Assembly (NCBI RefSeq): GCF_004331695.1
Contig: NZ_SJSL01000001.1
Location: forward strand, 1,798,001-1,862,000
Direction of reading: 5' to 3'
DNA length: 64,000 nt
Source: Pedobacter psychroterrae
GTDB lineage: Bacteria > Bacteroidota > Bacteroidia > Sphingobacteriales > Sphingobacteriaceae
Shown: piece by piece, positions 1-64,000 of the stretch
Layout of the letters: every line of letters begins with the position of its first letter
How positions within the stretch are numbered: position 1 is the stretch's first letter
Notes under the pieces: model-generated
The model's input: the letters and a program-made list of their open reading frames with translations, nothing else
Database searches by the model: none
Told to the model about the DNA's origin: nothing
Program-made: the position numbers and the translations under genes

Positions 1-759
1 AGTTATAAGACGGCAACCTCAGTGTTGGGACCCTGGTCGGAAGGTATAAAAATAAGTGATAACTCATGTGGCGGGCAGCCGTCGTTTGTGTCCCCGATCG
101 AGCTTACTTCGGGAACTATTTATCTTTACGGAAGTGATTTGTGGAACAATGCAGCGAAAAATGAGGCCCTGGCCAATTACTACTGGGCTCCGCTTACATT
201 CAGGGAAGATGGCAGCATAATGCCAATGGTTTGCCAGGCAGAAGTATCCCTGGACCTGGCAAAAGGTGCTGCCGGAAGTCAGGTGATGATAAAAAATCTC
301 GACAACCATTCAGGCCTTCTCGGGTTTATCCGGCATTGTGACATTAGCCGAAAGCTTCAGCGGGGGCAGTCATTTATTGCTGCTAGGAGCGGAATCCTGA
401 CAGCAGTGGTTTTTACCGCTTTTAAAACCGGGTATCCGAATGCAGATCTTACGATCGATTTGTACCTTGCAGACGCCGGAGGCTTAGCTCAGGGAAGTGC
501 TTTGAAAACAATGCAGGTGAAGACTGATAAGGTATCATGGTCGCCAAACCAGGTGAAAGTTGCCCCTAATGTTTCCGTCAGCCGTGGTCAGCGCTATGTG
601 ATCGTAGTTAGGTCAGCTTCTACTACGGGCTGCTATGGTTTTGCATATAGTGATGAACTGCCCTACAAAGAAGGTATTGCATCAATTAGTACCGATGGTG
701 GTAACCAGTTTAGGGAAGAACCAGGAAGAACTTTAAAGTTCTATTCTGTCGTAAACTAA
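1..759 (+). CDS. C-terminal part of a putative GH43-like secreted glycosidase (5' end outside window)
   Basis: The reading frame is open to the left edge, so the start lies upstream; the GTG at 22 is not a convincing start. The first roughly 80 visible residues (GPW, then CGGQPSFV, then a YLYGSDLWN segment, then WAPLTFREDGSI) resemble the last blades of a GH43-like five-bladed beta-propeller, where conserved Trp/Asp-rich strands line the sugar site. The last about 130 residues look like a separate beta-sandwich module (SFIAARSGILTAVVF to TLKFYSVVN), plausibly carbohydrate-binding. No catalytic residues are visible. It ends at a strong terminator at 816-849. The GH43 assignment is an inference from pattern memory; another propeller-type hydrolase is possible. 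Confidence 0.5.
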   Translation, partial: SYKTATSVLGPWSEGIKISDNSCGGQPSFVSPIELTSGTIYLYGSDLWNNAAKNEALANYYWAPLTFREDGSIMPMVCQAEVSLDLAKGAAGSQVMIKNLDNHSGLLGFIRHCDISRKLQRGQSFIAARSGILTAVVFTAFKTGYPNADLTIDLYLADAGGLAQGSALKTMQVKTDKVSWSPNQVKVAPNVSVSRGQRYVIVVRSASTTGCYGFAYSDELPYKEGIASISTDGGNQFREEPGRTLKFYSVVN

Positions 760-815
760 GGTGATTGTCAGGCAGAGTTCTATAAAAATATAGTTTTGGC
801 GAACTATTAGGTGAT

Positions 816-849
816 GTGCTAGCAGGGTGGTTCCTGTTAGCACTTTTTT
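816..849 (+). terminator. Rho-independent terminator after the GH43-like gene
   Basis: An 11-bp stem (816-826 with 833-843, one G-T wobble) closes a 6-nt loop and is followed by six T residues (844-849). It lies 57 bp after the stop of the first gene and fits termination on the plus strand. Confidence 0.8.
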
Positions 850-915
850 CTTTATCATTTCGCCATGAAATTAATTATTTAATGCTAAGAGCGTGATGGA
901 CACACTTACGAGTCT

Positions 916-923
916 TATCTTTG
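916..923 (+). promoter_or_regulatory. Bacteroidota -7 box (TATCTTTG) before the metallophosphoesterase
   Basis: An exact match to TAnnTTTG, 15 bp upstream of the ATG at 939. Its last three bases form a TTG in frame with the gene, which could be mistaken for a start codon. No clear -33 TTTG is visible. Confidence 0.5.
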
Positions 924-938
924 TTCGAAACTGCATTA

Positions 939-1841
939 ATGGAAAGAAGATCTGCGATTAAAGGATTGGGCGGCTTGCTTTTATTACCCGCGCTTTCCTA
1001 TTCAACGGAGAGTTTGGTTACCAAGCCGGTATTAAGAATTGCTCATTTAACCGATATTCATTTGAAAAATGATTTAGGCGCACCGGGCAAATACGTTAAA
1101 TGCCTGCATCATTTGCAGCAGCTAGTTCCTGGGGTAGATTTTATCTTAAATGGAGGGGATATTGTGTTTGAGATGAATAAGGAAAACATCAGCAGCATTA
1201 ACGCACAGTGGGCGCTGATTGATCAGATCCATCGGGACGAACTTGATCTGCCAGTACACTACTGCCTTGGCAATCATGATGTATGGTGGAATGAAAAGGA
1301 CCGTAGCCAGGTCTATTATGGGAAACGCTATTCGCTGGAAAGACTGGGGATGGTCAAGCCTTACAACAGTTTCACGAAAGGTGGTTGGAAGTTCATTACA
1401 TTAGACAGCACGCATCTGGATATTGATGATACTTGGTATATCGGTAAACTTGGCAATGTACAATATAATTGGCTGAAACAAGAATTGGAAAACACGCCGG
1501 AAGAAATGCCAGTGCTCATCATGAGCCACATTCCCATACTTACCGCGCTACTGATGATCCAGGACAATATTGTAAATAGGTGGGAGATGCTTGGCGGTGA
1601 TATGCACACTGATACGGCTAAAATCATTAATTTGTTTTCTGCCCATTCAAACGTTAAGCTTTGTCTCAGTGGGCATCTTCACATGCGTGACCGGGTCGAG
1701 TACAACAAGGTTACCTATCTCTGCAATGGAGCGGTATCGGGGGCCTGGTGGAATGGACAGCGTAGAGAAACTGCACCAGGCTATGGCTTGATTGACCTTT
1801 ATGCTGATGGCACCTTTACAGAACAGTATATCGCGTATTGA
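939..1841 (+). CDS. Calcineurin-like metallophosphoesterase with twin-arginine-type signal
   Basis: A 300-residue predicted periplasmic metallophosphoesterase. The start at 939 gives MERRSAIKGLGG followed by a hydrophobic stretch, a Tat-like signal common in Bacteroidota. The full metal-binding motif series is present in order: DIH (about residue 39), GGDIV, GNHD, MSHIP and GHLH, which ligate the binuclear metal centre in calcineurin-like and CpdA-like phosphodiesterases. The substrate cannot be read from sequence; phosphodiesters or phosphomonoesters are both possible. It stands alone between a terminator upstream and a small outer-membrane protein gene downstream. An in-frame TTG at 921 lies inside the predicted promoter box and is unlikely to be the start. 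Confidence 0.8.
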   Translation: MERRSAIKGLGGLLLLPALSYSTESLVTKPVLRIAHLTDIHLKNDLGAPGKYVKCLHHLQQLVPGVDFILNGGDIVFEMNKENISSINAQWALIDQIHRDELDLPVHYCLGNHDVWWNEKDRSQVYYGKRYSLERLGMVKPYNSFTKGGWKFITLDSTHLDIDDTWYIGKLGNVQYNWLKQELENTPEEMPVLIMSHIPILTALLMIQDNIVNRWEMLGGDMHTDTAKIINLFSAHSNVKLCLSGHLHMRDRVEYNKVTYLCNGAVSGAWWNGQRRETAPGYGLIDLYADGTFTEQYIAY

Positions 1842-2029
1842 AGCCAATAGGGAGGAAGTCGACTTAATATCAATTTCAGCGAGTTGAAAATAGTTTTACA
1901 TTCTGTAATATTTGTAGATATTTCTCAACTAACTTGATAATGAAAGGTGACCAATTGCTGCGGGGAAATAGCCCTCGGATGAATTGATGTCATTTCAAAT
2001 ATTAAGCTTTTAAACCAACCAAAAAATAT

Positions 2030-2521
2030 ATGCGCAAATACTTTCTTATTTTAGGACTAGCATCAACACATTTGTTCGCGTTAGGGCAGGATCTCAACAG
2101 AAAAAATGAAATTTTCATGGAACTAGGAGGCAACGGCCTTTTGGGGTCTTTGAATTTTGCTAGACAGCTCACCAAAAATCCTGGGCTTGAATTCCGGGTA
2201 GGGTTAGGAGCTTTTGGATCGGAGAAAACGTTTTTGACCATACCTGTGAGTTTGAATTACATTTTAGGTCTAGGTGGGCAGCACGCCAGTCTGAGTTTCG
2301 GAATGGGAATGACCTATACTAAAGCGGACGTTAGAATGCGTATAATTGATTACGAAGAAGGCTACGAAGATACCAGAAGCGCTCCGGTTAATCTTGTTCC
2401 CAGCCTTGCATACCGTTATCATACTACAAAAAATCTTCTATGGAAGGTAGGATTCAATCCTATTTTCAATAAACATGGATTTTCACCATCCTTTGGTTTA
2501 AGTGCTGGAAAGCGGTTCTAA
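2030..2521 (+). CDS. Small outer-membrane beta-barrel protein, function unknown
   Basis: 163 residues. An N-terminal Sec signal (MRKYFLILGLASTHLFALGQ, cleavage probably after the Gly or Gln) is followed by alternating hydrophobic/polar strands rich in Gly and aromatic residues (FRVGLGAFG, ASLSFGMGMTY, PSFGLSAGKRF), and the protein ends in a terminal Phe, a typical outer-membrane insertion signature. The size suggests an eight-stranded barrel. It converges with the minus-strand sigma-factor operon, with only 2 bp between the two stop codons. No specific role can be assigned. Confidence 0.65.
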   Translation: MRKYFLILGLASTHLFALGQDLNRKNEIFMELGGNGLLGSLNFARQLTKNPGLEFRVGLGAFGSEKTFLTIPVSLNYILGLGGQHASLSFGMGMTYTKADVRMRIIDYEEGYEDTRSAPVNLVPSLAYRYHTTKNLLWKVGFNPIFNKHGFSPSFGLSAGKRF

Positions 2522-2523
2522 CT

Positions 2524-3063
2524 TCATAATTCGGTCATTATTTTTCTAATTCGTTCGATTTTTATAGTCCATGACCAGTATAGTAAGTATAGTACGACGC
2601 AGGAAATAGCAGCAATAATTGAGATAGCAATTGTTCTCTTCGCATTTAGTTCAAGACCGTAGCAGAAAAAAAGGAGGATCGTTAGCATGAGTGTTGCTCT
2701 GGAACATATAGCTGTGAATCGAAGATTTTTCAGTTTTTTGATATGATTACTGATCGAGATATTGAGGTCGGTTCCATGTACAAGGTTTCTGGCAGCGAGG
2801 TAGCCGGAAAGGTTATATGCGATGGCCTGAAGAAATCCGATTATAAAAACCAGGTTTATGGCGCGCGGGCGTTTTTCTCCATCAAATGCATCATAGTATA
2901 GGAACAGGATAACAGCCCATACGATCATTTCAACCAGGAGCTGAAGCTGAATTCTTTTGATAACGGGATGATTACTATCCCTTGTCATTTTTTTTAACTC
3001 TGTAGTATTGATGTGTGGAGTAGACCTGGTTTTCCACAGCACCTGCATTTCCTGTAGTTCCAT
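2524..3063 (-). CDS. Four-helix membrane protein cotranscribed with an ECF sigma factor
   Basis: 179 residues. A soluble N-terminal segment of about 40 residues (MELQEMQVLWKTR...) precedes two hydrophobic helices (around residues 45-60 and 70-92), a polar linker, and two more helices (about 115-135 and 143-165). It starts 2 bp after the sigma gene ends, so the two are almost certainly cotranscribed. The position fits a membrane regulator of the sigma factor, but there is no FecR, zinc-binding anti-sigma or other known anti-sigma motif that I recognise. An anti-sigma role is therefore inference from gene order only. Confidence 0.6.
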   Translation of the reverse strand: MELQEMQVLWKTRSTPHINTTELKKMTRDSNHPVIKRIQLQLLVEMIVWAVILFLYYDAFDGEKRPRAINLVFIIGFLQAIAYNLSGYLAARNLVHGTDLNISISNHIKKLKNLRFTAICSRATLMLTILLFFCYGLELNAKRTIAISIIAAISCVVLYLLYWSWTIKIERIRKIMTEL

Positions 3064-3065
3064 AA

Positions 3066-3548
3066 TTATGGGATTAAAAGTTTTCTGATTCTGTTTTTTA
3101 TACGGCTGATTTTGACCGCAACATTGTTTTCACTTGTTCCGATGATCTCGGCAATCTCACGGTAGCTCATTTCCTCGAGCAGCATCGCCATGATCGCCCG
3201 GTCCGCTTCTTCGAGTTTTTTCATCGCTATGGTAAGTGCTTCTAGTCTTTTAGAAAAGTTGACGTCTTCAGTTTGTATAGGGATTTCAGGTAACTGATCT
3301 GTAAATTGGATAATCTTCTTAGTTTTATCGTTTCTAAAGGTGGCGATGGAGGTATTTAAAGCGATACGGTAAATGAATGTACTAACTTTCGATTGGTTTC
3401 TGAAGCTATCGATAGACTTCCACAACTGAAATATAATCTCCTGGAATAAATCTTTGCGGTCTTGAGGAGTATCCCTGTAAAGAACGCAAATCTTATGGAT
3501 GATGGCCTGGTTTTCCGAAACTAGTTGTAGAAACTGTTTTTCTTCCAT
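3066..3548 (-). CDS. ECF-type RNA polymerase sigma factor
   Basis: 160 residues. Region 2 is visible as DRKDLFQEIIFQLWKSI followed by STFIYRIALNTSIATFR (about residues 30-75), and region 4 as DRAIMAMLLEEMSYREIAEI with GTSENNVAVKISRIKNRIRK (about 115-158), a helix-turn-helix for -35 recognition. No region 3 or C-terminal extension is present, as usual for this class. It lies between a serine hydrolase (stop 2 bp upstream) and a four-helix membrane protein (2 bp downstream), forming a tight three-gene operon. Its regulon cannot be read from the window. Confidence 0.88.
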   Translation of the reverse strand: MEEKQFLQLVSENQAIIHKICVLYRDTPQDRKDLFQEIIFQLWKSIDSFRNQSKVSTFIYRIALNTSIATFRNDKTKKIIQFTDQLPEIPIQTEDVNFSKRLEALTIAMKKLEEADRAIMAMLLEEMSYREIAEIIGTSENNVAVKISRIKNRIRKLLIP

Positions 3549-3550
3549 CG

Positions 3551-4924
3551 CTATTTTCTGGTGAAAGTGTACCGCTGACCCATTCCCGTTGCTTTAATAG
3601 TATTTGATTTTCCGCTCGCTGCTACGTCAAAGATAAGTTCTATTGACACTTTTTTCCCATAAAAATTTAGTGGTTGTTCCTGAAAGAGTTCAAAAGGGGA
3701 ATGGTTGCCCAATTTCGCATACAGCTTTCCCTCCGCAGAAAAAACCTGCAGTTGCATCCCATCGGCGGTAGCATAAATTCCTGAGTGCTGGTCAATCATT
3801 TTTGCAGTGATGGGCCGGCTATTTCGAATAACGGGTAAAGCAAAGGGCTTATTAAGGCAGATCTTTTCAATGTCAGACCAAATCTCGTTGACCGGAAGTA
3901 CAGATACGTTTGAAAGTATGACGATAGAAAGTTTTTCTTGCGGATATCTGGCCATTAATGCGGATACGCCAAATGAGCCCCCTCCATGGTAATACGCCTT
4001 TGGATGCGCTGTTGAGGCCTGGCGGATGAACCAACCGTAACCATAATGATCGCCACGGGCGACAGGCTGATTGGAATGTGCAATGAACAATTCTTTTTCC
4101 AGCGAATTAAGCCATTTCTGGTCTTCAAAGCTGTCAAGAAATTTGATTAGGTCAGCTGCACTTGTATACATATCGCCCGACCCCTTCATTAGGGAATAAC
4201 TTCTGTAAGGGGCTATGCGTATTTGATCTGGATCCTGCAGATAGCCGGTAGCAATATCGGCAATGATAGTCTTGTTGTCCATTTGGCCGGTCTTCGTAAG
4301 TCTCAGTGGAATGCTGATTTTTTCGCTGAGGAGGGCGCGATAGTCTTTGTTATAAAGGTTTTCCAGGATGGAAGCCAGCATAAAATAGCCCGGACTGGAA
4401 TACTTCGCTTGTGAACCCGGCATTGATTCGAGTTTGAGAGAAAACATTTCTTTCATGGCCGGTATACGTGCGAAAGAGACAGTAAACTTTTCTTTCCAGT
4501 AGTCTTCAATTCCGTCGTTATGTGGGATTCCCGAACGGTGACTGAGTAGCTGTTCAATAGTAATACTTCGCCACCAGGGGTCTACGAGTTGGGGAAAGAA
4601 AATAGCGAGACTGTCAGAAAGCCTAAGTTTTTCTTCTGCTACTGCCAATAGTACGAGCGTTGCGGTAAAGCTCTTGCTTATTGACGCTACCGGGAAGACA
4701 GTTTTATTGGAGACTGGAACATCGTGTTCGATTGAAGACATCCCTACGCTCGCATTGAGTATAGGCGTTCCATCGCGAGAAATCGACACCGTCCCGCTGA
4801 ATCCAATCCGTTGATTTTGTATTTCAAGGTACTGCGTCAATTTTTTTTGATCCGGGGCCTGTTGCGCCAGGCTTTGCAAATAGGTAACGACAATCAGTTG
4901 AATGAGGGTAAATATTCTTTTCAT
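3551..4924 (-). CDS. Secreted serine hydrolase, class C beta-lactamase/penicillin-binding-like
   Basis: 457 residues with a Sec signal (MKRIFTLIQLIVVTYLQSLAQ). The catalytic SxxK motif is SISK at about residue 83, followed by a YSS version of the YxN motif in the segment around residue 175, and HGGG late in the domain replacing KTG. These fit the beta-lactamase/transpeptidase-like fold used by esterases, D-aminopeptidases and class C enzymes; a true beta-lactam target is not implied. About 90 C-terminal residues form an extra lipocalin-like beta domain, common in Bacteroidota members. It is the first gene of an operon with an ECF sigma factor, which is an unusual pairing. Confidence 0.82.
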   Translation of the reverse strand: MKRIFTLIQLIVVTYLQSLAQQAPDQKKLTQYLEIQNQRIGFSGTVSISRDGTPILNASVGMSSIEHDVPVSNKTVFPVASISKSFTATLVLLAVAEEKLRLSDSLAIFFPQLVDPWWRSITIEQLLSHRSGIPHNDGIEDYWKEKFTVSFARIPAMKEMFSLKLESMPGSQAKYSSPGYFMLASILENLYNKDYRALLSEKISIPLRLTKTGQMDNKTIIADIATGYLQDPDQIRIAPYRSYSLMKGSGDMYTSAADLIKFLDSFEDQKWLNSLEKELFIAHSNQPVARGDHYGYGWFIRQASTAHPKAYYHGGGSFGVSALMARYPQEKLSIVILSNVSVLPVNEIWSDIEKICLNKPFALPVIRNSRPITAKMIDQHSGIYATADGMQLQVFSAEGKLYAKLGNHSPFELFQEQPLNFYGKKVSIELIFDVAASGKSNTIKATGMGQRYTFTRK

Positions 4925-5138
4925 GTTTATGGTTTCGCTTATTGGTAGTAATAACCACCCAAAACCTTACAACTGCTTTTATGAAATTGCATTTAATGCA
5001 CGTTGTTAATTTTATCTTTCCTATAACATTCTTAAATAAGGATAGGTTATTGATATAATGGAAATTTCTTTATAATTTTCCTTTATGATTGGCAAGATCC
5101 AGATTGCCGGCCGTAAGAATTTTTTTCTTGATTAATCT

Positions 5139-8100
5139 ATGAACGCCACAGAGCTCACTATTGCAGCCCCAGATTTAGCAGAGACCATAAATGGTTCCCT
5201 TGATCTAAAAGAACTTTTAAATGTGCTTTCTTCTGTTAAGAGTGGAAGACTGAGCATTAGGATGCCCGTTACCCAAGCAGGTATAGAAGGTCGAATTTGT
5301 GAAGTGCTGAATGATATCATCGACATGAATCAGCGATTTGTAGCTGAACTTTCTTCGGCCGAAAAAACCATTGGTAAAAAAGGCAACCTTTCTAAGAGAA
5401 TAGAACTACCCGAGGCAAAGGGAGAATGGGCCAACGGCGTAAGTTCATTAAACACCTTGATAACGGATCTAACCTCACCTACATTGGAGATTGCCAATAT
5501 GATTAACTCTGTAGCCAATGGTGATCTTTCTAAACAAATTCCATTAGAAATTAGCGGTCAACCGCTTAAAGGGGAGTTTCTTAGAATAGCAAAGGAATCG
5601 AACCAGATGCTTTCGAAGCTGAGGTTGTTTTCGATGGAAGTAACCAGGGTAGCCCGTCAGGTCGGTTCGGAAGGGAAACTTGGAGAACAGGCCAAAATTA
5701 AGGGCGTTGCCGGGGTTTGGGCAGAGCTTACTGATTCGGTAAACCAGATGGCAGGTAACTTAACTGCGCAGGTAAGAAACGTAGCAGCAGTAACCACTGC
5801 GGTAGCCAAAGGAGATTTATCAAGAAAAATCACAGTAGAGGCAAAGGGAGAGATTTTAGAACTTAAAAACACCATTAACACCATGGTGGATCAGCTCAAT
5901 TCGTTTTCTTCAGAGGTTACGCGTGTGGCCCTCGAAGTAGGTACGGAAGGTAAGCTAGGCGGACAGGCCGAAGTACCAGGTGTTGCTGGTACGTGGAAAG
6001 ATTTAACGGATTCGGTAAATAGAATGGCAGGTAACCTTACCTCCCAAGTAAGAAATATAGCGGGTGTAACCACAGCAGTAGCTAATGGTGACCTTTCCAA
6101 AAAAATTACGGTAGACGTTAAGGGAGAAATGCTCGAGCTAAAGAAAACCATCAATACCATGGTAGATCAGCTCAACTCATTTGCCTCAGAGGTAACACGT
6201 GTGGCTTTAGAAGTCGGTACAGAGGGTAAATTAGGGGGCCAGGCCAGGGTGAAAGGCGTGGGAGGGGTTTGGAAAGACCTTACCGATTCGGTAAACCAAA
6301 TGGGAAGTAACTTAACCGATCAGGTGCGTAACATTGCGGGAGTAACTACTGCAGTTGCTAAAGGCGATCTTTCGAGAAAGATTACAGTGGATGCTAAGGG
6401 AGAATTATTGGAACTCAAAAACACCATCAATACGATGGTAGATCAGCTCAATTCATTCTCCTCCGAAGTAACACGTGTGGCAAGAGAGGTGGGGTCAGAA
6501 GGACAACTAGGTGGGCAGGCCAACGTACCGGGAGTAGGTGGAACGTGGAAGGATTTAACAGATTCGGTAAACCAGATGGCGGGTAACCTCACCGGGCAGG
6601 TAAGAAATATAGCCGAAGTAACTACAGCGGTAGCGAAAGGCGATTTATCTAAAAAGATTACGGTTGATGTGCAGGGGGAAATGTTGGAGCTTAAAATTAC
6701 CATCAATACGATGGTAGATCAGCTCAACTCTTTCGGTTCTGAAGTAACCCGTGTGGCAAGAGAGGTGGGGTCCGAAGGTCAGCTTGGTGGTCAGGCCAAC
6801 GTACCGGGGGTAGGTGGCACCTGGAAAGATTTAACAGACTCCGTTAATAAAATGGCCGATAACCTGACCTCTCAGGTACGTAACATTGCAGAGGTAACTA
6901 CCGCGGTGGCAAAAGGAGATTTGTCGCGAAAAATTACGGTAAATGCTAAAGGAGAGCTCCTTGAATTAAAAGATACCATTAATACCATGGTTGATCAGTT
7001 GAGGGGCTTTGCATCTGAGGTAACCAGGGTTGCTCGTGAGGTAGGTTCGGAAGGACAACTTGGTGGTCAAGCAAACGTACCGGGTGTAGATGGTACCTGG
7101 AAAGATTTAACAGATAGCGTAAATAAAATGGCGGGTAATTTGACCGCCCAATTGAGAAATATAGCCGATGTAGCCATCGCAGTAGCAAATGGCGATTTAT
7201 CTAAAAAGATTACGGTAGATGTTAGGGGAGAAATCCTTCAATTAAAAGAAACCATCAATACCATGGTGGATCAGTTGAGGGGTTTCGCTTCAGAGGTGAC
7301 CCGTGTTGCGCGCGAGGTAGGTACCGATGGTAACTTGGGCGGACAAGCTTTTGTACCTGGGGTGGCTGGAACATGGAAAGATTTAACAGATTCAGTAAAC
7401 CAAATGTCAAGCAACCTAACCTCACAAGTTCGGAATATTGCCGAGGTAACCAAGGCGGTAGCTAGTGGCGATTTATCTAAAACCGTAATTATCGATGTAA
7501 AGGGAGAGATGATGGATTTGAAAAATACCATTAATACCATGGTAGATCAGCTCAACTCTTTTGCATCAGAGGTAACTCGTGTGGCACGTGAGGTAGGTAC
7601 AGAAGGAAAGCTGGGTGGACAAGCACAGGTAAAAGGCGTAGGTGGTACCTGGAAAGATTTAACAGATTCGGTAAATCAAATGGCATCGAACCTTACCGGA
7701 CAAATCCGTGGTATAGCAAAAGTGGCAACGGGCATTGCAAAAGGAAATTTGAAACAACGTTTATCCATTAATGCACTGGGCGAGGTAGCGCAATTAACAG
7801 ACACCATTAATGAAATGATTGATACACTGGCTGTTTTTGCCGATCAGGTAACTACGGTAGCACGTGAGGTTGGTGTACAGGGAAGATTAGGTGGGCAGGC
7901 CAGTGTACCGGGTGCTTCGGGAACCTGGAAAGATCTGACTGAAAATGTAAATCAGTTGGCGCAGAACCTTACTACACAGGTGCGTTCTATCTCAGAAGTG
8001 GCCTCAGCGGTAACAAAAGGAGATTTAACGCGAACCATTCGGGTTGATGCGAAGGGAGAGTTGGAAGCTTTAAAGGATACTATTAACCAAATGATTGCTA

Positions 8101-10787
8101 ATCTTAAAGGTACTACCTTGAGAAACCATGAGCAGGATTGGCTAAAATCTAACTTGGCTAAATTTGCACAGATGCTGCAGGGCCAACGTGACAGGAATGC
8201 GGTAGCAAACAAGGTATTGTCTGAACTGGCCGAACTTGTAAATGCCCGTTACGGTGCTTTTTATATTCTAGAGCAGTTAGAGCCATTGGATGAGCCTAAG
8301 CTTAAATTGTTTGCAGGGTATGCCCATAAAACCAGTAAAAAGATTAATCAGGAATTTTCATTAAGCGAAGGGCTGGTAGGTCAATGTGCCATAGACAAGG
8401 AGCAAATCAGGATTACTAATTTTCCTAACGAAAACCTGCAAATTAGTTCGGGTATCGGAAGTGCAACACCACTGGATCTAGTAATTCTTCCCGTGCTTTT
8501 TGAAAACAATATAAAGGCGGTAATCGAATTGGCCTCTTTTGATACCTTTAGTAATACACACATCGACTTTTTGGATCAGTTAACGGAGAGTATTGGGATT
8601 GTACTCAACAACATCGAAACCAATACCCGTACTGAAGAGTTGTTAACCCAATCGCAATCCCTAGCAGGAGAGCTTTCTGCACAACAGGAAGAACTTAGAA
8701 GGGCAAATGATGAATTGCATGACAAGGGAAGATCATTAGAAGAGAAAGCAGAACAGTTGACCCTTACATCGAAATATAAATCAGAGTTCCTGGCCAATAT
8801 GTCTCATGAATTGAGAACGCCGCTAAACAGTCTCTTGATTCTTGCCCAGCAACTATTTGAGAACCATGAGGGGAATTTAACCGAAAAGCAAATTAAGTAT
8901 GCAAAAACCATCCATTCTTGCGGCGACGATCTGATTCAGCTGATCAATGATATCCTTGATCTTTCTAAAATCGAATCTGGGGTGATCTCGGCTGACGTGC
9001 TACCCGTAAGCTTTAAAGAAATTGCTTCTTTTGTTGAGTCGACCTTCAAACCGATTTCAGAAACCAAAAATCTGAAGTTCGAAATCAATATAGAAAATGG
9101 TTTGCCTGAAATGATAGAGACAGATATCCAGCGCTTAAACCAGATTTTGAAAAACCTGCTTTCCAATGCTTTTAAGTTTACCGAGAAAGGCAGTGTTAAG
9201 CTAAATATCTTTAAGCAAAGTACTAGTGCATACAGTGCTTTGAAGAAAAGTGAAGAGGTTATAGCTTTTTCAATTGAAGACACCGGAATTGGTATTTCCA
9301 GAAATACCCAAGGCATTATTTTTGAAGCTTTTCAACAGGCTGAAGGCTCTACCAGTAGAAAATATGGCGGTACCGGACTTGGACTTTCCATTAGTAAGGG
9401 TTTCGCCGAATTATTGGGCGGAACAATTACAGTTGGTAGCGAACTTGGGAAAGGAAGTGTATTTACGCTGCTACTTCCAATGAAGTACCAAGAAGGTATC
9501 ACTGTAGCTCCGCAAGGTTTGCTAAAAGAAATGTCCGGCTCAAATTATTCCAGAACAAATTTAATAGATACAACAGAGCACCAGATCGAAGATGACCGTC
9601 ACCATATCGTTGCAGAAGATAAGGTGATTATTGTTATCGAGGATGACTTAAGGTTCACAAAGATCGTGATGGATAAGGCACATGATATGAACCTGAAAGT
9701 GGTGGTGGCAATGGGCTATTTTGAGGTTTTTGAAAGTATCCAGAAATACAATCCGATTGCCATTACGCTAGACGTAAATATGCCCGATTCCAATGGATGG
9801 AAAATAATAAAATTACTAAAGGGCGACATTGCGTTAAGGCATATTCCGGTTCATTTGATCTCTGGCGAAGACAATAAAGCTATTGCACTGAAACTCGGCG
9901 CTAAGAGTTTTAGCCTCAAACCATTGTCTAATAAAGTATTAGATGATCTTATTTCGGGTATCATTGCTTTCCATGAGCAACAGGTGAAAAAGGTATTAGT
10001 GATAGATGACAACGAAACGGAATTGAATAGTATAAACGAATTATTAAAAAATGATGGGATAGTTATTACCTCTTCAAGTACAGCAAAAAAGGGACTTTCC
10101 TTGCTTAGAAATGAAATATTCGACTGTATTATCTTAGACTATATGTTGCCAGATGTGAAGGGAATGGAGTTGTTAAACAAGGTTAACTTACTGAAACGCC
10201 CGCAAACCACTATGATCATCCATTCGGCTAAAGAGTTTACGCATGATGAGTTGACCCAACTTAAACGGCTTAACCATAGGATCATCACCAAAACACCAAA
10301 TTCGAAAATCGATTTATTAGAAGCGATGGTGACATTGTTGCATGTAAATAAGAATCAGCTGAGCGTAGAAAAAATCAATTTACTTAATCAGTTACAGATT
10401 GGAGGTGATATCTTAAGTGCTAAAAAGGTTCTGGTTGTGGATGATGATGTGAGAAATCTCTTTGCGCTTACCGCTGCATTTGAAAGATCTAATATTGAGG
10501 TGCTTACTGCAGAAAGTGGTAGAGAAGCCATAGAAATACTGAACGGTGGTAAAAAAATTGATATCGTGCTGATGGATATTATGATGCCAGAGATGGATGG
10601 TTATGAGACCATTCAAATGATAAGGAAAGAGCCTAAGCACAAAAATCTCCCAATCATTGCTGTTACGGCAAAGGCAATGATAGGCGATAGACAGAAATGC
10701 ATTGATTCTGGGGCTTCGGATTATATCACTAAACCAGTAAAAACTGACCAATTACAATCGTTGATGAAAATATGGTTGATAAAGTAA
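5139..10787 (+). CDS. Giant soluble hybrid histidine kinase: poly-HAMP, GAF, kinase core, three receivers
   Basis: 1882 residues with no signal peptide or membrane segment, so probably cytoplasmic. Order: about three divergent HAMP-like modules (residues 25-165); nine 92-residue tandem units (168-995), each holding two HAMP-like modules; a GAF-like domain (about 1020-1155); a coiled coil (1160-1215); HisKA with phosphoacceptor His1223 in [10 protein letters not shown]; HATPase with N box NAFKFT and G boxes DTGIGIS and GGTGLGLS; then receivers with predicted phosphoacceptor Asp1545, Asp1667 and Asp1813. The architecture resembles the group III poly-HAMP kinases known from fungi (Nik1/Os1 type) and large Bacteroidota kinases. 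The second receiver lacks a clear Thr/Ser-Ala switch motif and may be degenerate. It is followed after 7 bp by a second kinase. The input signal is unknown. Confidence 0.9.
5640..8123 (+). repeat. Nine tandem 276-bp coding repeats (double-HAMP units)
   Basis: Units begin at 5640 and recur every 276 bp exactly (5640, 5916, 6192 and so on to 7848), with no indels. The codons for the VTRVA...VG.EG.LGGQ motif mark each start. The middle units (roughly 3 to 8) are the most alike at DNA and protein level; the first and last are more diverged (the ninth has VTTVA and [10 protein letters not shown]). Each unit encodes a divergent HAMP ([13 protein letters not shown]) and a more canonical one ([14 protein letters not shown]). 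The regularity points to unequal recombination or gene conversion within the array. Confidence 0.92.
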
Positions 10788-10794
10788 TAGCGAA

Positions 10795-12021
10795 ATGAGC
10801 CTTGATCAGAATATTAAGATACTAATCGTTGACGATAGCCCAAACAACCTCATGTCTATTGAAGTGGCGCTGGAAGGAGGCGGGTATGGCTTTTCGCGTG
10901 CACTATCTGGGCGTGAGGCATTAAGGGTATTGTTGCATGACCAAGATTTCTCTCTAATTCTTTTAGATGTGAAGATGCCCATCATGGATGGTTACGAAAC
11001 TGCTGAACTGATTTATGAACGGGATAGCTTGAAAGATATTCCAATTATTTTTATTACTGCTCACGACTACGAAGAGGCGGCAATGTTTAAAGGTTACAGG
11101 GCTGGTGCTGTAGATTTTATACGTAAACCTTTTAATCCGGAAATGTTAAGAACGAAGGTAGCTGTATTCGCAGAGATATTTAGGAAGAACCAATTACTTA
11201 AAAGACAGGAAGAGCGATTAAAGGCAAGTAATGAAAAACTGGTGATATTAAATGCTGAATTGGAGAACAGGGTTAACGAGCGTACTGCCGAACTCCTGGA
11301 TCTTAATACAGAATTAAGGGCATTGAACCTGTCTAAAGATAGGTTCCTTTCGGTCATCTCACACGATCTGAGAAACCCATTAAGCAGTATTCTGGTTTCC
11401 TCAGAGTTTATAAATAAGCATGCAGCAAAGATTACAGAAAAGCAGGTGCTTAGCCTATCAGGTATTATCCACAAAACAGCAAAAGAGATCCTTCAACAAT
11501 TGAACGATTTGGTAGACTGGGCGATGAAGCAACGGGAAAAATCGAAGTTTAATCCTTGCAAGTTAGATCTTAGAAAAGAAATTGACCAGTCGTTAGAACT
11601 GCTAAGATCCTATGCTAATCAGAAAAAAGTGAATTTGGAGAATCGGGTGCAGCCGGAAATCTGTATTAAAGCTGATGAATACATGCTCCGCTCTATTCTT
11701 CAGAATGTAATTACGAATGCTTTAAAGTATACGGCTGTTGGCGGAGAGCCAATTATAATTACGGCGACGGAGTTAGCAGAGGAAGTTGAAATTTGCATTA
11801 CAGACTATGGCATAGGAATGTCTGACGAAACCTTGCGCACTTTTCTCGATTTTAAAGGTAACAAATCTGAACATGGTACCCTTGGCGAGCAAGGTAGTGG
11901 GTTAGGTTTGTTATTGGTAAGTGAATTTGTATCTCAGCACAGCGGAACGATTACCGTAGAAAGCCAACAAGGGGTTGGCACCGGATTTAAGTTTACGATG
12001 CCAACATTTCAAGAAATATGA
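10795..12021 (+). CDS. Receiver-histidine kinase (REC, HisKA, HATPase)
   Basis: 408 residues, soluble. An N-terminal receiver (about 8-125) carries the acidic pair in VDDSPNN, phosphoacceptor Asp58 in LLDVKMP, a Thr in FITAHD and Lys in RKPF. A coiled coil (about 130-180) leads into HisKA with His190 in VISHDLRNP, then HATPase with N box NVITNALKYT, G1 DYGIGMS and G2 GSGLGLLL. It starts 7 bp after the giant hybrid kinase and is surely cotranscribed. The pair would form a phosphorelay in which the REC here may receive phosphate from the upstream kinase. No DNA-binding output domain is encoded nearby. Confidence 0.9.
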   Translation: MSLDQNIKILIVDDSPNNLMSIEVALEGGGYGFSRALSGREALRVLLHDQDFSLILLDVKMPIMDGYETAELIYERDSLKDIPIIFITAHDYEEAAMFKGYRAGAVDFIRKPFNPEMLRTKVAVFAEIFRKNQLLKRQEERLKASNEKLVILNAELENRVNERTAELLDLNTELRALNLSKDRFLSVISHDLRNPLSSILVSSEFINKHAAKITEKQVLSLSGIIHKTAKEILQQLNDLVDWAMKQREKSKFNPCKLDLRKEIDQSLELLRSYANQKKVNLENRVQPEICIKADEYMLRSILQNVITNALKYTAVGGEPIIITATELAEEVEICITDYGIGMSDETLRTFLDFKGNKSEHGTLGEQGSGLGLLLVSEFVSQHSGTITVESQQGVGTGFKFTMPTFQEI

Positions 12022-12258
12022 TCACTCCCCAGAGGTAGCGTTTTTCATCAGGAGTGTTAAATGCTTTATTGCTTTCTAGGTTAGTTATAAAACAAAAAAC
12101 CAGTTTCTTCCGTTTTATTCTTAACCATTTAAATATGAGATTAAATAAAGTTTTAACAGCAATGTTTTTTGTCACGGCAATATTTTGGTAACTTGGATGC
12201 CTGGCACAGAATAAAATGGATGGTTTTCAATATTGTCGTCATTAGGGGTTTCATCGGA

Positions 12259-13083
12259 CTATTGCTGTTTAGCCGACCTTAGCCAAATGAGGTTGTTATG
12301 GGAGAAGCTGTACATATCCTTCCACCAGGTTGCCCCTCCCCGGCAGGAGGAAATCAGAAGCTTATTCTTTTTATCCAATGTTACATCACAAAGGTCTGAG
12401 CATTTGGCTTTGGCTGCATTTGGTTCGGCCAGGATGTGAAAACGTTTAGAAGCCGGATGGTAGAGATAGATGCTGAAAGTCCGGTAAACACCCATTCCTG
12501 CGTCTGGGATTGAGAATGCAACGTCATCATAACCATCGAAGTTGTAATCGGCAATGGTGCCATTGCGCTGGGGATCGGGATGGTCGAATTCTGGTAGCTG
12601 GTTTGTTACCGTGTTGCCGTCCGGGTAGCTGAAGGTGAGGGTATTTTCGGTTGTATGCCGGAAGGAGATCAGGATACCATGAAGAAGGTACTGATCAAAC
12701 TTTGCCTCGTCTCCGGGTGCTTTGATATGCTCCAATGGAAATGACTTGCAGTCTTTACCTCGTTTGTACCAGGTTCCTGATATTTTTACCCCGTTCTGGG
12801 TAAGTCCGTAGCTGCCGGTAATCTTTCCGGCGATGACTTCGTCCCACACGTAAGTGACTTTTGATAAGGCAGCTTTTCCCTGACTGCTCCGGGTTTTTAT
12901 CCTTAATGGGAGGATCCCTTGCTGTCCCCGGTACTGGACAAATGCACCTTTTCCTTCAGTGCCGAAGTAAATGTCGAGTAGGAAAGGCTTCGCCCCGCCG
13001 CTGGATTTAAGGGAGAAGGGCTGGGCTTTTGCCTGGAGAATCAGGAACAGGAATGCGATTACGGAGGGCAATTTATTTAGCAT
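12259..13083 (-). CDS. Secreted XAC2610-like protein (VCBS/FG-GAP-type), function unknown
   Basis: 274 residues from the ATG at 13083, which gives a clean Sec signal (MLNKLPSVIAFLFLILQAKA); an upstream in-frame ATG at 13137 would add 18 polar residues before it. The central segment IADYNFDGYDDVAF resembles the aspartate-rich loop of XAC2610-related and FG-GAP/VCBS proteins, which bind calcium in some relatives. The N-terminal half has beta-rich sequence of no recognised type. The last 42 codons are duplicated as a fragment at 17737-17865. A periplasmic or surface location is likely; the biochemical role is unknown. Confidence 0.65.
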   Translation of the reverse strand: MLNKLPSVIAFLFLILQAKAQPFSLKSSGGAKPFLLDIYFGTEGKGAFVQYRGQQGILPLRIKTRSSQGKAALSKVTYVWDEVIAGKITGSYGLTQNGVKISGTWYKRGKDCKSFPLEHIKAPGDEAKFDQYLLHGILISFRHTTENTLTFSYPDGNTVTNQLPEFDHPDPQRNGTIADYNFDGYDDVAFSIPDAGMGVYRTFSIYLYHPASKRFHILAEPNAAKAKCSDLCDVTLDKKNKLLISSCRGGATWWKDMYSFSHNNLIWLRSAKQQ

Positions 13084-13211
13084 GAATCTTGGTTTTACTA
13101 TTCTCTGGCATTTATTGTGCCGTTGATTTTTAAACAATTGATCATTATGGCTGGTTCATCTAAATAAAGATTAATTTGGCCATCTAATTAACCCCATGAA
13201 CTACCTGATGA

Positions 13212-13400
13212 TTACTTGTCAATAAGGATCAGACTTTTCTTCCCTTTGCGGTGACAGAAGTAAAAGGAGAGTGGATTAAAGTAAAAAAGGGATTTGGCCG
13301 GGAATCTAATTTCGACACTGGAAGGAACTACGATGGCTGGATCAAGTGGCGTGAGGGAGCGGATCTGCTAATCGATATTACGGAAAGGACTTATGAATAA
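13212..13400 (+). pseudogene. Fragment of an SH3-like domain protein (3' end only)
   Basis: A plus-strand frame open from 13212 to the TAA at 13398-13400 encodes about 62 residues without a plausible ATG. The text TEVKGEWIKVKKG followed by GWIKWREGADLLIDI resembles the C-terminal part of a bacterial SH3-like domain in a Bacteroidota secreted protein. No matching upstream half is visible between 13137 and 13212. It lies next to the XAC2610-like gene on the opposite strand. The call is a gene remnant, not a functional gene. Confidence 0.4.
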
Positions 13401-13533
13401 ATTTGGGAGAGTTTGACCAGGGTGAAGATTACGTACACTGTTTGAACAACTGATAGCGGTTATGTGTTCATGGTGGCTGATTGTAACACTTCCACCCGAA
13501 GTAGTGTCAAAGAAGTCTTGAAAGATAATCATT

Positions 13534-14871
13534 ATGAAAGGCAATTATTTGATCATCAAAGCTTTGTTTACAGTTTTAGCCACATTCCAAATTAGCTATG
13601 GTCAAACCAATAAGCTCCGTTCGGAAATAAATCCTGCGCTCAAAAACTATATTAACAAGCCAGACAAATCTCTTGACTGGAAGGACTATAAGCAGTCGAA
13701 GACTACTGAAGGCAATTACTATGAGATAAACCTCACTTCCCAAACCTGGCAGGAAATCCCCTGGCAGCACAGACTTATCGTGTACTTTCCTAAGCATGCA
13801 AAGTACCCTGGCACTATGATGGTGAATTTAATGCATGGACACCTATATGTTCGTGATCATGCTTTGACAAGCTTAAAGATAATCAGTGATTCTACGGGAA
13901 CACCAGCCGCCATGCTTTATGATATTCCAAATCAGCCTTTGTTCAATGGCAAAGAGGAAGATGACTTACAAGCATTTACTTTTTCGCAATACATCAAAAC
14001 GGGTGATGAGAGCTGGCCATTACTATTTCCCATGGTGAAAAGTGTAGTAAGGGCCATGGATGTTGTACAGCTGTTAGCACCCAAAGAAAGCGAATCGGCT
14101 GTAAATGATTTTGTAGTCGCTGGGCATTCTAAACGCGGACATACGACATGGCTGACGGCGGCAATAGACAATCGTGTAAAAGGGATTATTCCAATCGCTA
14201 TCGATATATTAAATTCCAGTGTTCAATTGCCACACCATCTGGAAACTTTTGGAGAATACAGTACTCCTTCTAAAGCCGCGGGGGATTTTCTACAGGAACT
14301 AAAGCAGCCACTAGGCCAGACTTTGATTCAAATGGTAGACCCGTACACTTACCGCGACCAATTGACGATACCTAAGTTAATCGTATCTGCTACCAATGAT
14401 GATTTCTTCACTACTGATGCTTTGAATTTATACTGGGATGGATTGAAGGCCCCTAAGTCTATGCTATACCTTCCTAATGCTAACCACGTGATGGCTTATT
14501 CGGATTCGCGAATCAACCAAACTGCGTTCGCTTTTATTCGAGCTATCGCTGGGCACAAAAATCTTCCTACGCTTAGCTGGCAGTATATCAAGCATAAAAA
14601 TAGCATAGTACTGAAAATAAATGCTGATTCTCCTGCGACTAAGGCGTCTTTGTGGACTGCTGTGTCGAAGAATAAAGATTTTCGCCAGGCAAGATGGAGT
14701 TCTCAGCCGATGGAGACAAAAAATGTTAGCGAATTTCATAAAGAGTATCTGATAGAGGTACCCCTACCTGCAAGTGGATATCTAGCTATTTTTGGAGAAA
14801 TAGCGTTTCTCAAGGATGGACATACCTTTCGGCTCTCGACTCAGACAAAAATTAGTTCTGGTAAAGAGTAA
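13534..14871 (+). CDS. PhoPQ-activated pathogenicity-related (PqaA-like) alpha/beta hydrolase
   Basis: 445 residues with a Sec signal (MKGNYLIIKALFTVLATFQISYGQ). The central segment VVAGHSKRGHTTWLTAA then DNRVKGIIPIAIDILN is characteristic of the PhoPQ_related family; Ser in GHSKRG sits at the nucleophile elbow of an alpha/beta hydrolase fold, with a candidate Asp in NDDFF and His in ANHVMAY. The family is named for Salmonella PqaA, whose substrate is not established. It is a single gene with no close partners, followed by the direct repeat that borders the hipBA module. Confidence 0.82.
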   Translation: MKGNYLIIKALFTVLATFQISYGQTNKLRSEINPALKNYINKPDKSLDWKDYKQSKTTEGNYYEINLTSQTWQEIPWQHRLIVYFPKHAKYPGTMMVNLMHGHLYVRDHALTSLKIISDSTGTPAAMLYDIPNQPLFNGKEEDDLQAFTFSQYIKTGDESWPLLFPMVKSVVRAMDVVQLLAPKESESAVNDFVVAGHSKRGHTTWLTAAIDNRVKGIIPIAIDILNSSVQLPHHLETFGEYSTPSKAAGDFLQELKQPLGQTLIQMVDPYTYRDQLTIPKLIVSATNDDFFTTDALNLYWDGLKAPKSMLYLPNANHVMAYSDSRINQTAFAFIRAIAGHKNLPTLSWQYIKHKNSIVLKINADSPATKASLWTAVSKNKDFRQARWSSQPMETKNVSEFHKEYLIEVPLPASGYLAIFGEIAFLKDGHTFRLSTQTKISSGKE

Positions 14872-14889
14872 TGAAGAAATTTTGTCGCT

Positions 14890-14909
14890 AAATCGTGAGG
14901 CCCCTAGTA
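14890..14909 (+). repeat. Left direct repeat flanking hipBA
   Basis: A 20-bp sequence ending in the 13-mer GAGGCCCCTAGTA; it matches 16704-16723 at 18 of 20 positions in the same orientation. It lies 19 bp after the pqaA-like stop and about 240 bp before hipB. This is compatible with an insertion footprint or attachment-site pair. Confidence 0.6.
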
Positions 14910-15002
14910 CTCAGCAACGGTTATTTTTGCTGTATATTTAAGAGAATGCCTTTAGGTAAATATCTAGAGGAATTTATTTAAAACAATTCACTAGTTGCTT
15001 GA

Positions 15003-15024
15003 AATGGATAATATTATGCCCATT
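15003..15024. promoter_or_regulatory. Operator-like palindrome O1 upstream of hipB
   Basis: Half-sites AATGGATA and TGCCCATT are separated by 6 bp. It is imperfect, but follows the same AATGGATA-N6-TATCCATT pattern as two further sites at 15034 and 15110. HipB proteins bind such inverted repeats to repress their own operon. Confidence 0.55.
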
Positions 15025-15033
15025 TTATCTAGT

Positions 15034-15055
15034 AATGAATATAATATTATCCATT
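15034..15055. promoter_or_regulatory. Operator-like palindrome O2 upstream of hipB
   Basis: AATGAATA-N6-TATCCATT, one mismatch between the arms. It begins 31 bp (about three helical turns) after O1, which would place the two on the same DNA face. Confidence 0.6.
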
Positions 15056-15105
15056 TTGTGTTTCGACTTTCTTATGCTTTTAGTATATTTTATAGAAGTT
15101 TTAGT

Positions 15106-15113
15106 TATATTTG
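15106..15113 (+). promoter_or_regulatory. -7 box (TATATTTG) of the hipBA promoter
   Basis: An exact TAnnTTTG box ending 18 bp before the hipB ATG. Its last four bases overlap the third operator-like palindrome, so a bound repressor would cover the promoter and transcription start. Confidence 0.6.
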
Positions 15114-15131
15114 GATATAATACTATCCATT
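15110..15131. promoter_or_regulatory. Operator-like palindrome O3 abutting the hipB start codon
   Basis: TTTGGATA-N6-TATCCATT, ending directly before the ATG at 15132. The core GGATA-N6-TATCC is perfect. It is the best-formed of the three sites and overlaps the -7 box. Confidence 0.65.
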
Positions 15132-15422
15132 ATGAAATCAAGGAAGGCTGTGATCTTTCCCAAGTATCAAAAAATTTGGGATCAGCTTGGTGAGAATATC
15201 AAGTTGGCTAGAAAACGTAGGAAACTCACTGCCATTCAGCTTGCTGAACGTGCTGCTATTGAAAGGCTAACCCTTCGCAAAATAGAGAGAGGTGATCCTA
15301 GCGTATCTATGGGGGCTTATTTCAATGTGCTCAGGGCATTAAATTTACAGGAGGATTTCCTTAAACTTGCTGTCGATGATGAACTTGGTAGAAAACTTCA
15401 GGATTTAGATCTGTTAACCTAA
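15132..15422 (+). CDS. hipB: HipB-like XRE-family antitoxin
   Basis: 96 residues from ATG 15132; an in-frame TTG at 15111 lies inside the -7 box and is rejected. The helix-turn-helix occupies about residues 15-70 (IKLARKRRKLTAIQLAERAAIERLTLRKIERGDPSVSM, read in parts), typical of Cro/C1-type HipB. The stop TAA overlaps the hipA ATG by one base, so the two are translationally coupled. Three operator-like palindromes and a promoter box sit directly upstream, matching the autorepression known for HipBA systems. The partner kinase is intact, so the antitoxin is expected to be functional. Confidence 0.85.
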   Translation: MKSRKAVIFPKYQKIWDQLGENIKLARKRRKLTAIQLAERAAIERLTLRKIERGDPSVSMGAYFNVLRALNLQEDFLKLAVDDELGRKLQDLDLLT

Positions 15423-16681
15423 TGGCAGCAACGAAAACAGATATATGGGTGTATGCTCATTGGAAAGGTATGGGTGCCCCGAAATGCATAGGTGTAATAT
15501 CTGCACAGCAAAGTAAAGGGAGCAGAATATTCGGTTTTGAGTACGATAAAGACTGGCTAAAGTCAGATCAGGTTTTCTTACTTGATCCCGAAATTGGATT
15601 ATACCCAGGAACTCAATATCCAGATAAAAAAGACAATTTTGGTGTATTTATGGATTCGATGCCCGATACATGGGGGAGAAAACTCATGCTTCGCCGTGCT
15701 GCACAAAGAGTCCTCGTAAAAGGAGAGTCAACACCAAAACTATACGAGATTGACTTCTTGTTAGGCGTCCACGATGTTTCAAGAATGGGCGCACTCCGAT
15801 TCAAATTGGATCCTAACGGTTCTTTTCTAGATGACAACAAGGATAATCCAACCCCACCAATCACGAATTTGAGAGAGCTGCAGGCCAGTGTTAAAGCATA
15901 TGAAGAGGATGAGGACGGAAAAAATGGGGATGAATGGATTCCAATTCTTTTTGCACCGGGATCATCGTTGGGTGGAGCTCGGCCGAAAGCAAATGTTATT
16001 GACTTAGATGGTCACCTATGTATTGCAAAGTTTCCTTCAAAAGCCGACACAACTGACAAAGCAGCATGGGAATACCTGGCATACGAACTGGCCTGCAGAG
16101 CAGGAATCAATATGGCTATCTGCACTCTTGAAAAGGTAAGGGGTCCATATCATACATTTTTGTCAAGACGGTTTGATAGGGAAGCAGAGCAACGGATTCA
16201 TTTCGCATCAGCCATGACCATGACAAGGAACAGTGAAGATACCATTAGAGACGTCACTCCAAGTTACCTTGAAATAGCAGAATTTATACAAACATATGGT
16301 TCAAACATAGAGGCAGACTTACATCAACTGTGGAGGCGTATAGTGTTTCATATGGCGATCTCCAATACCGATGATCATTTTAGAAACCACGGATTTCTGC
16401 TAGAGGAAAAGGGTTGGAGATTATCCCCCGCCTATGATATTAATCCCTCGATAGATAAAAACGGACTGGCTTTAAATGTTGATATGGATAATAATGAACT
16501 GGATTTTGAGCTAGCTAAAAGTGTTGGTCAATTTTTCCAGCTTAATAAAGATCAGATGGATAAAATTCTAGATGAAATCGTCAGGGTAACCGAGGACTGG
16601 CGGCCATTAGCATCGAAATTAGGGATATCCCGCGCAGACCAGGAGACCATGTCTCCTGCATTTAGATTAGTTACAGGATAG
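15422..16681 (+). CDS. hipA: HipA-family serine/threonine kinase toxin
   Basis: 419 residues. An N-terminal subdomain with PDTWGRKLMLRR and a GVHDVSRMGALRF segment precedes the kinase domain. The loop GSSLGGARPK (residues 180-189) corresponds to the E. coli HipA P-loop, where Ser182 aligns with the autophosphorylated Ser150. The catalytic loop NTDDHFRN gives Asp317 and Asn322, and PAYDI gives metal-binding Asp339, all intact. E. coli HipA phosphorylates glutamyl-tRNA synthetase and causes growth arrest and persistence; the target here may differ. There is no separate HipS-like gene, so this is the two-gene form. The module is bordered by direct repeats. Confidence 0.88.
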   Translation: MAATKTDIWVYAHWKGMGAPKCIGVISAQQSKGSRIFGFEYDKDWLKSDQVFLLDPEIGLYPGTQYPDKKDNFGVFMDSMPDTWGRKLMLRRAAQRVLVKGESTPKLYEIDFLLGVHDVSRMGALRFKLDPNGSFLDDNKDNPTPPITNLRELQASVKAYEEDEDGKNGDEWIPILFAPGSSLGGARPKANVIDLDGHLCIAKFPSKADTTDKAAWEYLAYELACRAGINMAICTLEKVRGPYHTFLSRRFDREAEQRIHFASAMTMTRNSEDTIRDVTPSYLEIAEFIQTYGSNIEADLHQLWRRIVFHMAISNTDDHFRNHGFLLEEKGWRLSPAYDINPSIDKNGLALNVDMDNNELDFELAKSVGQFFQLNKDQMDKILDEIVRVTEDWRPLASKLGISRADQETMSPAFRLVTG

Positions 16682-16703
16682 CTTCTGAACCTCTTATGTA
16701 TTA

Positions 16704-16723
16704 AAATTGCGAGGCCCCTAGTA
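16704..16723 (+). repeat. Right direct repeat flanking hipBA
   Basis: The same 20-bp element as 14890-14909 (18 of 20 identical, including GAGGCCCCTAGTA), 23 bp after the hipA stop. The two copies are 1814 bp apart and enclose only hipBA with its control region. Confidence 0.6.
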
Positions 16724-16766
16724 GTAACAGAGGCTACCACGGCCTCAGCCCTTTACGACCTTAGAT

Positions 16767-17126
16767 TTACTTTATTTCTACCCTTATTAGATACCAGGCC
16801 CACCAGATTAGCACAAATTGCAAAGGCAATCTGATATATGCCATTAATTTACTGCCTATTGCGGGTTTATCTTTGAATACATCCGACAAATGGAAGGGGA
16901 GAAAGAAGATCATCAAGCCAAATAATACCATGGCTGAGCTTGTTCTATACTTCGGAAATAATAGCGCAAATCCGATCATAAATTCTAACAAACCAAAGAC
17001 GTAATTTACAGTTAACAGTGGTAGCCATTTTGGGATGAAGGATTTGTAGAATCGTGGGTTGAAAATGTGATTCAGTCCCGCTACCATCATTATAGCGCTG
17101 TAGGTATATAAGAGGAATAATTTCAA
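16767..17126 (-). CDS. DoxX-like small membrane protein
   Basis: 119 residues if translation starts at the TTG at 17126 (first residues MKLFLLYTYSAIMMVAGLNH), which matches the usual length and N-terminus of the family; no in-frame ATG is available until a tandem pair inside the first helix, and the frame further upstream runs into the divergent gene. Four hydrophobic helices are visible, with the family pattern GLNHIFNPRFYKSFIPKWLP after the first. DoxX-like proteins are linked to redox or sulfur metabolism in some species, but the function here is unknown. A near-consensus box (TATATTTA on the minus strand, 17144-17151) precedes the start. Confidence 0.65.
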   Translation of the reverse strand: MKLFLLYTYSAIMMVAGLNHIFNPRFYKSFIPKWLPLLTVNYVFGLLEFMIGFALLFPKYRTSSAMVLFGLMIFFLPFHLSDVFKDKPAIGSKLMAYIRLPLQFVLIWWAWYLIRVEIK

Positions 17127-17172
17127 GGTGAGTATGTAAAGAGTAAATATACGGAAAGTAAATGTGATAAAG

Positions 17173-17180
17173 TATATTTG
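17173..17180 (+). promoter_or_regulatory. -7 box (TATATTTG) directly before the YdeI-like gene
   Basis: An exact TAnnTTTG box separated by only three bases from the ATG at 17184. With the usual spacing, transcription would begin at or next to the start codon, giving a leaderless mRNA. Confidence 0.5.
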
Positions 17181-17183
17181 AAT

Positions 17184-17702
17184 ATGCAGACGGAAGGTTT
17201 CAATAAATACAGTTTCAAGGCTGAGCTCCAAATTGTTGGGATCAATCCATATGTTTTTCTTCCTGAAGATATCTTATTAGCAGTTTTCATACAGGCAGGA
17301 AGGAACAAAAGTCCGATTCCTGTTAGTGGTACGGTGAACGGTAAACCTTATAGGCAAACCCTGGTGAGATATCAGGGCGCATGGCGGTTGTACATCAATT
17401 TATTGATGCTTGACAACTCGCCCAAAAGAATAGGCGAAATAATAGAAGTTGGTATCGCTTATGACCCGATTGCGAGAGCATTTACTGCCCATCCCGCGCT
17501 AACAAAAGCACTTGAGCGACACGTCCAGGCAAAAGATGTATTTGATGGCCTGACACCCTCGCTCAAGAACGAGATAATCAAATACATCAACAATTTAAAA
17601 ACAGATGAGAGTGTAAACAAGAATGTAGATAAAGCGATTGATTTCTTGTTAGGCAAAGGGCGGTTTGTAGGACGGGATCCTTTGCAGCACAATACAAAAT
17701 AG
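17184..17702 (+). CDS. YdeI/OmdA-type protein (DUF1905 plus OmdA domains)
   Basis: 172 residues. The N-terminal part (YSFKAELQIVGINPYVFLPED, then IPVSGTVNGKPYRQTL) matches the DUF1905 beta-barrel; the C-terminal part (ALERHVQAKDVFDGLTPSLKNEIIKYINN then a Lys/Asp-rich tail with AIDFLLGKGRF) matches the OmdA or bacteriocin-protection domain that follows it in many Bacteroidota. The exact biochemical role is unknown. It is divergent to the DoxX-like gene, with about 57 bp between the starts. The TTG at 17178 is inside the promoter box and is not taken as the start. Confidence 0.8.
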   Translation: MQTEGFNKYSFKAELQIVGINPYVFLPEDILLAVFIQAGRNKSPIPVSGTVNGKPYRQTLVRYQGAWRLYINLLMLDNSPKRIGEIIEVGIAYDPIARAFTAHPALTKALERHVQAKDVFDGLTPSLKNEIIKYINNLKTDESVNKNVDKAIDFLLGKGRFVGRDPLQHNTK

Positions 17703-17736
17703 AGGAAAACTGGCAGCAGCAATTGACAAGAATGCA

Positions 17737-17865
17737 TTATTGCTGTTTGGCTGAGCTTAGCCAAATGAGGTTGTTATGGGAGAAGCTGTACACATCCCTC
17801 CACCTGGTTGCTCCTCCCCGGCAGGAGGAGGTTAAAAGTTTATTCTTTTTATCCAATGTTACATC
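17737..17865 (-). pseudogene. Truncated duplicate of the XAC2610-like gene 3' end
   Basis: On the minus strand the last 42 codons of the gene at 12259-13083 recur with a few substitutions (DVTLDKKNKLL, SSCRGGAT, YSFSHNNLIWL, SAKQQ then stop at 17737-17739). Upstream of the homology the frame continues without relation to the intact gene and meets a TGA near 17936; no start codon is present. This is a gene remnant left by duplication and deletion or by recombination between paralogues. Confidence 0.75.
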
Positions 17866-18031
17866 ATCCGTTTCGCTATTGGTTTCGATGGATTCTTGCG
17901 GGAATTGTTTAAGTACCGGAATCTTGAAGAATAATGCTCAAAAAAATATTTTGAGAGTGTTTTATTAGGTAAAATATAATTCTAATTTTTAGGATTTTTT
18001 GAAATAAAATTCTTTATCTTAAAAATTTGAT

Positions 18032-18039
18032 TATCTTTG
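18032..18039 (+). promoter_or_regulatory. -7 box (TATCTTTG) of the cold-shock gene
   Basis: An exact TAnnTTTG box 22 bp before the ATG at 18062. The stretch 18031-18047 matches 16 of 17 bases of the hipB promoter region at 15105-15121, including GGATATAAT. Confidence 0.6.
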
Positions 18040-18061
18040 GATATAATTTAAATAAAATACA

Positions 18062-18253
18062 ATGCAATTAGGAACAGTAAAATTTTTCAATGAGACAAAA
18101 GGTTTTGGATTTATCGTACCAGCGAATGGTGATAGCGAAATCTTTGTTCATTCTTCTGGTTTAATGGATAACATTCGTGAGAATGATTCAGTAAGCTATG
18201 ACATCGAGCAGGGTAAAAAAGGCTTGAACGCAATTAATGTTAAGATCAGCTAA
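18062..18253 (+). CDS. Cold-shock domain protein, CspA family
   Basis: 63 residues, a complete single cold-shock domain. RNP1 is KGFGFI (residues 13-18) and RNP2 is IFVHSS (27-32), with the expected aromatic residues for single-stranded RNA/DNA binding. Proteins of this family act as RNA chaperones in the cytoplasm during cold or growth transitions. The 22-bp leader predicted from the -7 box is much shorter than the long thermosensing leader of E. coli cspA, so regulation probably differs. A strong terminator follows at 18279-18308, so this is a monocistronic gene. Confidence 0.93.
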   Translation: MQLGTVKFFNETKGFGFIVPANGDSEIFVHSSGLMDNIRENDSVSYDIEQGKKGLNAINVKIS

Positions 18254-18278
18254 TTAGATTTCCTTCATAATTGAATAG

Positions 18279-18308
18279 ACACCTGCCTTTTGGCAGGTGT
18301 TTTTTTTT
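18279..18308 (+). terminator. Rho-independent terminator of the cold-shock gene
   Basis: A perfect 9-bp stem ACACCTGCC/GGCAGGTGT closes a TTTT loop and is followed by eight T residues. It begins 25 bp after the stop codon. Confidence 0.9.
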
Positions 18309-18348
18309 ACCGGCATTGGCCTGCTCTGGATTTCAGGCCAGAGTCAAC

Positions 18349-18876
18349 CTAGTTGGTGATATATTTGGATGAAATCAATAATAGCAGGGTGCGGTCTGCT
18401 TTTGCTTCTTCGTAATTTTCTTTGAGAAGCTGGCTGATGTGTTTGTTTTTCAGTCTTACTGCAGCCATCTGCAGTATTTGAAAAGAGGCCATTTCAACAC
18501 TTTCGATGTTCTGTAGGTAAAAAATGATGGAAAGATCGCGGAGCTCGGCTTCTCCCCGTTGCTCGTTAATGGCTTCAAATGCATCCTGAATCATTCCGGT
18601 TAGTCCATGGATGCTTCCTTTGGATACCTCTGCATCTAAGAGGGAATAAATAACCTCCATTCTGGCAATCTGCTTTTCGACATCCTCTACAGTTTCGATT
18701 ATCGCATTTTTCAGGTCGGCGAATTCAACCTCTTCAGCAATTCCGGGCAGTTTGGAAACGAGGTGCAATTTGGCACCGTAAATGCGGTCAAGGTGTTTGA
18801 TAAAGAATATTTTTAGCTTTTCAGAACCTAGTTTTATCCTTTTCCAGGAGCGGTGTTTGTCAGGTTGTTCAGTCAT
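18349..18876 (-). CDS. DUF892 (YciF/YciE-like) ferritin-fold stress protein
   Basis: 175 residues. The segment KLKIFFIKHLDRIYGAKLHLVSKLPGIAEE (read in parts) is the usual DUF892 opening helix, followed by helices with the ferritin-like pattern (VEKQIARMEVIYSLL, IESVEMASFQILQMAA). E. coli YciF and its relatives are stress-induced, and structural work shows a ferritin-like four-helix fold. Some metal-ligand positions of canonical members (Glu/His pairs) are not obvious here. It is the last gene of a minus-strand cluster 17 bp after a single-domain response regulator, so stress control is likely. Confidence 0.8.
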   Translation of the reverse strand: MTEQPDKHRSWKRIKLGSEKLKIFFIKHLDRIYGAKLHLVSKLPGIAEEVEFADLKNAIIETVEDVEKQIARMEVIYSLLDAEVSKGSIHGLTGMIQDAFEAINEQRGEAELRDLSIIFYLQNIESVEMASFQILQMAAVRLKNKHISQLLKENYEEAKADRTLLLLISSKYITN

Positions 18877-18893
18877 GGCGGTTTATTGTACCA

Positions 18894-19256
18894 CTAAGGT
18901 ATGAATTCTTTCACTTTTGCTAAAAGATTCTCGATGTCAAACGGTTTGTTGACGTAGCCATTGGCTCCGCAGCTTTCGGCTAGTTCAGGAACATTGATTT
19001 CAGCTGACACCAGTAAGACGGGTATTGCTTCCAATTCCAGCTCGTTCTTGATTTCTGCACAGATCTGCGCACCTGTTTTGGGAAATCCGATAATCCTCAC
19101 ATCCAGCAGGATCAGGTCCGGATGCAGGATTTTTATGTGCTCTATTGTGGTACCGCTTTGGTATAAAATAGTTTCGTAGCCCTCTTCTACGAATATGATA
19201 TCTAAAATAGACAGGATATCCGGGTCATCGTCAATCACTAATATCCGTTTCGCCAT
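18894..19256 (-). CDS. Single-domain response regulator (CheY-like)
   Basis: 120 residues consisting only of a receiver domain: acidic cluster in VIDDDPD, phosphoacceptor Asp in LLDVRI (about residue 53), Ser in LLVSAEI, and Lys in NKPF (about 104). No output domain is attached. It lies 56 bp after a PAS-AraC regulator gene and 17 bp before a DUF892 gene on the same strand. A stress phosphorelay is plausible, but no cognate histidine kinase is adjacent; one could be encoded elsewhere, for example the kinases at 5-12 kb. Confidence 0.88.
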   Translation of the reverse strand: MAKRILVIDDDPDILSILDIIFVEEGYETILYQSGTTIEHIKILHPDLILLDVRIIGFPKTGAQICAEIKNELELEAIPVLLVSAEINVPELAESCGANGYVNKPFDIENLLAKVKEFIP

Positions 19257-19312
19257 TTGGTTTTTGATGTGTTTAGGTTTTGTTACAAGTTAATTATTGT
19301 CCTCATTAGTTT

Positions 19313-20149
19313 TTAGATCAAATCGGATACATGGATGCCATATACCTCCCTGAATAGTTTGCTGAAATGGCTTCTGGAGCTGTAGCCGGCGATGTTGGAT
19401 ATCTCTTTGATCGTTCCGTATTTCCCGGATGCTATTGCCTCCCAGGCCAGCTGCAGGCGGATCACACGCACCAGCTTGTTTGGGGTAATACCCAGAATCC
19501 GATCCACATGTCTGAAAAGTTGACGCTGGCTTAATGCGAGTTCATCACTGATGATATTCAGGCTTAGATCCAGTTTACCTGCACGCTTTCTGACAATTGT
19601 CTCAAAATTGTCCAGCCAGATTTGATCCGAAAGGGTAGGCCCCTCAGCCCGGCTTTCACTTATATCGAGCTTAGGGCGGGTTGAACTTGATGGAAGGGGG
19701 AGTTTGGTGACTTTTTTAAATCGTTTTTTATGGTCTTCGTTGATCATTCCAAGTATGGAGGAAATGCGGTCATATTCCTCCACATGCTTTCTGAAAGTAA
19801 TGTTTTTGGCAATCCCAAAAATGAGCTGATCACGCATGACCGGTACAGATGTCCAGGAGAGCCACACGATGGTGCCGTCCTTGGCCAGGTACCTGTTTTC
19901 AAAATTCAGCAGGGATTGTCCTTTAGTCAGTTCAGCCCGCTTTTGAGCGGTTAATTCCTGGTCATCGGAATGTATCAGATTAGCAATAGGAATTGCATAC
20001 AGCTCATCGTCGGTATACCCGAGCGTTTTAGCAACCGCCGGGTTTATTTTTTTAAAATAGCCGTCGAAACCTGTGATGCACAGTAGATCAGGTGCGATCT
20101 GGAAAAAATATTCCAAATCAAAAGTCTTATGAGAAGCTAACTTCTCCAT
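19313..20149 (-). CDS. PAS-domain AraC-family transcriptional regulator
   Basis: 278 residues. A PAS domain covers about residues 10-125 (FFQIAPDLLCITGFDGYFKKINPAV, then LGYTDDEL, then a PAC-like LAKDGTIVWLSWTSVPV). The C-terminal 85 residues hold the two AraC helix-turn-helix motifs (LSLNIISDELALSQRQLFRHVDRI and IKEISNIAGYSSRSHFSKLFREVYG, read in parts). This domain pair, seen in Bacteroidota, joins small-molecule or redox sensing directly to DNA binding. It heads the PAS-AraC, response regulator, DUF892 cluster. The ligand is unknown; no cofactor-binding Cys or His stands out. Confidence 0.85.
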   Translation of the reverse strand: MEKLASHKTFDLEYFFQIAPDLLCITGFDGYFKKINPAVAKTLGYTDDELYAIPIANLIHSDDQELTAQKRAELTKGQSLLNFENRYLAKDGTIVWLSWTSVPVMRDQLIFGIAKNITFRKHVEEYDRISSILGMINEDHKKRFKKVTKLPLPSSSTRPKLDISESRAEGPTLSDQIWLDNFETIVRKRAGKLDLSLNIISDELALSQRQLFRHVDRILGITPNKLVRVIRLQLAWEAIASGKYGTIKEISNIAGYSSRSHFSKLFREVYGIHVSDLI

Positions 20150-20668
20150 CGCAAATCCGTTTTCTTCATATTCATCCCTGCTAATTTTTTATCACCTCTA
20201 CGATTAACCCCAATGCAAATTTTGCCTAAATTGTTTTTAATTAATACCATGCATGTTGATTATGTCAATTTTGAACACATTTTTGGCAGTTTTGTGAGCA
20301 AGTTTTAGCCATTGGGCTGACCGTTACTGGCCATAGGCTTGCAGCCCGAGTATGCGCTGGGTTTTCTGGTCTTTGATTCCATAACATCTGGCGGATTCAG
20401 AAAAGCCTAATCCCTGGATTTGCGGCAATATGTACCACATCCAATGTGTTTTTTCTTATTGGGTTAGAACTCCATAACCATTTTTGAGATGATTGGTTTT
20501 CGCCGGGCGGGGAAATGTTAGGTTAAGCGCAGCTATTCACTAATCGGTAAAATTCTCGCAATTTTATATTTAAAAGATATGATTCAACTATTAAGCCAAA
20601 TCGGTAAGGTTGAGCAGCAAGATGGATGCTGACAGGAGCGTTGCTTTAATTTTCATAGGGTATTTTTA
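20150..20668. other. 519-bp intergenic region without a recognisable gene
   Basis: The region separates the PAS-AraC gene from the OmpA lipoprotein gene, both on the minus strand. The first 130 bp next to the PAS-AraC start are AT-rich and should contain its promoter. I found no open frame with codon structure, no strong hairpin and no repeat in the rest; the about 60 bp nearest 20668 should hold the end of the lipoprotein transcript. Confidence 0.4.
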
Positions 20669-21727
20669 TTATTCTTTTACCAGTTCTACTCTTCTGTTCT
20701 TTGCCATATTGGCTTCGCTGTCATTGGCTACAAGCGGGCGCTCGGCGCCGAATCCTGCGGCGGTGAGTCTGCTGGCTGAAATGCCATTGCTGGTTAAGAA
20801 TTTCAAAATGGTGTTTGCCCGATCAGTAGATAGCTTTTTATTGTGATCGCCAGAACCTGCATTGTCTGTGTGTCCTTCAATGGCAATTTTAAGATCGGCA
20901 TTACCTTTCATTAGCGACAGGATTTCATCCAGTACTTTTTGGCCTTCGGGCTGCAAGGTTGATTTATCGATATCAAAGTTGATGTTCAGGATGGCTTTTC
21001 CGTTAGCGTCGATGTCTTTTTTCATTTGAACTGCTGTTGGTGCTTTGATGGTTTGCTCGAAAGCAGCCAGCTCTACCACGCCAACTTCTCCACTGGCTGA
21101 ATTGGAATACACCTGGAACATGATTTTGCCTTTGGAATGGTTCAATGCATACATCCGAACCGGGTCATTGTAAGGGTCACCAACAATATGATTATAAATA
21201 GACATGTCGTCCTCTTTATTTAAAAATTCCTTCTGGGCTTGAGTGACTTTAAGCTTGCCCAGCAATTTTGCGTCGATACTTTGCATGTATTTATCTACGC
21301 TGCTGTCAAAACTGTATTGGTTCCAGTCTCCTTCTCTTTCCTTCATTTTGAAAACAAGCTTGGCAACTTTTCCCTCTGCGTTGTAAAAGGACGCTCCGGT
21401 AAACATGATCAGTTTATTGAAGTCCTTCATCTCTGAATAACCGGTTTTAGACTCATTCGATCTTCCTTTATCTGTTATGATAAAGCCTGAAGGAGCAGTC
21501 AGGAATGGAAATGCGCCGATCTCTGCATTGGATTGTGGAACGGTACTCCAGTCAAAATCTTTAAATGATTCTGTGCTCCCCGCAGGTTGATCTGCTGGGA
21601 TTTCTGTTGTTGTTGCGAGGGTGTCCGCATTAGTTTCTTCTTTCTTTTCCCCAGATCCACAGCTGGTAATCGTAGCAGTAATGGTTAAGGCAAAAAATAA
21701 AACTCCAAGGGTAGTGTTTGTTTTCAT
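20669..21727 (-). CDS. OmpA-family outer-membrane lipoprotein
   Basis: 352 residues. The signal ends in the lipobox TSCGSG (Cys at about 23), so the mature protein is lipid-anchored. A middle domain of about 200 residues has no recognised family. The C-terminal OmpA-like peptidoglycan-binding domain is clear: FDIDKSTLQPEG, then AIEGHTDNAGSGDHN, then LSTDRANTILKFL and NRRVEL, with the Asp in HTDN and the Arg in NRR that contact diaminopimelate in this family. It probably ties the outer membrane to peptidoglycan. It is a single gene with its own promoter region. Confidence 0.88.
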   Translation of the reverse strand: MKTNTTLGVLFFALTITATITSCGSGEKKEETNADTLATTTEIPADQPAGSTESFKDFDWSTVPQSNAEIGAFPFLTAPSGFIITDKGRSNESKTGYSEMKDFNKLIMFTGASFYNAEGKVAKLVFKMKEREGDWNQYSFDSSVDKYMQSIDAKLLGKLKVTQAQKEFLNKEDDMSIYNHIVGDPYNDPVRMYALNHSKGKIMFQVYSNSASGEVGVVELAAFEQTIKAPTAVQMKKDIDANGKAILNINFDIDKSTLQPEGQKVLDEILSLMKGNADLKIAIEGHTDNAGSGDHNKKLSTDRANTILKFLTSNGISASRLTAAGFGAERPLVANDSEANMAKNRRVELVKE

Positions 21728-21888
21728 AGGTGGTTTTTTTTCTAAGTAACAAAAACTAAACCATAAAAGCCCAGTAAACCCCTGTTTAAAATGGCAAGTG
21801 CTGTGGAAAAAATTCCGAAAGTTTGCGTAAATCTTTACTTATATTGCTTTATGAAGAAACGTCTTGATGATAAAATACAAGAAATAGC

Positions 21889-22065
21889 ATGTCTGGCAAG
21901 GATCAGCTAGCAAAGGTCAGTCCGGGGAGGCGGTCGGACAAAAATAATCAGCAGAAAGCTACACACTGGATTGAGAAATTTAGCAGTGCGATTACAGCAG
22001 CTGCAAAAGCTAATAAATCCAATACAAAGTCAAAAATCAACCACAACGAATCACACGATGATTGA
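21889..22065 (+). CDS. Possible small basic protein of 58 residues
   Basis: An ATG-to-TGA frame rich in Lys, Asn, Gln and Ala (MSGKDQLAKV at the start; central KFSSAITAAAKANKSN) lies in the 445-bp gap between two minus-strand genes. A second short frame (21851-21910, 19 residues starting MKKRLDDK) overlaps its start. The amphipathic, polar composition is not obviously random, but there is no domain, promoter box or clear ribosome site that I can point to. Real gene or chance frame cannot be decided from sequence alone. Confidence 0.3.
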   Translation: MSGKDQLAKVSPGRRSDKNNQQKATHWIEKFSSAITAAAKANKSNTKSKINHNESHDD

Positions 22066-22171
22066 AACTCTCAGCCGATCTTATCCCGATATACCCGCTA
22101 GTGAGATATTCCCTTCAATATGTAGTTAGCCCATGCAATGAGAATACCAGTACGGTCTATCCTGGACTGGT

Positions 22172-22981
22172 TTAGTACAAACGGATCAGCAAGGCAGGGT
22201 CATCGGTATATATCCTGTCTAAACCCAGGTCGATCATTTCCAGTAAGGTCGCTTTGTCACTAACTGTCCAGGTTCCCACCTTTAGGCCGGCCGCTTTGAC
22301 CTGGCGTACTTTTTCTGCTGTGATGCCTTTGTAATTGATGACCAGGGTCTCAAAGCCTTTTTCCTTGGCTGTAAGGATATCTTCAGTGATATTGGTCTCT
22401 GGCCCGCGGTCCCAGAAAACAGGGATTTTTGGGGCGAGCTGTTTTACCTGGGACATGTATTTTAGGCTTGCGTCGTTGAAGCCCACCATGTGTTCAGCAC
22501 TCAGTTCCCTAACGATTTTAATGGCATCGGCCACGCAATCGGCCTTTGGTTGGATGGAAAGTTTTACCGCTTTTTGCTTTAAGATCAGTTTGATGGCATC
22601 GCTGAGCAGGGGCATTTTTTCAGGCGGGCACTGCGTTTCAGTCAGGCCTTTTGATTTGCGGAATGCTGTTGCTATGTCCAATTCTTGTAGCTGCTTATAG
22701 GTGGATTCTGTAATGATCAGGTTTTTGTCTGCTGCCCGTCCGGTTGCGCCGTCGTGGGAAACTACGATTTGCCCGTCTTTGGTTTTGTGGATGTCCAGTT
22801 CTACCCAGTCTGCGCCGGCATTGATTCCCGTCTGGAATGCGGTCAGGGTGTTTTCCGGGTAAGCTGCGGAGAAACCGCGGTGTGCTGTTACGCCCTTAAC
22901 AGGAGTGAGCTCCTGAGCAGTGGCGGAAAGGGAAACTGTATATAGTATCAAAAGCGCGCTGAATATTTTGGAAACAATCAT
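22172..22981 (-). CDS. Secreted glycerophosphodiester phosphodiesterase family protein
   Basis: 269 residues from ATG 22981 with a Sec signal (MIVSKIFSALLILYTVSLSATAQ). The GDPD signature is intact: THRG-type HRGFSAAYPENT with catalytic His and Arg, then ELDIHKTKDGQIVVSHD carrying metal-binding Glu/Asp and the second His, and a C-terminal VGTWTVSD segment. The family hydrolyses glycerophosphodiesters to glycerol-3-phosphate and an alcohol in the periplasm, supplying phosphate and carbon. An in-frame TTG at 22987 is part of the promoter box at 22985-22992, so the ATG is preferred. It is monocistronic. Confidence 0.85.
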   Translation of the reverse strand: MIVSKIFSALLILYTVSLSATAQELTPVKGVTAHRGFSAAYPENTLTAFQTGINAGADWVELDIHKTKDGQIVVSHDGATGRAADKNLIITESTYKQLQELDIATAFRKSKGLTETQCPPEKMPLLSDAIKLILKQKAVKLSIQPKADCVADAIKIVRELSAEHMVGFNDASLKYMSQVKQLAPKIPVFWDRGPETNITEDILTAKEKGFETLVINYKGITAEKVRQVKAAGLKVGTWTVSDKATLLEMIDLGLDRIYTDDPALLIRLY

Positions 22982-22984
22982 GGC

Positions 22985-22992
22985 CAAATTTA
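22985..22992 (-). promoter_or_regulatory. -7 box (TAAATTTG) directly before the GDPD gene
   Basis: An exact TAnnTTTG box on the minus strand, three bases (GCC) before the ATG at 22981. The same TTTG-GCC-ATG arrangement occurs at guaA. It suggests a leaderless or nearly leaderless transcript. Confidence 0.5.
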
Positions 22993-23393
22993 CGGCTGTT
23001 ATGTTAAGTTAATGGGTATAAAAGATTATTCCAGACCCCTCGCTATAAAAATTGATGATAATGAAAAGCCATGATGGATGTCAGGGCTTTTTTCTTTTTA
23101 AGCTCGGCTTATTTTCAGCCGCCCGGAAAAGGTGTCTTCGGGGGATCTGTTATCGGTGCTTGAATCTTTCAACGCAGGTGTATCGCGGCGGAGGTAGGCA
23201 GTGATGAAAAAATGGTTTTTTATCTTACTCTTTTGTCAGGGAATAGATAGCGTAAAAATAAGGAATAATTGGTTAGAATGCGGGGAGCTGCTGTTATGGC
23301 ACTCTCCGTTTCTTTTCTTTCCGGAGAAGCAAAAAATTGTATAAGAATAATATAAAAAAGATAAACAAATAAATAATTAAAAATCAGAATATT
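22993..23393. other. 401-bp intergenic region with one terminator-like hairpin
   Basis: It lies between the divergent GDPD gene and a small plus-strand gene. The only structure is a hairpin at 23064-23091 (AAAAGCC/GGCTTTT, 14-nt loop, then T-rich on the plus strand). No gene that would need a plus-strand terminator precedes it, so it may end a short unannotated transcript or be accidental. The 60 bp before 23393 are very AT-rich. Confidence 0.35.
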
Positions 23394-23705
23394 TTGGAGA
23401 ATCAATTTCAGGCGATCGGGATGCTGATTAATGACTTAAGAAAAGGACGTAATTTACTGACAAAGGGAATAATAGAAGATCTGCGGGAAAACTTCAAGGA
23501 AATCCTGATGCAGCTGGGTTATGCCTGGTATAGGAAAGTGGAATGGCTGGATTATTTATTAGATTTTCATATGGCCGAAGCGGAAAGGCTTCGTGGCTTT
23601 GTAGTGCATGAAGAAGGGAAAGACTATCCTTCTATCAGGGCTGTATTGTATGAGGAGTTTACCGCACTCATAGCAAGAATAGATCTGATGGTCAACGGGG
23701 GATAA
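23394..23705 (+). CDS. Conserved-looking hypothetical protein of about 103 residues
   Basis: The frame can begin at TTG 23394 (MENQFQAIGMLINDLRKGRN) or ATG 23421 (MLINDLRKGRN). The predicted protein is largely alpha-helical, charged, without signal or membrane segment, with several aromatic residues (GYAWYRKVEWLDYLLDFHMAEAERL, read in parts). I do not recognise the family. It precedes a BRO-family phage-gene remnant by 70 bp and could belong to the same acquired segment. It is called a gene because of length and coherent composition. Confidence 0.5.
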   Translation: MENQFQAIGMLINDLRKGRNLLTKGIIEDLRENFKEILMQLGYAWYRKVEWLDYLLDFHMAEAERLRGFVVHEEGKDYPSIRAVLYEEFTALIARIDLMVNGG

Positions 23706-23775
23706 GCAGGCGAACCTGGAAGACTTGATGTAATGGTTTTGGCTATGGAAGATTATATGTCGCAGACTACCATGA

Positions 23776-23958
23776 CTGGCAGAGAGATTTCCTTTGAACT
23801 GGGTGTGCAAGCGAATCCGCTCGGAATGGAGCGAAACTGACAAGAAATGGTATTTTTCTGTAATCGATGTTATTGAGGTTTTAACGGAGAGTTCTGTACC
23901 TAAACGGTATTGGAGTGATTTGAAAAACAAGCTTCAGAATGAGAGATATTTACCGTAA
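23776..23958 (+). pseudogene. N-terminal remnant of a BRO-family (phage antirepressor-like) gene
   Basis: The frame ending at TAA 23956-23958 encodes IRSEWSETDKKWYFSVIDVI followed by EVLTESSVPKRYWSDLKNKL, the typical opening of Bacteroidota BRO-N domain proteins, which are usually about 270 residues or more. Here it stops after about 55 residues, and no ATG precedes the domain in frame (a TGA lies at 23773-23775). Loss of both ends shows a decayed gene. It is the only phage-type trace in the region. Confidence 0.65.
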
Positions 23959-24135
23959 TGAGGGTGGCATCACGGCAACGATTGCGTAAATATATCAGTC
24001 ATGACCTGCACTTTTTCAAACCGTTCTTTGTATAATTGCTTTGACCAAATAGTCATCTTTACGCCGGAACTGATGTCCCTATTCAGTTCGGCTTCGAATT
24101 TATCTTCGTTCATACAATCGTAATCATATACTAAA

Positions 24136-26904
24136 ATGCTGAAGAACACCTTATATCTGTTTTTTTTATTGTTTTCCGCGACAAGTGCCTTTGCACAACG
24201 AACCGAGATCAAATTTCTCTCGGGCACGGGTAAAGATCACACGGTAAACTGGGATTTCCAATGTACTGCCGGAACAAATAGCAGTAAATGGACCACCATA
24301 CCTGTTCCATCCAACTGGGAGTCAATGGGCTTTGGAAACCTGACCTATGGGTCCTCAAAGGAGGACACTTCGGAAACCGGTCTTTATCGCCATAAATTTA
24401 ATGTGTCAAAAAACTGGGCTGCAAAAGAGATCTTCATTGTTTTTGATGGATCAATGACCGATACTGAAGTTAAGGTTAATGGGGTGTTGGCCGGGCCTAT
24501 ACATCAGGGCGCATTTTATAGGTTCAGGTATAACATCACCCCCCTGTTGAAATACAATGCAGAAAACCTGCTTGAAGTAAAAGTTCGCAAGGTCTCTTCC
24601 AACCAAATGGTCAATGAAGCGGAAAGGTCTGCCGACTTCTGGGTGTTCGGGGGCATTTTCCGTCCCGTTTTCCTGGAAGCTTATCCGAAAGTGCATCTGG
24701 AGCGTATCGCTGTTGATGCCAGGGCTGATGGGTCCTTAAAGATCAATACCTTTCCAATTAATACCAGTGGTAGTACCCGTATCGTTGCACAACTCAAAAC
24801 AAGGCAAGGTAAACCCGTCGGAGCACCTATATCTAAAGCGGTCAGTCAGGGGCAGGAAATGGTGCAGCTCAATGGTAAAATACTATCTCCAAAACTCTGG
24901 TCGCCCGAATTCCCGAACTTATATACCCTGGAGGTGAGCCTGATGAGCGGAACAAAGGTTCTTCATGCACTCACAGAGACCATAGGTTTTCGTACTGTAG
25001 AGTTGCGCAAACAGGATGGATTTTATGTGAACGGCAAAAAAATGCGGTTCAAGGGTGTTAATCGCGGCTCTTTCTGGCCCACCAGTGGCCGAACAACCGA
25101 TGAGTCTGTGAGTTTACTGGATGCAAAACTGATCAAGGAGATGAATATGAATGCGGTGCGGATGTCACATTATCCGCCGGATGCGCATTTCCTGAAAGTT
25201 TGTGATTCAATCGGTTTATTTGTGATTGATGAACTGACGGGATGGCAATATCCGCCTTATGATACCGAGGTCGGGCGCAAGCTGGTAAAGGAGCTCATCT
25301 TAAAGGATGTCAATCATCCTTCAGTAATCATGTGGGCGAACGGAAATGAAGGAGGGTTTAATTTTGAATTGTTGCCGGACTATCCAAAGCATGATATCCA
25401 GGCCCGCCCGGTAATTCAGCCATGGATGAATATAAATGGCATGAATACCAAACATTACATCCCATGGAACTACGGTATCAATACCTTCTTTCAGGGCAAG
25501 GATGTATTCTTTCCCACTGAATTTCTTCATGGACTGTATGATGGAGGTCATGGAGCCGGTCTTGATGATTTCTGGAATTTGATGTTGAGCAATCCCCTGT
25601 CAGCCGGTGGCTTTCTCTGGGATTTTTGTGATCAGGGAGTGGCAAATAAGGATAGAAATGGTCAACTAGATACGAAAGGCAATGCTGCTGCGGATGGCAT
25701 CCTGGGACCCTATAGAGAAAAGGAAGGCAGTTTCTACACGATCAAAGAAATCTGGGCACCGGTTTATTTTCAAAAGAGGTCACTTACCAGAGCTTTTGAC
25801 GGCAATTTTGCAATTGATAACCGGTATGATTTTACAAACCTGAATCAGTGCAAATTCAGCTGGAAACTCAAAAAAATCACAGGGCTTGGTCCGGCTGACA
25901 CAGCTGCGGTTTCAGGTAAAATCGTTGCTCCGGATATTTCTCCTCAAACAACTGGGACATTGAAAGTTGCATTACCCAATAATTGGACCGATTACGATGT
26001 ATTATACATTACTGCAAAGGATCTTTACGGGCAGGAAATCTTTACCTGGACATGGTCGCTGACCACACCTCAGGAAATGTCTCAAAGGTTTATAAGTCAA
26101 TCTTCAGGAAAAGTTCAGGTGACTGATCAGTCGGCTAATATACTAATGGAAGCCAGTGGCATAAAAGTAGAAATTGACAAGAAGACTGGGCAGCTGGTTA
26201 AGGTTAACAATACAACAGGTGGAATTTCTTTTAAAAATGGACCAGTACTGATCACCGGCGAGGCAACTGATGCAGTTGTAAAGCAGGTGGACAAGCAAAA
26301 TGCACAAATTGTTGAAGTTGCTTATTCCGGCAAGCAGCAGTACAGATTCAACTGGACACTCTTGTCCTCCGGGATTCTCCAGCTAAAATATCAATATAAA
26401 CCTGATAATAACGACGACATGCTTGGAATTTCATTCGATTATTCCGAAGAAAAAGTGAAAGCCATTCAGCTGATTGGTGATGGTCCGTACAGGGTGTATA
26501 AAAACAGGATGAAAGGCACGACATTTAATTCATGGAATAAAGTGTCCAACAATACAGTTACCGGCGAATCCTGGAATTATCCTGAATTCAAAGGTTACTA
26601 CAGTAATTTTTACGCAGTCAACTTCCATACAAATGAGTCGGACTTTAAAATTTTTACCGAGACGGAGAATCTTTTTTTACACCTGTTTAACCCTGCGATA
26701 CCCAAAGACCTGAAAAGAGCCAATTCGATGGCGGTATATCCAAAATCGGCCGGGATCTCTTTTATGCATGGAATAACGGCAATAGGAACCAAAACCCAGA
26801 AAAAGGAGGATCTGGGACCGCAGAGCCAGGCGAACCTGACCTTTGCCAACGGTGGTTTAGATACACAATCCGGAGTGCTGTATTTTGACTTCAGATCACA
26901 GTAA
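24136..26904 (+). CDS. Glycoside hydrolase family 2, beta-galactosidase-like
   Basis: 922 residues with a Sec signal (MLKNTLYLFFLLFSATSAFAQ). Domain order fits GH2: a jelly-roll sugar-binding domain (about 50-215, with PVPSNWESMG and GLYRHKF), an immunoglobulin-like domain, and a TIM barrel (about 310-600). The general acid/base is Glu405 in the NHPSVIMWANGNEGG segment, and Glu462 in FPTEFLHG is the candidate nucleophile; the following GGFLWDFCDQG is more LacZ-like than mannosidase- or glucuronidase-like. A large C-terminal region (about 650-920) resembles the beta-galactosidase small-chain domain. It is followed 81 bp later by a GH26 enzyme, so a plant mannan or galactomannan target is plausible. 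Periplasmic location is expected. Confidence 0.85.
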   Translation: MLKNTLYLFFLLFSATSAFAQRTEIKFLSGTGKDHTVNWDFQCTAGTNSSKWTTIPVPSNWESMGFGNLTYGSSKEDTSETGLYRHKFNVSKNWAAKEIFIVFDGSMTDTEVKVNGVLAGPIHQGAFYRFRYNITPLLKYNAENLLEVKVRKVSSNQMVNEAERSADFWVFGGIFRPVFLEAYPKVHLERIAVDARADGSLKINTFPINTSGSTRIVAQLKTRQGKPVGAPISKAVSQGQEMVQLNGKILSPKLWSPEFPNLYTLEVSLMSGTKVLHALTETIGFRTVELRKQDGFYVNGKKMRFKGVNRGSFWPTSGRTTDESVSLLDAKLIKEMNMNAVRMSHYPPDAHFLKVCDSIGLFVIDELTGWQYPPYDTEVGRKLVKELILKDVNHPSVIMWANGNEGGFNFELLPDYPKHDIQARPVIQPWMNINGMNTKHYIPWNYGINTFFQGKDVFFPTEFLHGLYDGGHGAGLDDFWNLMLSNPLSAGGFLWDFCDQGVANKDRNGQLDTKGNAAADGILGPYREKEGSFYTIKEIWAPVYFQKRSLTRAFDGNFAIDNRYDFTNLNQCKFSWKLKKITGLGPADTAAVSGKIVAPDISPQTTGTLKVALPNNWTDYDVLYITAKDLYGQEIFTWTWSLTTPQEMSQRFISQSSGKVQVTDQSANILMEASGIKVEIDKKTGQLVKVNNTTGGISFKNGPVLITGEATDAVVKQVDKQNAQIVEVAYSGKQQYRFNWTLLSSGILQLKYQYKPDNNDDMLGISFDYSEEKVKAIQLIGDGPYRVYKNRMKGTTFNSWNKVSNNTVTGESWNYPEFKGYYSNFYAVNFHTNESDFKIFTETENLFLHLFNPAIPKDLKRANSMAVYPKSAGISFMHGITAIGTKTQKKEDLGPQSQANLTFANGGLDTQSGVLYFDFRSQ

Positions 26905-26985
26905 AAATTGTAAATTGAACAGAAAGGGATATGAAACTGCTATGTAACCCTGGTGAGTAAGGAATATAACTATTAATATAAGATC

Positions 26986-27972
26986 ATGAAACAAATCAAA
27001 TTGTCGTTAGCTCTCGTAATTGTCCTGCCAATAATGGCAATTGGACAACATCGTCTTTCGAATCCAAAGGCTTCAAAAGAAGCTCTTGCGCTGTATGCCT
27101 ATCTTAATGATATGTACGGAAAGAAAATATTGTCAGGCCAGATGAGCTCAAGCTGGGGAGTAGACGAAATCAAATACATTCAGGATCATACCGGAAAACT
27201 ACCTGCCATTAATGGATTTGATTTTATCACTGATAAGGACAATCAGAATGAAGTAAAGTCTGCAATTGAATGGTGGAAATCAGGAGGAATCCCAACAATT
27301 ATGTGGCACATGGGTGCTCCGGGTAATGGTGAGGGTTATGAAAGCAGTAAGAAATCCGCCGATATTGATAAATGTTTTGAAAAAGGAACAAAAGAATACG
27401 AAGTTTTTTGGGCGGAGCTTGAAAAGAAAGGTGATTTATTGGAGCAATTGCAAAAGGCGAATGTGCCGGTGCTCTGGAGACCTTTTCACGAGTTAAATGG
27501 TAACTGGTTTTGGTGGGGCAAACAGGGATCTGATCAGTTTAAAAGACTCTGGATCGCAATGTATGATTATTATACTAAAACTCGTAAGCTGAACAATCTG
27601 ATCTGGGTATTGTGCTATACGGGAAAGCCCGATGCTGCATGGTACCCGGGTGATGCATACGTCGATATTGCAGGCCCCGATACTTATGGCGTAGGCGATA
27701 GCCCGCAGACGGGGATGTATAAAGCAGTTAAACAAGTTGTCGGGGACCGCATTCCGATTGCCTATCACGAATGCGGTACTCCGCCAGACCCTGATAAATG
27801 CCTGGCAGAGGGTTCTATGTGGTCTTGGTGGATGGAATGGCATACCAGCCATTTAACTAAGGTAGATAAAGAATATTTAAAGCGCGTCTATACCCACGAT
27901 CTGGTGATCACTAAAGATGAAGTTCCGGATATTCTAGCTACTTATTCCGCAGCTAAAAATCGCAGGAACTAG
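26986..27972 (+). CDS. Glycoside hydrolase family 26, beta-mannanase-like
   Basis: 328 residues with a Sec signal (MKQIKLSLALVIVLPIMAIGQ). The GH26 catalytic pair is present: acid/base Glu169 in LWRPFHELNGNWFWWG and nucleophile Glu262 in PIAYHECGTPPD. Other family marks are KKILSGQMSSSWG near the N-terminus and AGPDTYG before the nucleophile. GH26 members cleave internal beta-1,4-mannosidic bonds or release mannobiose. No lipobox is present, so it is probably periplasmic or secreted. With the GH2 gene it forms a two-gene sugar-degradation unit; no SusC/SusD pair lies nearby. Confidence 0.9.
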   Translation: MKQIKLSLALVIVLPIMAIGQHRLSNPKASKEALALYAYLNDMYGKKILSGQMSSSWGVDEIKYIQDHTGKLPAINGFDFITDKDNQNEVKSAIEWWKSGGIPTIMWHMGAPGNGEGYESSKKSADIDKCFEKGTKEYEVFWAELEKKGDLLEQLQKANVPVLWRPFHELNGNWFWWGKQGSDQFKRLWIAMYDYYTKTRKLNNLIWVLCYTGKPDAAWYPGDAYVDIAGPDTYGVGDSPQTGMYKAVKQVVGDRIPIAYHECGTPPDPDKCLAEGSMWSWWMEWHTSHLTKVDKEYLKRVYTHDLVITKDEVPDILATYSAAKNRRN

Positions 27973-28084
27973 AAGCAGTCAAAGAGCGGATTACATCGCT
28001 ATCTGGAAATTTTCCATCAAATTTGGCAGTGATTCTGTCGGTGTTTCAAAAGGGCCTTAAATGGCATTTAGCACACAAATAAGT

Positions 28085-28105
28085 AAGGCTCCGGGGAGGA
28101 GCCTT
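28085..28105 (+). terminator. Possible terminator hairpin after the GH26 gene
   Basis: A perfect 8-bp stem AAGGCTCC/GGAGCCTT closes a 5-nt loop; a second small hairpin (GGTCG/CGACC, about 28115-28126) and a T6 run near 28132 follow. The first stem lacks an immediate T-tract, so this is a weak terminator call. It lies in the 320-bp convergent gap 27973-28292, which otherwise holds no gene. Confidence 0.4.
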
Positions 28106-28292
28106 GATTGTGGGGTCGTCCGACCATACAATTTTTTAGGGATAATTAGGAGGGCAATTATGACGGCCAAACGTGGCCTGTCTGCTTATTAATTTAAATG
28201 TAGATATTTATTCTCAAAATGTGGAATTTATTTTAAAATAATTGTTGATTTGGCAAAATAATGGGATTTGTGTGGAATATTTTACCCAAAAA

Positions 28293-30236
28293 TTAGCTCG
28301 CATTCAATTTACTGTGCTTGTATCCGTACAAAAAGTACACAATCAGGCCTATAATCAGCCAAATGCCAAATCCTATCCAGTTGGATATGCCCAATTCACA
28401 CATCATGTAGAGACAACTGGTAAGACCGAGTACAGGAATAAGAGAAAGGTTTTTTGTAATGGAGTAATAGATAACAACCATACAAATAATCAGAAAGATC
28501 CACATCGGGATCTTGTGTTTAAATAAACTCCAGCCACTCTCATATTTTTTTTGCTGATCAATGGATGAACTGGCTATGAACTGCTCGTATTGTGCCGGTG
28601 ATAGCTTGTTTAAATAAGCTTCTGCATCTGTGTTTTTTTCAATCAGGTTGACTTTGCTTTGCGCGGTTTTAATATCACCCTTTACGATGGTCAGTTCATC
28701 ATTGCTTAATGAGGTGATAAAGGTGACCGGGTCATTTGTTTTCGGCTTGTTCAACAGGAAGTTTACCGTCTCTGTTTTGTAAAGCGTAAAAGCCAGCGTT
28801 AGGGCACCGATAAACAATAGCGGAACAATGAATTTTGAATTGAGGTAGGGGATCCTGAATTTTCCCCGCTGAACATCGGGCCTGTTTTGTAATACCAGGA
28901 CACCTGCACATACCAGTACGAAGGCAAATAAGGTTCCTATAGAACAAAGGTCTGTAACGATGGTAAGGTTCATGAACAGGGATGGTACTGCGACTACAAA
29001 ACCAACAACGATAGTAGCGAATGAGGGGGTTTTATATTTTGGATGTATCCTGGAAAATGATTTGGGCAACAGGCCATCGCGGCTCATGCTCATCCATATG
29101 CGGGGCTGGCCCATCTGAAAAACCAATAACACGCTTGCCATGGCAAAGACCGCGCTGACGGCAATGATGCCGCTCATTAGTTTAAGGTCTATCTGATCAA
29201 ATACGAAGGCGAGGGGATCGCCCACTGCCAGCAGGCTTGAGTTCACGATTCCGGTAAGTACCAGTGCAATGGCTACATACAGAACGGTACAGATAATGAT
29301 GGCCCACATCATCCCTCTTGGTAAGTCGCGCTGCGGATTTTTACATTCTTCGGCCGTGGTGGAAATGGCATCAAAACCTATATAAGCAAAGAATACGGCA
29401 GAAACTCCTTTTAATACGCCAGAAACACCGTTTGGAGCAAATGGGTCCCAATTTTTGGTGTCCACATAAAAAACACCTACTGCCAATACCAGTAATATAA
29501 CCGCTAGTTTTACAATCACCATCGCATTGCTCGCGTTTCTTGATTCTTTCATTCCTCTGTATACCAGCCAGGTAATAAAGATGATGATGCCTAATGCCGG
29601 AAGGTCTGCTACGAGGTGCAAGCTGCCGATTTTAGGGGCGGTGAGCCAGGCATTGTTAGCGATCCTGGTGGCTTCATCTAAGTTGACATAGTTTTTACCG
29701 GCATTGATCATGGCTTCGGCATGCTGATGGCCTTTGAAGGCAGTGAGGTAGTCCATGGTCATCCAGTCGGGAAGGTGGATGCCATTTATATTAAACGCGG
29801 GTATTTTAATGGAACTGAGCAGGCCCGTGAAATAGTCTGACCAGGATATGGCCACTGTAATGTTTCCAATGGCATATTCCATAATGAGCGACCAGCCGAT
29901 GATCCACGCTACCAATTCGCCAAAGGCTACATAGGAATATGTGTAGGCACTGCCTGAAACCGGAACCATAGAAGCAAATTCTGCATAGGCAAAAGCCGCA
30001 AAGCTGCAGGCTACCGCGGTAAATATAAAGAGAAATATAACTGCCGGACCGCCGTCGGCACTGGCCTTTCCTATGGTGCTGAAAATTCCGGCGCCTATAA
30101 TAGCCGCAATACCAAATGCGGTAAGGTCTCTTACCCCAAGTGTTTTATGTAACGAGCTTTCATGATCACCATAGCCTTTTTCTGCATCTGCTAAAATCTT
30201 AGCAATTGATTTCTTTCTGAAAAGTTTTTCAAACAT
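28293..30236 (-). CDS. APC-superfamily amino acid permease with long interrupted C-terminus
   Basis: 647 residues. The family opening LGVRDLTAFGIAAIIGAGIFSTIG and the EFASMVPVSGSAYTYSY segment mark the substrate-binding helices of cationic amino acid (CAT-like) transporters. About 14 hydrophobic helices are present; a polar insert of roughly 75 residues (about 500-575, TNDPVTFITSLSNDELTIVKG onward, read in part) separates the last helices. It sits in the inner membrane. It resembles the permease at 54413-56110, which lacks the insert. It appears monocistronic, with a box at 30265-30272. The exact substrate is unknown. Confidence 0.85.
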   Translation of the reverse strand: MFEKLFRKKSIAKILADAEKGYGDHESSLHKTLGVRDLTAFGIAAIIGAGIFSTIGKASADGGPAVIFLFIFTAVACSFAAFAYAEFASMVPVSGSAYTYSYVAFGELVAWIIGWSLIMEYAIGNITVAISWSDYFTGLLSSIKIPAFNINGIHLPDWMTMDYLTAFKGHQHAEAMINAGKNYVNLDEATRIANNAWLTAPKIGSLHLVADLPALGIIIFITWLVYRGMKESRNASNAMVIVKLAVILLVLAVGVFYVDTKNWDPFAPNGVSGVLKGVSAVFFAYIGFDAISTTAEECKNPQRDLPRGMMWAIIICTVLYVAIALVLTGIVNSSLLAVGDPLAFVFDQIDLKLMSGIIAVSAVFAMASVLLVFQMGQPRIWMSMSRDGLLPKSFSRIHPKYKTPSFATIVVGFVVAVPSLFMNLTIVTDLCSIGTLFAFVLVCAGVLVLQNRPDVQRGKFRIPYLNSKFIVPLLFIGALTLAFTLYKTETVNFLLNKPKTNDPVTFITSLSNDELTIVKGDIKTAQSKVNLIEKNTDAEAYLNKLSPAQYEQFIASSSIDQQKKYESGWSLFKHKIPMWIFLIICMVVIYYSITKNLSLIPVLGLTSCLYMMCELGISNWIGFGIWLIIGLIVYFLYGYKHSKLNAS

Positions 30237-30264
30237 ACATGGTAAGTTAGGTGGTTCTGATATT

Positions 30265-30272
30265 CAAACTTA
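30265..30272 (-). promoter_or_regulatory. -7 box (TAAGTTTG) of the APC permease gene
   Basis: An exact TAnnTTTG box on the minus strand, 28 bp upstream of the permease ATG at 30236, in the 53-bp gap after the oligoendopeptidase gene. Confidence 0.5.
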
Positions 30273-30289
30273 AAGAATAACTTCTAAAC

Positions 30290-32005
30290 TTAGCCTAATT
30301 TGTGCAATTCATCTTTCACAAATGAAGCGAGCTCTTCAATATAGCTCAGGCTGAAATCAAATTTGATCCCCGCCGTTTCATAGATCTCATCTATTGGTCT
30401 GGTATAACCGAGAGATAAGGCTGCTATATATTGTTTTAATGCTTTCTCAGGATTTTCCTTATAGTTTTTCCAGATCGCTATAGCACCAAGCTGTGCGATG
30501 GCATATTCGATGTAATAGAATGGTACCTCAAATAAATGCAGCTGCTTTTGCCATACATTGCCAAATTCCTTGTCAATACCGGTCCAGTCGGCAAAACCCG
30601 CACCAAAACGGGAGTAGATCTGCTTAAAGGCTTCTTCCCTGTCGGCCGCGTTATGGTCAGGATTGGTGTAGATCCAGTGCTGGAACTGATCGATCACAGC
30701 TACCCATGGAAGTGTTTTGAGTACGTCCAGCAGTTGTTCTTTTTTAGCCCGTACCAGGTCTTCTTCGTTGCTGAAATATAGTGTCCAGTTGTCCATCGAA
30801 ATTAGTTCCATACTCATGGAGGCTAATTCGGCTACTTCAGAAGGGCAATGTTTGAAATCATTCAATTCCAGGTTGGCCGTTAGAAATGTATGTATGGCAT
30901 GTCCGCCTTCGTGTACCATGGTGGTAAGGTCTCTTAGCGAATTGGCAGAATTCATGAATATGAATGGTGCGCCTGTCTCAGCAAGCGGATAATTGTATCC
31001 TCCTGGAGCCTTACCTTTGCGGCTTTCTACGTCAAACAGGTTGTTTGCTTTCATGATAGACAGCATCTGGCCCAACTGCGGGTTGATGGCATTAAAGCAG
31101 TCAATGCTTTTATTGATCAGGTCTTCTCCATTTTTAAAGGGTTTTAAGGCTGGTTTTCCGGAAGTGCTTACCTCCATGTCCCAGGGTTTTAGGGCCTCAA
31201 TTCCCAATAACCCGGCCCGTATTTCCGCCTGTTCTTTCAGGATTGGGACGATTAGCTTTTCTATTGCTTCATGAAAATGATAGCAGTCCTGCGGGGTATA
31301 ATCAAACCTGCCCAGCGCCTGAAACATATAGTCTCTGTAATTTTCAAAGCCAGCGTTTAGTGCCACCTGATGGCGCATAGCGATCAGCTCATCAAAGAGC
31401 ATGTTGAGGTCATCCTTATCTACCAAGCGCCTTTGTTGTATGGTTTCCCAGGCATGCTGCCTGATTTGTCTGTCGGTATCTTTGATGAAATTGGCAGCCT
31501 GCTCAAGTGTATATTCCTGGTCATTGATGACTACGCTCATTGCACCGGTGACAGACTGATATTTTTGTTGTGTGACCTGGAGTTTCGTCAGGAGTTCGAC
31601 ATTCTCCTCACGGTAAATTTCGATCGCTTTTCTGATGGCCCGTATGTAGACAAAAAACTGATCGTGGTCCAGCTCCTCAATAAGAGGGCTGTCGTTAAAT
31701 TTCTGATTGAGCTTATTGGCAATAGGGGAGATTTTTGGTTCTATTTCAGTCGCGAAATATTGAAAATCTTTAACCAGTTCTTCATTTGCTGTGTCGCAGC
31801 TCATTCTGATGTATCTCCATGCAAAATCTTCTTCAAGTGCAGCTTCTAATTCGCTTTTGTCCTTTAACCATTGTTCCAGTTCCTGAACATTCTCTATAGG
31901 GCGGAGTGTCAGCTCATTTAAGATGGGTTCAAGATTGTCCCATTTCATCTCCAGATTTTGAGGGATATATATTCTTTTCTTTTTAGGTATGGTAAGGTCT
32001 ATCAT
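30290..32005 (-). CDS. M3-family oligoendopeptidase (PepF-like)
   Basis: 571 residues, cytoplasmic. The zinc motif is HEGGHAIH (HExGH form) with further acidic residues about 30 positions later (SMSMELISMDNW) supplying the third ligand. Preceding FIFMNSANSLRDLTTMVHE and following PFYYIEYAIAQLGA segments are typical M3 oligoendopeptidase surroundings. Such enzymes degrade short peptides after proteolysis. The start codon overlaps the ubiA stop by one base (TGATG), so it is translationally coupled to ubiA, forming the operon engB-ubiA-pepF-like. Confidence 0.9.
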   Translation of the reverse strand: MIDLTIPKKKRIYIPQNLEMKWDNLEPILNELTLRPIENVQELEQWLKDKSELEAALEEDFAWRYIRMSCDTANEELVKDFQYFATEIEPKISPIANKLNQKFNDSPLIEELDHDQFFVYIRAIRKAIEIYREENVELLTKLQVTQQKYQSVTGAMSVVINDQEYTLEQAANFIKDTDRQIRQHAWETIQQRRLVDKDDLNMLFDELIAMRHQVALNAGFENYRDYMFQALGRFDYTPQDCYHFHEAIEKLIVPILKEQAEIRAGLLGIEALKPWDMEVSTSGKPALKPFKNGEDLINKSIDCFNAINPQLGQMLSIMKANNLFDVESRKGKAPGGYNYPLAETGAPFIFMNSANSLRDLTTMVHEGGHAIHTFLTANLELNDFKHCPSEVAELASMSMELISMDNWTLYFSNEEDLVRAKKEQLLDVLKTLPWVAVIDQFQHWIYTNPDHNAADREEAFKQIYSRFGAGFADWTGIDKEFGNVWQKQLHLFEVPFYYIEYAIAQLGAIAIWKNYKENPEKALKQYIAALSLGYTRPIDEIYETAGIKFDFSLSYIEELASFVKDELHKLG

Positions 32006-32868
32006 CAGAAGTTAAAATTAGTTCTTAAAAAGGTATCCAGTAAAAAGCAGATGGCAAATATTACAGAAGCAAACCCATTGGTGGTGGCAAAAGCCCGGTT
32101 GACTTTGCTGATGTCATTGGGTTTTACCAGTAAATGCTGATAGATCAGCATGAAGCAAAAGAAAGCTACACCAATATAATATACCCAGCTAAAGCTGGCA
32201 AATATGACAGGCAGTATTACACAGGCGGCTGAACAAACATGCAGGGCAACAGAAAGCTTTAATGCATTCTTTATGCCCAGTGCGGCAGGGATGGAATGTA
32301 ATTTTTCATCGCGGTCAAAATCTTCATCCTGCAGGGCATAAATGATGTCGAACCCACTGACCCAAAACAATACAGCTAAGGAATACAGTAACGGTACAAT
32401 ATTAAAATGACCGGTAACAGCCATATAGGCCCCGATTGGTGCAAGTGATAATCCAAGGCCTAGCACCATGTGGCACAATGCTGTAAACCGTTTGGTGTAG
32501 CTGTAAAACAGGACTACAAAAAGTGCTACAGGAGATAACGCAAAACACAGGTTGTTGATGAAAGCAGTAGTGACCACAAACAGGATACAGTTGATGATCA
32601 CAAATATAAGGGCCTCATTGGCAGATACTTTTCCGCTTGGGATGTCGCGCATTTGTGTGCGCGGGTTTTTTGCATCTATATTCCTGTCCAGGTACCTGTT
32701 GAACGCCATCGCTGAGTTGCGGGCAAAAACCATACACAACAACACGAGTACCAACAATGACCAGCTGAATGAACTGGTAGCGGTAACACCCAGAAAAAAG
32801 CCGATCATGGCAAAAGGCAAAGCGAATATGGAATGGGCAAACAGGACTAATGAAAAATACTTCTTCAT
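32005..32868 (-). CDS. ubiA: UbiA-family polyprenyltransferase
   Basis: 287 residues with about eight membrane helices. Both aspartate-rich motifs of UbiA prenyltransferases are intact: NRYLDRNIDAKNPRT (NxxxDxxxD form) in the second helix-loop and ALQDEDFDRDEKLHSIP, with the usual downstream SIPAALG. These bind the Mg-diphosphate of the prenyl donor. In Bacteroidota, which use menaquinone, this UbiA-like enzyme is likely to act in menaquinone or futalosine-derived quinone synthesis rather than ubiquinone; the methyltransferase gene menG/ubiE lies 700 bp away on the other strand. It is followed by the M3 peptidase with a one-base overlap. Confidence 0.88.
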   Translation of the reverse strand: MKKYFSLVLFAHSIFALPFAMIGFFLGVTATSSFSWSLLVLVLLCMVFARNSAMAFNRYLDRNIDAKNPRTQMRDIPSGKVSANEALIFVIINCILFVVTTAFINNLCFALSPVALFVVLFYSYTKRFTALCHMVLGLGLSLAPIGAYMAVTGHFNIVPLLYSLAVLFWVSGFDIIYALQDEDFDRDEKLHSIPAALGIKNALKLSVALHVCSAACVILPVIFASFSWVYYIGVAFFCFMLIYQHLLVKPNDISKVNRAFATTNGFASVIFAICFLLDTFLRTNFNF

Positions 32869-32872
32869 GTAA

Positions 32873-33499
32873 TTAATCTTCTTGTGGGGTAAGTATCGGC
32901 ATCAGGAAATCCTTATTGACCTCTTCTATGAAATCAAGGATTTTATCCTTACCAAGACCCTTTTCTGCAGAGGTGACAAAGGTAGGAGGGATCTCTTCAA
33001 ACCAATCATTCAATGCTTTTTTGAAGGCTGCCACGTTTTTGTCAGTCTTTACGGTCGACTGTTTGTCGGCCTTGGTAAACACCAAGGCAAAGGGGATTTG
33101 TATTTCCCCCATCCAGCAGCAGAATTCGATGTCGATTTTCTGCGGTTCTAATCTGCTGTCTATGAGTACAAACACACATTGCAGGCTTTCTCTCTTGGTA
33201 ATGTAATTTCTAATGAACTTCTCCCAGTTTTCTCTGCTGCTTTTGGAAACTTTGGCATAGCCATATCCCGGTAAATCTACGATATACCATTTCTCATTGA
33301 TCAGAAAATGGTTGATTAACTGTGTTTTGCCCGGTCGCTGTGAGGTTTTGGCCAGGCCATGCTGATTGACGAGCATATTGATCAAAGATGACTTGCCTAC
33401 ATTGGAGCGGCCGATAAATGCGTATTCCGGCATATTGGCAACAGGTAGCATAGAAACCTTAGTATTGCTGCAAATAAAAGTTGCTGATTTTATAATCAT
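32873..33499 (-). CDS. engB: Ribosome biogenesis GTPase EngB/YsxC
   Basis: 208 residues. G1 is GRSNVGKSS, G2 is represented by the Thr in QRPGKTQ, G3 is DLPGYG, G4 is TKAD and G5 is SAEKG. The length and the lack of extra domains match EngB (YihA/YsxC), needed for late 50S subunit assembly. It is the first gene of a minus-strand operon with ubiA (4 bp apart) and the M3 peptidase. Its start lies 52 bp from the divergent ubiE/menG start; a TACCTTTG box sits 4 bp before the ATG. Confidence 0.93.
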   Translation of the reverse strand: MIIKSATFICSNTKVSMLPVANMPEYAFIGRSNVGKSSLINMLVNQHGLAKTSQRPGKTQLINHFLINEKWYIVDLPGYGYAKVSKSSRENWEKFIRNYITKRESLQCVFVLIDSRLEPQKIDIEFCCWMGEIQIPFALVFTKADKQSTVKTDKNVAAFKKALNDWFEEIPPTFVTSAEKGLGKDKILDFIEEVNKDFLMPILTPQED

Positions 33500-33503
33500 T
33501 TGA

Positions 33504-33511
33504 CAAAGGTA
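33504..33511 (-). promoter_or_regulatory. -7 box (TACCTTTG) before engB
   Basis: An exact TAnnTTTG box with only four bases between it and the engB ATG. It is divergent to the box at 33535-33542; the two share a 23-bp spacer. Confidence 0.5.
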
Positions 33512-33534
33512 GAAAATTAGTTTTCAACAATACT

Positions 33535-33542
33535 TATCTTTG
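33535..33542 (+). promoter_or_regulatory. -7 box (TATCTTTG) before ubiE/menG
   Basis: An exact TAnnTTTG box, nine bases before the ATG at 33552; the TTG inside it is in frame with the gene but is not taken as the start. Confidence 0.55.
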
Positions 33543-33551
33543 CCACTTACC

Positions 33552-34283
33552 ATGAACGAAAACATCACACCATATCAGTCTGAAACTGCAACTAAGAAAG
33601 ACCAGGTAGCTACTATGTTTAATAATATTTCGGGTACATATGATTTTTTAAATCATTTTATGTCGCTCGGAATAGATATTATATGGCGAAAGAAGGCAAT
33701 CAGGGAACTTCGGTCTTTAAAACCCCGTGTGATGCTGGATGTGGCAACCGGTACCGGGGACTTTGCTTTTGAGGCGATCAAAATCCTTCAGCCGGAAAAA
33801 ATAATTGGCGTAGATATTTCTGAGGGAATGCTGGATGTGGCCAGGAAAAAGATACATGAACGTAATCTGGAGCATATCTTCTCTGTTCAGACGGGTGATT
33901 CTGAAGGCTTACATTTTCAGGATAATCATTTTGATGCAATAACTGTGGCTTTTGGCGTGCGCAATTACGAAAATCTGGAGAAAGGCCTGGCCGATATGTT
34001 CAGGGTGTTGAAACCGGGCGGAAAGATTGTGGTGCTCGAATTTTCAAAACCAAGACAATTTCCTATAAAACAGGCATATAATTTTTACTTCAAATACATC
34101 ACTCCATTGTTGGGCAGGCTTTTTTCTAAAGATGCAAGGGCATACAGCTACCTGCCTGAATCTGTAGCGGCATTTCCCGATGGTGAAGCTTTTACTCGGC
34201 TTTTGGATAAAGTGGGTTTTAAAAGCACTAAAGAAAGAAGGCTTACATTTGGCATCAGCGCAATTTATACAGGCATAAAATGA
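33552..34283 (+). CDS. ubiE: Demethylmenaquinone methyltransferase
   Basis: 243 residues. The family marks are MFNNISGTYDFLNHFMSLGIDIIWRKKAI (read in part), the SAM-binding motif LDVATGTGDFA, the AFGVRNYEN segment and KPGGKIVVLEFSKP. The enzyme methylates demethylmenaquinone using S-adenosylmethionine, the last step of menaquinone synthesis (menG activity). The stop overlaps the porT start by four bases (ATGA), so translation is coupled. The ubiE-porT order is typical for Bacteroidota. Confidence 0.92.
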   Translation: MNENITPYQSETATKKDQVATMFNNISGTYDFLNHFMSLGIDIIWRKKAIRELRSLKPRVMLDVATGTGDFAFEAIKILQPEKIIGVDISEGMLDVARKKIHERNLEHIFSVQTGDSEGLHFQDNHFDAITVAFGVRNYENLEKGLADMFRVLKPGGKIVVLEFSKPRQFPIKQAYNFYFKYITPLLGRLFSKDARAYSYLPESVAAFPDGEAFTRLLDKVGFKSTKERRLTFGISAIYTGIK

Positions 34284-35014
34284 AATTAAGGACAAGGTTG
34301 TTTTTTTTATGCTTACTGACAATGACCTGCTCGGCGGGTCGTGCACAGAACTGGGGAGGTGGCGTAGACGATGACGACCTGCATTATGGCTTTACCTTCC
34401 AATATGTTTTGTCTGAGTTTAAAATACTGAAAAAGGCAACGTGGCGTAATCCTGTTCCCGAGTTGGACGGTTCCTTTTCGTCGAATGACAGCCTGAATTT
34501 AATTTATTCAAAACCTTCAGCAGGATTTGGGATCGGATTTGTCGGGAACAAACGACTGACCTCGCACACGGATTTAAGGTTTACCCCTACGCTCGTATTT
34601 AGTGACCGGATATTGGTTTACGGATATTCCGGACGGGATGCCATTGAAAAAAAGATACAGAGTACTTTGGTGGATTTGCCGGTAGGCTTGAAATTAAAGT
34701 CAGACAGGAGGGGCAATTTTAGGGCATATGTGATAGGAGGGGCCAGGTATTCGATTGATATTTCCTCAAAAAAGAAAACCAATAATGATCTGGTGACTGA
34801 TCCCGCAGAGAAGTTCGTAAACAATAAAAAAGCTTTTCTTTCTTATGAAGCGGGCCTGGGCTTAGATCTTTATTTCGAGTATTTTAAAATGTCGCCCGAA
34901 ATAAAGCTGTCTTACTCCATGAATGACGTGTTGAAACATGAAACGAACCGCTATGTTACCCCGCTTGACAAATTGATGCTGCGTCACCTAACATTCAGTT
35001 TATTTTTTGAATGA
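34280..35014 (+). CDS. porT: Type IX secretion/gliding outer-membrane protein PorT
   Basis: 244 residues with a Sec signal (MKLRTRLFFLCLLTMTCSAGRAQ). It is beta-rich with family-type segments HYGFTFQYVLSEFKI, DLRFTPTLVFSDR, TLVDLPVGLKLKS and KMSPEIKLSYSMND, and ends in a Phe-Glu pair. PorT (SprT) is required for the type IX secretion system and gliding in Porphyromonas and Flavobacterium; it is an eight-stranded outer-membrane barrel. The overlap with ubiE fits the known neighbourhood. The presence of PorT suggests that this organism has type IX secretion, to be confirmed by the other sov/spr/gld genes elsewhere. Confidence 0.85.
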   Translation: MKLRTRLFFLCLLTMTCSAGRAQNWGGGVDDDDLHYGFTFQYVLSEFKILKKATWRNPVPELDGSFSSNDSLNLIYSKPSAGFGIGFVGNKRLTSHTDLRFTPTLVFSDRILVYGYSGRDAIEKKIQSTLVDLPVGLKLKSDRRGNFRAYVIGGARYSIDISSKKKTNNDLVTDPAEKFVNNKKAFLSYEAGLGLDLYFEYFKMSPEIKLSYSMNDVLKHETNRYVTPLDKLMLRHLTFSLFFE

Positions 35015-35035
35015 TGTAGCCTTTCAAAAAAATTA

Positions 35036-35043
35036 TAGATTTG
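35036..35043 (+). promoter_or_regulatory. -7 box (TAGATTTG) before the SDR gene
   Basis: An exact TAnnTTTG box 20 bp upstream of the ATG at 35064, inside the 49-bp gap after porT. Confidence 0.5.
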
Positions 35044-35063
35044 TTGAATAAACATAAATCATT

Positions 35064-35822
35064 ATGTCAAAGATCGCATTAATTACAGGGGCTACGTCTG
35101 GTATCGGAGCAGCATGCGCACATTTGTTTGCCGCGGAGGGCTACAATTTAATCCTGCTGGGAAGAAGGGAACAACTACTTACCACTATTGGTAAGCAGCT
35201 GGAGGACAAGTATGCGGTGGAGGTAAAACGGATACTGGCAGACGTAAGAGATCAGGAAGACTTGTCTTACCGACTGGAAACGCTGCCTGCTCCATGGAAG
35301 AAGGTGAATGTTTTGATAAATAATGCCGGACTTAGTCAGGGGCTCGATCCGATTGATAAAGGAAACACTGACGATTGGGATACCATGATCGATACCAATG
35401 TAAAAGGACTCCTGTACGTTACCAGGATTGTTTCTGCCTGGATGGTTGCACAAAAGTCAGGGCATATTATAAATATAGGGTCTATAGCGGGAAAGGAAGT
35501 TTATCCCAATGGAAATGTATATTGCGCTACTAAATATGCGGTAGATGCGCTGAGTAAAAGCATGCGGATAGACTTGCTCCCACACGGAATAAAAGTAACC
35601 GCAATAAATCCGGGAATGGTAGAGACTGAGTTTTCTAAAGTCAGGTTTAAAGGTGATGAGACCCGTGCTAAAAAAGTATATGACGGATTGGAACCATTGG
35701 CAGCCAATGACATAGCAGACGCGATATGGTTTGCGGTAAGCAGACCTGCCCATGTAAATATAAATGATATGCTGATCATGCCTGCAGCCCAGGCAACAGC
35801 GACAATAGTGGAAAGAAAGTAA
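35064..35822 (+). CDS. Short-chain dehydrogenase/reductase
   Basis: 252 residues, classical SDR. The cofactor motif is TGATSGIG (residues 9-16), with NNAG in the middle and the catalytic set of Ser in IGSIAG and Tyr/Lys in YCATK (about 156-160). Arg residues after the first beta strand (GRREQ) suggest NADPH preference. It is similar to the YdfG-like enzymes acting on serine or 3-hydroxy acids; the true substrate is not evident. A downstream yqeY gene starts 18 bp after the stop. Confidence 0.85.
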   Translation: MSKIALITGATSGIGAACAHLFAAEGYNLILLGRREQLLTTIGKQLEDKYAVEVKRILADVRDQEDLSYRLETLPAPWKKVNVLINNAGLSQGLDPIDKGNTDDWDTMIDTNVKGLLYVTRIVSAWMVAQKSGHIINIGSIAGKEVYPNGNVYCATKYAVDALSKSMRIDLLPHGIKVTAINPGMVETEFSKVRFKGDETRAKKVYDGLEPLAANDIADAIWFAVSRPAHVNINDMLIMPAAQATATIVERK

Positions 35823-35840
35823 TTGATAATTAACATTGAT

Positions 35841-36287
35841 ATGATAGCTAACACCATAGATCAGGAAATAAAACAGGCCATGCTGGCAAAAAATCAGGCG
35901 CAACTGAGAGGCTTGAGGGCCATCAAAGCAGCATTGCTATTGGCAAAAACAGAAAAGGGATCGGCGGAGGAGATGACAGAGGAAGCTGAGATGAAAATTT
36001 TACAACGCCTGATCAAGCAAAGAAAAGAGTCGGCAGATATTTATAAACAACAGGGGCGTGAAGACCTGAGTATCATTGAAGAGGAAGAAATAGCCGTAAT
36101 CAGTGCTTTTATGCCGACGCAACTGGATAGGGCTGAGATCGAAAAGATTATTGCCCAGATCATTGTGAGCTCCGGAGTAAATTCTGTAAAGGAAATGGGC
36201 AAAGTAATGGGACTGGCAAATAAGGAACTGGCGGGCAAAGCCGATGGGAAGTTAATAGCTGAGCTTGTAAAAGCACAATTGGCATAA
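35841..36287 (+). CDS. yqeY: GatB/YqeY-domain protein
   Basis: 148 residues. The sequence fits the YqeY family throughout: DQEIKQAMLAKNQAQLRGLRAIKAA, LIKQRKESADIYKQQGREDL, IISAFMPTQL-type VISAFMPTQL, and a C-terminal KEMGKVMGLANKELAGKADGK segment. The domain is shared with the tail of GatB in the tRNA amidotransferase and probably binds tRNA, but the free-standing protein has no confirmed activity. ATG 35841 is chosen over a TTG 18 bp upstream because the family begins here. Confidence 0.88.
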   Translation: MIANTIDQEIKQAMLAKNQAQLRGLRAIKAALLLAKTEKGSAEEMTEEAEMKILQRLIKQRKESADIYKQQGREDLSIIEEEEIAVISAFMPTQLDRAEIEKIIAQIIVSSGVNSVKEMGKVMGLANKELAGKADGKLIAELVKAQLA

Positions 36288-36401
36288 ATTGTGTTGAACA
36301 CATAAGTGTTTAAACATATTTAGTAAAAATATTATAATAGTTTACCTTAAATTAAATTTAGTCTACTAACTTAGTAGCAATACCTTTATACACATATTCA
36401 T

Positions 36402-37166
36402 ATGAAATACGAAGTAATAGAAGAAGATGGGTTTAGATACATAGAAGCCGGTAAAGGTGAGACCCTGGTATTACTTCATGGTTTGATGGGAGAACTGAGC
36501 AACTGGGAAGCAGTGATTGACCATTTTAAAGACCAATACCATATATTGGTTCCTATACTGCCGATTTATGAACTTCCAATTCTTACACTGGGAGTGAAAA
36601 GCCTCTCTAAATTTGTGCATAGGTTTATCAAGTTTAAAAAACTTAATCAGGTTGTTTTAATAGGAAATTCCCTTGGCGGGCATATAGGTCTTGTATTTAC
36701 CATAGCCCATCAGGAATATGTAAAAGCGCTTGTACTGACAGGAAGTTCGGGCCTGTATGAAAATGCATTTGGAGGCTCGTTCCCAAGGCGTGAGAGTTAT
36801 GATTATATACGTGAGAAAGTGGCATTTACTTTTTACGATCCGGCCACTGCTACCAAAGAATTGGTTGACGAGGTTTTTAAAACGGTAAATGAACGGTCGA
36901 GGGTGATCAGGATCCTTGCACTTGCAAAATCTGCGATAAGGCATAACATGTCAAAAGACCTGGTAAGAATTACGATACCTGTGTCGCTGATATGGGGTAA
37001 ACAGGATAAGGTAACACCACCGGAAGTAGCACAAGAATTTCATGAATTGTTGCCAAATTCAGAACTGAATTGGGTAGATTTATGCGGACATGCCCCAATG
37101 ATGGAACGTCCTGAAGATTTTAACACTTATCTGGAGAAATTTTTGAACAGAATCTTATTAAAATAA
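36402..37166 (+). CDS. Alpha/beta hydrolase
   Basis: 254 residues, cytoplasmic. The oxyanion motif HGLMGE (about 27-32), nucleophile elbow GNSLGG (Ser about 89), acid Asp in WGKQDKVTPP and His in CGHAPMMERPEDF are all present. The enzyme probably hydrolyses a small ester or C-C bond; the substrate is not known. It is first of a plus-strand run with CBS-domain and NAD kinase genes; the stop and the next start overlap by one base (TAATG), suggesting translational coupling. Confidence 0.85.
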   Translation: MKYEVIEEDGFRYIEAGKGETLVLLHGLMGELSNWEAVIDHFKDQYHILVPILPIYELPILTLGVKSLSKFVHRFIKFKKLNQVVLIGNSLGGHIGLVFTIAHQEYVKALVLTGSSGLYENAFGGSFPRRESYDYIREKVAFTFYDPATATKELVDEVFKTVNERSRVIRILALAKSAIRHNMSKDLVRITIPVSLIWGKQDKVTPPEVAQEFHELLPNSELNWVDLCGHAPMMERPEDFNTYLEKFLNRILLK

Positions 37167-37828
37167 TGCTGGCAGCTGAACTCATATCAAATTCGATCCC
37201 CCCGCTAAAGACTTCTGATACAGTACAGAAATCGTTGGACAGGATGACTGAGTTCAAATTGTATCATTTGCCTATTGTTAACGAAGAGCAGTTTTTAGGA
37301 TTGCTGGCAGAGGATGAACTGATAGAAATCAGGGATGGTGAAGAGCAGATCGGTGGTCTGCAACTAACACTCCTGAACCCGTTTGTGTATGAAGATGCCC
37401 ATATATATGACGTAATAAGGCTGTTTAATCAATTGCATTTATCTGTAGTGCCGGTACTGGATTACAAGAAAAACTACCTGGGGCTGATCTCGATCCATAG
37501 TGTATTGGAACATATAGCCGATATTTATGCTGTTAAAGAATATGGGGGAGTAATCGTCCTGGAGATCAGTAACAGAAATAATTCATTGGCGCATATGGCC
37601 CAGATTGTAGAGGCAGATAATGCGCAGATACTTTCTTCCTATGTCCAGTCTTTTCCGGACTCTACCAAACTGGAAATTACCTTAAAAATCAATAAGACTG
37701 AGCTTTCGGGAATTGTTGCGTCTTTTGAACGGTATAATTACCAGGTCAAGGCCGTTTTTAATGGTACGGTATCAGATGATGGTACGGAAGACAGATATAA
37801 TTCTTTTATGAATTATTTAAATGTATAG
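37166..37828 (+). CDS. CBS-domain protein
   Basis: 220 residues. Two CBS motifs are visible at about 8-58 (IPPLKTSDTVQKSLDRM, then FLGLLAEDEL) and 75-125 (IYDVIRLFNQLHLSVVPVLD, YLGLISIHSVLE). The C-terminal 85 residues have an ACT-like beta-alpha pattern (GGVIVLEISNRNNSLAHMAQIVE and following). CBS pairs bind adenosyl nucleotides and regulate partner proteins. Its place directly before nadK (adjacent stop and start) suggests a nucleotide-sensing role, which is inference. Confidence 0.85.
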   Translation: MLAAELISNSIPPLKTSDTVQKSLDRMTEFKLYHLPIVNEEQFLGLLAEDELIEIRDGEEQIGGLQLTLLNPFVYEDAHIYDVIRLFNQLHLSVVPVLDYKKNYLGLISIHSVLEHIADIYAVKEYGGVIVLEISNRNNSLAHMAQIVEADNAQILSSYVQSFPDSTKLEITLKINKTELSGIVASFERYNYQVKAVFNGTVSDDGTEDRYNSFMNYLNV

Positions 37829-38710
37829 ATGAGGATTGCAATTTACGGAAGAGAATTTAATGACAGTGTATTGCCATTTGTGCAGGAAGTATTTGATGTG
37901 CTGGAATCTTACAAGACTCCGGTGCTCGTCTATCAAAAATATTTCGATTTTATAAAAGATAAAATAAAATTGCCCTCGGATATCCGGATTTTTAATGGCC
38001 ATGGCGAACTTTTGGGACAAACTGATGTGCTGGTAAGTTTGGGAGGAGATGGTACATTGCTGGATACTTTATCCTTAATTCGCGATTCAGGTATTCCGGT
38101 AATAGGAATCAATTTTGGCCGTCTTGGATTTTTGGCGAGTATCAATAAGGGGGAGATCAAAAAGGCGATCGAAGCATTGCAAAACAAGGAATATTCTTTA
38201 GATAAAAGAACGTTACTTAGTATCGCCTCTAAACACAGCTTGTTTGGCGATGAGAATTTTGCCCTGAATGATATAACCATTCATAGAAGAGACAACTCTG
38301 CGATGATGATCATCCATGCGTATATGAATGATGAATTTGTAAATTCTTATTGGGCTGATGGGCTGATCATTGCAACACCGACAGGGTCTACGGCCTATTC
38401 TTTGAGTTGCGGCGGCCCGATTATCTATCCCAGTTCGGAGAATTTTGTGATTACGCCAATTGCTCCGCACAATCTAAATGTAAGGCCTTTTATCATACCC
38501 GACAATGTATCGCTGACGTTTGAAATAGAAGCGAGAAGTTCCAAATTTTTGGTTTCCTGCGATTCAAGAACGGAAACTGTAGACAAATCTGTAAAAATAA
38601 CATTGAACAAAGCTGGATTTCATGTAAATTTGATCAGGCTTAACAATGAAAGTTATTTAACAACATTGAGAAATAAGTTGCTTTGGGGCATTGATACGCG
38701 TAATTATTAG
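37829..38710 (+). CDS. nadK: NAD kinase
   Basis: 293 residues. The diagnostic GGDGT motif is in VSLGGDGTLLDTLSLI (catalytic Asp), followed by GINFGRLGFLA, and the NAD-binding TPTGSTAYSLSCGGPI segment. The enzyme phosphorylates NAD to NADP with ATP (or polyphosphate). It starts immediately after the CBS gene, so the three genes alpha/beta hydrolase, CBS and nadK are probably one transcript that continues into the envelope genes. The length is typical for Bacteroidota. Confidence 0.94.
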   Translation: MRIAIYGREFNDSVLPFVQEVFDVLESYKTPVLVYQKYFDFIKDKIKLPSDIRIFNGHGELLGQTDVLVSLGGDGTLLDTLSLIRDSGIPVIGINFGRLGFLASINKGEIKKAIEALQNKEYSLDKRTLLSIASKHSLFGDENFALNDITIHRRDNSAMMIIHAYMNDEFVNSYWADGLIIATPTGSTAYSLSCGGPIIYPSSENFVITPIAPHNLNVRPFIIPDNVSLTFEIEARSSKFLVSCDSRTETVDKSVKITLNKAGFHVNLIRLNNESYLTTLRNKLLWGIDTRNY

Positions 38711-38711
38711 C

Positions 38712-39509
38712 ATGCGGTACACACAGAATCTGTTTTGTTTTCTTGCACTTTTTCTATCTGGCCTCGGTCTTAAAGCACAGACGCTTGAAGTGGGGCTGAT
38801 GGGCGGTGGTGCTGGTTATCTGGGGGATCTGAACCAAAATAGTCCGGCAAAGATAAGCGGGATCAATGCAGGGGCATTTGTTAAAATGAATCTGGACCCT
38901 TATTGGGCGCTTGGGCTTCATTACAATTACGGTAAGATTAAGGCAGATGATGCAGTGTCTGATAACGGACATTTTAAAGCCAGAAATTTGAATTTTCATA
39001 CACCGGTAAACGAGCTGACATTGCAGCTTGATTTTAATTTTCTGGAATATTTTGCGGGGGGGGGCGCTAAGAAATTTACCCCTTACATTTATACCGGAAT
39101 CGGGGGGATTCTATTTAACCCTACAGCTACGTATAATGGGAATGACTATGATCTGAGATTTTATGCCACTGAGGGTCAGACTAAGGCATATAAAAACTAT
39201 ACGATAACAGTACCTTACGGGGCCGGCATGAAATTTAGACTGAAAGAAAGCTGGGGATTGATGACGCAGATAGGATACAGGATAACAAACACTGACTACC
39301 TGGATGATGTGAGCCTGAGGTATCCGGGGCCGGGAAGCTGGGATGGTAGGGACAGGGCACAGGAAAGTGAATTTCTTTCTGATCCTTCTAATGCATTAAT
39401 AGGGGCTGCTGGCACCCAACGGGGCGATTTTAGAAAAAGAGATACATATATGTTTGTAGGTATTGGCATATCTTATACCTTTGTGTCCCAAAAATGTTAT
39501 ACATTTTAG
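38712..39509 (+). CDS. DUF6089-family outer-membrane beta-barrel protein
   Basis: 265 residues from ATG 38712 (one base after the nadK stop), with a Sec signal (MRYTQNLFCFLALFLSGLGLKAQ). It has many barrel strands: LEVGLMGGGAGYLGDLN, WALGLHYNYG, FTPYIYTGIGGILF and MTQIGYRITNTDYLDD. The protein family is regularly found next to uppS and bamA in Bacteroidota, but the function is unknown. Its position suggests a part in envelope assembly. The uppS gene starts 19 bp downstream. Confidence 0.82.
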   Translation: MRYTQNLFCFLALFLSGLGLKAQTLEVGLMGGGAGYLGDLNQNSPAKISGINAGAFVKMNLDPYWALGLHYNYGKIKADDAVSDNGHFKARNLNFHTPVNELTLQLDFNFLEYFAGGGAKKFTPYIYTGIGGILFNPTATYNGNDYDLRFYATEGQTKAYKNYTITVPYGAGMKFRLKESWGLMTQIGYRITNTDYLDDVSLRYPGPGSWDGRDRAQESEFLSDPSNALIGAAGTQRGDFRKRDTYMFVGIGISYTFVSQKCYTF

Positions 39510-39528
39510 GCATATTTGCAAAAAATCA

Positions 39529-40269
39529 ATGGGATTTAAAGAACAAATTGACTTAACACGCTTACCTGAACATATTGCTGTTATTATGGACGGCAATGGA
39601 AGATGGGCACAGAATCAGGGCAAGTTCAGGAATTTTGGACATGAGAGCGGCGTGGTATCAGTAAAAGATATCGTAGAGGGTTGTGTAGAAATAGGTATTA
39701 AATACCTTACGCTGTATGCGTTTTCAACAGAAAATTGGAACAGGCCGGCTGATGAAGTGAATGCATTGATGGAATTATTAGTGGCAACAATTAATAATGA
39801 AACTGAAACGCTTAACAAAAATAATATCCGGCTTAATGCGATAGGGGATATTGCTTCTCTCCCTCAAAAATGTATAGATGATTTAAATAGTGCAATGGAA
39901 AAAACTGCCAATAATACACATTGTACGCTGACACTGGCCCTAAGTTATAGTGCCAAATGGGAAATTATTGAAGCGGTGAAAAAAATGGCACAACTCGTCA
40001 AAGACGAGAAACTAGCTATTGAAGGTATCAATGAAGCAAGTTTCTCAGCGCAATTGACAACATTGAATATCCCTGATCCTGAATTAATGATCAGAACCAG
40101 TGGAGAGCATCGGATTAGTAATTTCTTGCTGTGGCAAATGGCCTATTCCGAGCTTTATTTTACTGATATCCTCTGGCCGGACTTCAGAAAGGAAGACCTT
40201 TTTGAAGCGATTGTAGACTACCAGAAACGCGAACGCCGCTTTGGTAAAATTAGTGAACAATTGAACTAA
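39529..40269 (+). CDS. uppS: Undecaprenyl diphosphate synthase (cis-isoprenyl transferase)
   Basis: 246 residues from ATG 39529. The family signatures are IMDGNGRWA near the N-terminus (catalytic Asp), FSTENWNRP, and the C-terminal RTSGEHRISNFLLWQMAYSE with the Arg-Ser/Gly pair that binds diphosphate, then DILWPDF. It makes the C55 lipid carrier used for peptidoglycan, O-antigen and other glycan export. It lies 63 bp upstream of bamA. Confidence 0.95.
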   Translation: MGFKEQIDLTRLPEHIAVIMDGNGRWAQNQGKFRNFGHESGVVSVKDIVEGCVEIGIKYLTLYAFSTENWNRPADEVNALMELLVATINNETETLNKNNIRLNAIGDIASLPQKCIDDLNSAMEKTANNTHCTLTLALSYSAKWEIIEAVKKMAQLVKDEKLAIEGINEASFSAQLTTLNIPDPELMIRTSGEHRISNFLLWQMAYSELYFTDILWPDFRKEDLFEAIVDYQKRERRFGKISEQLN

Positions 40270-40332
40270 TTTTACTTTTAACACTTTTTAACATGTGTTT
40301 AAATTAACTTAGCATCGATTTTTAGATTGTAA

Positions 40333-42876
40333 ATGAAAAGAATATATCAACTCATATTATTGTTATTGATTGGCTTACCAACAATGGCACAGATCACCCG
40401 TCCTCAGTCCAGCGTTACTCCGCCTACCTTAAAGGTTAATGGTCTGGACCTGGATTATTTTAATCCTAAAGAGTACATAATTGGTGGTACTACCTTAACC
40501 GGTACCAAGTATATAGACAAAGATGTGATCATCAGGCTATCCAAACTGACGCAAGGTGAGCGGATAATACTTCCTGGTGAATCCACTGCTAATGCTATAA
40601 AAATATTATGGGCACAAGGTCTGTTTGATGATGTAAAGCTGGATATTGTAAAGATTGAAGAGGATACAGTTTACTTTGATATCGAAGTAGTGGAGCGCCC
40701 CAGGTTAGCCTCGTTTGATCTCAATGGTGTTAGCAAATCACAAGAAAAGGACATCATGGAAAAGCTGAACGAAAAAACGGCCAAGTCTGTGATCAATGAT
40801 AATCTGTACAGCTCTACAACAAACACCATAAAACGGTTTTTGCTAGAAAAGGGCTATTTTTTTACCACAGTAAACTATGAAGCAGTTCCTGATTCCAACA
40901 TGGAGAACGGAATGGTATTGAAAGTAATGATTGATAAAGGGCGGAAGGTAAAAATAAATCAGATCAATTTTACCGGAAACAAAAACTTTTCTGCAGCGAC
41001 ACTGAGGAAGTACCTGAAGAAAACCAAACAACAGGCTTTTTATAAAGTATTTGGTTCGGGTAAGTTTAATAAGGAAAAATACGAAGAGGATAAACTCACG
41101 CTAATAGCCAAGATGCACGATAAGGGTTATCGTGATGCTGCCATCCTCAGAGACACTGTTTATCAGTTTAGTGATAAAGCTGTAAGCATAGATATAGACC
41201 TTTATGAAGGTCCTAAATACTATTTTGGGGAAATCACCTGGGCTGGAAATGCCAAGTACGTTACGAAAGATCTTGAAAGAGTATTGGGTATTGAAACAGG
41301 TGAAGTATTTAGCGAGGAGAAACTTGAAAAGAAATTAAGAGGCAGCGCGAGCGGAGATGATGTTTCCAGTCTTTATATGGACGACGGATATTTGACTTTT
41401 AATGTAGATCCGGTGCAAACCAGGATCCATGGAGATACGGTTGATCTGGAAATGCGTATTTACGAAGGCCCCCAATATACGAATAACCGTATTTCTGTAA
41501 AAGGTAATACGATCACTAATGACAGGGTGGTATTGCGCGATGTGCGTACCAGACCAGGTGAAAAATTCTCTAAGGCATCATTGATACGAACAGTTCGTGA
41601 GATTGGACAGTTGGGGAACTTTGATGAATCCAAAACAGTTCCGGATGTGAAACCGAATGCTGTAGATGGTACTGTTGATATTAGCTATATAGTAGAAGAG
41701 AAACCTTCTGATCAGATTGAATTGTCCGGTGGTTTTGGAGGTGGTAATATCATTGGGACTTTAGGCTTGACTTTTAACAATTTCTCATTGAGGAACCTGT
41801 TTAATCTGGAAGCTTATAAGCCACTGCCAAAAGGCGACGGACAGAAACTGAGCCTTCGCGGACAAACAAACGGTAAATATTATCAATCATATAGCTTTTC
41901 GTTTTCTGAGCCATGGTTAGGCGGCAGAAAGCCAATCAGCTTTGGGGTGAGTGCATTTACTTCATTGCAATCAAACGGTTTAGGTATCACTAATTCACAG
42001 TTCCAAAAGATACGTCTGAATGGTGTTACAGTTAGTTTGGGAAGAAGATTGAACTTTCCGGACAACTACTTCCAACTGAGTCATGCGATTAACGTGCAAC
42101 AGTATATTTTGAATAACTATCCCGGATATTTGTTTAGTTCAGGAACTTCATACAATTTTAACTTAACGCAGGAGTTAAGCAGAGATTCAAGAAACTCTCC
42201 GATATTCCCAACTGACGGATCTTACTTTAGGTTTACTATTCAGGCTACCCCACCTTACTCTTTGTTCAATGACTTGAACTATGCTACTGCTCCGGATAAG
42301 GAACGTTATAAATTTACCGAGTACCATAAATGGAAATTTGAATCACAGTGGTTCCAGCGCTTAGTGGGTAAGTTCGTCATAAAAGCCCAGGCACAATTTG
42401 GATTCCTGGGAACTTATAACCCATCTGTTGGACAGTCGGCATTTGAACGCTTTAAACTAGGTGGTGATGGTATGCAGGGATTTGATTTCCTTCAGGGATC
42501 AGAGTTGATCGCTATGCGGGGTTATGCTAATAATACGGTGATCCCTGTGGGGGCCAATCCTACGATAGCTCAAAATTCAGGTAGTCCGATCTTTACTAAA
42601 TACGTAATGGAACTTAGATACCCGGTAATTGCGAGTCAGCAGGCTACGGCCTTTTTGGTAGCCTTTGGTGAGGCAGGTAATACCTGGGATAAGTTTGGGG
42701 ATTTCAATCCTTTTAACGTAAGACGCTCTGTTGGTTTGGGTGCAAAGATATTTTTACCGATATTCGGATTGTTGGGGATTGATTATGGATATGGGTTTGA
42801 TAAAATTCCTGGATTACCAGATGCAAACAAAGGGCAGTTCCATTTCAGTATAGCCCAACAACTTGGAGGATTTTAA
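40333..42876 (+). CDS. bamA: Outer-membrane protein assembly factor BamA
   Basis: 847 residues with a Sec signal (MKRIYQLILLLLIGLPTMAQ). Five POTRA-like domains can be placed from about 50 to 440 (for example FDLNGVSKSQEKDIMEKL, INQINFTGNKNFSAATLRKYL, FGEITWAGNAKYVTKDLERVL, RISVKGNTITNDRVVLRDV). The barrel spans about 450-847 and includes QLSGGFGGG-type ELSGGFGGGNIIGTLGL and the lid-type motif RGY in MRGYANNT, with a final Phe. BamA inserts beta-barrel proteins into the outer membrane. It is followed by two skp-like chaperones, the usual partners. Confidence 0.94.
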   Translation: MKRIYQLILLLLIGLPTMAQITRPQSSVTPPTLKVNGLDLDYFNPKEYIIGGTTLTGTKYIDKDVIIRLSKLTQGERIILPGESTANAIKILWAQGLFDDVKLDIVKIEEDTVYFDIEVVERPRLASFDLNGVSKSQEKDIMEKLNEKTAKSVINDNLYSSTTNTIKRFLLEKGYFFTTVNYEAVPDSNMENGMVLKVMIDKGRKVKINQINFTGNKNFSAATLRKYLKKTKQQAFYKVFGSGKFNKEKYEEDKLTLIAKMHDKGYRDAAILRDTVYQFSDKAVSIDIDLYEGPKYYFGEITWAGNAKYVTKDLERVLGIETGEVFSEEKLEKKLRGSASGDDVSSLYMDDGYLTFNVDPVQTRIHGDTVDLEMRIYEGPQYTNNRISVKGNTITNDRVVLRDVRTRPGEKFSKASLIRTVREIGQLGNFDESKTVPDVKPNAVDGTVDISYIVEEKPSDQIELSGGFGGGNIIGTLGLTFNNFSLRNLFNLEAYKPLPKGDGQKLSLRGQTNGKYYQSYSFSFSEPWLGGRKPISFGVSAFTSLQSNGLGITNSQFQKIRLNGVTVSLGRRLNFPDNYFQLSHAINVQQYILNNYPGYLFSSGTSYNFNLTQELSRDSRNSPIFPTDGSYFRFTIQATPPYSLFNDLNYATAPDKERYKFTEYHKWKFESQWFQRLVGKFVIKAQAQFGFLGTYNPSVGQSAFERFKLGGDGMQGFDFLQGSELIAMRGYANNTVIPVGANPTIAQNSGSPIFTKYVMELRYPVIASQQATAFLVAFGEAGNTWDKFGDFNPFNVRRSVGLGAKIFLPIFGLLGIDYGYGFDKIPGLPDANKGQFHFSIAQQLGGF

Positions 42877-42887
42877 TTTTAGGACCT

Positions 42888-43418
42888 ATGAAAAAGTATT
42901 TTTTAATTTGCTTTCTGGTGTTTACATGTTTAGGAACATTTGCTCAAAAATTTGCATATGTTGATACAGAATATATCCTTAAGCATCTGCCGGAATATAA
43001 GTCTGCATTAAGTCAGTTGAATGTACTGTCTGAGCAATGGCAACAGCAGGTAGATAATAATTTTACTGATCTGGATAAGATGTATAAAGCTTATCAGGCT
43101 GATCAGGTCTTGCTGACAGAAGACATGCGCAAGCGGAGGGAAAATGAAATTATTGAGAAGGAAAAGCTGGCTAAAGATTTTCAGCGCAAAATATTCGGGC
43201 CTGAAGGGGACCTATTTCAGAACAGATCCAAATTACTGGAGCCGATCCAGACAAAAGTAACAAAGACAATAGCTGAAATTGCGAAAGCTAAATTCTTTGA
43301 TTTTATCTTTGACAAGAGCAGTGAGGCAACTATGATGATTTATGCAAGCAGCAATTATGATGTAAGTAATGACGTCATTGTCAGGTTAGGATACAAACCG
43401 GGATCGATATTGAAATAG
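42888..43418 (+). CDS. OmpH/Skp-family periplasmic chaperone (first copy)
   Basis: 176 residues with a Sec signal (MKKYFLICFLVFTCLGTFAQ). It opens with the family motif KFAYVDTEYILKHLPEYKSA, continues with a long helical hairpin (about 40-130) rich in charged residues, and ends with FDFIFDKSSEATMMIYA. Skp/OmpH carries unfolded outer-membrane proteins through the periplasm to BamA. It starts 11 bp after bamA and is 47 bp before a second copy. Confidence 0.9.
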   Translation: MKKYFLICFLVFTCLGTFAQKFAYVDTEYILKHLPEYKSALSQLNVLSEQWQQQVDNNFTDLDKMYKAYQADQVLLTEDMRKRRENEIIEKEKLAKDFQRKIFGPEGDLFQNRSKLLEPIQTKVTKTIAEIAKAKFFDFIFDKSSEATMMIYASSNYDVSNDVIVRLGYKPGSILK

Positions 43419-43465
43419 AAAGAGAAAATATATAAATTTAAACACAATTATTAAGAAAAATAGAG

Positions 43466-44026
43466 ATGAGAAAGTTAATGAAAGCATTTTTTGTAGCAGG
43501 ATTATTATTGTTCACTGCCAACATCGCTAATGCACAACAAAAAATGGCGCATTTAAACTCAGCATTGATCATAGAAGCTATGCCTGAAGTTAAAACTGCC
43601 AAAGCAACGCTTGAAGCACTGCAAAAGACTAAGACTGCTGAGATTGAAAAAATGATTACTGAGTATCAAACAACACTTCAGGCTGCAGAAGCGAAACAAA
43701 AAACTTTAAGTGAAGCCAACAAAGAAGCAGTTGGAAAAGAATTGCAAACAATGGGTGCTGCATTGCAGGATCTTGAAAAACGTATCGGAGATGCAAAAGC
43801 AAAAGCTCAGCAAGAAATTGAACAGAAAAATGCGGAATTGTTTAATCCGATCCAAATAAAGGCAGATGCAGCTATAAAAGCTGTTTCAAAGGAAAAAGGT
43901 TATGCTTATGTTTTTGATACAGCTAACCAGGCACTTGTTTATTGGGATGGTGGCGAAGATATCACTGCTTTAGTTAAAACTAAACTGGGTATTGCTGCAA
44001 CTGCTGCAGCCGCACCAAAAAAGTAA
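43466..44026 (+). CDS. OmpH/Skp-family periplasmic chaperone (second copy)
   Basis: 186 residues with a Sec signal (MRKLMKAFFVAGLLLFTANIANAQ). The opening KMAHLNSALIIEAMPEVKTA, a Lys/Gln/Glu-rich coiled hairpin, and GYAYVFDTANQALVYWDGG near the end define the family. The two tandem copies differ considerably and may serve different clients or assemble together. The C-terminus ends in an Ala-rich tail with PKK. A terminator follows at 44048-44083. Confidence 0.9.
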   Translation: MRKLMKAFFVAGLLLFTANIANAQQKMAHLNSALIIEAMPEVKTAKATLEALQKTKTAEIEKMITEYQTTLQAAEAKQKTLSEANKEAVGKELQTMGAALQDLEKRIGDAKAKAQQEIEQKNAELFNPIQIKADAAIKAVSKEKGYAYVFDTANQALVYWDGGEDITALVKTKLGIAATAAAAPKK

Positions 44027-44047
44027 TTAGAAATTTTACTTAAATTG

Positions 44048-44083
44048 CGGGATTAGGTGACAGAACCTGGTCCCGTTTTTTTT
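44048..44083 (+). terminator. Rho-independent terminator between skp and murI
   Basis: An 11-bp stem (44048-44058 with 44065-44075, two G-T wobbles) with a 6-nt loop is followed by eight T residues (44076-44083). It ends three bases before the murI ATG at 44087, so murI needs read-through or transcription starting inside or close to it. Confidence 0.8.
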
Positions 44084-44086
44084 GCT

Positions 44087-44920
44087 ATGAGTACAAATTA
44101 TTCTATAGGTATCTTTGATTCCGGTTATGGCGGCCTGACAGTCTTTAAGTCCATTGCCGAAAAACTGCCGGCGTATAATTATATATATCTTGGGGATAAC
44201 GCCAGATCTCCCTATGGAGATCATTCTTATGAAACCGTTTATCAGTATACATTGGAATGTGTGGAATGGCTGTTTGCCCAGGGATGCCCATTGGTTATTC
44301 TCGCCTGTAATACGGCCTCTGCCAAAGCACTGAGGTCAATACAGCAAAAGATCTTGCCTTTCAAATATCCGCATCACCGGGTTTTGGGTGTCATTCGTCC
44401 AACAGCGGAAATAATTGGAGCATTTACTACTTCTAAGGTCGTTGGCGTGATGGGGACAAGGGGCACTGTAAATTCTGAATCTTATCTAATCGAAATCAAT
44501 AAATTCTTTCCTGAAATTAATGTTTTGCAGCAAAGCTGCCCAATGTGGGTACCGTTGGTTGAAAATAATGAGCATGTTAACCCCGGTGCAGATTATTTTG
44601 TAGAAAAGTATATTGGCGAATTGTTTGGCAGGAACCTAAATATTGATTGTCTGTTGCTTGCCTGCACCCATTATCCACTACTGATGGATAAGATAAAATC
44701 TTTTCTGCCGGATGATGTTACTGTTCTGGGTCAAGGTGAGATCGTAGCCAATAGCCTGGCGCTTTACCTGGAAAATCACCCGGAGATTGAAACGCTGCTG
44801 GCCAGGGAAGGGAAGCGGCAGTTTTTTACATCGGGAGACATCGCTACATTTGATAGGCAGGCTTCGGTTTTTTTTGGCGCACAGATTTGTTCATCAACTG
44901 TTCGTACGGGCATCGTATAG
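44087..44920 (+). CDS. murI: Glutamate racemase
   Basis: 277 residues. The motif DSGYGGLTVF carries the first catalytic-site region, the first catalytic Cys is in LACNTASA, and the second in LLACTHYPLL. The enzyme converts L-glutamate to D-glutamate for peptidoglycan. An upstream GTG in frame at 44057 would lie inside the terminator stem, so ATG 44087 is preferred. It follows the bamA-skp-skp genes. Confidence 0.95.
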   Translation: MSTNYSIGIFDSGYGGLTVFKSIAEKLPAYNYIYLGDNARSPYGDHSYETVYQYTLECVEWLFAQGCPLVILACNTASAKALRSIQQKILPFKYPHHRVLGVIRPTAEIIGAFTTSKVVGVMGTRGTVNSESYLIEINKFFPEINVLQQSCPMWVPLVENNEHVNPGADYFVEKYIGELFGRNLNIDCLLLACTHYPLLMDKIKSFLPDDVTVLGQGEIVANSLALYLENHPEIETLLAREGKRQFFTSGDIATFDRQASVFFGAQICSSTVRTGIV

Positions 44921-44993
44921 GCTTAAAATTGCTTCAATTATAATCTCAATGAAATGATTATATTTCTTTCTAGGTTCTGACTATTATTAACTC

Positions 44994-45001
44994 TAAATTT
45001 G
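44994..45001 (+). promoter_or_regulatory. -7 box (TAAATTTG) before the purF-like gene
   Basis: An exact TAnnTTTG box 20 bp upstream of the ATG at 45022, in the 101-bp gap after murI. Confidence 0.55.
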
Positions 45002-45021
45002 CGGCTCAAATTAGAAGCCCA

Positions 45022-46923
45022 ATGAGTGATTCGATAAAACATGAATGTGGAATAGCCTTTATCCGTCTTTTAAAACCGCTCTCTTATTACCAGCAAAAAT
45101 ACGGAACTGCACTTTATGGATTGAATAAGCTTTACCTTTTAATGGAAAAGCAGCATAACAGGGGCCAGGATGGAGCTGGTATTGCAACCATTAAGCTCGA
45201 TGTAAAGCCAGGTCACAGATATATCAGTAGATACCGGTCAATGGCACAAAATGCAGTGGCAGATATATTTGGGTATGTTCAACACAAATTTGTAGACATA
45301 CAGAATGAAACTCCTGAATTGATGCTGGATGCGGAATGGCTAAAATCTAATGTTAGTTTTATCGGTGAGGTTTTATTAGGTCATTTACGCTATGGTACAC
45401 ATGGCAAAAATAGCATCGAAAATTGTCATCCGTTTTTACGTCAGAATAACTGGATGACCCGTAATCTTGTGATTGCAGGTAATTTTAACATGACCAATGT
45501 TGATGAGCTGCTTGAACAGTTGTACGAGCTTGGTCAGCATCCGAAAGAGCAGGCTGATACGGTGACTGTTTTAGAGAAAATCGGCCATTTTCTTGACGAT
45601 GAAAACCAGGAGCTATTTGACGAGTATAAGAAAGAAGGACTGGACAACGTAGAGATCACACATAAGATTTCAGAAAATCTGGATATTGCTAAAATATTGA
45701 GACGTTCGGCGAAGAATTGGGATGGCGGTTATGCGATATCAGGTATTGTGGGTAATGGTGATGCGTTCATACTGCGCGATCCTTCAGGGATACGTCCCGC
45801 TTTTTACTATCAGGATGATGAGATTGTTGTAGCAGCGTCTGAAAGACCTGCCATACAGACGGCCTTCAACATCGCATTCAGAGATGTTAAAGAAATTGAA
45901 CCTGGACATGCCCTGATCGTTAAAAAAGATGGCACAGTAACACAGGAGATCTTTAGAGAGCCAGAAGAAAAGAGAGCCTGTTCTTTTGAACGCATTTACT
46001 TTTCAAGAGGGAGTGATGCAGAGATATATAGGGAAAGAAAGCATCTGGGGGCGTTACTATGCAAGCAAATATTGAATGCAGTAAATGCCGATCTAAAGAA
46101 TACGGTATTTTCATTTATACCTAATACCGCCGAGGTTTCCTTTTATGGAATGGTAGAAGGATTGCACAGCTATATCAGGCAGGTGCAGAAAGATACGTTG
46201 TTACACCGTAAGGATTTGCTAAACGACGATCAGCTGGAAGAATTATTATCAATGAACCCGAGAGTTGAGAAGCTGGCAATAAAGGATGTGAAGCTGCGAA
46301 CTTTCATTACCCAGGATGCTGACAGACAGGATATGGTAGCGCATGTTTATGATACTACTTATGGTGTGATCAAAAACCATACTGATACGCTGGTTGCTGT
46401 AGACGATTCGATTGTAAGAGGGACAACGCTTAAACAGAGTATTATAAAAATTATAGACCGGTTACACCCAAAGAAGATCATCATTGTTTCTTCTGCACCT
46501 CAGATCCGCTATCCGGACTGCTATGGTATAGATATGTCTAAAATGGGCCAGTTTGTAGCATTTGAAGCGGCTATACAATTGCTGAAAGCCAGAGGGATGG
46601 AACAGATCATAGAAGAGGTGTACCAAAAGTGTAAAGCCTCATTACTTTTGCCAAAAGAGCAAATTGTAAATCACGTTAAGGACATTTACAGGCCATTTAA
46701 GCAAGAAGAGATTTCAGCTCAGATTACAAAAATTATTACACCTGAAAATATCAATGCAGAGGTTGAGGTAATTTATCAGACTTTGGATAATCTTCATGTA
46801 GCATGTCCCAATCATAGGGGTGATTGGTATTTTTCAGGAAACTATCCTACACCCGGAGGAAACAAAGTGGTAAATAAAGCTTTTGTAAACTGGAAAGAAG
46901 GAAATAATCAAAGAGCCTATTAA
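45022..46923 (+). CDS. Amidophosphoribosyltransferase-like class II glutamine amidotransferase
   Basis: 633 residues, clearly longer than the roughly 500 of standard PurF. The glutaminase domain begins with SDSIKHECGIAFIRLL; Cys9 is the candidate nucleophile and would need removal of eight residues to become N-terminal, as with propeptide-bearing PurF enzymes. KQHNRGQDGAGI and HLRYGTHG match class II amidotransferases. The C-terminal phosphoribosyltransferase domain has the PRPP loop VAVDDSIVRGTT. Canonical PurF transfers ammonia to PRPP in the first step of purine synthesis; extra inserts in the glutaminase half and between domains may indicate a paralogue. It has its own promoter box. Confidence 0.82.
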   Translation: MSDSIKHECGIAFIRLLKPLSYYQQKYGTALYGLNKLYLLMEKQHNRGQDGAGIATIKLDVKPGHRYISRYRSMAQNAVADIFGYVQHKFVDIQNETPELMLDAEWLKSNVSFIGEVLLGHLRYGTHGKNSIENCHPFLRQNNWMTRNLVIAGNFNMTNVDELLEQLYELGQHPKEQADTVTVLEKIGHFLDDENQELFDEYKKEGLDNVEITHKISENLDIAKILRRSAKNWDGGYAISGIVGNGDAFILRDPSGIRPAFYYQDDEIVVAASERPAIQTAFNIAFRDVKEIEPGHALIVKKDGTVTQEIFREPEEKRACSFERIYFSRGSDAEIYRERKHLGALLCKQILNAVNADLKNTVFSFIPNTAEVSFYGMVEGLHSYIRQVQKDTLLHRKDLLNDDQLEELLSMNPRVEKLAIKDVKLRTFITQDADRQDMVAHVYDTTYGVIKNHTDTLVAVDDSIVRGTTLKQSIIKIIDRLHPKKIIIVSSAPQIRYPDCYGIDMSKMGQFVAFEAAIQLLKARGMEQIIEEVYQKCKASLLLPKEQIVNHVKDIYRPFKQEEISAQITKIITPENINAEVEVIYQTLDNLHVACPNHRGDWYFSGNYPTPGGNKVVNKAFVNWKEGNNQRAY

Positions 46924-46941
46924 AAATACGCAGCTGTTTTA

Positions 46942-47565
46942 TTAGTAATTCTTGATAATCACTTCTATAAAGAGTCTGATGGCGAATATCAGGATGACTA
47001 CCCCAGCTATTTTATTTAAGTTTTGTATGCTTTTTTCCTTAATCCTATACCGTAGTTTGGCGGCATAATAGGTCTTGAGACAGTCAACTGATACCTGAGT
47101 TGCCATTGCAATCATAAAAAATACGATTTTTTCTGACATGTTATAATGAAGCTGTACCGATATGATCCCTCCGACCATGATCCAAAACATTAGTGTTGAG
47201 GGTGATAAAAGACACATAAGGAAGCCCTTTAAGACGTAGCCGCGTTTTCTGATTTTTAAAGTTTCGGAAATATCATAGTTCACCTTGACTTTATTAAAAA
47301 TATAATAAAGACCTATCCCAAATAAAAAGAGTCCGCCAATTATGCTAATGTATTGATTGTATTCAGCGTTATAATCTACAAATTGTGAGCTGAACAGGGT
47401 TAACACAATGAATATTATATCACTGAACACTACGCCAATAGCTAAAGAAAACCCGGCCTTGAAGCCTTTTTCTATACTTGTTTTTATCATCGAAAAGAAC
47501 ACAGGGCCTGTTAAAAAAGAAAATAATATCCCTGCGCCTATCCCTTGTAGTATTGCTTCAAACAT
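46942..47565 (-). CDS. LysE-family translocator
   Basis: 207 residues with about six hydrophobic helices. The N-terminal GIGAGILFSFLTGPVFFSMIKTSIEKGFKAGF (read in parts) is the LysE/RhtB pattern, where small amino acids, Gly and Pro mark the first helix pair. Such proteins export amino acids or related metabolites across the inner membrane. The gene converges with the purF-like gene, 18 bp between stops. The substrate cannot be inferred. Confidence 0.8.
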   Translation of the reverse strand: MFEAILQGIGAGILFSFLTGPVFFSMIKTSIEKGFKAGFSLAIGVVFSDIIFIVLTLFSSQFVDYNAEYNQYISIIGGLFLFGIGLYYIFNKVKVNYDISETLKIRKRGYVLKGFLMCLLSPSTLMFWIMVGGIISVQLHYNMSEKIVFFMIAMATQVSVDCLKTYYAAKLRYRIKEKSIQNLNKIAGVVILIFAIRLFIEVIIKNY

Positions 47566-47734
47566 TCAGCTAAACCTATATAAAACGCTAATATGCAATT
47601 TTAAACATAAAACAACAGTATTTCCCAATAGTTTCATTGCATATACATAACTCTAACGCTGTATAGATATTACACTTTCGCTTACAGTTTTTTTTATTTA
47701 TGTTTAGCACACTAAATTTATATTAACCAAAAAT

Positions 47735-49348
47735 ATGGAAAAACAATCGCAAAAAAATTACGGTACCGCGTTGTACACAATTATTACTGTGTTCTTCTTC
47801 TGGGGCTTTGTGGCAGCATCAAATGGGATATTTATTCCATTTTGTAAAACTCATTTCAATTTAACCCAGTTTGAGTCACAATTAATTGACTTTACTTTTT
47901 ATGGGGGATATTTTATCGGATCACTCATTCTGTACTTTGCTTCGCAGGCCAGTAAAGTGGATATTTTAAATAAAATGGGGTATAAGAATGGTATTATTGC
48001 CGGTTTGGTAATTTCTGCCGGAGGTGCTTTACTGATGATTCCAGCGGTACAGTCAGGATCATTTATTTTTATTCTTATCACCTTTTTTGTGATTGCTCTT
48101 GGTTTCTCCCTTCAACAGACTGCTGCTAATCCTTTTGTAGTAGCTTTGGGTAATCCTGAAGGCGGGGCACACCGTTTAAACCTGGCAGGCGGGATCAATA
48201 ACCTTGGTGGCCTAATGGGCCCTGTAATTGTAAGTGTGGTGTTATTTGGTACCGCAAATGATGCTGTCGCAAAAACAGTAGAGATTTCGTCCATTAATAA
48301 TCTTTATTATATTTTAGCTGGTCTTTTCCTGGCTGTAGCTATATTTTATGCTTTTTCAAAGCTTCCTGATGTAACCAGTAATGAAACTGTAGAAAGCAGC
48401 CCTAAACCTACTGGTCCTCTTGTAGTCATGATCTTAGGATTTTTAATGGTCGCTGCTGCCGGACCAATTGCGAATATGACAGGGATCAGTGCATCGGCAC
48501 TCGTTTATTCATCCCTTGTTATTATTCTTGGCGCTTTAATGTATGGGTATCTGGCCAAAAAGGATACTAATTCAGCCAAATGGGGCGCTATGCAATATCC
48601 CCAGTTGATTTTGGGTATGCTGGCTATTTTTATGTATGTTGGAACTGAAGTGACCATACAAAGTAACCTTGGATCATTGTTAAATCTGCCGGAATTTGGA
48701 AGTTTAACAAATGCTGACATTAAGCCTTATATCTCTCTATACTGGGGAAGTATGATGATCGGCCGATGGACGGGTGCTATCAGTGCATTTAACTTAACTA
48801 AAAGCACACGTAATATATTGACTGTGATTGTTCCTTTTGTGGCTTTTGGTGTGATTTTGTTGGTAAACCATGCTACCGGTACAGATGTGGGCAACCTATA
48901 CGCTTACGGTATCTGTATTGTAGTTATGATTGCAGCATTTTATATCGGACAGGAAAAGCCAGCAAAGACACTGGCTGTGTTTGGTACTTTAGGCGCTTTA
49001 GCTATGCTGGTTGGCTTATTCACAACCGGACACGTCGCTATCTTTGCTTTTGTAAGCGGCGGATTATGCTGCTCTATTATGTGGCCATCAATTTTTGCCC
49101 TGTCTATCACCGGATTAGGAAAATATACCAGTCAAGGTTCTTCATTTTTGATCATGATGATTTTGGGCGGTGCAATTATTCCACCAATCCAAGGTGAGTT
49201 GGCAGATAGCAGCTTTGGGATTCATAATTCTTATATTGTTCCTGTAATTGGCTTTGCTTATCTTGTTTTCTTTGCCTGGAAAGTAAGTAATGAATTGAAA
49301 AAACAAGGGATAAACATAGAAGAAATATCCGCAGAAGGCGGCCATTAA
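47735..49348 (+). CDS. Sugar MFS transporter (FHS, glucose/galactose-fucose permease type)
   Basis: 537 residues with about 12 to 14 membrane helices. The first segment [24 protein letters not shown] (read in parts) and [33 protein letters not shown] are characteristic of the FHS subfamily with proton-sugar symport. The C-terminal half contains [15 protein letters not shown] and [18 protein letters not shown], also typical. It imports a hexose or fucose-like sugar. It is followed by a strong terminator at 49362-49396 and is monocistronic. Confidence 0.85.
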
Positions 49349-49361
49349 TCACACATCATTT

Positions 49362-49396
49362 AAAAGCTGTCTGTCAATGCTGACGGGCAGCTTTTT
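49362..49396 (+). terminator. Rho-independent terminator of the sugar transporter gene
   Basis: A 15-bp stem with two G-T wobbles (49362-49376 with 49381-49395), loop ATGC, and a terminal T run. It begins 14 bp after the transporter stop and ends 12 bp before the dCMP deaminase start. Confidence 0.85.
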
Positions 49397-49407
49397 ATTT
49401 ATAAAAT

Positions 49408-49860
49408 ATGAGCAAACCAAGTTTCAATCATATATTCATGAATTTGGCTACTGATCTGGCCAGCCGTTCACATTGTGTACGTGCCCATGTTGGGGCTGTT
49501 TTAGCAAAAGATACGCGGATTATTTCTATCGGATACAATGGTCCGCCCGCCGCTACGCACAACTGTGATGAGGAATGGCCGGATACAGGCTGCGCCCGGG
49601 ATTCAAAAGGCAGTTGTTCGCTGGCTTTGCATGCTGAAGAGAATGCGATCTTGTATGCAGTGAAAAATGGGTCCAAAATAGCAGGCTCAACGTTGTATAC
49701 TACGCTTTCTCCATGTATTGCGTGTGCACGTTTAATTCTGTCTTCGGGGATCAAAGTAGTTTACTTCAAAGATTCCTATGCAGCATACAAAGGATTGCCA
49801 AGTGATGAAGGTGTTGATTTTTTAAGAAGGTTCGGTGTGGAGGTAATTAAATTTTCTTAA
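49408..49860 (+). CDS. Deoxycytidylate (dCMP) deaminase family protein
   Basis: 150 residues. The zinc site is complete: His in [11 protein letters not shown] with catalytic Glu, and the two Cys of [11 protein letters not shown]. The sequence [34 protein letters not shown] is typical of the dCMP deaminase/ComEB group, and additional Cys/His residues in that loop suggest a second metal. It would convert dCMP to dUMP, feeding dTMP synthesis. Its stop overlaps the predicted guaA promoter box. Confidence 0.88.
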
Positions 49861-49865
49861 CTTTG
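49858..49865 (+). promoter_or_regulatory. -7 box (TAACTTTG) overlapping the dCMP deaminase stop, before guaA
   Basis: An exact TAnnTTTG box, three bases (GCC) before the guaA ATG at 49869. The TTG within it is in frame with guaA but is not the likely start. It predicts a leaderless guaA mRNA. Confidence 0.5.
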
Positions 49866-49868
49866 GCC

Positions 49869-51398
49869 ATGCTAGAAAAAATCATAATTCTCGATTTTGG
49901 TTCCCAATATACACAGTTAATTGCCCGCAGGGTTCGCGAATTAAACGTTTATTGCGAAATTCATCCCTTCAATAATATTCCTGAGATCACTTCTGATGTA
50001 AAAGGTATTATTTTTTCAGGTAGTCCATATTCTGTTCGCCAGGAAGACGCACCGCAGATAGATTTAAAAAGATTTCATAATAATTATCCTGTTTTGGCAG
50101 TTTGCTATGGTGCACAATATATAGCACAACATTCAGGTGGAGAAGTTCAGCCTTCTTCAACCCGTGAATATGGAAGGGCAAACTTAAACTACGTAGACCC
50201 AAATAATAAACTTTTTAAGAATATAGGTATTGGGTCCCAGGTATGGATGTCACATGGGGATACCATTACTGTTGTACCTGAAAATTTTGAACTGATAGCC
50301 AGTACTGACAGCGTAAAAGTTGCAGCTTTCCAGGTCAAAGACTCTCAGACTTACGCCATACAGTTTCACCCTGAGGTAACACATAGTACAGATGGCAAAC
50401 AACTTTTAGAGAATTTCCTGGTAGACATTTGCGGATGTAAACAAGAATGGACTCCTGATGCATTCGTCGAAACTACCATAGCCGCCCTGCAGGAGAAGCT
50501 GGGTGATGACAAAGTGGTACTCGCACTGTCGGGTGGTGTAGACTCAAGTGTTGCAGCAATATTACTACATAAGGCAATCGGCAAAAACCTTCATTGTATT
50601 TTTGTAGACAATGGTTTATTGCGTAAGGATGAGTATGAGGCCGTACTTGAGCAATACAAGCATCTTGGCTTAAATATTAAAGGGGTAAATGCCAAAGACC
50701 GTTTTCTTAGCCAGCTTGCAGGCCTGAAAGATCCGGAGCTGAAGCGTAAAGCGATAGGCCGCGTATTCATTGAAGTATTCGATGATGAAGCGCATGAAGT
50801 GCAGGATGTAAAGTGGCTTGCACAAGGCACTATATATCCTGACGTAATAGAATCTGTTTCTGTCAAAGGACCTTCTGCAACTATAAAATCGCACCATAAT
50901 GTTGGCGGCTTGCCAGACTTTATGAAATTGAAAGTTGTTGAGCCGCTAAATACGCTTTTTAAAGACGAGGTTAGAAGGGTAGGAAGGTCCCTGGGACTTG
51001 AGGATTTTATCATAGGCCGTCATCCTTTTCCTGGTCCGGGTCTGGCGATAAGAATTCTTGGAGATGTTACCGCAGAGAAGGTAGCTATTCTTCAGGAAGC
51101 AGATGCAATATATATCAATAACCTTAAGGAAGCAGGCCTATACGATCAAGTCTGGCAGGCAGGAGCTATATTTCTACCGGTTCAGTCCGTTGGAGTAATG
51201 GGTGATGAACGAACCTATGAAAATGTAATTTGTCTGCGTGCTGTTGAATCTGTTGACGGTATGACTGCTGATTGGTGCCATCTTCCATATAACGTACTCG
51301 CAAAAATTTCTAACGAAATAATTAACAAAGTAAAAGGAATTAACCGCGTTGTATATGATATTAGCTCAAAACCACCAGCTACAATTGAGTGGGAATAA
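49869..51398 (+). CDS. guaA: GMP synthase (glutamine-hydrolysing)
   Basis: 509 residues. The class I amidotransferase half has [18 protein letters not shown], nucleophile Cys in [10 protein letters not shown], and QFHPEV with the His/Glu. The ATP pyrophosphatase half has the P-loop [12 protein letters not shown], followed by [11 protein letters not shown] and the C-terminal dimerisation domain ending in [12 protein letters not shown]. The enzyme converts XMP to GMP. ATG 49869 gives the standard N-terminus [12 protein letters not shown] lipoprotein gene starts in another frame inside its 3' end. Confidence 0.96.
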
Positions 51399-52581
51399 AT
51401 GGTTCATTGTCTGTATATTTCTTTTTTTAGCGGGGTGTTCCCCAAAGATTGTACCGACCGTTACCAAACCTGTTGTTCCTGAGGTTGTAGAAAAAGTTGT
51501 CGAAAAAAAGCCTGAAACCAAGTTTACACAGGCCAATGTTGCTCTGCTTATTCCTTTCAGATTGAATGAAGTAAAATTGAAATCGGCAACAAAGGCCACT
51601 ATAGAACAATCTGCAATGGCAATAGATTTCTATCAGGGATTTAAACTTGGTATGGACTCCGCTGCGGCATCAGGATTAAATTTTAAACTGAATGTATTCG
51701 ATACGCGTGATAATGACTCACACATAGATGAGCTTATCAGGAAAAACAATGGCCTTGCTGAAAGTAACATAATCATTGGCCCTGTTTTTCCACAGGGGTT
51801 GAAGCATATTGCAAATTTTGCTGCAGCTAAAGGAATCCCGGTTGTAAATCCGCTTGCAGCAACACATCCTGATGAATTTCACAATCCCAATTTGATATCC
51901 GTTGTAAATAACATTGACCTGCACGCAGCTAAAGTGGGTAATTATATTACCAGGAGTTATAATCCTGCCAGAACGGTCATTGTACTTATTAATCCAAAAG
52001 GGCCTGACCAGGTAATGGCTGACCCGATAAAGGCTTATTTTTCTAATCACAAAGAATTTGTTTTTCAGGAGTATGCTTCTGTTTTTACGATGGAGATGAG
52101 TCTCATTAAGGGTAAAACTTATGTGATCATTGTCAGTTCATCTGACAGAAATTTTGTCGTGCCGACGATAGATAAACTCATTAAGATGAAAAATGCAGGC
52201 TTGAATGTGGTACTGTACGGACATCCTGACTGGATCAAACAAAATTACAATATTGATAAATTACAGGCACTTAGTACTACCGTAAGTTCATCTTATAAAG
52301 TGGATTATACAAGTCCTGGAGTTAATACATTTATAAAGAAATATAGGGCTGCATTTAATTTTGAACCTGGAGAATATTCTTTTAAAGGGTTTGATGTAGG
52401 CTATTATTTTGCCAGTCTGATCTCCAGACATAAAGCGGATTTTCTGAAATATCTTACTAAAGAAAAATATAAGGGGCTGCACAATAGCTTTTCTTTCTAT
52501 TATGATGAAAAATTGGGTTATATAAATACAAGTCTGATGTTGTTACGTTACCGGGATTTTTCGCTAAAAATTATAGAATGA
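51385..52581 (+). CDS. Periplasmic-binding-protein-like lipoprotein
   Basis: 398 residues if started at TTG 51385 ([18 protein letters not shown]); an ATG at 51355 would add ten residues and overlap guaA further. The lipobox LAGC predicts a lipidated Cys at residue 18. The mature part has the type I periplasmic-binding fold pattern: [56 protein letters not shown] and [12 protein letters not shown] (read in parts). Similar proteins in Bacteroidota are annotated as branched-chain amino acid-type binding proteins or LpoA-like. No transporter partner lies nearby. The next gene overlaps by four bases. Confidence 0.75.
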
Positions 52582-53741
52582 GGGTAGAACACCAGCTCAG
52601 GGCATTTAAACAGGTTTTTGAAAACTACGACGGAGCAGTTCCTCTGCACCGGTTTCTTTTCAGTTATTTCAAACAACATAAGCAAATGGGTTCCTCAGAC
52701 AGGCGCTGGGCCACCCGATATATCTATAGTTTTTTTCGTTTAGGAAAGGCTTTAATTAAGGAGCCTCAGATTACCAGACTGGCGATCGCTGATTTTCTTT
52801 GCAATGATACTTTGAGCCTGATTGTAGAGACAGAATTGCCGCTATTAAAAAATGCTATTACCAATTCTGTTAAGGAGAAATTAGATTTAGTAAAAAAGTA
52901 CTTTCCTGAGTTTCAACTGAGGGATGTTTTTCACTTTCAGGAAGAACTAAGCGCAGAGATTGAACACCAGGATTTCTATACTTCTTTTTTTACTCAGCCT
53001 GATTTGTTCATTAGGGTTAAGGCTGATTATTTAGAACAGCTTAAGAAAAAATTAGAAGAGGAAGGCATAACTGCCGAGGCAATCAGTGCTACTGCCTTAG
53101 CCCTTCCTAATGGTACAAAGTTAGAAAAATTAGTGCCAGACCAGAGGCATTACCAGGTACAAGATCTTTCCTCTCAGGCAACCGGAGGCTTGTTTAAGCC
53201 GCAGCAATGGGATTATTGGTGGGATTGCTGTGCTGCTTCAGGTGGTAAGTCCCTGCTTTTGCATAGCGTGGAACCTACTGTGCAATTATTGGTTAGCGAT
53301 GTTAGAGAAAATAGCCTGCACAATCTTGAAGAGCGTTTCCGGGATGCCGGATTAAAGAAATACCAAAAAAAGGTATTGGATTTACTTCAAAATAATGACC
53401 AGGACCTGCATCATTATGAATTTGACGGAATTATTCTGGATGCTCCGTGTACTGGCTCCGGTACCTGGGGAAGGACTCCGGAGATGTTATATTATTTTGA
53501 CACGCATAAAATCAATTATTTCTCGAAATTACAGAAAGCTATTGCGGCCAATGTAGTTAAATACCTTAAAGAGGGCAAGCCCCTGATTTATATTACCTGC
53601 TCTGTATTTAAAGCAGAAAATGAAGAGGTTGTTGAGTGGCTTATAAAAGAACTGCCATTAAAACTTGAAAGAGCGGAAGTAATAAAAGGCTATAACAATA
53701 ATGCAGACACTATGTTTGCGGCAAGGCTAATTAAGCTTTAA
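52578..53741 (+). CDS. RsmB/NOP2-type RNA 5-methylcytosine methyltransferase
   Basis: 387 residues. An N-terminal helical RNA-binding region (about 1-130) precedes the Rossmann methyltransferase core. The two catalytic Cys are in LDAPCTGSGTWGR and YITCSVFKAENEEVV. The SAM-site region is DCCAASGGKSLLL. NOP2/RsmB-type enzymes methylate cytosine C5 in rRNA or tRNA; RsmB acts on 16S rRNA C967, but the position modified here is unknown. The start overlaps the lipoprotein stop by four bases, implying coupling. Confidence 0.88.
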   Translation: MRVEHQLRAFKQVFENYDGAVPLHRFLFSYFKQHKQMGSSDRRWATRYIYSFFRLGKALIKEPQITRLAIADFLCNDTLSLIVETELPLLKNAITNSVKEKLDLVKKYFPEFQLRDVFHFQEELSAEIEHQDFYTSFFTQPDLFIRVKADYLEQLKKKLEEEGITAEAISATALALPNGTKLEKLVPDQRHYQVQDLSSQATGGLFKPQQWDYWWDCCAASGGKSLLLHSVEPTVQLLVSDVRENSLHNLEERFRDAGLKKYQKKVLDLLQNNDQDLHHYEFDGIILDAPCTGSGTWGRTPEMLYYFDTHKINYFSKLQKAIAANVVKYLKEGKPLIYITCSVFKAENEEVVEWLIKELPLKLERAEVIKGYNNNADTMFAARLIKL

Positions 53742-53747
53742 CCAGCT

Positions 53748-54317
53748 CTATAATCCGGTATTGTTTCTGAACAGCTTAATGGCGATGGCAAGTAAAATAA
53801 TACCAAATGCTTTTCTGAGTACATTTAATCCCGATTTTCCAAAAAGCTTTTCCAGTCGTTCGGTATTCTTAAGTACGAAATAGACAAACAGCATATTTAT
53901 AAGTATTCCCACAATGATATTTTGAGTGGCATATTCCGTCTTCAGCGACAATAGGGTGGTCATGGTCCCTGCACCGGCTATTAAAGGAAAAGCCAAAGGG
54001 ACGATGGATACCGTTTCAGGAGCGTCGCCTTCCTTGAATATCGCAAGCCCCAAAACCATCTCCATAGCGATAAAGAAAATCACCAGAGAACCAGCAATGG
54101 CAAAGGAAGCCACATCCAAGCCTATTACTTTTAAGAGCGTTTCACCTGCAAACAGGAAAATAATCATGAGTACTGTGGCGACTATAGTAGCCTTTTCCGA
54201 TTGGATATGACCAGCTTTTTTTCTCAGTTCAATAACAATAGGAATTGATCCCAGGATATCTATGATGGCAAAAAGCACCATTGAAGTTGACAAAATTTGA
54301 CTGAAATTGAATTCCAT
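53748..54317 (-). CDS. MarC-family membrane protein
   Basis: 189 residues with about six membrane helices. The opening FSQILSTSMVLFAIIDILGSIPIVIEL and the segment SIVPLAFPLIAGAGTMTTLLSLK (read in parts) are the MarC signatures (small-residue Pro-Leu-Ala-Phe-Pro motif). The family's function is unresolved despite the multiple-antibiotic-resistance name. The gene is preceded by a long inverted repeat and a promoter box. Confidence 0.85.
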   Translation of the reverse strand: MEFNFSQILSTSMVLFAIIDILGSIPIVIELRKKAGHIQSEKATIVATVLMIIFLFAGETLLKVIGLDVASFAIAGSLVIFFIAMEMVLGLAIFKEGDAPETVSIVPLAFPLIAGAGTMTTLLSLKTEYATQNIIVGILINMLFVYFVLKNTERLEKLFGKSGLNVLRKAFGIILLAIAIKLFRNNTGL

Positions 54318-54337
54318 AGCAGTTAATCTTTATCAGA

Positions 54338-54345
54338 CAAAGGTA
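54338..54345 (-). promoter_or_regulatory. -7 box (TACCTTTG) of marC at the edge of a long inverted repeat
   Basis: An exact TAnnTTTG box on the minus strand, 20 bp before the marC ATG; its TA and one C fall inside the inverted repeat arm that begins at 54343. Confidence 0.5.
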
Positions 54346-54410
54346 GCGTTAAATCTAACAAAAAAGCCACTCCTGTAAGGGGGTGGCTTTTTTGTTAGAT
54401 TTAACGCTAC
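54343..54410. terminator. Perfect 28-bp inverted repeat: bidirectional terminator plus extra stem
   Basis: Arms 54343-54370 and 54383-54410 are perfect reverse complements around a 12-nt loop; three further loop-edge pairs are possible (31 bp, 6-nt loop). The inner part (GCCAC/GTGGC with A6 and T6 flanks) is a normal terminator for the permease on the minus strand. The outer 17 bp (GTAGCGTTAAATCTAAC) extend it well beyond a usual terminator and reach the marC promoter box. Confidence 0.9.
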
Positions 54411-54412
54411 AC

Positions 54413-56110
54413 TTATTTTGTATGTATATTACCGGCAGTCATAGAGCGGTATAGGTAAAGCAACATGTGCGCTGCTGCAAATATCAACGAGAAATAATAC
54501 AGTCCGGTATCGGCACCATCGGTAATTTTATGGTGTATTATGGCGACAATAACTAACAAAACGGAAAGTCCTATACCTACATAAGATACTGTTTTTGTAC
54601 TTTTCACTAAGGTTGCGTGCAGATTGTCAGAAAGTAAACTGTTTCTCATTCCGTAGAACAAGTAAACATTTATACCAATAATCATCCATACTATTAACCG
54701 TACCCAGGTATCTAATGGTAAGAATACCATCATACCCAGACATACCAGTACACCTAAAATAGGGATCAGGGGAACCAAAGGAACTTTGAATGCTCTCGGT
54801 AAGTCTGGCATGCGCTTTCTCAAAATAACAATACCAATACATACCAGGATAAAGGCAAGCAGCGTACCGATACTTGTCATCTCACCAACTACAGTGGCTG
54901 GTACAAATGCAGCAAACAAACTCACAAACACCATGAACAATAGATTGCTTTTAGCAGGTGTGCTGTATTTGGAGTGTACTTTTGAGAAAACTTTAGGTAG
55001 TAAACCATCTTTACTCATCGAGAAGAATACCCTTGATTGTCCCAATAACATAACCAGGATAACCGATGCATATCCTCCCAGAATGGCCAGGATGATTAGC
55101 TTATTTAACCATGGGTAAGCGGGAGTGACTACTCCGGAAGCATCTTTAACACCCATGTTGTCAATGGCAACAGCTACAGGAGCAATACCGTCCTGACCTT
55201 TAAATAAGTCGTAGTTGGCCACACCTGTCATTACGTGTGCAAAAAGGATGTAGAGAATAGTACAGATAAATAAAGACACCAGGATACCAATGGGCATGTC
55301 TTTTTTAGGATTTTTCGCTTCCTGTGCAGCTGTAGAAACAGCATCAAATCCTATATAGGCAAAGAAAACAATTCCCGCGGCGCGTATGACTCCCCCCCAT
55401 CCGTGTGTAAATACACTTTCGTGACCAGGCTTGTCGGCAGGAATAAAATAAGGCGAATAGTTTTCAGAATTAATGTATTTCCAACCTAAAAGAATAAATA
55501 TGAAAACGATCACCACTTTGACGGCCACAATTAGCCCATTAATAAATGCGGATTCGCTGGTTCCCCTAATCAATACAAGTGACATTAATACAATGATGAA
55601 TACAGCTGGAAGATTAAACATTCCTGAAACAATGGTTCCATCTACCAGTGTAGCATGCTCAAAAGGGGACATCGTTATCTCAGCCGGGAGATGAAGGTCG
55701 TAATATGCGAGGAATTTGACCAGGTACCTGCTCCAGCTAATGGATACTGTTGCCGCACCTAATGCATATTCAAGCACAAGGTCCCATCCAATAATCCAGG
55801 CAATAAATTCGCCCATTGTGGCATAAGAATAGGTGTAAGCGCTCCCAGCTACAGGGATCATTGACGCGAATTCTGCATAACACAAACCAGCAAATGCACA
55901 GCCCAGCGCTGCAATAACGAAAGAGACCGTAATGGCAGGACCTGCGTTATTGGCTGCTGCGGATCCGGTTATGGAGAATAATCCAGCCCCGATAATAGCA
56001 CCAATACCTAAAGCTACAAGATTTACAGGACCAAGCGTCCGTTTAAGGGACCCTTCTCCACTCTCTGCAGCTTCTTTTGTAAGTAAGTCAATTGACTTTC
56101 TAAAATTCAT
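54413..56110 (-). CDS. APC-superfamily amino acid permease
   Basis: 565 residues with about 14 helices. LGPVNLVALGIGAIIGAGLFSITG and CYAEFASMIPVAGSAYTYSYATMGEF (read in parts) are the cationic amino acid transporter marks. It is clearly related to the permease at 28293-30236 but has no polar insert before the last helices. The substrate cannot be determined. Its stop is 2 bp from the long inverted repeat that terminates it; a box at 56169-56176 precedes it. Confidence 0.87.
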   Translation of the reverse strand: MNFRKSIDLLTKEAAESGEGSLKRTLGPVNLVALGIGAIIGAGLFSITGSAAANNAGPAITVSFVIAALGCAFAGLCYAEFASMIPVAGSAYTYSYATMGEFIAWIIGWDLVLEYALGAATVSISWSRYLVKFLAYYDLHLPAEITMSPFEHATLVDGTIVSGMFNLPAVFIIVLMSLVLIRGTSESAFINGLIVAVKVVIVFIFILLGWKYINSENYSPYFIPADKPGHESVFTHGWGGVIRAAGIVFFAYIGFDAVSTAAQEAKNPKKDMPIGILVSLFICTILYILFAHVMTGVANYDLFKGQDGIAPVAVAIDNMGVKDASGVVTPAYPWLNKLIILAILGGYASVILVMLLGQSRVFFSMSKDGLLPKVFSKVHSKYSTPAKSNLLFMVFVSLFAAFVPATVVGEMTSIGTLLAFILVCIGIVILRKRMPDLPRAFKVPLVPLIPILGVLVCLGMMVFLPLDTWVRLIVWMIIGINVYLFYGMRNSLLSDNLHATLVKSTKTVSYVGIGLSVLLVIVAIIHHKITDGADTGLYYFSLIFAAAHMLLYLYRSMTAGNIHTK

Positions 56111-56168
56111 AGTTTAAAGTTTAGTTTAAAGTATATGTATAGTGCCGTTTAATTTGTAATTGGAATGT

Positions 56169-56176
56169 CAAACCTA
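56169..56176 (-). promoter_or_regulatory. -7 box (TAGGTTTG) of the APC permease gene
   Basis: An exact TAnnTTTG box on the minus strand, 58 bp before the permease ATG at 56110 and directly downstream of the hppA terminator. Confidence 0.5.
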
Positions 56177-56196
56177 AAGAAAATATTTTTAAAAGT

Positions 56197-56225
56197 AAAA
56201 GGGATTTTTATTCAAAATCCCTTTT
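56197..56225 (-). terminator. Terminator of the pyrophosphatase gene
   Basis: A perfect 12-bp stem AAAAGGGATTTT/AAAATCCCTTTT with a 5-nt loop, 16 bp after the hppA stop. The A and T ends of the stem give a T-tract on either strand. Confidence 0.8.
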
Positions 56226-56241
56226 ATATAGCAGCAATAAA

Positions 56242-58527
56242 TTAGTAGTTTTGAAGTGTATCGGTCACATTTTTAATGGTGTCAATTGTTTCCGTTCCTG
56301 CTGCGTCGACCGTTCTTCTGGTCTCAATTTCTTTTCTGATCTCTGTGGTCACGGGCTTTTCTCCTTGTACCGCTGAGGTTGTAGATCCTACACCTACCGC
56401 AATGTATGGTGCGATGACCAGAGAAACAATTGACATCAGTTTGATCAGGATGTTCATAGAAGGTCCTGAAGTATCTTTAAACGGGTCACCAACAGTATCA
56501 CCTGTTACCGAAGCTTTATGCGGCTCAGATTTTTTGTAAAACATCTCACCGTTAATATTAACCCCTTTTTCAAAGGATTTCTTAGCATTGTCCCATGCGC
56601 CACCGGCATTACTCTGGAAAATCCCCATTAATACGCCTGTCACAGTAACGCCTGCCAGCAAGCCGCCTAGCACTTCAGGGCCAAAGATAAATCCAACAAC
56701 AACCGGAGTAATCAATGCAATGGCACCTGGAAGCATCATTTCGCGAATGGATGCTTCGGTCGAGATTGCAACACATTTTTCATATTCCGGTTTCGCTTTA
56801 TACTCCATAATTCCAGGAATCTCACGAAACTGTCTGCGCACTTCCTGTACCATATCCATTGCAGCTTTACCAACCGCCTGTATACATAATGCAGAGAACA
56901 CGAACGGAATCATACCGCCGACGAACAAGCCAGCCAGTACAGGGGCTTTATAAATATCAATTGCTGATATACCTGCAATTCCGACAAAGGCGGCAAATAA
57001 AGCCAGGGAAGTTAAGGCAGCAGAGGCTATTGCAAACCCTTTACCGGTAGCTGCAGTTGTATTTCCTACCGCATCCAGGTTGTCCGTGCGCTCACGTACT
57101 TCAGGGGGCAGTTGGCTCATTTCCGCTATACCTCCTGCATTATCAGCGATAGGGCCAAAGGCATCAATAGCCAGTTGCATAGCTGTAGTTGCCATCATAC
57201 CTGCAGCAGCAATAGCCACCCCATATAAACCTGCAAAATAATAAGAAGCCATAATACCACCAGCCAAAACCAGAATTGGAATAACCGTAGATTTCATGCC
57301 TACAGACAGACCAGCTATGATATTTGTAGCGTGACCAGTAGAAGATTGCTGTATAATTGAATTAACAGGTGCTTTGCCCATTGCGGTATAATACTCTGTT
57401 ACGATACTCATGATCGTACCCACTACCAAACCAACCAGGATCGCATAGAACACATTGATATTCGAAAATTCATATCCCCTAAGACTTAATGTCTCAGGCA
57501 GCATCCACATAACAATAAAGTAAGATGCCACTCCTGTAATAACAATAGAAGACCAGTTACCCAAATTTAATGCAGTTTGAACATTAGATTTTTCATCTTT
57601 TATAGTTACAAACCAAGTCCCGATGATAGAGAAAATGATTCCTAGTCCACATATTAACATTGGTAACAAGATAGGGGACATGCCGCCAAAAGCATCAGCT
57701 TTAGCGTCAATTTCCTGACCAAGTACCATGGTTGCTAAAATCGTTGCTACATACGAACCGAAAAGATCGGCGCCCATACCTGCCACGTCACCTACGTTAT
57801 CACCCACGTTATCAGCAATGGTAGCAGGGTTACGGACATCATCCTCTGGTATACCGGCTTCTACCTTACCCACTAAGTCTGCACCTACGTCGGCAGCCTT
57901 GGTATATATACCCCCACCTACACGTGCAAATAATGCAATAGACTCTGCTCCTAAAGAAAAACCGGTCAGCACTTCAATCGCAGTTTTCATATGGATAGCA
58001 TTTACACCATCAGCTCCGATTACATCAAAGTAATGAAGGAACACAATAAAAAGACTTCCAAGTCCAAGTACAGCCAATCCTGCCACACCAAGCCCCATTA
58101 CCGTACCGCCTGTAAAAGAAACCTTAAGAGCTTGTTTTAAACTCGTTCTGGCCGCTTGAGTAGTACGTACATTGGCCTTAGTAGCTGATCTCATTCCAAT
58201 ATATCCTGCCAATGCCGACAACACGGCTCCGATCACAAAAGATATACAAATGATCCAGCTGGAATGAAGTTCCACGCCGTTTACTTCATGGACGGTACCA
58301 GAATACGCAAGTAAAGCAGCTGTGAATACCACAAATATGCTGAGCACTTTCCATTCGGCCTTTAAAAAGGCCATTGCACCGTCAGCTATATAGCCGGCCA
58401 GTTCCTGCATATTTTCGTCACCAGCGTCCTGCTTGGTTACCCAGGCACTCTTAACGGCCATTACCAGAATACCTATCAGGCCCAGTACGGGAATAAAATA
58501 GATTAAATTGTTTTGTAAAAACTCCAT
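56242..58527 (-). CDS. hppA: Membrane-bound pyrophosphatase (ion-pumping)
   Basis: 761 residues with about 16 helices. The substrate-site motif [35 protein letters not shown] (read in parts) is intact, with all Asp/Lys for Mg-pyrophosphate. [13 protein letters not shown] has Ala where K+-independent enzymes carry Lys (GNTTKA), so this is a K+-dependent type, most of which pump Na+ or both Na+ and H+. It couples pyrophosphate hydrolysis to ion export across the inner membrane. It is flanked by its own terminator and an upstream box. Confidence 0.93.
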
Positions 58528-58939
58528 ATGTTGATCGTATCGTTTTAGTTTAATATTTGTTTTTCAATAGTGTTTTAAACTGTTTTGAAGCGCCTTTCCC
58601 ATTTTACTTTTGATACAATAGGTAAACTATTTAGTAACATGAGGGGGATGCAAAAATAAGCGTGTTTATGTAATTACCAAATTTTTAATGAACTGATTGT
58701 TGTTTTTTTCTAAACAATTCGTTGTCAGCACTGATTTAGCATTATGTGTACCCGTATTTTTAGGCTGTCGATGCTCATATTAATCCGACTTCAACTATGA
58801 TTTTCCAGCAAAAAAGCAATGTTTTATATAGAATTTAGGCAGGAGATTCGGACTAGTGGTGCATCAGGAAATATTTTTAATATATTAGCCTATCAGACCA
58901 AATAAAATTTAGTTTGATATAAACCAAACAAACTAAAAA
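58528..58939. other. 412-bp divergent promoter region of hppA and an APC permease
   Basis: It is an AT-rich spacer between two divergent starts. On the minus strand the TATTTTTG box at 58651-58658 could drive hppA with a leader of about 125 nt. I see no open frame, strong hairpin or repeat. The last 40 bp carry a run of AAACAAAC-type sequence before the permease ATG. Confidence 0.4.
58651..58658 (-). promoter_or_regulatory. Candidate -7 box (TATTTTTG) of hppA
   Basis: A TAnnTTTG match on the minus strand about 123 bp before the hppA ATG; the T-rich match makes it weaker than the other boxes. Confidence 0.35.
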
Positions 58940-60358
58940 ATGAAAGAAGAAATTCAAGACGGTTCTTTTAAAAGAGAGCTGGGGCTGCTGGACGGCACCA
59001 TGCTGGTTGTAGGCTCTATGATTGGGTCGGGAATATTTATCGTCAGCTCAGATATCGCCAGACAGGTCGGCTCGGCGGGCTGGCTCATCCTCGTTTGGGT
59101 GCTCACAGCGGTGATCACAGTCATAGCCGCAGTTAGCTACGGAGAATTAAGTGCTATGTTCCCGAAAGCAGGTGGTCAATATGTCTACCTTAAAGAAGCT
59201 TATAATAAGCTGATTGCTTTTTTATATGGCTGGAGTCTTTTTGCTGTGATACAAACCGGTACCATTGCAGCAGTAGGGGTTGCTTTTTCAAAGTTTGCAG
59301 CTTATCTGTATGAACCTTTCAGTGAAAATAATATACTCTGGCAGTCTGGTAGTTTCACCCTGCACGCTGCCCAGCTGGTTTCTATAGTTACCATTGTCTT
59401 ACTTACTTATATAAACAGCAGGGGAGTAAAAAATGGCAAGCTGCTCCAAACTTTCTTAACCATCATCAAAATACTTTCTTTATTAGGCCTGGTAATATTT
59501 GGCTTTGCACTTGGTGCCAAAGCAGAAATATGGAATGCCAACTGGGCAGACGTCTGGGGATCGCGCTCATTTAGTCTGGATACCATGACCTGGACATCTA
59601 TAGGTGGTACAGCTTTACTTTCAGGTATCGCTGCGGCCATGGTAGGCTCTATCTTTTCTGCGGATGCCTGGACAGGGGTTACCTTCATAGCAGGTGAGAT
59701 TAAAAATCCACAAAAAAATGTAGGGTTAAGCCTTTTCTTAGGCACCTTGATTGTTAGTATTATCTATATCCTTGCCAATCTGATGTATCTGGCCGTTTTA
59801 CCTTTAGATTCCATCGCCACCGCAAAATCTGATCGTGTAGCGGTAGTCGCAGCCCAATACATTTTTGGTCAGGCAGGCACTATTATAATCGCAGTAATGA
59901 TCATGATCTCTACCTTTGCATGCAATAACGGTTTGATCATGGCTGGCGCCCGCGTTTATTACACCATGGCAAATGACGGACTGTTCTTTAAGAAAGCTGC
60001 TGTTCTCAACCGCTTTGATGTGCCTGAATGGGCTTTATGGATCCAGGGAATCTGGGCTTCGGCATTATGCCTGACAGGTAAATATGGGGCTTTGCTGGAT
60101 TTCGTGGTGATCATTGTGCTGATCTTTTATATACTCACCATTTACGGGATTTTTATTTTAAGGAGGAAAATGCCAAATGCAGAACGACCGTATAGGGCGT
60201 TTGGTTATCCAATATTACCCATGTTTTATATCGTAGTGGCAACAGCACTCTGTATTCTTTTACTGATCTACAAGACAAGTACTTGTGGCTGGGGTGTACT
60301 GATCATGTTGCTGGGCATTCCGGTGTATTATCTAACCAAAAACAAGGAACAGGCTTAG
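58940..60358 (+). CDS. APC-superfamily amino acid permease (LAT-like)
   Basis: 472 residues with 12 helices. LGLLDGTMLVVGSMIGSGIFIVSSDIARQVG (read in parts) carries the GSGIF motif, and SAMFPKAGGQYVYLKEAY is typical of L-type exchanger relatives, distinct from the two CAT-like permeases elsewhere in the window. The substrate is probably a neutral amino acid; this is inference. A terminator follows at 60442-60476. Confidence 0.87.
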   Translation: MKEEIQDGSFKRELGLLDGTMLVVGSMIGSGIFIVSSDIARQVGSAGWLILVWVLTAVITVIAAVSYGELSAMFPKAGGQYVYLKEAYNKLIAFLYGWSLFAVIQTGTIAAVGVAFSKFAAYLYEPFSENNILWQSGSFTLHAAQLVSIVTIVLLTYINSRGVKNGKLLQTFLTIIKILSLLGLVIFGFALGAKAEIWNANWADVWGSRSFSLDTMTWTSIGGTALLSGIAAAMVGSIFSADAWTGVTFIAGEIKNPQKNVGLSLFLGTLIVSIIYILANLMYLAVLPLDSIATAKSDRVAVVAAQYIFGQAGTIIIAVMIMISTFACNNGLIMAGARVYYTMANDGLFFKKAAVLNRFDVPEWALWIQGIWASALCLTGKYGALLDFVVIIVLIFYILTIYGIFILRRKMPNAERPYRAFGYPILPMFYIVVATALCILLLIYKTSTCGWGVLIMLLGIPVYYLTKNKEQA

Positions 60359-60441
60359 TTTGCCGCGCAGAAAGATCTCGCGTAGGTGTCTTTAATTGTT
60401 GTATTGCCGGGCGTAGCCATTTACGTAAGGATATAAAATAG

Positions 60442-60476
60442 AAACAGGGATAAGCATTTAATGCTATCCCTGTTTT
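60442..60476 (+). terminator. Terminator after the LAT-like permease
   Basis: A stem of AAACAGGGAT/ATCCCTGTTT plus an inner AGCAT/ATGCT, separated by a one-base bulge, with a 3-nt loop and a T4 end. It lies 84 bp after the stop. Confidence 0.75.
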
Positions 60477-60662
60477 AAAGATGGTTGATCCACCACAGAT
60501 CAACCTAAACCAAACAAACCAACACTATAACGTCTGGAAGTTTGAAAAAGTTTTATTTAATTAAAAATAATTATAAAATTATTTTTGACTGTTCCTGACG
60601 GCTCAGAAAACTCAGGGATAGGTTCCTATCCGATAATAATCAAAATGAATTTTAAGCTATAA

Positions 60663-61001
60663 GACAAGATCAACTATCCGAAAATAGTATACAGCAGGGG
60701 TCCGGTATCAACGGTCAACTGCCCTACGGTTACTTTATCAGAAGAAAATAAGGTGTCATTTTCCTGGCTCCCGGAAGGCCAGAATGAAAATACAAGGGCC
60801 TCAGATAAAGCTACTTTTTTGATCTATAGTGCGGCTAAAAAGCATGCATCCTATTTTATAGCTACAGCTAATCGCGCTGATCTGGGCTTTTCTGTGGTGC
60901 TGGATGAGCAGCTCATTGGCACAGATTTGCATTGCTATATGAGTTTTTGCAATGAAAGCGGCAAATTGGTGGGCAACAGCATGTATGTAGGGCTGGTCTA
61001 A
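60663..61001 (+). pseudogene. C-terminal remnant of a DUF6266-family gene
   Basis: A frame open from just after a TAA at 60660-60662 to the stop at 60999-61001 encodes about 112 residues: INYPKIVYSRGPVS, then KVSFSWLPEG, DKATFLIYSAAKK and HCYMSFCNESGKLVGNSMYVG. This matches the C-terminal half of DUF6266 proteins, usually about 210 residues, but the N-terminal half and a start codon are missing. The 300 bp upstream (60359-60662) hold only the permease terminator and AT-rich DNA. A GTG or internal start would give a truncated product, so decay is the better reading. Confidence 0.6.
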
Positions 61002-61048
61002 AGATTTCAGGTGCTAAGGCATTCATTTTCAGCTAATATTTTGCGCTT

Positions 61049-62575
61049 TTACTGAGCCTCTTTCAAGTCTTTCTTGTCCAGCCATCCTTTCGTAACAATG
61101 CCGTCATTATCGGTGTGCGTTACGTAAATATATCCGTTCTGTTCGTCCACAACAGTGAATTTGGCGTTTACCCATAACCCAAACACACCTCTTCGCGGGT
61201 ATTCCGTTCCGGGACCGTCATAAAAATATAGGGTTCCTTTAGGCAGTTTATATTTCTTTCCATCACTGGCCACTGTAGTCTCCGTAGTTTTAGGACTGCT
61301 CACTGGCGGCGTAGGCTTAGCCTCTGCACCAGTTTGCTTTTCAAATTCTTTTTGCAGACTATCTACATTGGTATCCTGCACTGCGGTATCCATAATGATT
61401 GGTTTTATTGCAGTAGTATCTGGCGATGAATCTGTCACATTCGCCAAGGTATCCGTCTTTTCTTCAATGACTGGCTCTTCATACACAACCTGAGGTTTAA
61501 CATCCCCTCTTAAAATTGAATAGGCTGTAAAACCTGCCAGTGCAATGATTAATAAAATCATGACTGCAAAAACTGGTCTTGATATTTGCACAAAGGCCCC
61601 ATCAGGTTCAGTAATTTCTTTTACTTGCGGCTTTTGGGGTAGTACAGGTGAAGGAATTTCCTGTCTGTCTTCGTGTACATTGTTTAATATAGCCTCCTGT
61701 AGCGAAGCTCCATTAGCAAATCTGTGTTCCGGTCTTTTTTCCAGGCATTTCTTAATGATTCCCAGCAGCCATGAAGGAACTTTCATCTCCCTAGCTTTAA
61801 GGTCTTCACTCCATGATGCCGGGAGTTGGTTTTTGCGGAGCGCCAGGAGATCAGGAACTTCCTTTTCCATATGTGACAGCATTACCGCATTGCGCGAGGT
61901 TTCGCCTTTATTAATCTGTGGGAAAGGAACGGTGCCTGCAAGTAGTTCATATAGGATCACCCCATAACTATAAATATCTGTCTGAAAGAACATTTCCCCG
62001 TCGTGTTGCTCGGGGGCCATAAACTCTACCGCACCTGCATGTCTTACACTGCTACGGCGTTGCTCGTCAGACATGATTGCCAGGCCAAAATCAAGCAGGA
62101 TATAATTGCCAGTATCATCATTGAACTTTACATTGTTGCTTTTGATATCGCCATGTTTCACGCCTACATTGTGGCAATGGGCCAGCGCATTAGCCAATTG
62201 ATCCGCAAGCTTTATGGTCTCCCTGATTGTGAAAACAGGATTGTGCGGTGGTTTAAGCAAATCCTCCAGATCAGGCCCCTCTATATATTGCATCTCGATG
62301 AAAGGAAATGACCCGCTTTCTGTCAGCCCCGAATTAAGAATCTTTACAACATTTGGATTTGGTATCTCATTTACCTTTTTTAATTTTTCGACTTCATTTT
62401 TAAAATTCCTGTAGTTTTTATCATCCGTATTTTCAGTGTGAATTGGGGTAGGTAGAATCTTCACTGCAGTGATAATAGCCCCCATTCTTTTACCTTTGTA
62501 AACAGAGCCCTGCCCACCGGTTCGCAATGCGCCCATGTTCTCTAATCCTTCTGTTATGGTAAATACTTTGCTCAT
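61049..62575 (-). CDS. Membrane serine/threonine protein kinase with C-terminal SH3-like domain
   Basis: 508 residues. The kinase domain (about 15-280) has a Gly-rich loop GGQGSVYKGKRMG, Lys in TAVKILPTP, catalytic loop KHGDIKSNNVKF (HGD replacing HRD), and DFGLAI, with APEQHD after the activation loop. A single membrane helix (about 332-352) leads to a linker rich in Thr/Asp/Pro and an SH3-like domain (about 440-505, ending KGWLDKKDLKEAQ). It is a Hanks-type kinase of the inner membrane with an extracytoplasmic sensor. It follows a paralogous kinase by 15 bp. Confidence 0.88.
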   Translation of the reverse strand: MSKVFTITEGLENMGALRTGGQGSVYKGKRMGAIITAVKILPTPIHTENTDDKNYRNFKNEVEKLKKVNEIPNPNVVKILNSGLTESGSFPFIEMQYIEGPDLEDLLKPPHNPVFTIRETIKLADQLANALAHCHNVGVKHGDIKSNNVKFNDDTGNYILLDFGLAIMSDEQRRSSVRHAGAVEFMAPEQHDGEMFFQTDIYSYGVILYELLAGTVPFPQINKGETSRNAVMLSHMEKEVPDLLALRKNQLPASWSEDLKAREMKVPSWLLGIIKKCLEKRPEHRFANGASLQEAILNNVHEDRQEIPSPVLPQKPQVKEITEPDGAFVQISRPVFAVMILLIIALAGFTAYSILRGDVKPQVVYEEPVIEEKTDTLANVTDSSPDTTAIKPIIMDTAVQDTNVDSLQKEFEKQTGAEAKPTPPVSSPKTTETTVASDGKKYKLPKGTLYFYDGPGTEYPRRGVFGLWVNAKFTVVDEQNGYIYVTHTDNDGIVTKGWLDKKDLKEAQ

Positions 62576-62590
62576 AGTTGTATATGTTTA

Positions 62591-63868
62591 TTAGAATTCA
62601 GGTACATCGTCAACAAGACCGTCTTTTGTTTTTTTAGCTTTTTTTTGATTACCCTTCTTAGGTTTGCTTGCAGGTTGCGAATTGGTATTTGTAGCGTTAG
62701 CAGGTTTTTTCGCATCAACAGTGTCTTTTGCTGACCGGCCATCTCCGTCTACAACGGCCGTACTGTCACTTTTAATATCATCGTTTTTATCAAATGCAGC
62801 ATTCAATCCAAATATCAGCATCGTGGCTACCAACACGATACCAATTATAGTAATAATTTTTACTTTGCCAGTATTATTAAGCTGGATTAGCTGTTTATTT
62901 AAACGATCATTTTCATTCCTTAGTTCATTTATAATACCTGCTGCCTCTTCATTACTAAAAAATACCTGATGATGGTTGCAGATTGCTTCATGCAGTTCCA
63001 TTCCATTTGCAAACCTGTTTCCAGGGTTTTTCTCCAGACATTTGCTGATAATTTGCAACAGCCATGCTGGCGCCAGCATCTCCTGCGCCTTCTTCTCTTC
63101 GGTCCAGCCTGATGGAAGATGAGCTTTTCGCAGTTCAAGTAGGTCAGGCAAAGCTTTTTCTATATGCGATAACATCACTGTATTGCGTGAACTTTCAGAC
63201 TTATTGATTAATGGAAAGGGAACCGTACCCGCTAACAATTCGTAGAGAATAATTCCGAAACTATAGATGTCACTCTGAAAAAGCATCTCTCCCTCATGTT
63301 GTTCCGGGGACATAAATTCTACTGCCCCTGCATGACGTAAACTGGTACGCCGCTGCTCGTCTGACATTACGGACAGGCCAAAATCCAGCAAGACATAGTT
63401 ACCCGTAAACTGGTTGAACTTTATATTGTTGCTTTTAATATCACCATGTTTCACACCCACCTTATGACAATGCGCAAGGGCACCTGATAATTGATCTGCC
63501 AGTTTAATCGCTTCACGTATTGAAAAAACTGCTGAATGCGGCGGCTTTAGCAGCTCCTCCAGATCTGGGCCTTCTATGTATTCCATTTCAATAAATGGAA
63601 AAGAGCCACTCTCTGTAAGGCCTGAGTTTAGTATTTTAACTACATTTGGGCTAGGGTCTTCATTTACCTTTTTTAATTTTTCTACCTCGTTCTGAAAATC
63701 CCTGAAATTCTTATCATCCTTGTTTTCAGTATGGATGGGTGTTGGCAATAACTTTACAGCAGAAATGATGAAACCCATCCTTTTTCCTTTATAAACAGAT
63801 CCCTGCCCACCGGTGCGCAGCGCGCCCATATTTTCGAGTCCTTCAGTTATTGTAAATACCTTTGCCAT
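62591..63868 (-). CDS. Membrane serine/threonine protein kinase (paralogue)
   Basis: 425 residues. The kinase domain is nearly the same as in the downstream gene (GGQGSVYKGKRMG, SAVKLLPTP, KHGDIKSNNIKF, DFGLSV, SPEQHE), showing tandem duplication. A coiled-coil stretch (about 310-332) precedes one membrane helix (about 336-355), and the tail is a Lys/Asn-rich extracytoplasmic segment without an SH3 domain. The duplicates therefore differ in the sensing part. It starts 6 bp after an FHA-like gene. Confidence 0.87.
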   Translation of the reverse strand: MAKVFTITEGLENMGALRTGGQGSVYKGKRMGFIISAVKLLPTPIHTENKDDKNFRDFQNEVEKLKKVNEDPSPNVVKILNSGLTESGSFPFIEMEYIEGPDLEELLKPPHSAVFSIREAIKLADQLSGALAHCHKVGVKHGDIKSNNIKFNQFTGNYVLLDFGLSVMSDEQRRTSLRHAGAVEFMSPEQHEGEMLFQSDIYSFGIILYELLAGTVPFPLINKSESSRNTVMLSHIEKALPDLLELRKAHLPSGWTEEKKAQEMLAPAWLLQIISKCLEKNPGNRFANGMELHEAICNHHQVFFSNEEAAGIINELRNENDRLNKQLIQLNNTGKVKIITIIGIVLVATMLIFGLNAAFDKNDDIKSDSTAVVDGDGRSAKDTVDAKKPANATNTNSQPASKPKKGNQKKAKKTKDGLVDDVPEF

Positions 63869-63874
63869 TTCTGA

Positions 63875-64000
63875 TTATTTCATATGGTAACTAAACTCTA
63901 AAACTGCCGACTCACCCAAAATGATCTGATCACCCTCATGGAGGATATGACCAAGCTCTGTAAAGGTAAGCTTAACAGGATTGTGATCTGTGATTGACCT
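63875..64000 (-). CDS. C-terminal end of a putative FHA-domain protein (5' end outside window)
   Basis: 41 residues are visible before the TAA at 63875-63877. The pattern ILHEGDQIILGESAVLEFSY resembles the last strands of an FHA domain (LxxGDxIxLG then a hydrophobic strand), which binds phosphothreonine peptides. With two serine/threonine kinases directly downstream, this fits a phospho-signalling operon. The call is tentative because only the tail is seen. Confidence 0.5.
   Translation of the reverse strand, partial: RSITDHNPVKLTFTELGHILHEGDQIILGESAVLEFSYHMK

Follow-up and report, generated by a model that had tools for sequence, protein, structure and literature searches.

A hipBA-like gene pair of Pedobacter psychroterrae is bracketed by two imperfect 20-bp direct repeats. 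A first-pass annotation took the repeats for the footprint left by insertion or excision of a small toxin–antitoxin cassette, possibly a mobile unit moved in trans. This raises the question of what the repeats are and how the gene pair came to lie between them. We addressed it in the whole 64,000-nucleotide stretch that was analysed (hereafter the window, with positions counted from its first letter) and in comparisons with related genomes.

The hipBA module and the repeat pair

The antitoxin-like gene hipB (15132..15422, plus strand; ATG at 15132 read from the sequence) matches HTH_31 and HTH_3 above the Pfam cut-offs. The start of hipA (15422..16681, plus strand), which encodes a HipA_C kinase-toxin-like protein of 419 residues (PF07804, E 8.5e-50, 169.8 bits against a cut-off of 30.5), overlaps the end of hipB at 15422. 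Both proteins stay below the cut-offs of NCBIfam models, hipB with 37.8 bits against 71.65 (TIGR03070) and 25.7 against 79 (NF007271) and hipA with 35.2 against 401 (NF007297); these models may represent other subfamilies than the window's pair. The HipA_C domain, together with a small overlapping HTH gene directly upstream, qualifies the pair as a predicted HipBA type II toxin–antitoxin module.

Two operator-like sites precede the module. The proximal one is a palindrome, GGATATAATACTATCC, read from the sequence in front of hipB (15113..15128), and related hipBA leaders carry palindromes similar to this putative operator. The distal one is an inverted-repeat pair (I1, 15002..15056), which finds matches of 77–84% both in other Pedobacter hipBA leaders and, as orphans, in five genomes (L201, L202, L203, L205 and L212 of G116, G073, G031, G040 and G080, respectively). 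The orphans of G116 and G073 are preceded by the same stretch as in the hipBA leader of G079, a stretch resembling a tyrosine-recombinase gene tail. The match between G031 and the G079 leader breaks off inside the proximal operator, as would be expected had hipBA been lost there. Rfam gave no match to the window at the gathering threshold.

The left repeat copy (14890..14909, plus strand, AAATCGTGAGGCCCCTAGTA) and the right one (16704..16723, plus strand, AAATTGCGAGGCCCCTAGTA) agree in orientation and in 18 of 20 bases, are spaced by 1814 bp and enclose hipBA with its operator-like sites, just as the first-pass annotation had described. Its further statement that no transposase or integrase is present holds for the 19 proteins of window 22–26901 scanned against Pfam, a set that leaves aside the ORFs at 5139–10787 and 10795–12021, small ORFs and everything beyond 26.9 kb.

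How unusual is such a pair? In the 5.1-Mb genome, the hipBA locus has the only two copies of the 13-mer core, which is absent from 144 other Pedobacter genomes, in which a reversed control pattern gave 14 matches in 11 genomes. With up to three mismatches, a 19-mer found the same two places alone in its own genome (reversed control, five), and the exact 19-mer had no match in the public collections genome_contigs and viral_contigs, where records of the same genome are possibly excluded. Nor were the 20-mers found at up to four mismatches in 282 loci of other genomes, including those around other hipBA copies. The whole-genome search for further copies of the 20-mer that the first-pass annotation had proposed thus returned none, and a common genome-wide motif is ruled out by the presence of just two copies.

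Twelve dinucleotide shuffles of the window produced five equally good pairs in total (0–2 each) at 300–2500 bp, none of them with a GC count of at least 10 of 20. The real window contains 58 pairs this good at the same spacing, 49 of which fall in one tandem-repeat ORF and six between paralogous stretches near 62–64 kb; the hipBA pair is one of the three isolated pairs left in the 64 kb. An ORF of 1882 residues at 5139–10787 has internal repeats, with repeat pairs spaced at multiples of 276 bp. Real sequence has more such pairs than shuffles do, against which the hipBA pair is improbable. Among same-locus control windows, drawn from 51 loci, an 18/20 pair was present in 18 of 2,227 (0.81%). 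Taken alone, the repeat pair is suggestive, not decisive. We accept it as real because of its context, which leads to another gene.

Remnants of gene X at both repeats

A search of the leader (14872–15098) across the genus found no donor; it found the orphan operators and an accessory gene, which we term gene X. The leader matches G057 at 84% over 51 bp (14881–14931) and G058 at 93% over 28 bp, and positions 14910–14931 match G033 in 22 of 22 bases. All three matches lie at the 3′ end of gene X, and in G057 the 3′ flank matches as well. Gene X codes for 185–186 residues, the last of which are SKNNRC, and has matches in 48 of 145 genomes; in the P. psychroterrae genome itself there is no match and none intact. 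Its product has no Pfam match and reaches an NCBIfam lipoprotein model only below the cut-off; from the hydrophobic N-terminus, we read it as probably exported.

On the left, the gene-X remnant (14881..14931, minus strand) comprises the 3′ flank and the last 21 bases of the gene, SKNNRC and stop, and the left repeat copy lies within this flank. Between the remnant and the distal operator there is a 70-bp stretch (14932..15001) with only short, weak matches among the 145 genomes. On the right, the repeat copy is followed by a second remnant (16723..16746, minus strand) of 24 interior bases (EAVVTSVT), 23 of which are identical in G057. The 23 bases immediately after the right repeat lie inside gene X in 19 of 30 gene-X loci at up to four mismatches, these 30 being the alleles used out of the 48 matches. 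When 852 overlapping tiles of the window were compared with the 30 alleles, the four best were those at the two repeats (53.6, 42.8, 40.1 and 34.6 bits), the next best scoring 30.1.

The remnant matches and the tile ranking argue that the left repeat is native gene-X 3′ flank and that the right repeat is a second copy of this flank, fused to the middle of the gene. Very probably, then, the two repeats are a duplicated gene-X flank. From left to right come the 3′ flank of gene X, the last 21 bases of the gene, the foreign segment that carries hipBA, the second flank copy and the 24 interior bases; all gene-X pieces keep one orientation and gene order. At the two positions where the repeat copies differ, G057, aligned by eye, has C at both, and each copy carries one C-to-T change relative to it; this fits a separate ageing of the two copies.

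The right repeat and the gene-X interior form a hairpin (16709..16749) that is terminator-like on the minus strand (−22.8 kcal/mol, z −2.4; plus strand −17.3, z −2.5), and a simple terminator scan did not report it. The hairpin is a product of the fusion between flank and gene interior. An independent terminator as the source of the repeat is ruled out, as the other arm of the hairpin is gene-X coding sequence and the left copy has no comparable hairpin. To judge from these alignments, hipBA looks to be sitting in the ruins of gene X, with a repeat pair made by duplication of the 3′ flank and by decay.

Module limits and surroundings in related genomes

Is hipBA a newcomer at this site? Compared with P. 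nyackensis, hipA has a DNA identity of 94.4% (third positions 87.5%, ungapped) versus 88.7% (third positions 71.0%, ungapped) for rpoB. The DNA homology with P. nyackensis spans 15099–16684, inside the repeats, and is accompanied by 56–57-bp matches of operator copies. In 14 genomes, the module of about 1.6 kb nearly always occupies a different site. Comparison between the hipBA contexts of 13 other genus genomes, among matches over 200 bp, gave homology of 1,451–1,626 bp in most pairs and longer context matches only within G087/G079/G074 and within G115/G139/G100. Similarly, hipA and hipB alone are common at 45% identity or more among 215 neighbour proteins of the 14 contexts, except for one gene in G079/G087 and one in G100/G115. 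The neighbour proteins and the DNA homology together thus place the module at a different site in nearly every species. Since hipA is closer to P. nyackensis than rpoB is and the module nearly always lies at different sites, hipBA was acquired by horizontal transfer from another species. Its copies have their common limits at the operator region and at the stop of hipA rather than at the repeats.

A few resemblances between hipBA surroundings were also seen. Downstream of hipA, 760–840 bp are common to G079/G087 and G031/G040 (L115, L113, L264 and L266; 88–94% identical), and the hipA of G031/G040 is just 49% identical to that of the window, so that different hipBA alleles occupy one kind of site. 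In P. foliorum, too, a small membrane-type protein is encoded 3′ of hipA; its only Pfam match is below the cut-off, and we treat the resemblance as coincidence.

In the window, hipBA lies between a pqaA-like gene (13534..14871, plus strand; PhoPQ-activated pathogenicity-related family, PF10142, E 2e-94) and a gene for a small membrane-type protein (16767..17231, minus strand). The latter, called doxX-like in the first-pass annotation, matched nothing in Pfam or NCBIfam and has genus relatives of up to 63%. A pqaA-like match was present in 13 other genomes, none of which has the doxX-like gene within 1.5 kb of it. Across those genomes and 14 of the doxX-like loci, checked over the same distance, the only neighbour that was shared was a cold-shock-type gene in G111 (L062); it stands next to a broken doxX relative, and gene X is absent from that place. 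Window positions 17937–18311 draw DNA matches from very many genus genomes and include a 63-residue ORF (18062–18253) that presumably encodes a cold-shock protein. A 10.9-kb DNA query from the window gave at most two or three matches per genome, with no collinear pieces among the matches listed. The surroundings of gene X in 14 genomes yielded four weak window matches only (25–41% identity), to genes far from hipBA. Hence no syntenic empty site was found among the relatives searched. A candidate empty site for P. foliorum, taken from its relative G105, was dismissed because the two genomes differ by a larger block and not by hipBA alone.

We then asked how typical direct repeats are around hipBA. 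The scan covered 20-mers agreeing in at least 18 bases, from 450 bp upstream to 250 bp downstream, at 62 loci: 55 of 80 named hipA loci (without L132, L167, L173, L174 and L179–L199), the window and seven further genomes make 63, and one failed the flank-length filter. L164 and L165 have identical best pairs, and the loci are therefore not all independent. Repeats turned up at seven of the 62 loci, compared with 0.45% of 3,782 mismatched pairs and with the 0.81% of same-locus controls. Their origins vary: those of G040 and G031 are operator copies, that of P. westerhofensis is a 188-bp local repeat with a third copy nearby, that of Daejeonella is palindromic, Psychroflexus salis has a 33-bp repeat near a tRNA-Val gene, that of P. 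frigoris is the tail of a tyrosine recombinase gene and that of the window is gene X. Repeats around hipBA are thus over-represented and of several origins.

At the P. westerhofensis locus (L128), the repeat of about 160–190 bp ends in a long palindrome and is present in three copies around a Fic-family gene and hipBA, resembling spacers in a gene array. At the P. frigoris locus (L121; 5550–5720 and 7260–7380), hipBA follows an intact tyrosine recombinase gene at about 80 bp, and the decayed copy of the gene tail lies just after hipA. Among 35 loci scanned for RNA genes, hipBA has a tmRNA (L110, 9089–9453), a tRNA-Asp (L123, 5062–5136), a tRNA-Val (L142, 5268–5345) or a tRNA-Arg (L127, 5029–5101) within about 0.6 kb.

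Routes of entry and comparison with known systems

Three routes would yield the observed order of parts: recombination anchored in gene X, insertion with filler DNA, and integrase-type insertion in the gene tail. The first appears the best of them, given that the sites differ nearly everywhere, that no integrase was found here and that one-sided integration is described as a known process (PMC3240628). By this route, hipBA would enter by a single crossover or by homology-facilitated illegitimate recombination anchored in gene X, so that the incoming DNA would have a copy of the 3′ flank at either side; afterwards, most of the sequence of each gene-X copy would be lost. We consider the explanation as a whole to be probable, and we favour homology-anchored (one-sided) integration as the particular route only tentatively. 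P. frigoris offers a parallel: its hipBA has an intact tyrosine recombinase gene on one side and, on the other, a decayed piece (33 bp, 85%) that copies the 3′ end of that gene. Several observations count against the explanation. The gene-X remnants are short, 51 and 24 bp, too short to decide the route. Left of the right copy, gene-X flank homology does not extend beyond the 20-mer, and the duplicated piece may be just 20 bp. A tblastn search of gene X against 93 hipBA-context loci gave no match, and no hipBA was found beside gene X. Finally, at 55 of the 62 hipBA loci the scanned flanks contain no direct repeat of 18/20.

The sharp limit of the duplicated piece at 20 bp is what filler DNA would predict. 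On this view, illegitimate end joining would have put hipBA into a single copy of gene X at the cost of about 234 bp of that gene, and a templated filler of 20 bp would have been copied from the nearby 3′ flank into the right junction. The remnants are indeed collinear with one gene X (1469–1518, then 1753–1776 of L231). However, this combination of events, which we regard as rather unlikely, requires a 20-bp templated insert, and gene X beyond 16746 must vanish in an additional step.

An integrase-type insertion is less likely still. In this case, hipBA and a copy of the gene-X tail would have travelled on an element that integrated at the gene-X 3′ end; the integrase and most of the gene would later have been lost. 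The order of parts matches this expectation, and a few hipBA copies do lie near tRNA or tmRNA genes. Moreover, beside three other Pedobacter hipBA copies, those of P. frigoris, Pedobacter sp. Leaf194 (G079) and G040, a tyrosine recombinase or its apparent 3′ remnant is found up to about 0.3 kb upstream. By contrast, the 19 scanned window proteins include no tyrosine recombinase or other integrase, and the flanks of the window's hipBA gave integrase matches at chance level only. The module ends are not conserved, and almost every species has hipBA at another site. When the P. frigoris recombinase served as query, a match within 5 kb was found in only six of 63 contexts (P. frigoris, G040, L164, L165, L175 and, with the G079 remnant as query, L126). 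One could also imagine that hipBA of Bacteroidota is a minimal 1.6-kb mobile unit placed at gene 3′ ends by the tyrosine recombinases of other elements, with a copy of the gene tail left on the far side. The gene-X scar, the recombinase-tail repeats of P. frigoris and the recombinase remnants of Leaf194 and G040 would then be ageing stages of one process; we offer this as speculation with a small chance of being right.

Quite improbable is the reading in which a mobile cassette spans 14910–16703 and the repeats are its target-site duplication or att core. It can draw on direct repeats that lie near hipBA on both sides and are unique in the genome, and on the excess of repeats at the seven loci. 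The gene-X context largely contradicts it: the left copy has native sequence on either side and, instead of abutting the insert, is followed by 22 bp matching the gene-X 3′ end. Furthermore, module homology to the nearest relative ends at 15099 and 16684, and the seven loci include two with operator copies, one with a local repeat in a third copy and one with a palindrome. For the same reasons, and given that the repeat is absent around the other hipBA copies searched, the proposed mobile unit moved in trans with the repeats as its ends is not upheld. What survives of the footprint reading is that hipBA was acquired horizontally and that the repeats mark a real scar; their role as target duplication or att ends is not supported. 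A chance similarity of two unrelated 20-mers, for which the three isolated pairs in the window and the 0.81% of same-locus controls leave some room, is the least credible reading; it is largely contradicted by the position of both copies directly beside gene-X sequence, at the two window places that match gene X best.

The locus therefore looks like the insertion scar of a transferred toxin–antitoxin pair, and the repeats like debris of a destroyed gene rather than ends of a mobile unit, the gene having been destroyed when or after the pair arrived. Short direct repeats around a toxin–antitoxin pair, in other words, need not be target duplications.

How does this scar compare with known systems? 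Integrative elements that target gene 3′ ends leave a duplicated gene tail on two sides of the insert. The window has the same duplicated tail on both sides of its insert; unlike with such elements, no integrase was found here, and the module has no conserved ends and a different site in nearly every species. None of the entries that literature searches returned on toxin–antitoxin modules with direct repeats, hipBA transfer, flanking context, insertion-site remnants and homology-facilitated recombination named this locus. Makarova et al. (2009, PMC2701414) describe HipBA type II modules as two-gene units that are horizontally mobile. The window's pair resembles those described there in its HTH gene followed by an overlapping HipA_C gene, its palindromic operator-like sites, its patchy distribution and its differing sites, and differs in that hipB and hipA are below the NCBIfam cut-offs and that the insertion scar can be read. 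In homology-facilitated illegitimate recombination as described by Amarir-Bouhram et al. (2011, PMC3240628), incoming linear DNA joins at one end by homology and at the other illegitimately. Such a process could give the observed order of parts; in the window it is a proposal drawn from a decayed scar. Toxin–antitoxin pairs are known to move between bacteria (PMC2701414), but it is seldom possible to read how a bare pair got into its site. At this locus, one can put a name to the host gene that was destroyed, to the limits of the module and to the flank that was duplicated, and the route of entry thereby becomes open to testing. The locus is ordinary in kind, and its scar is unusually readable.
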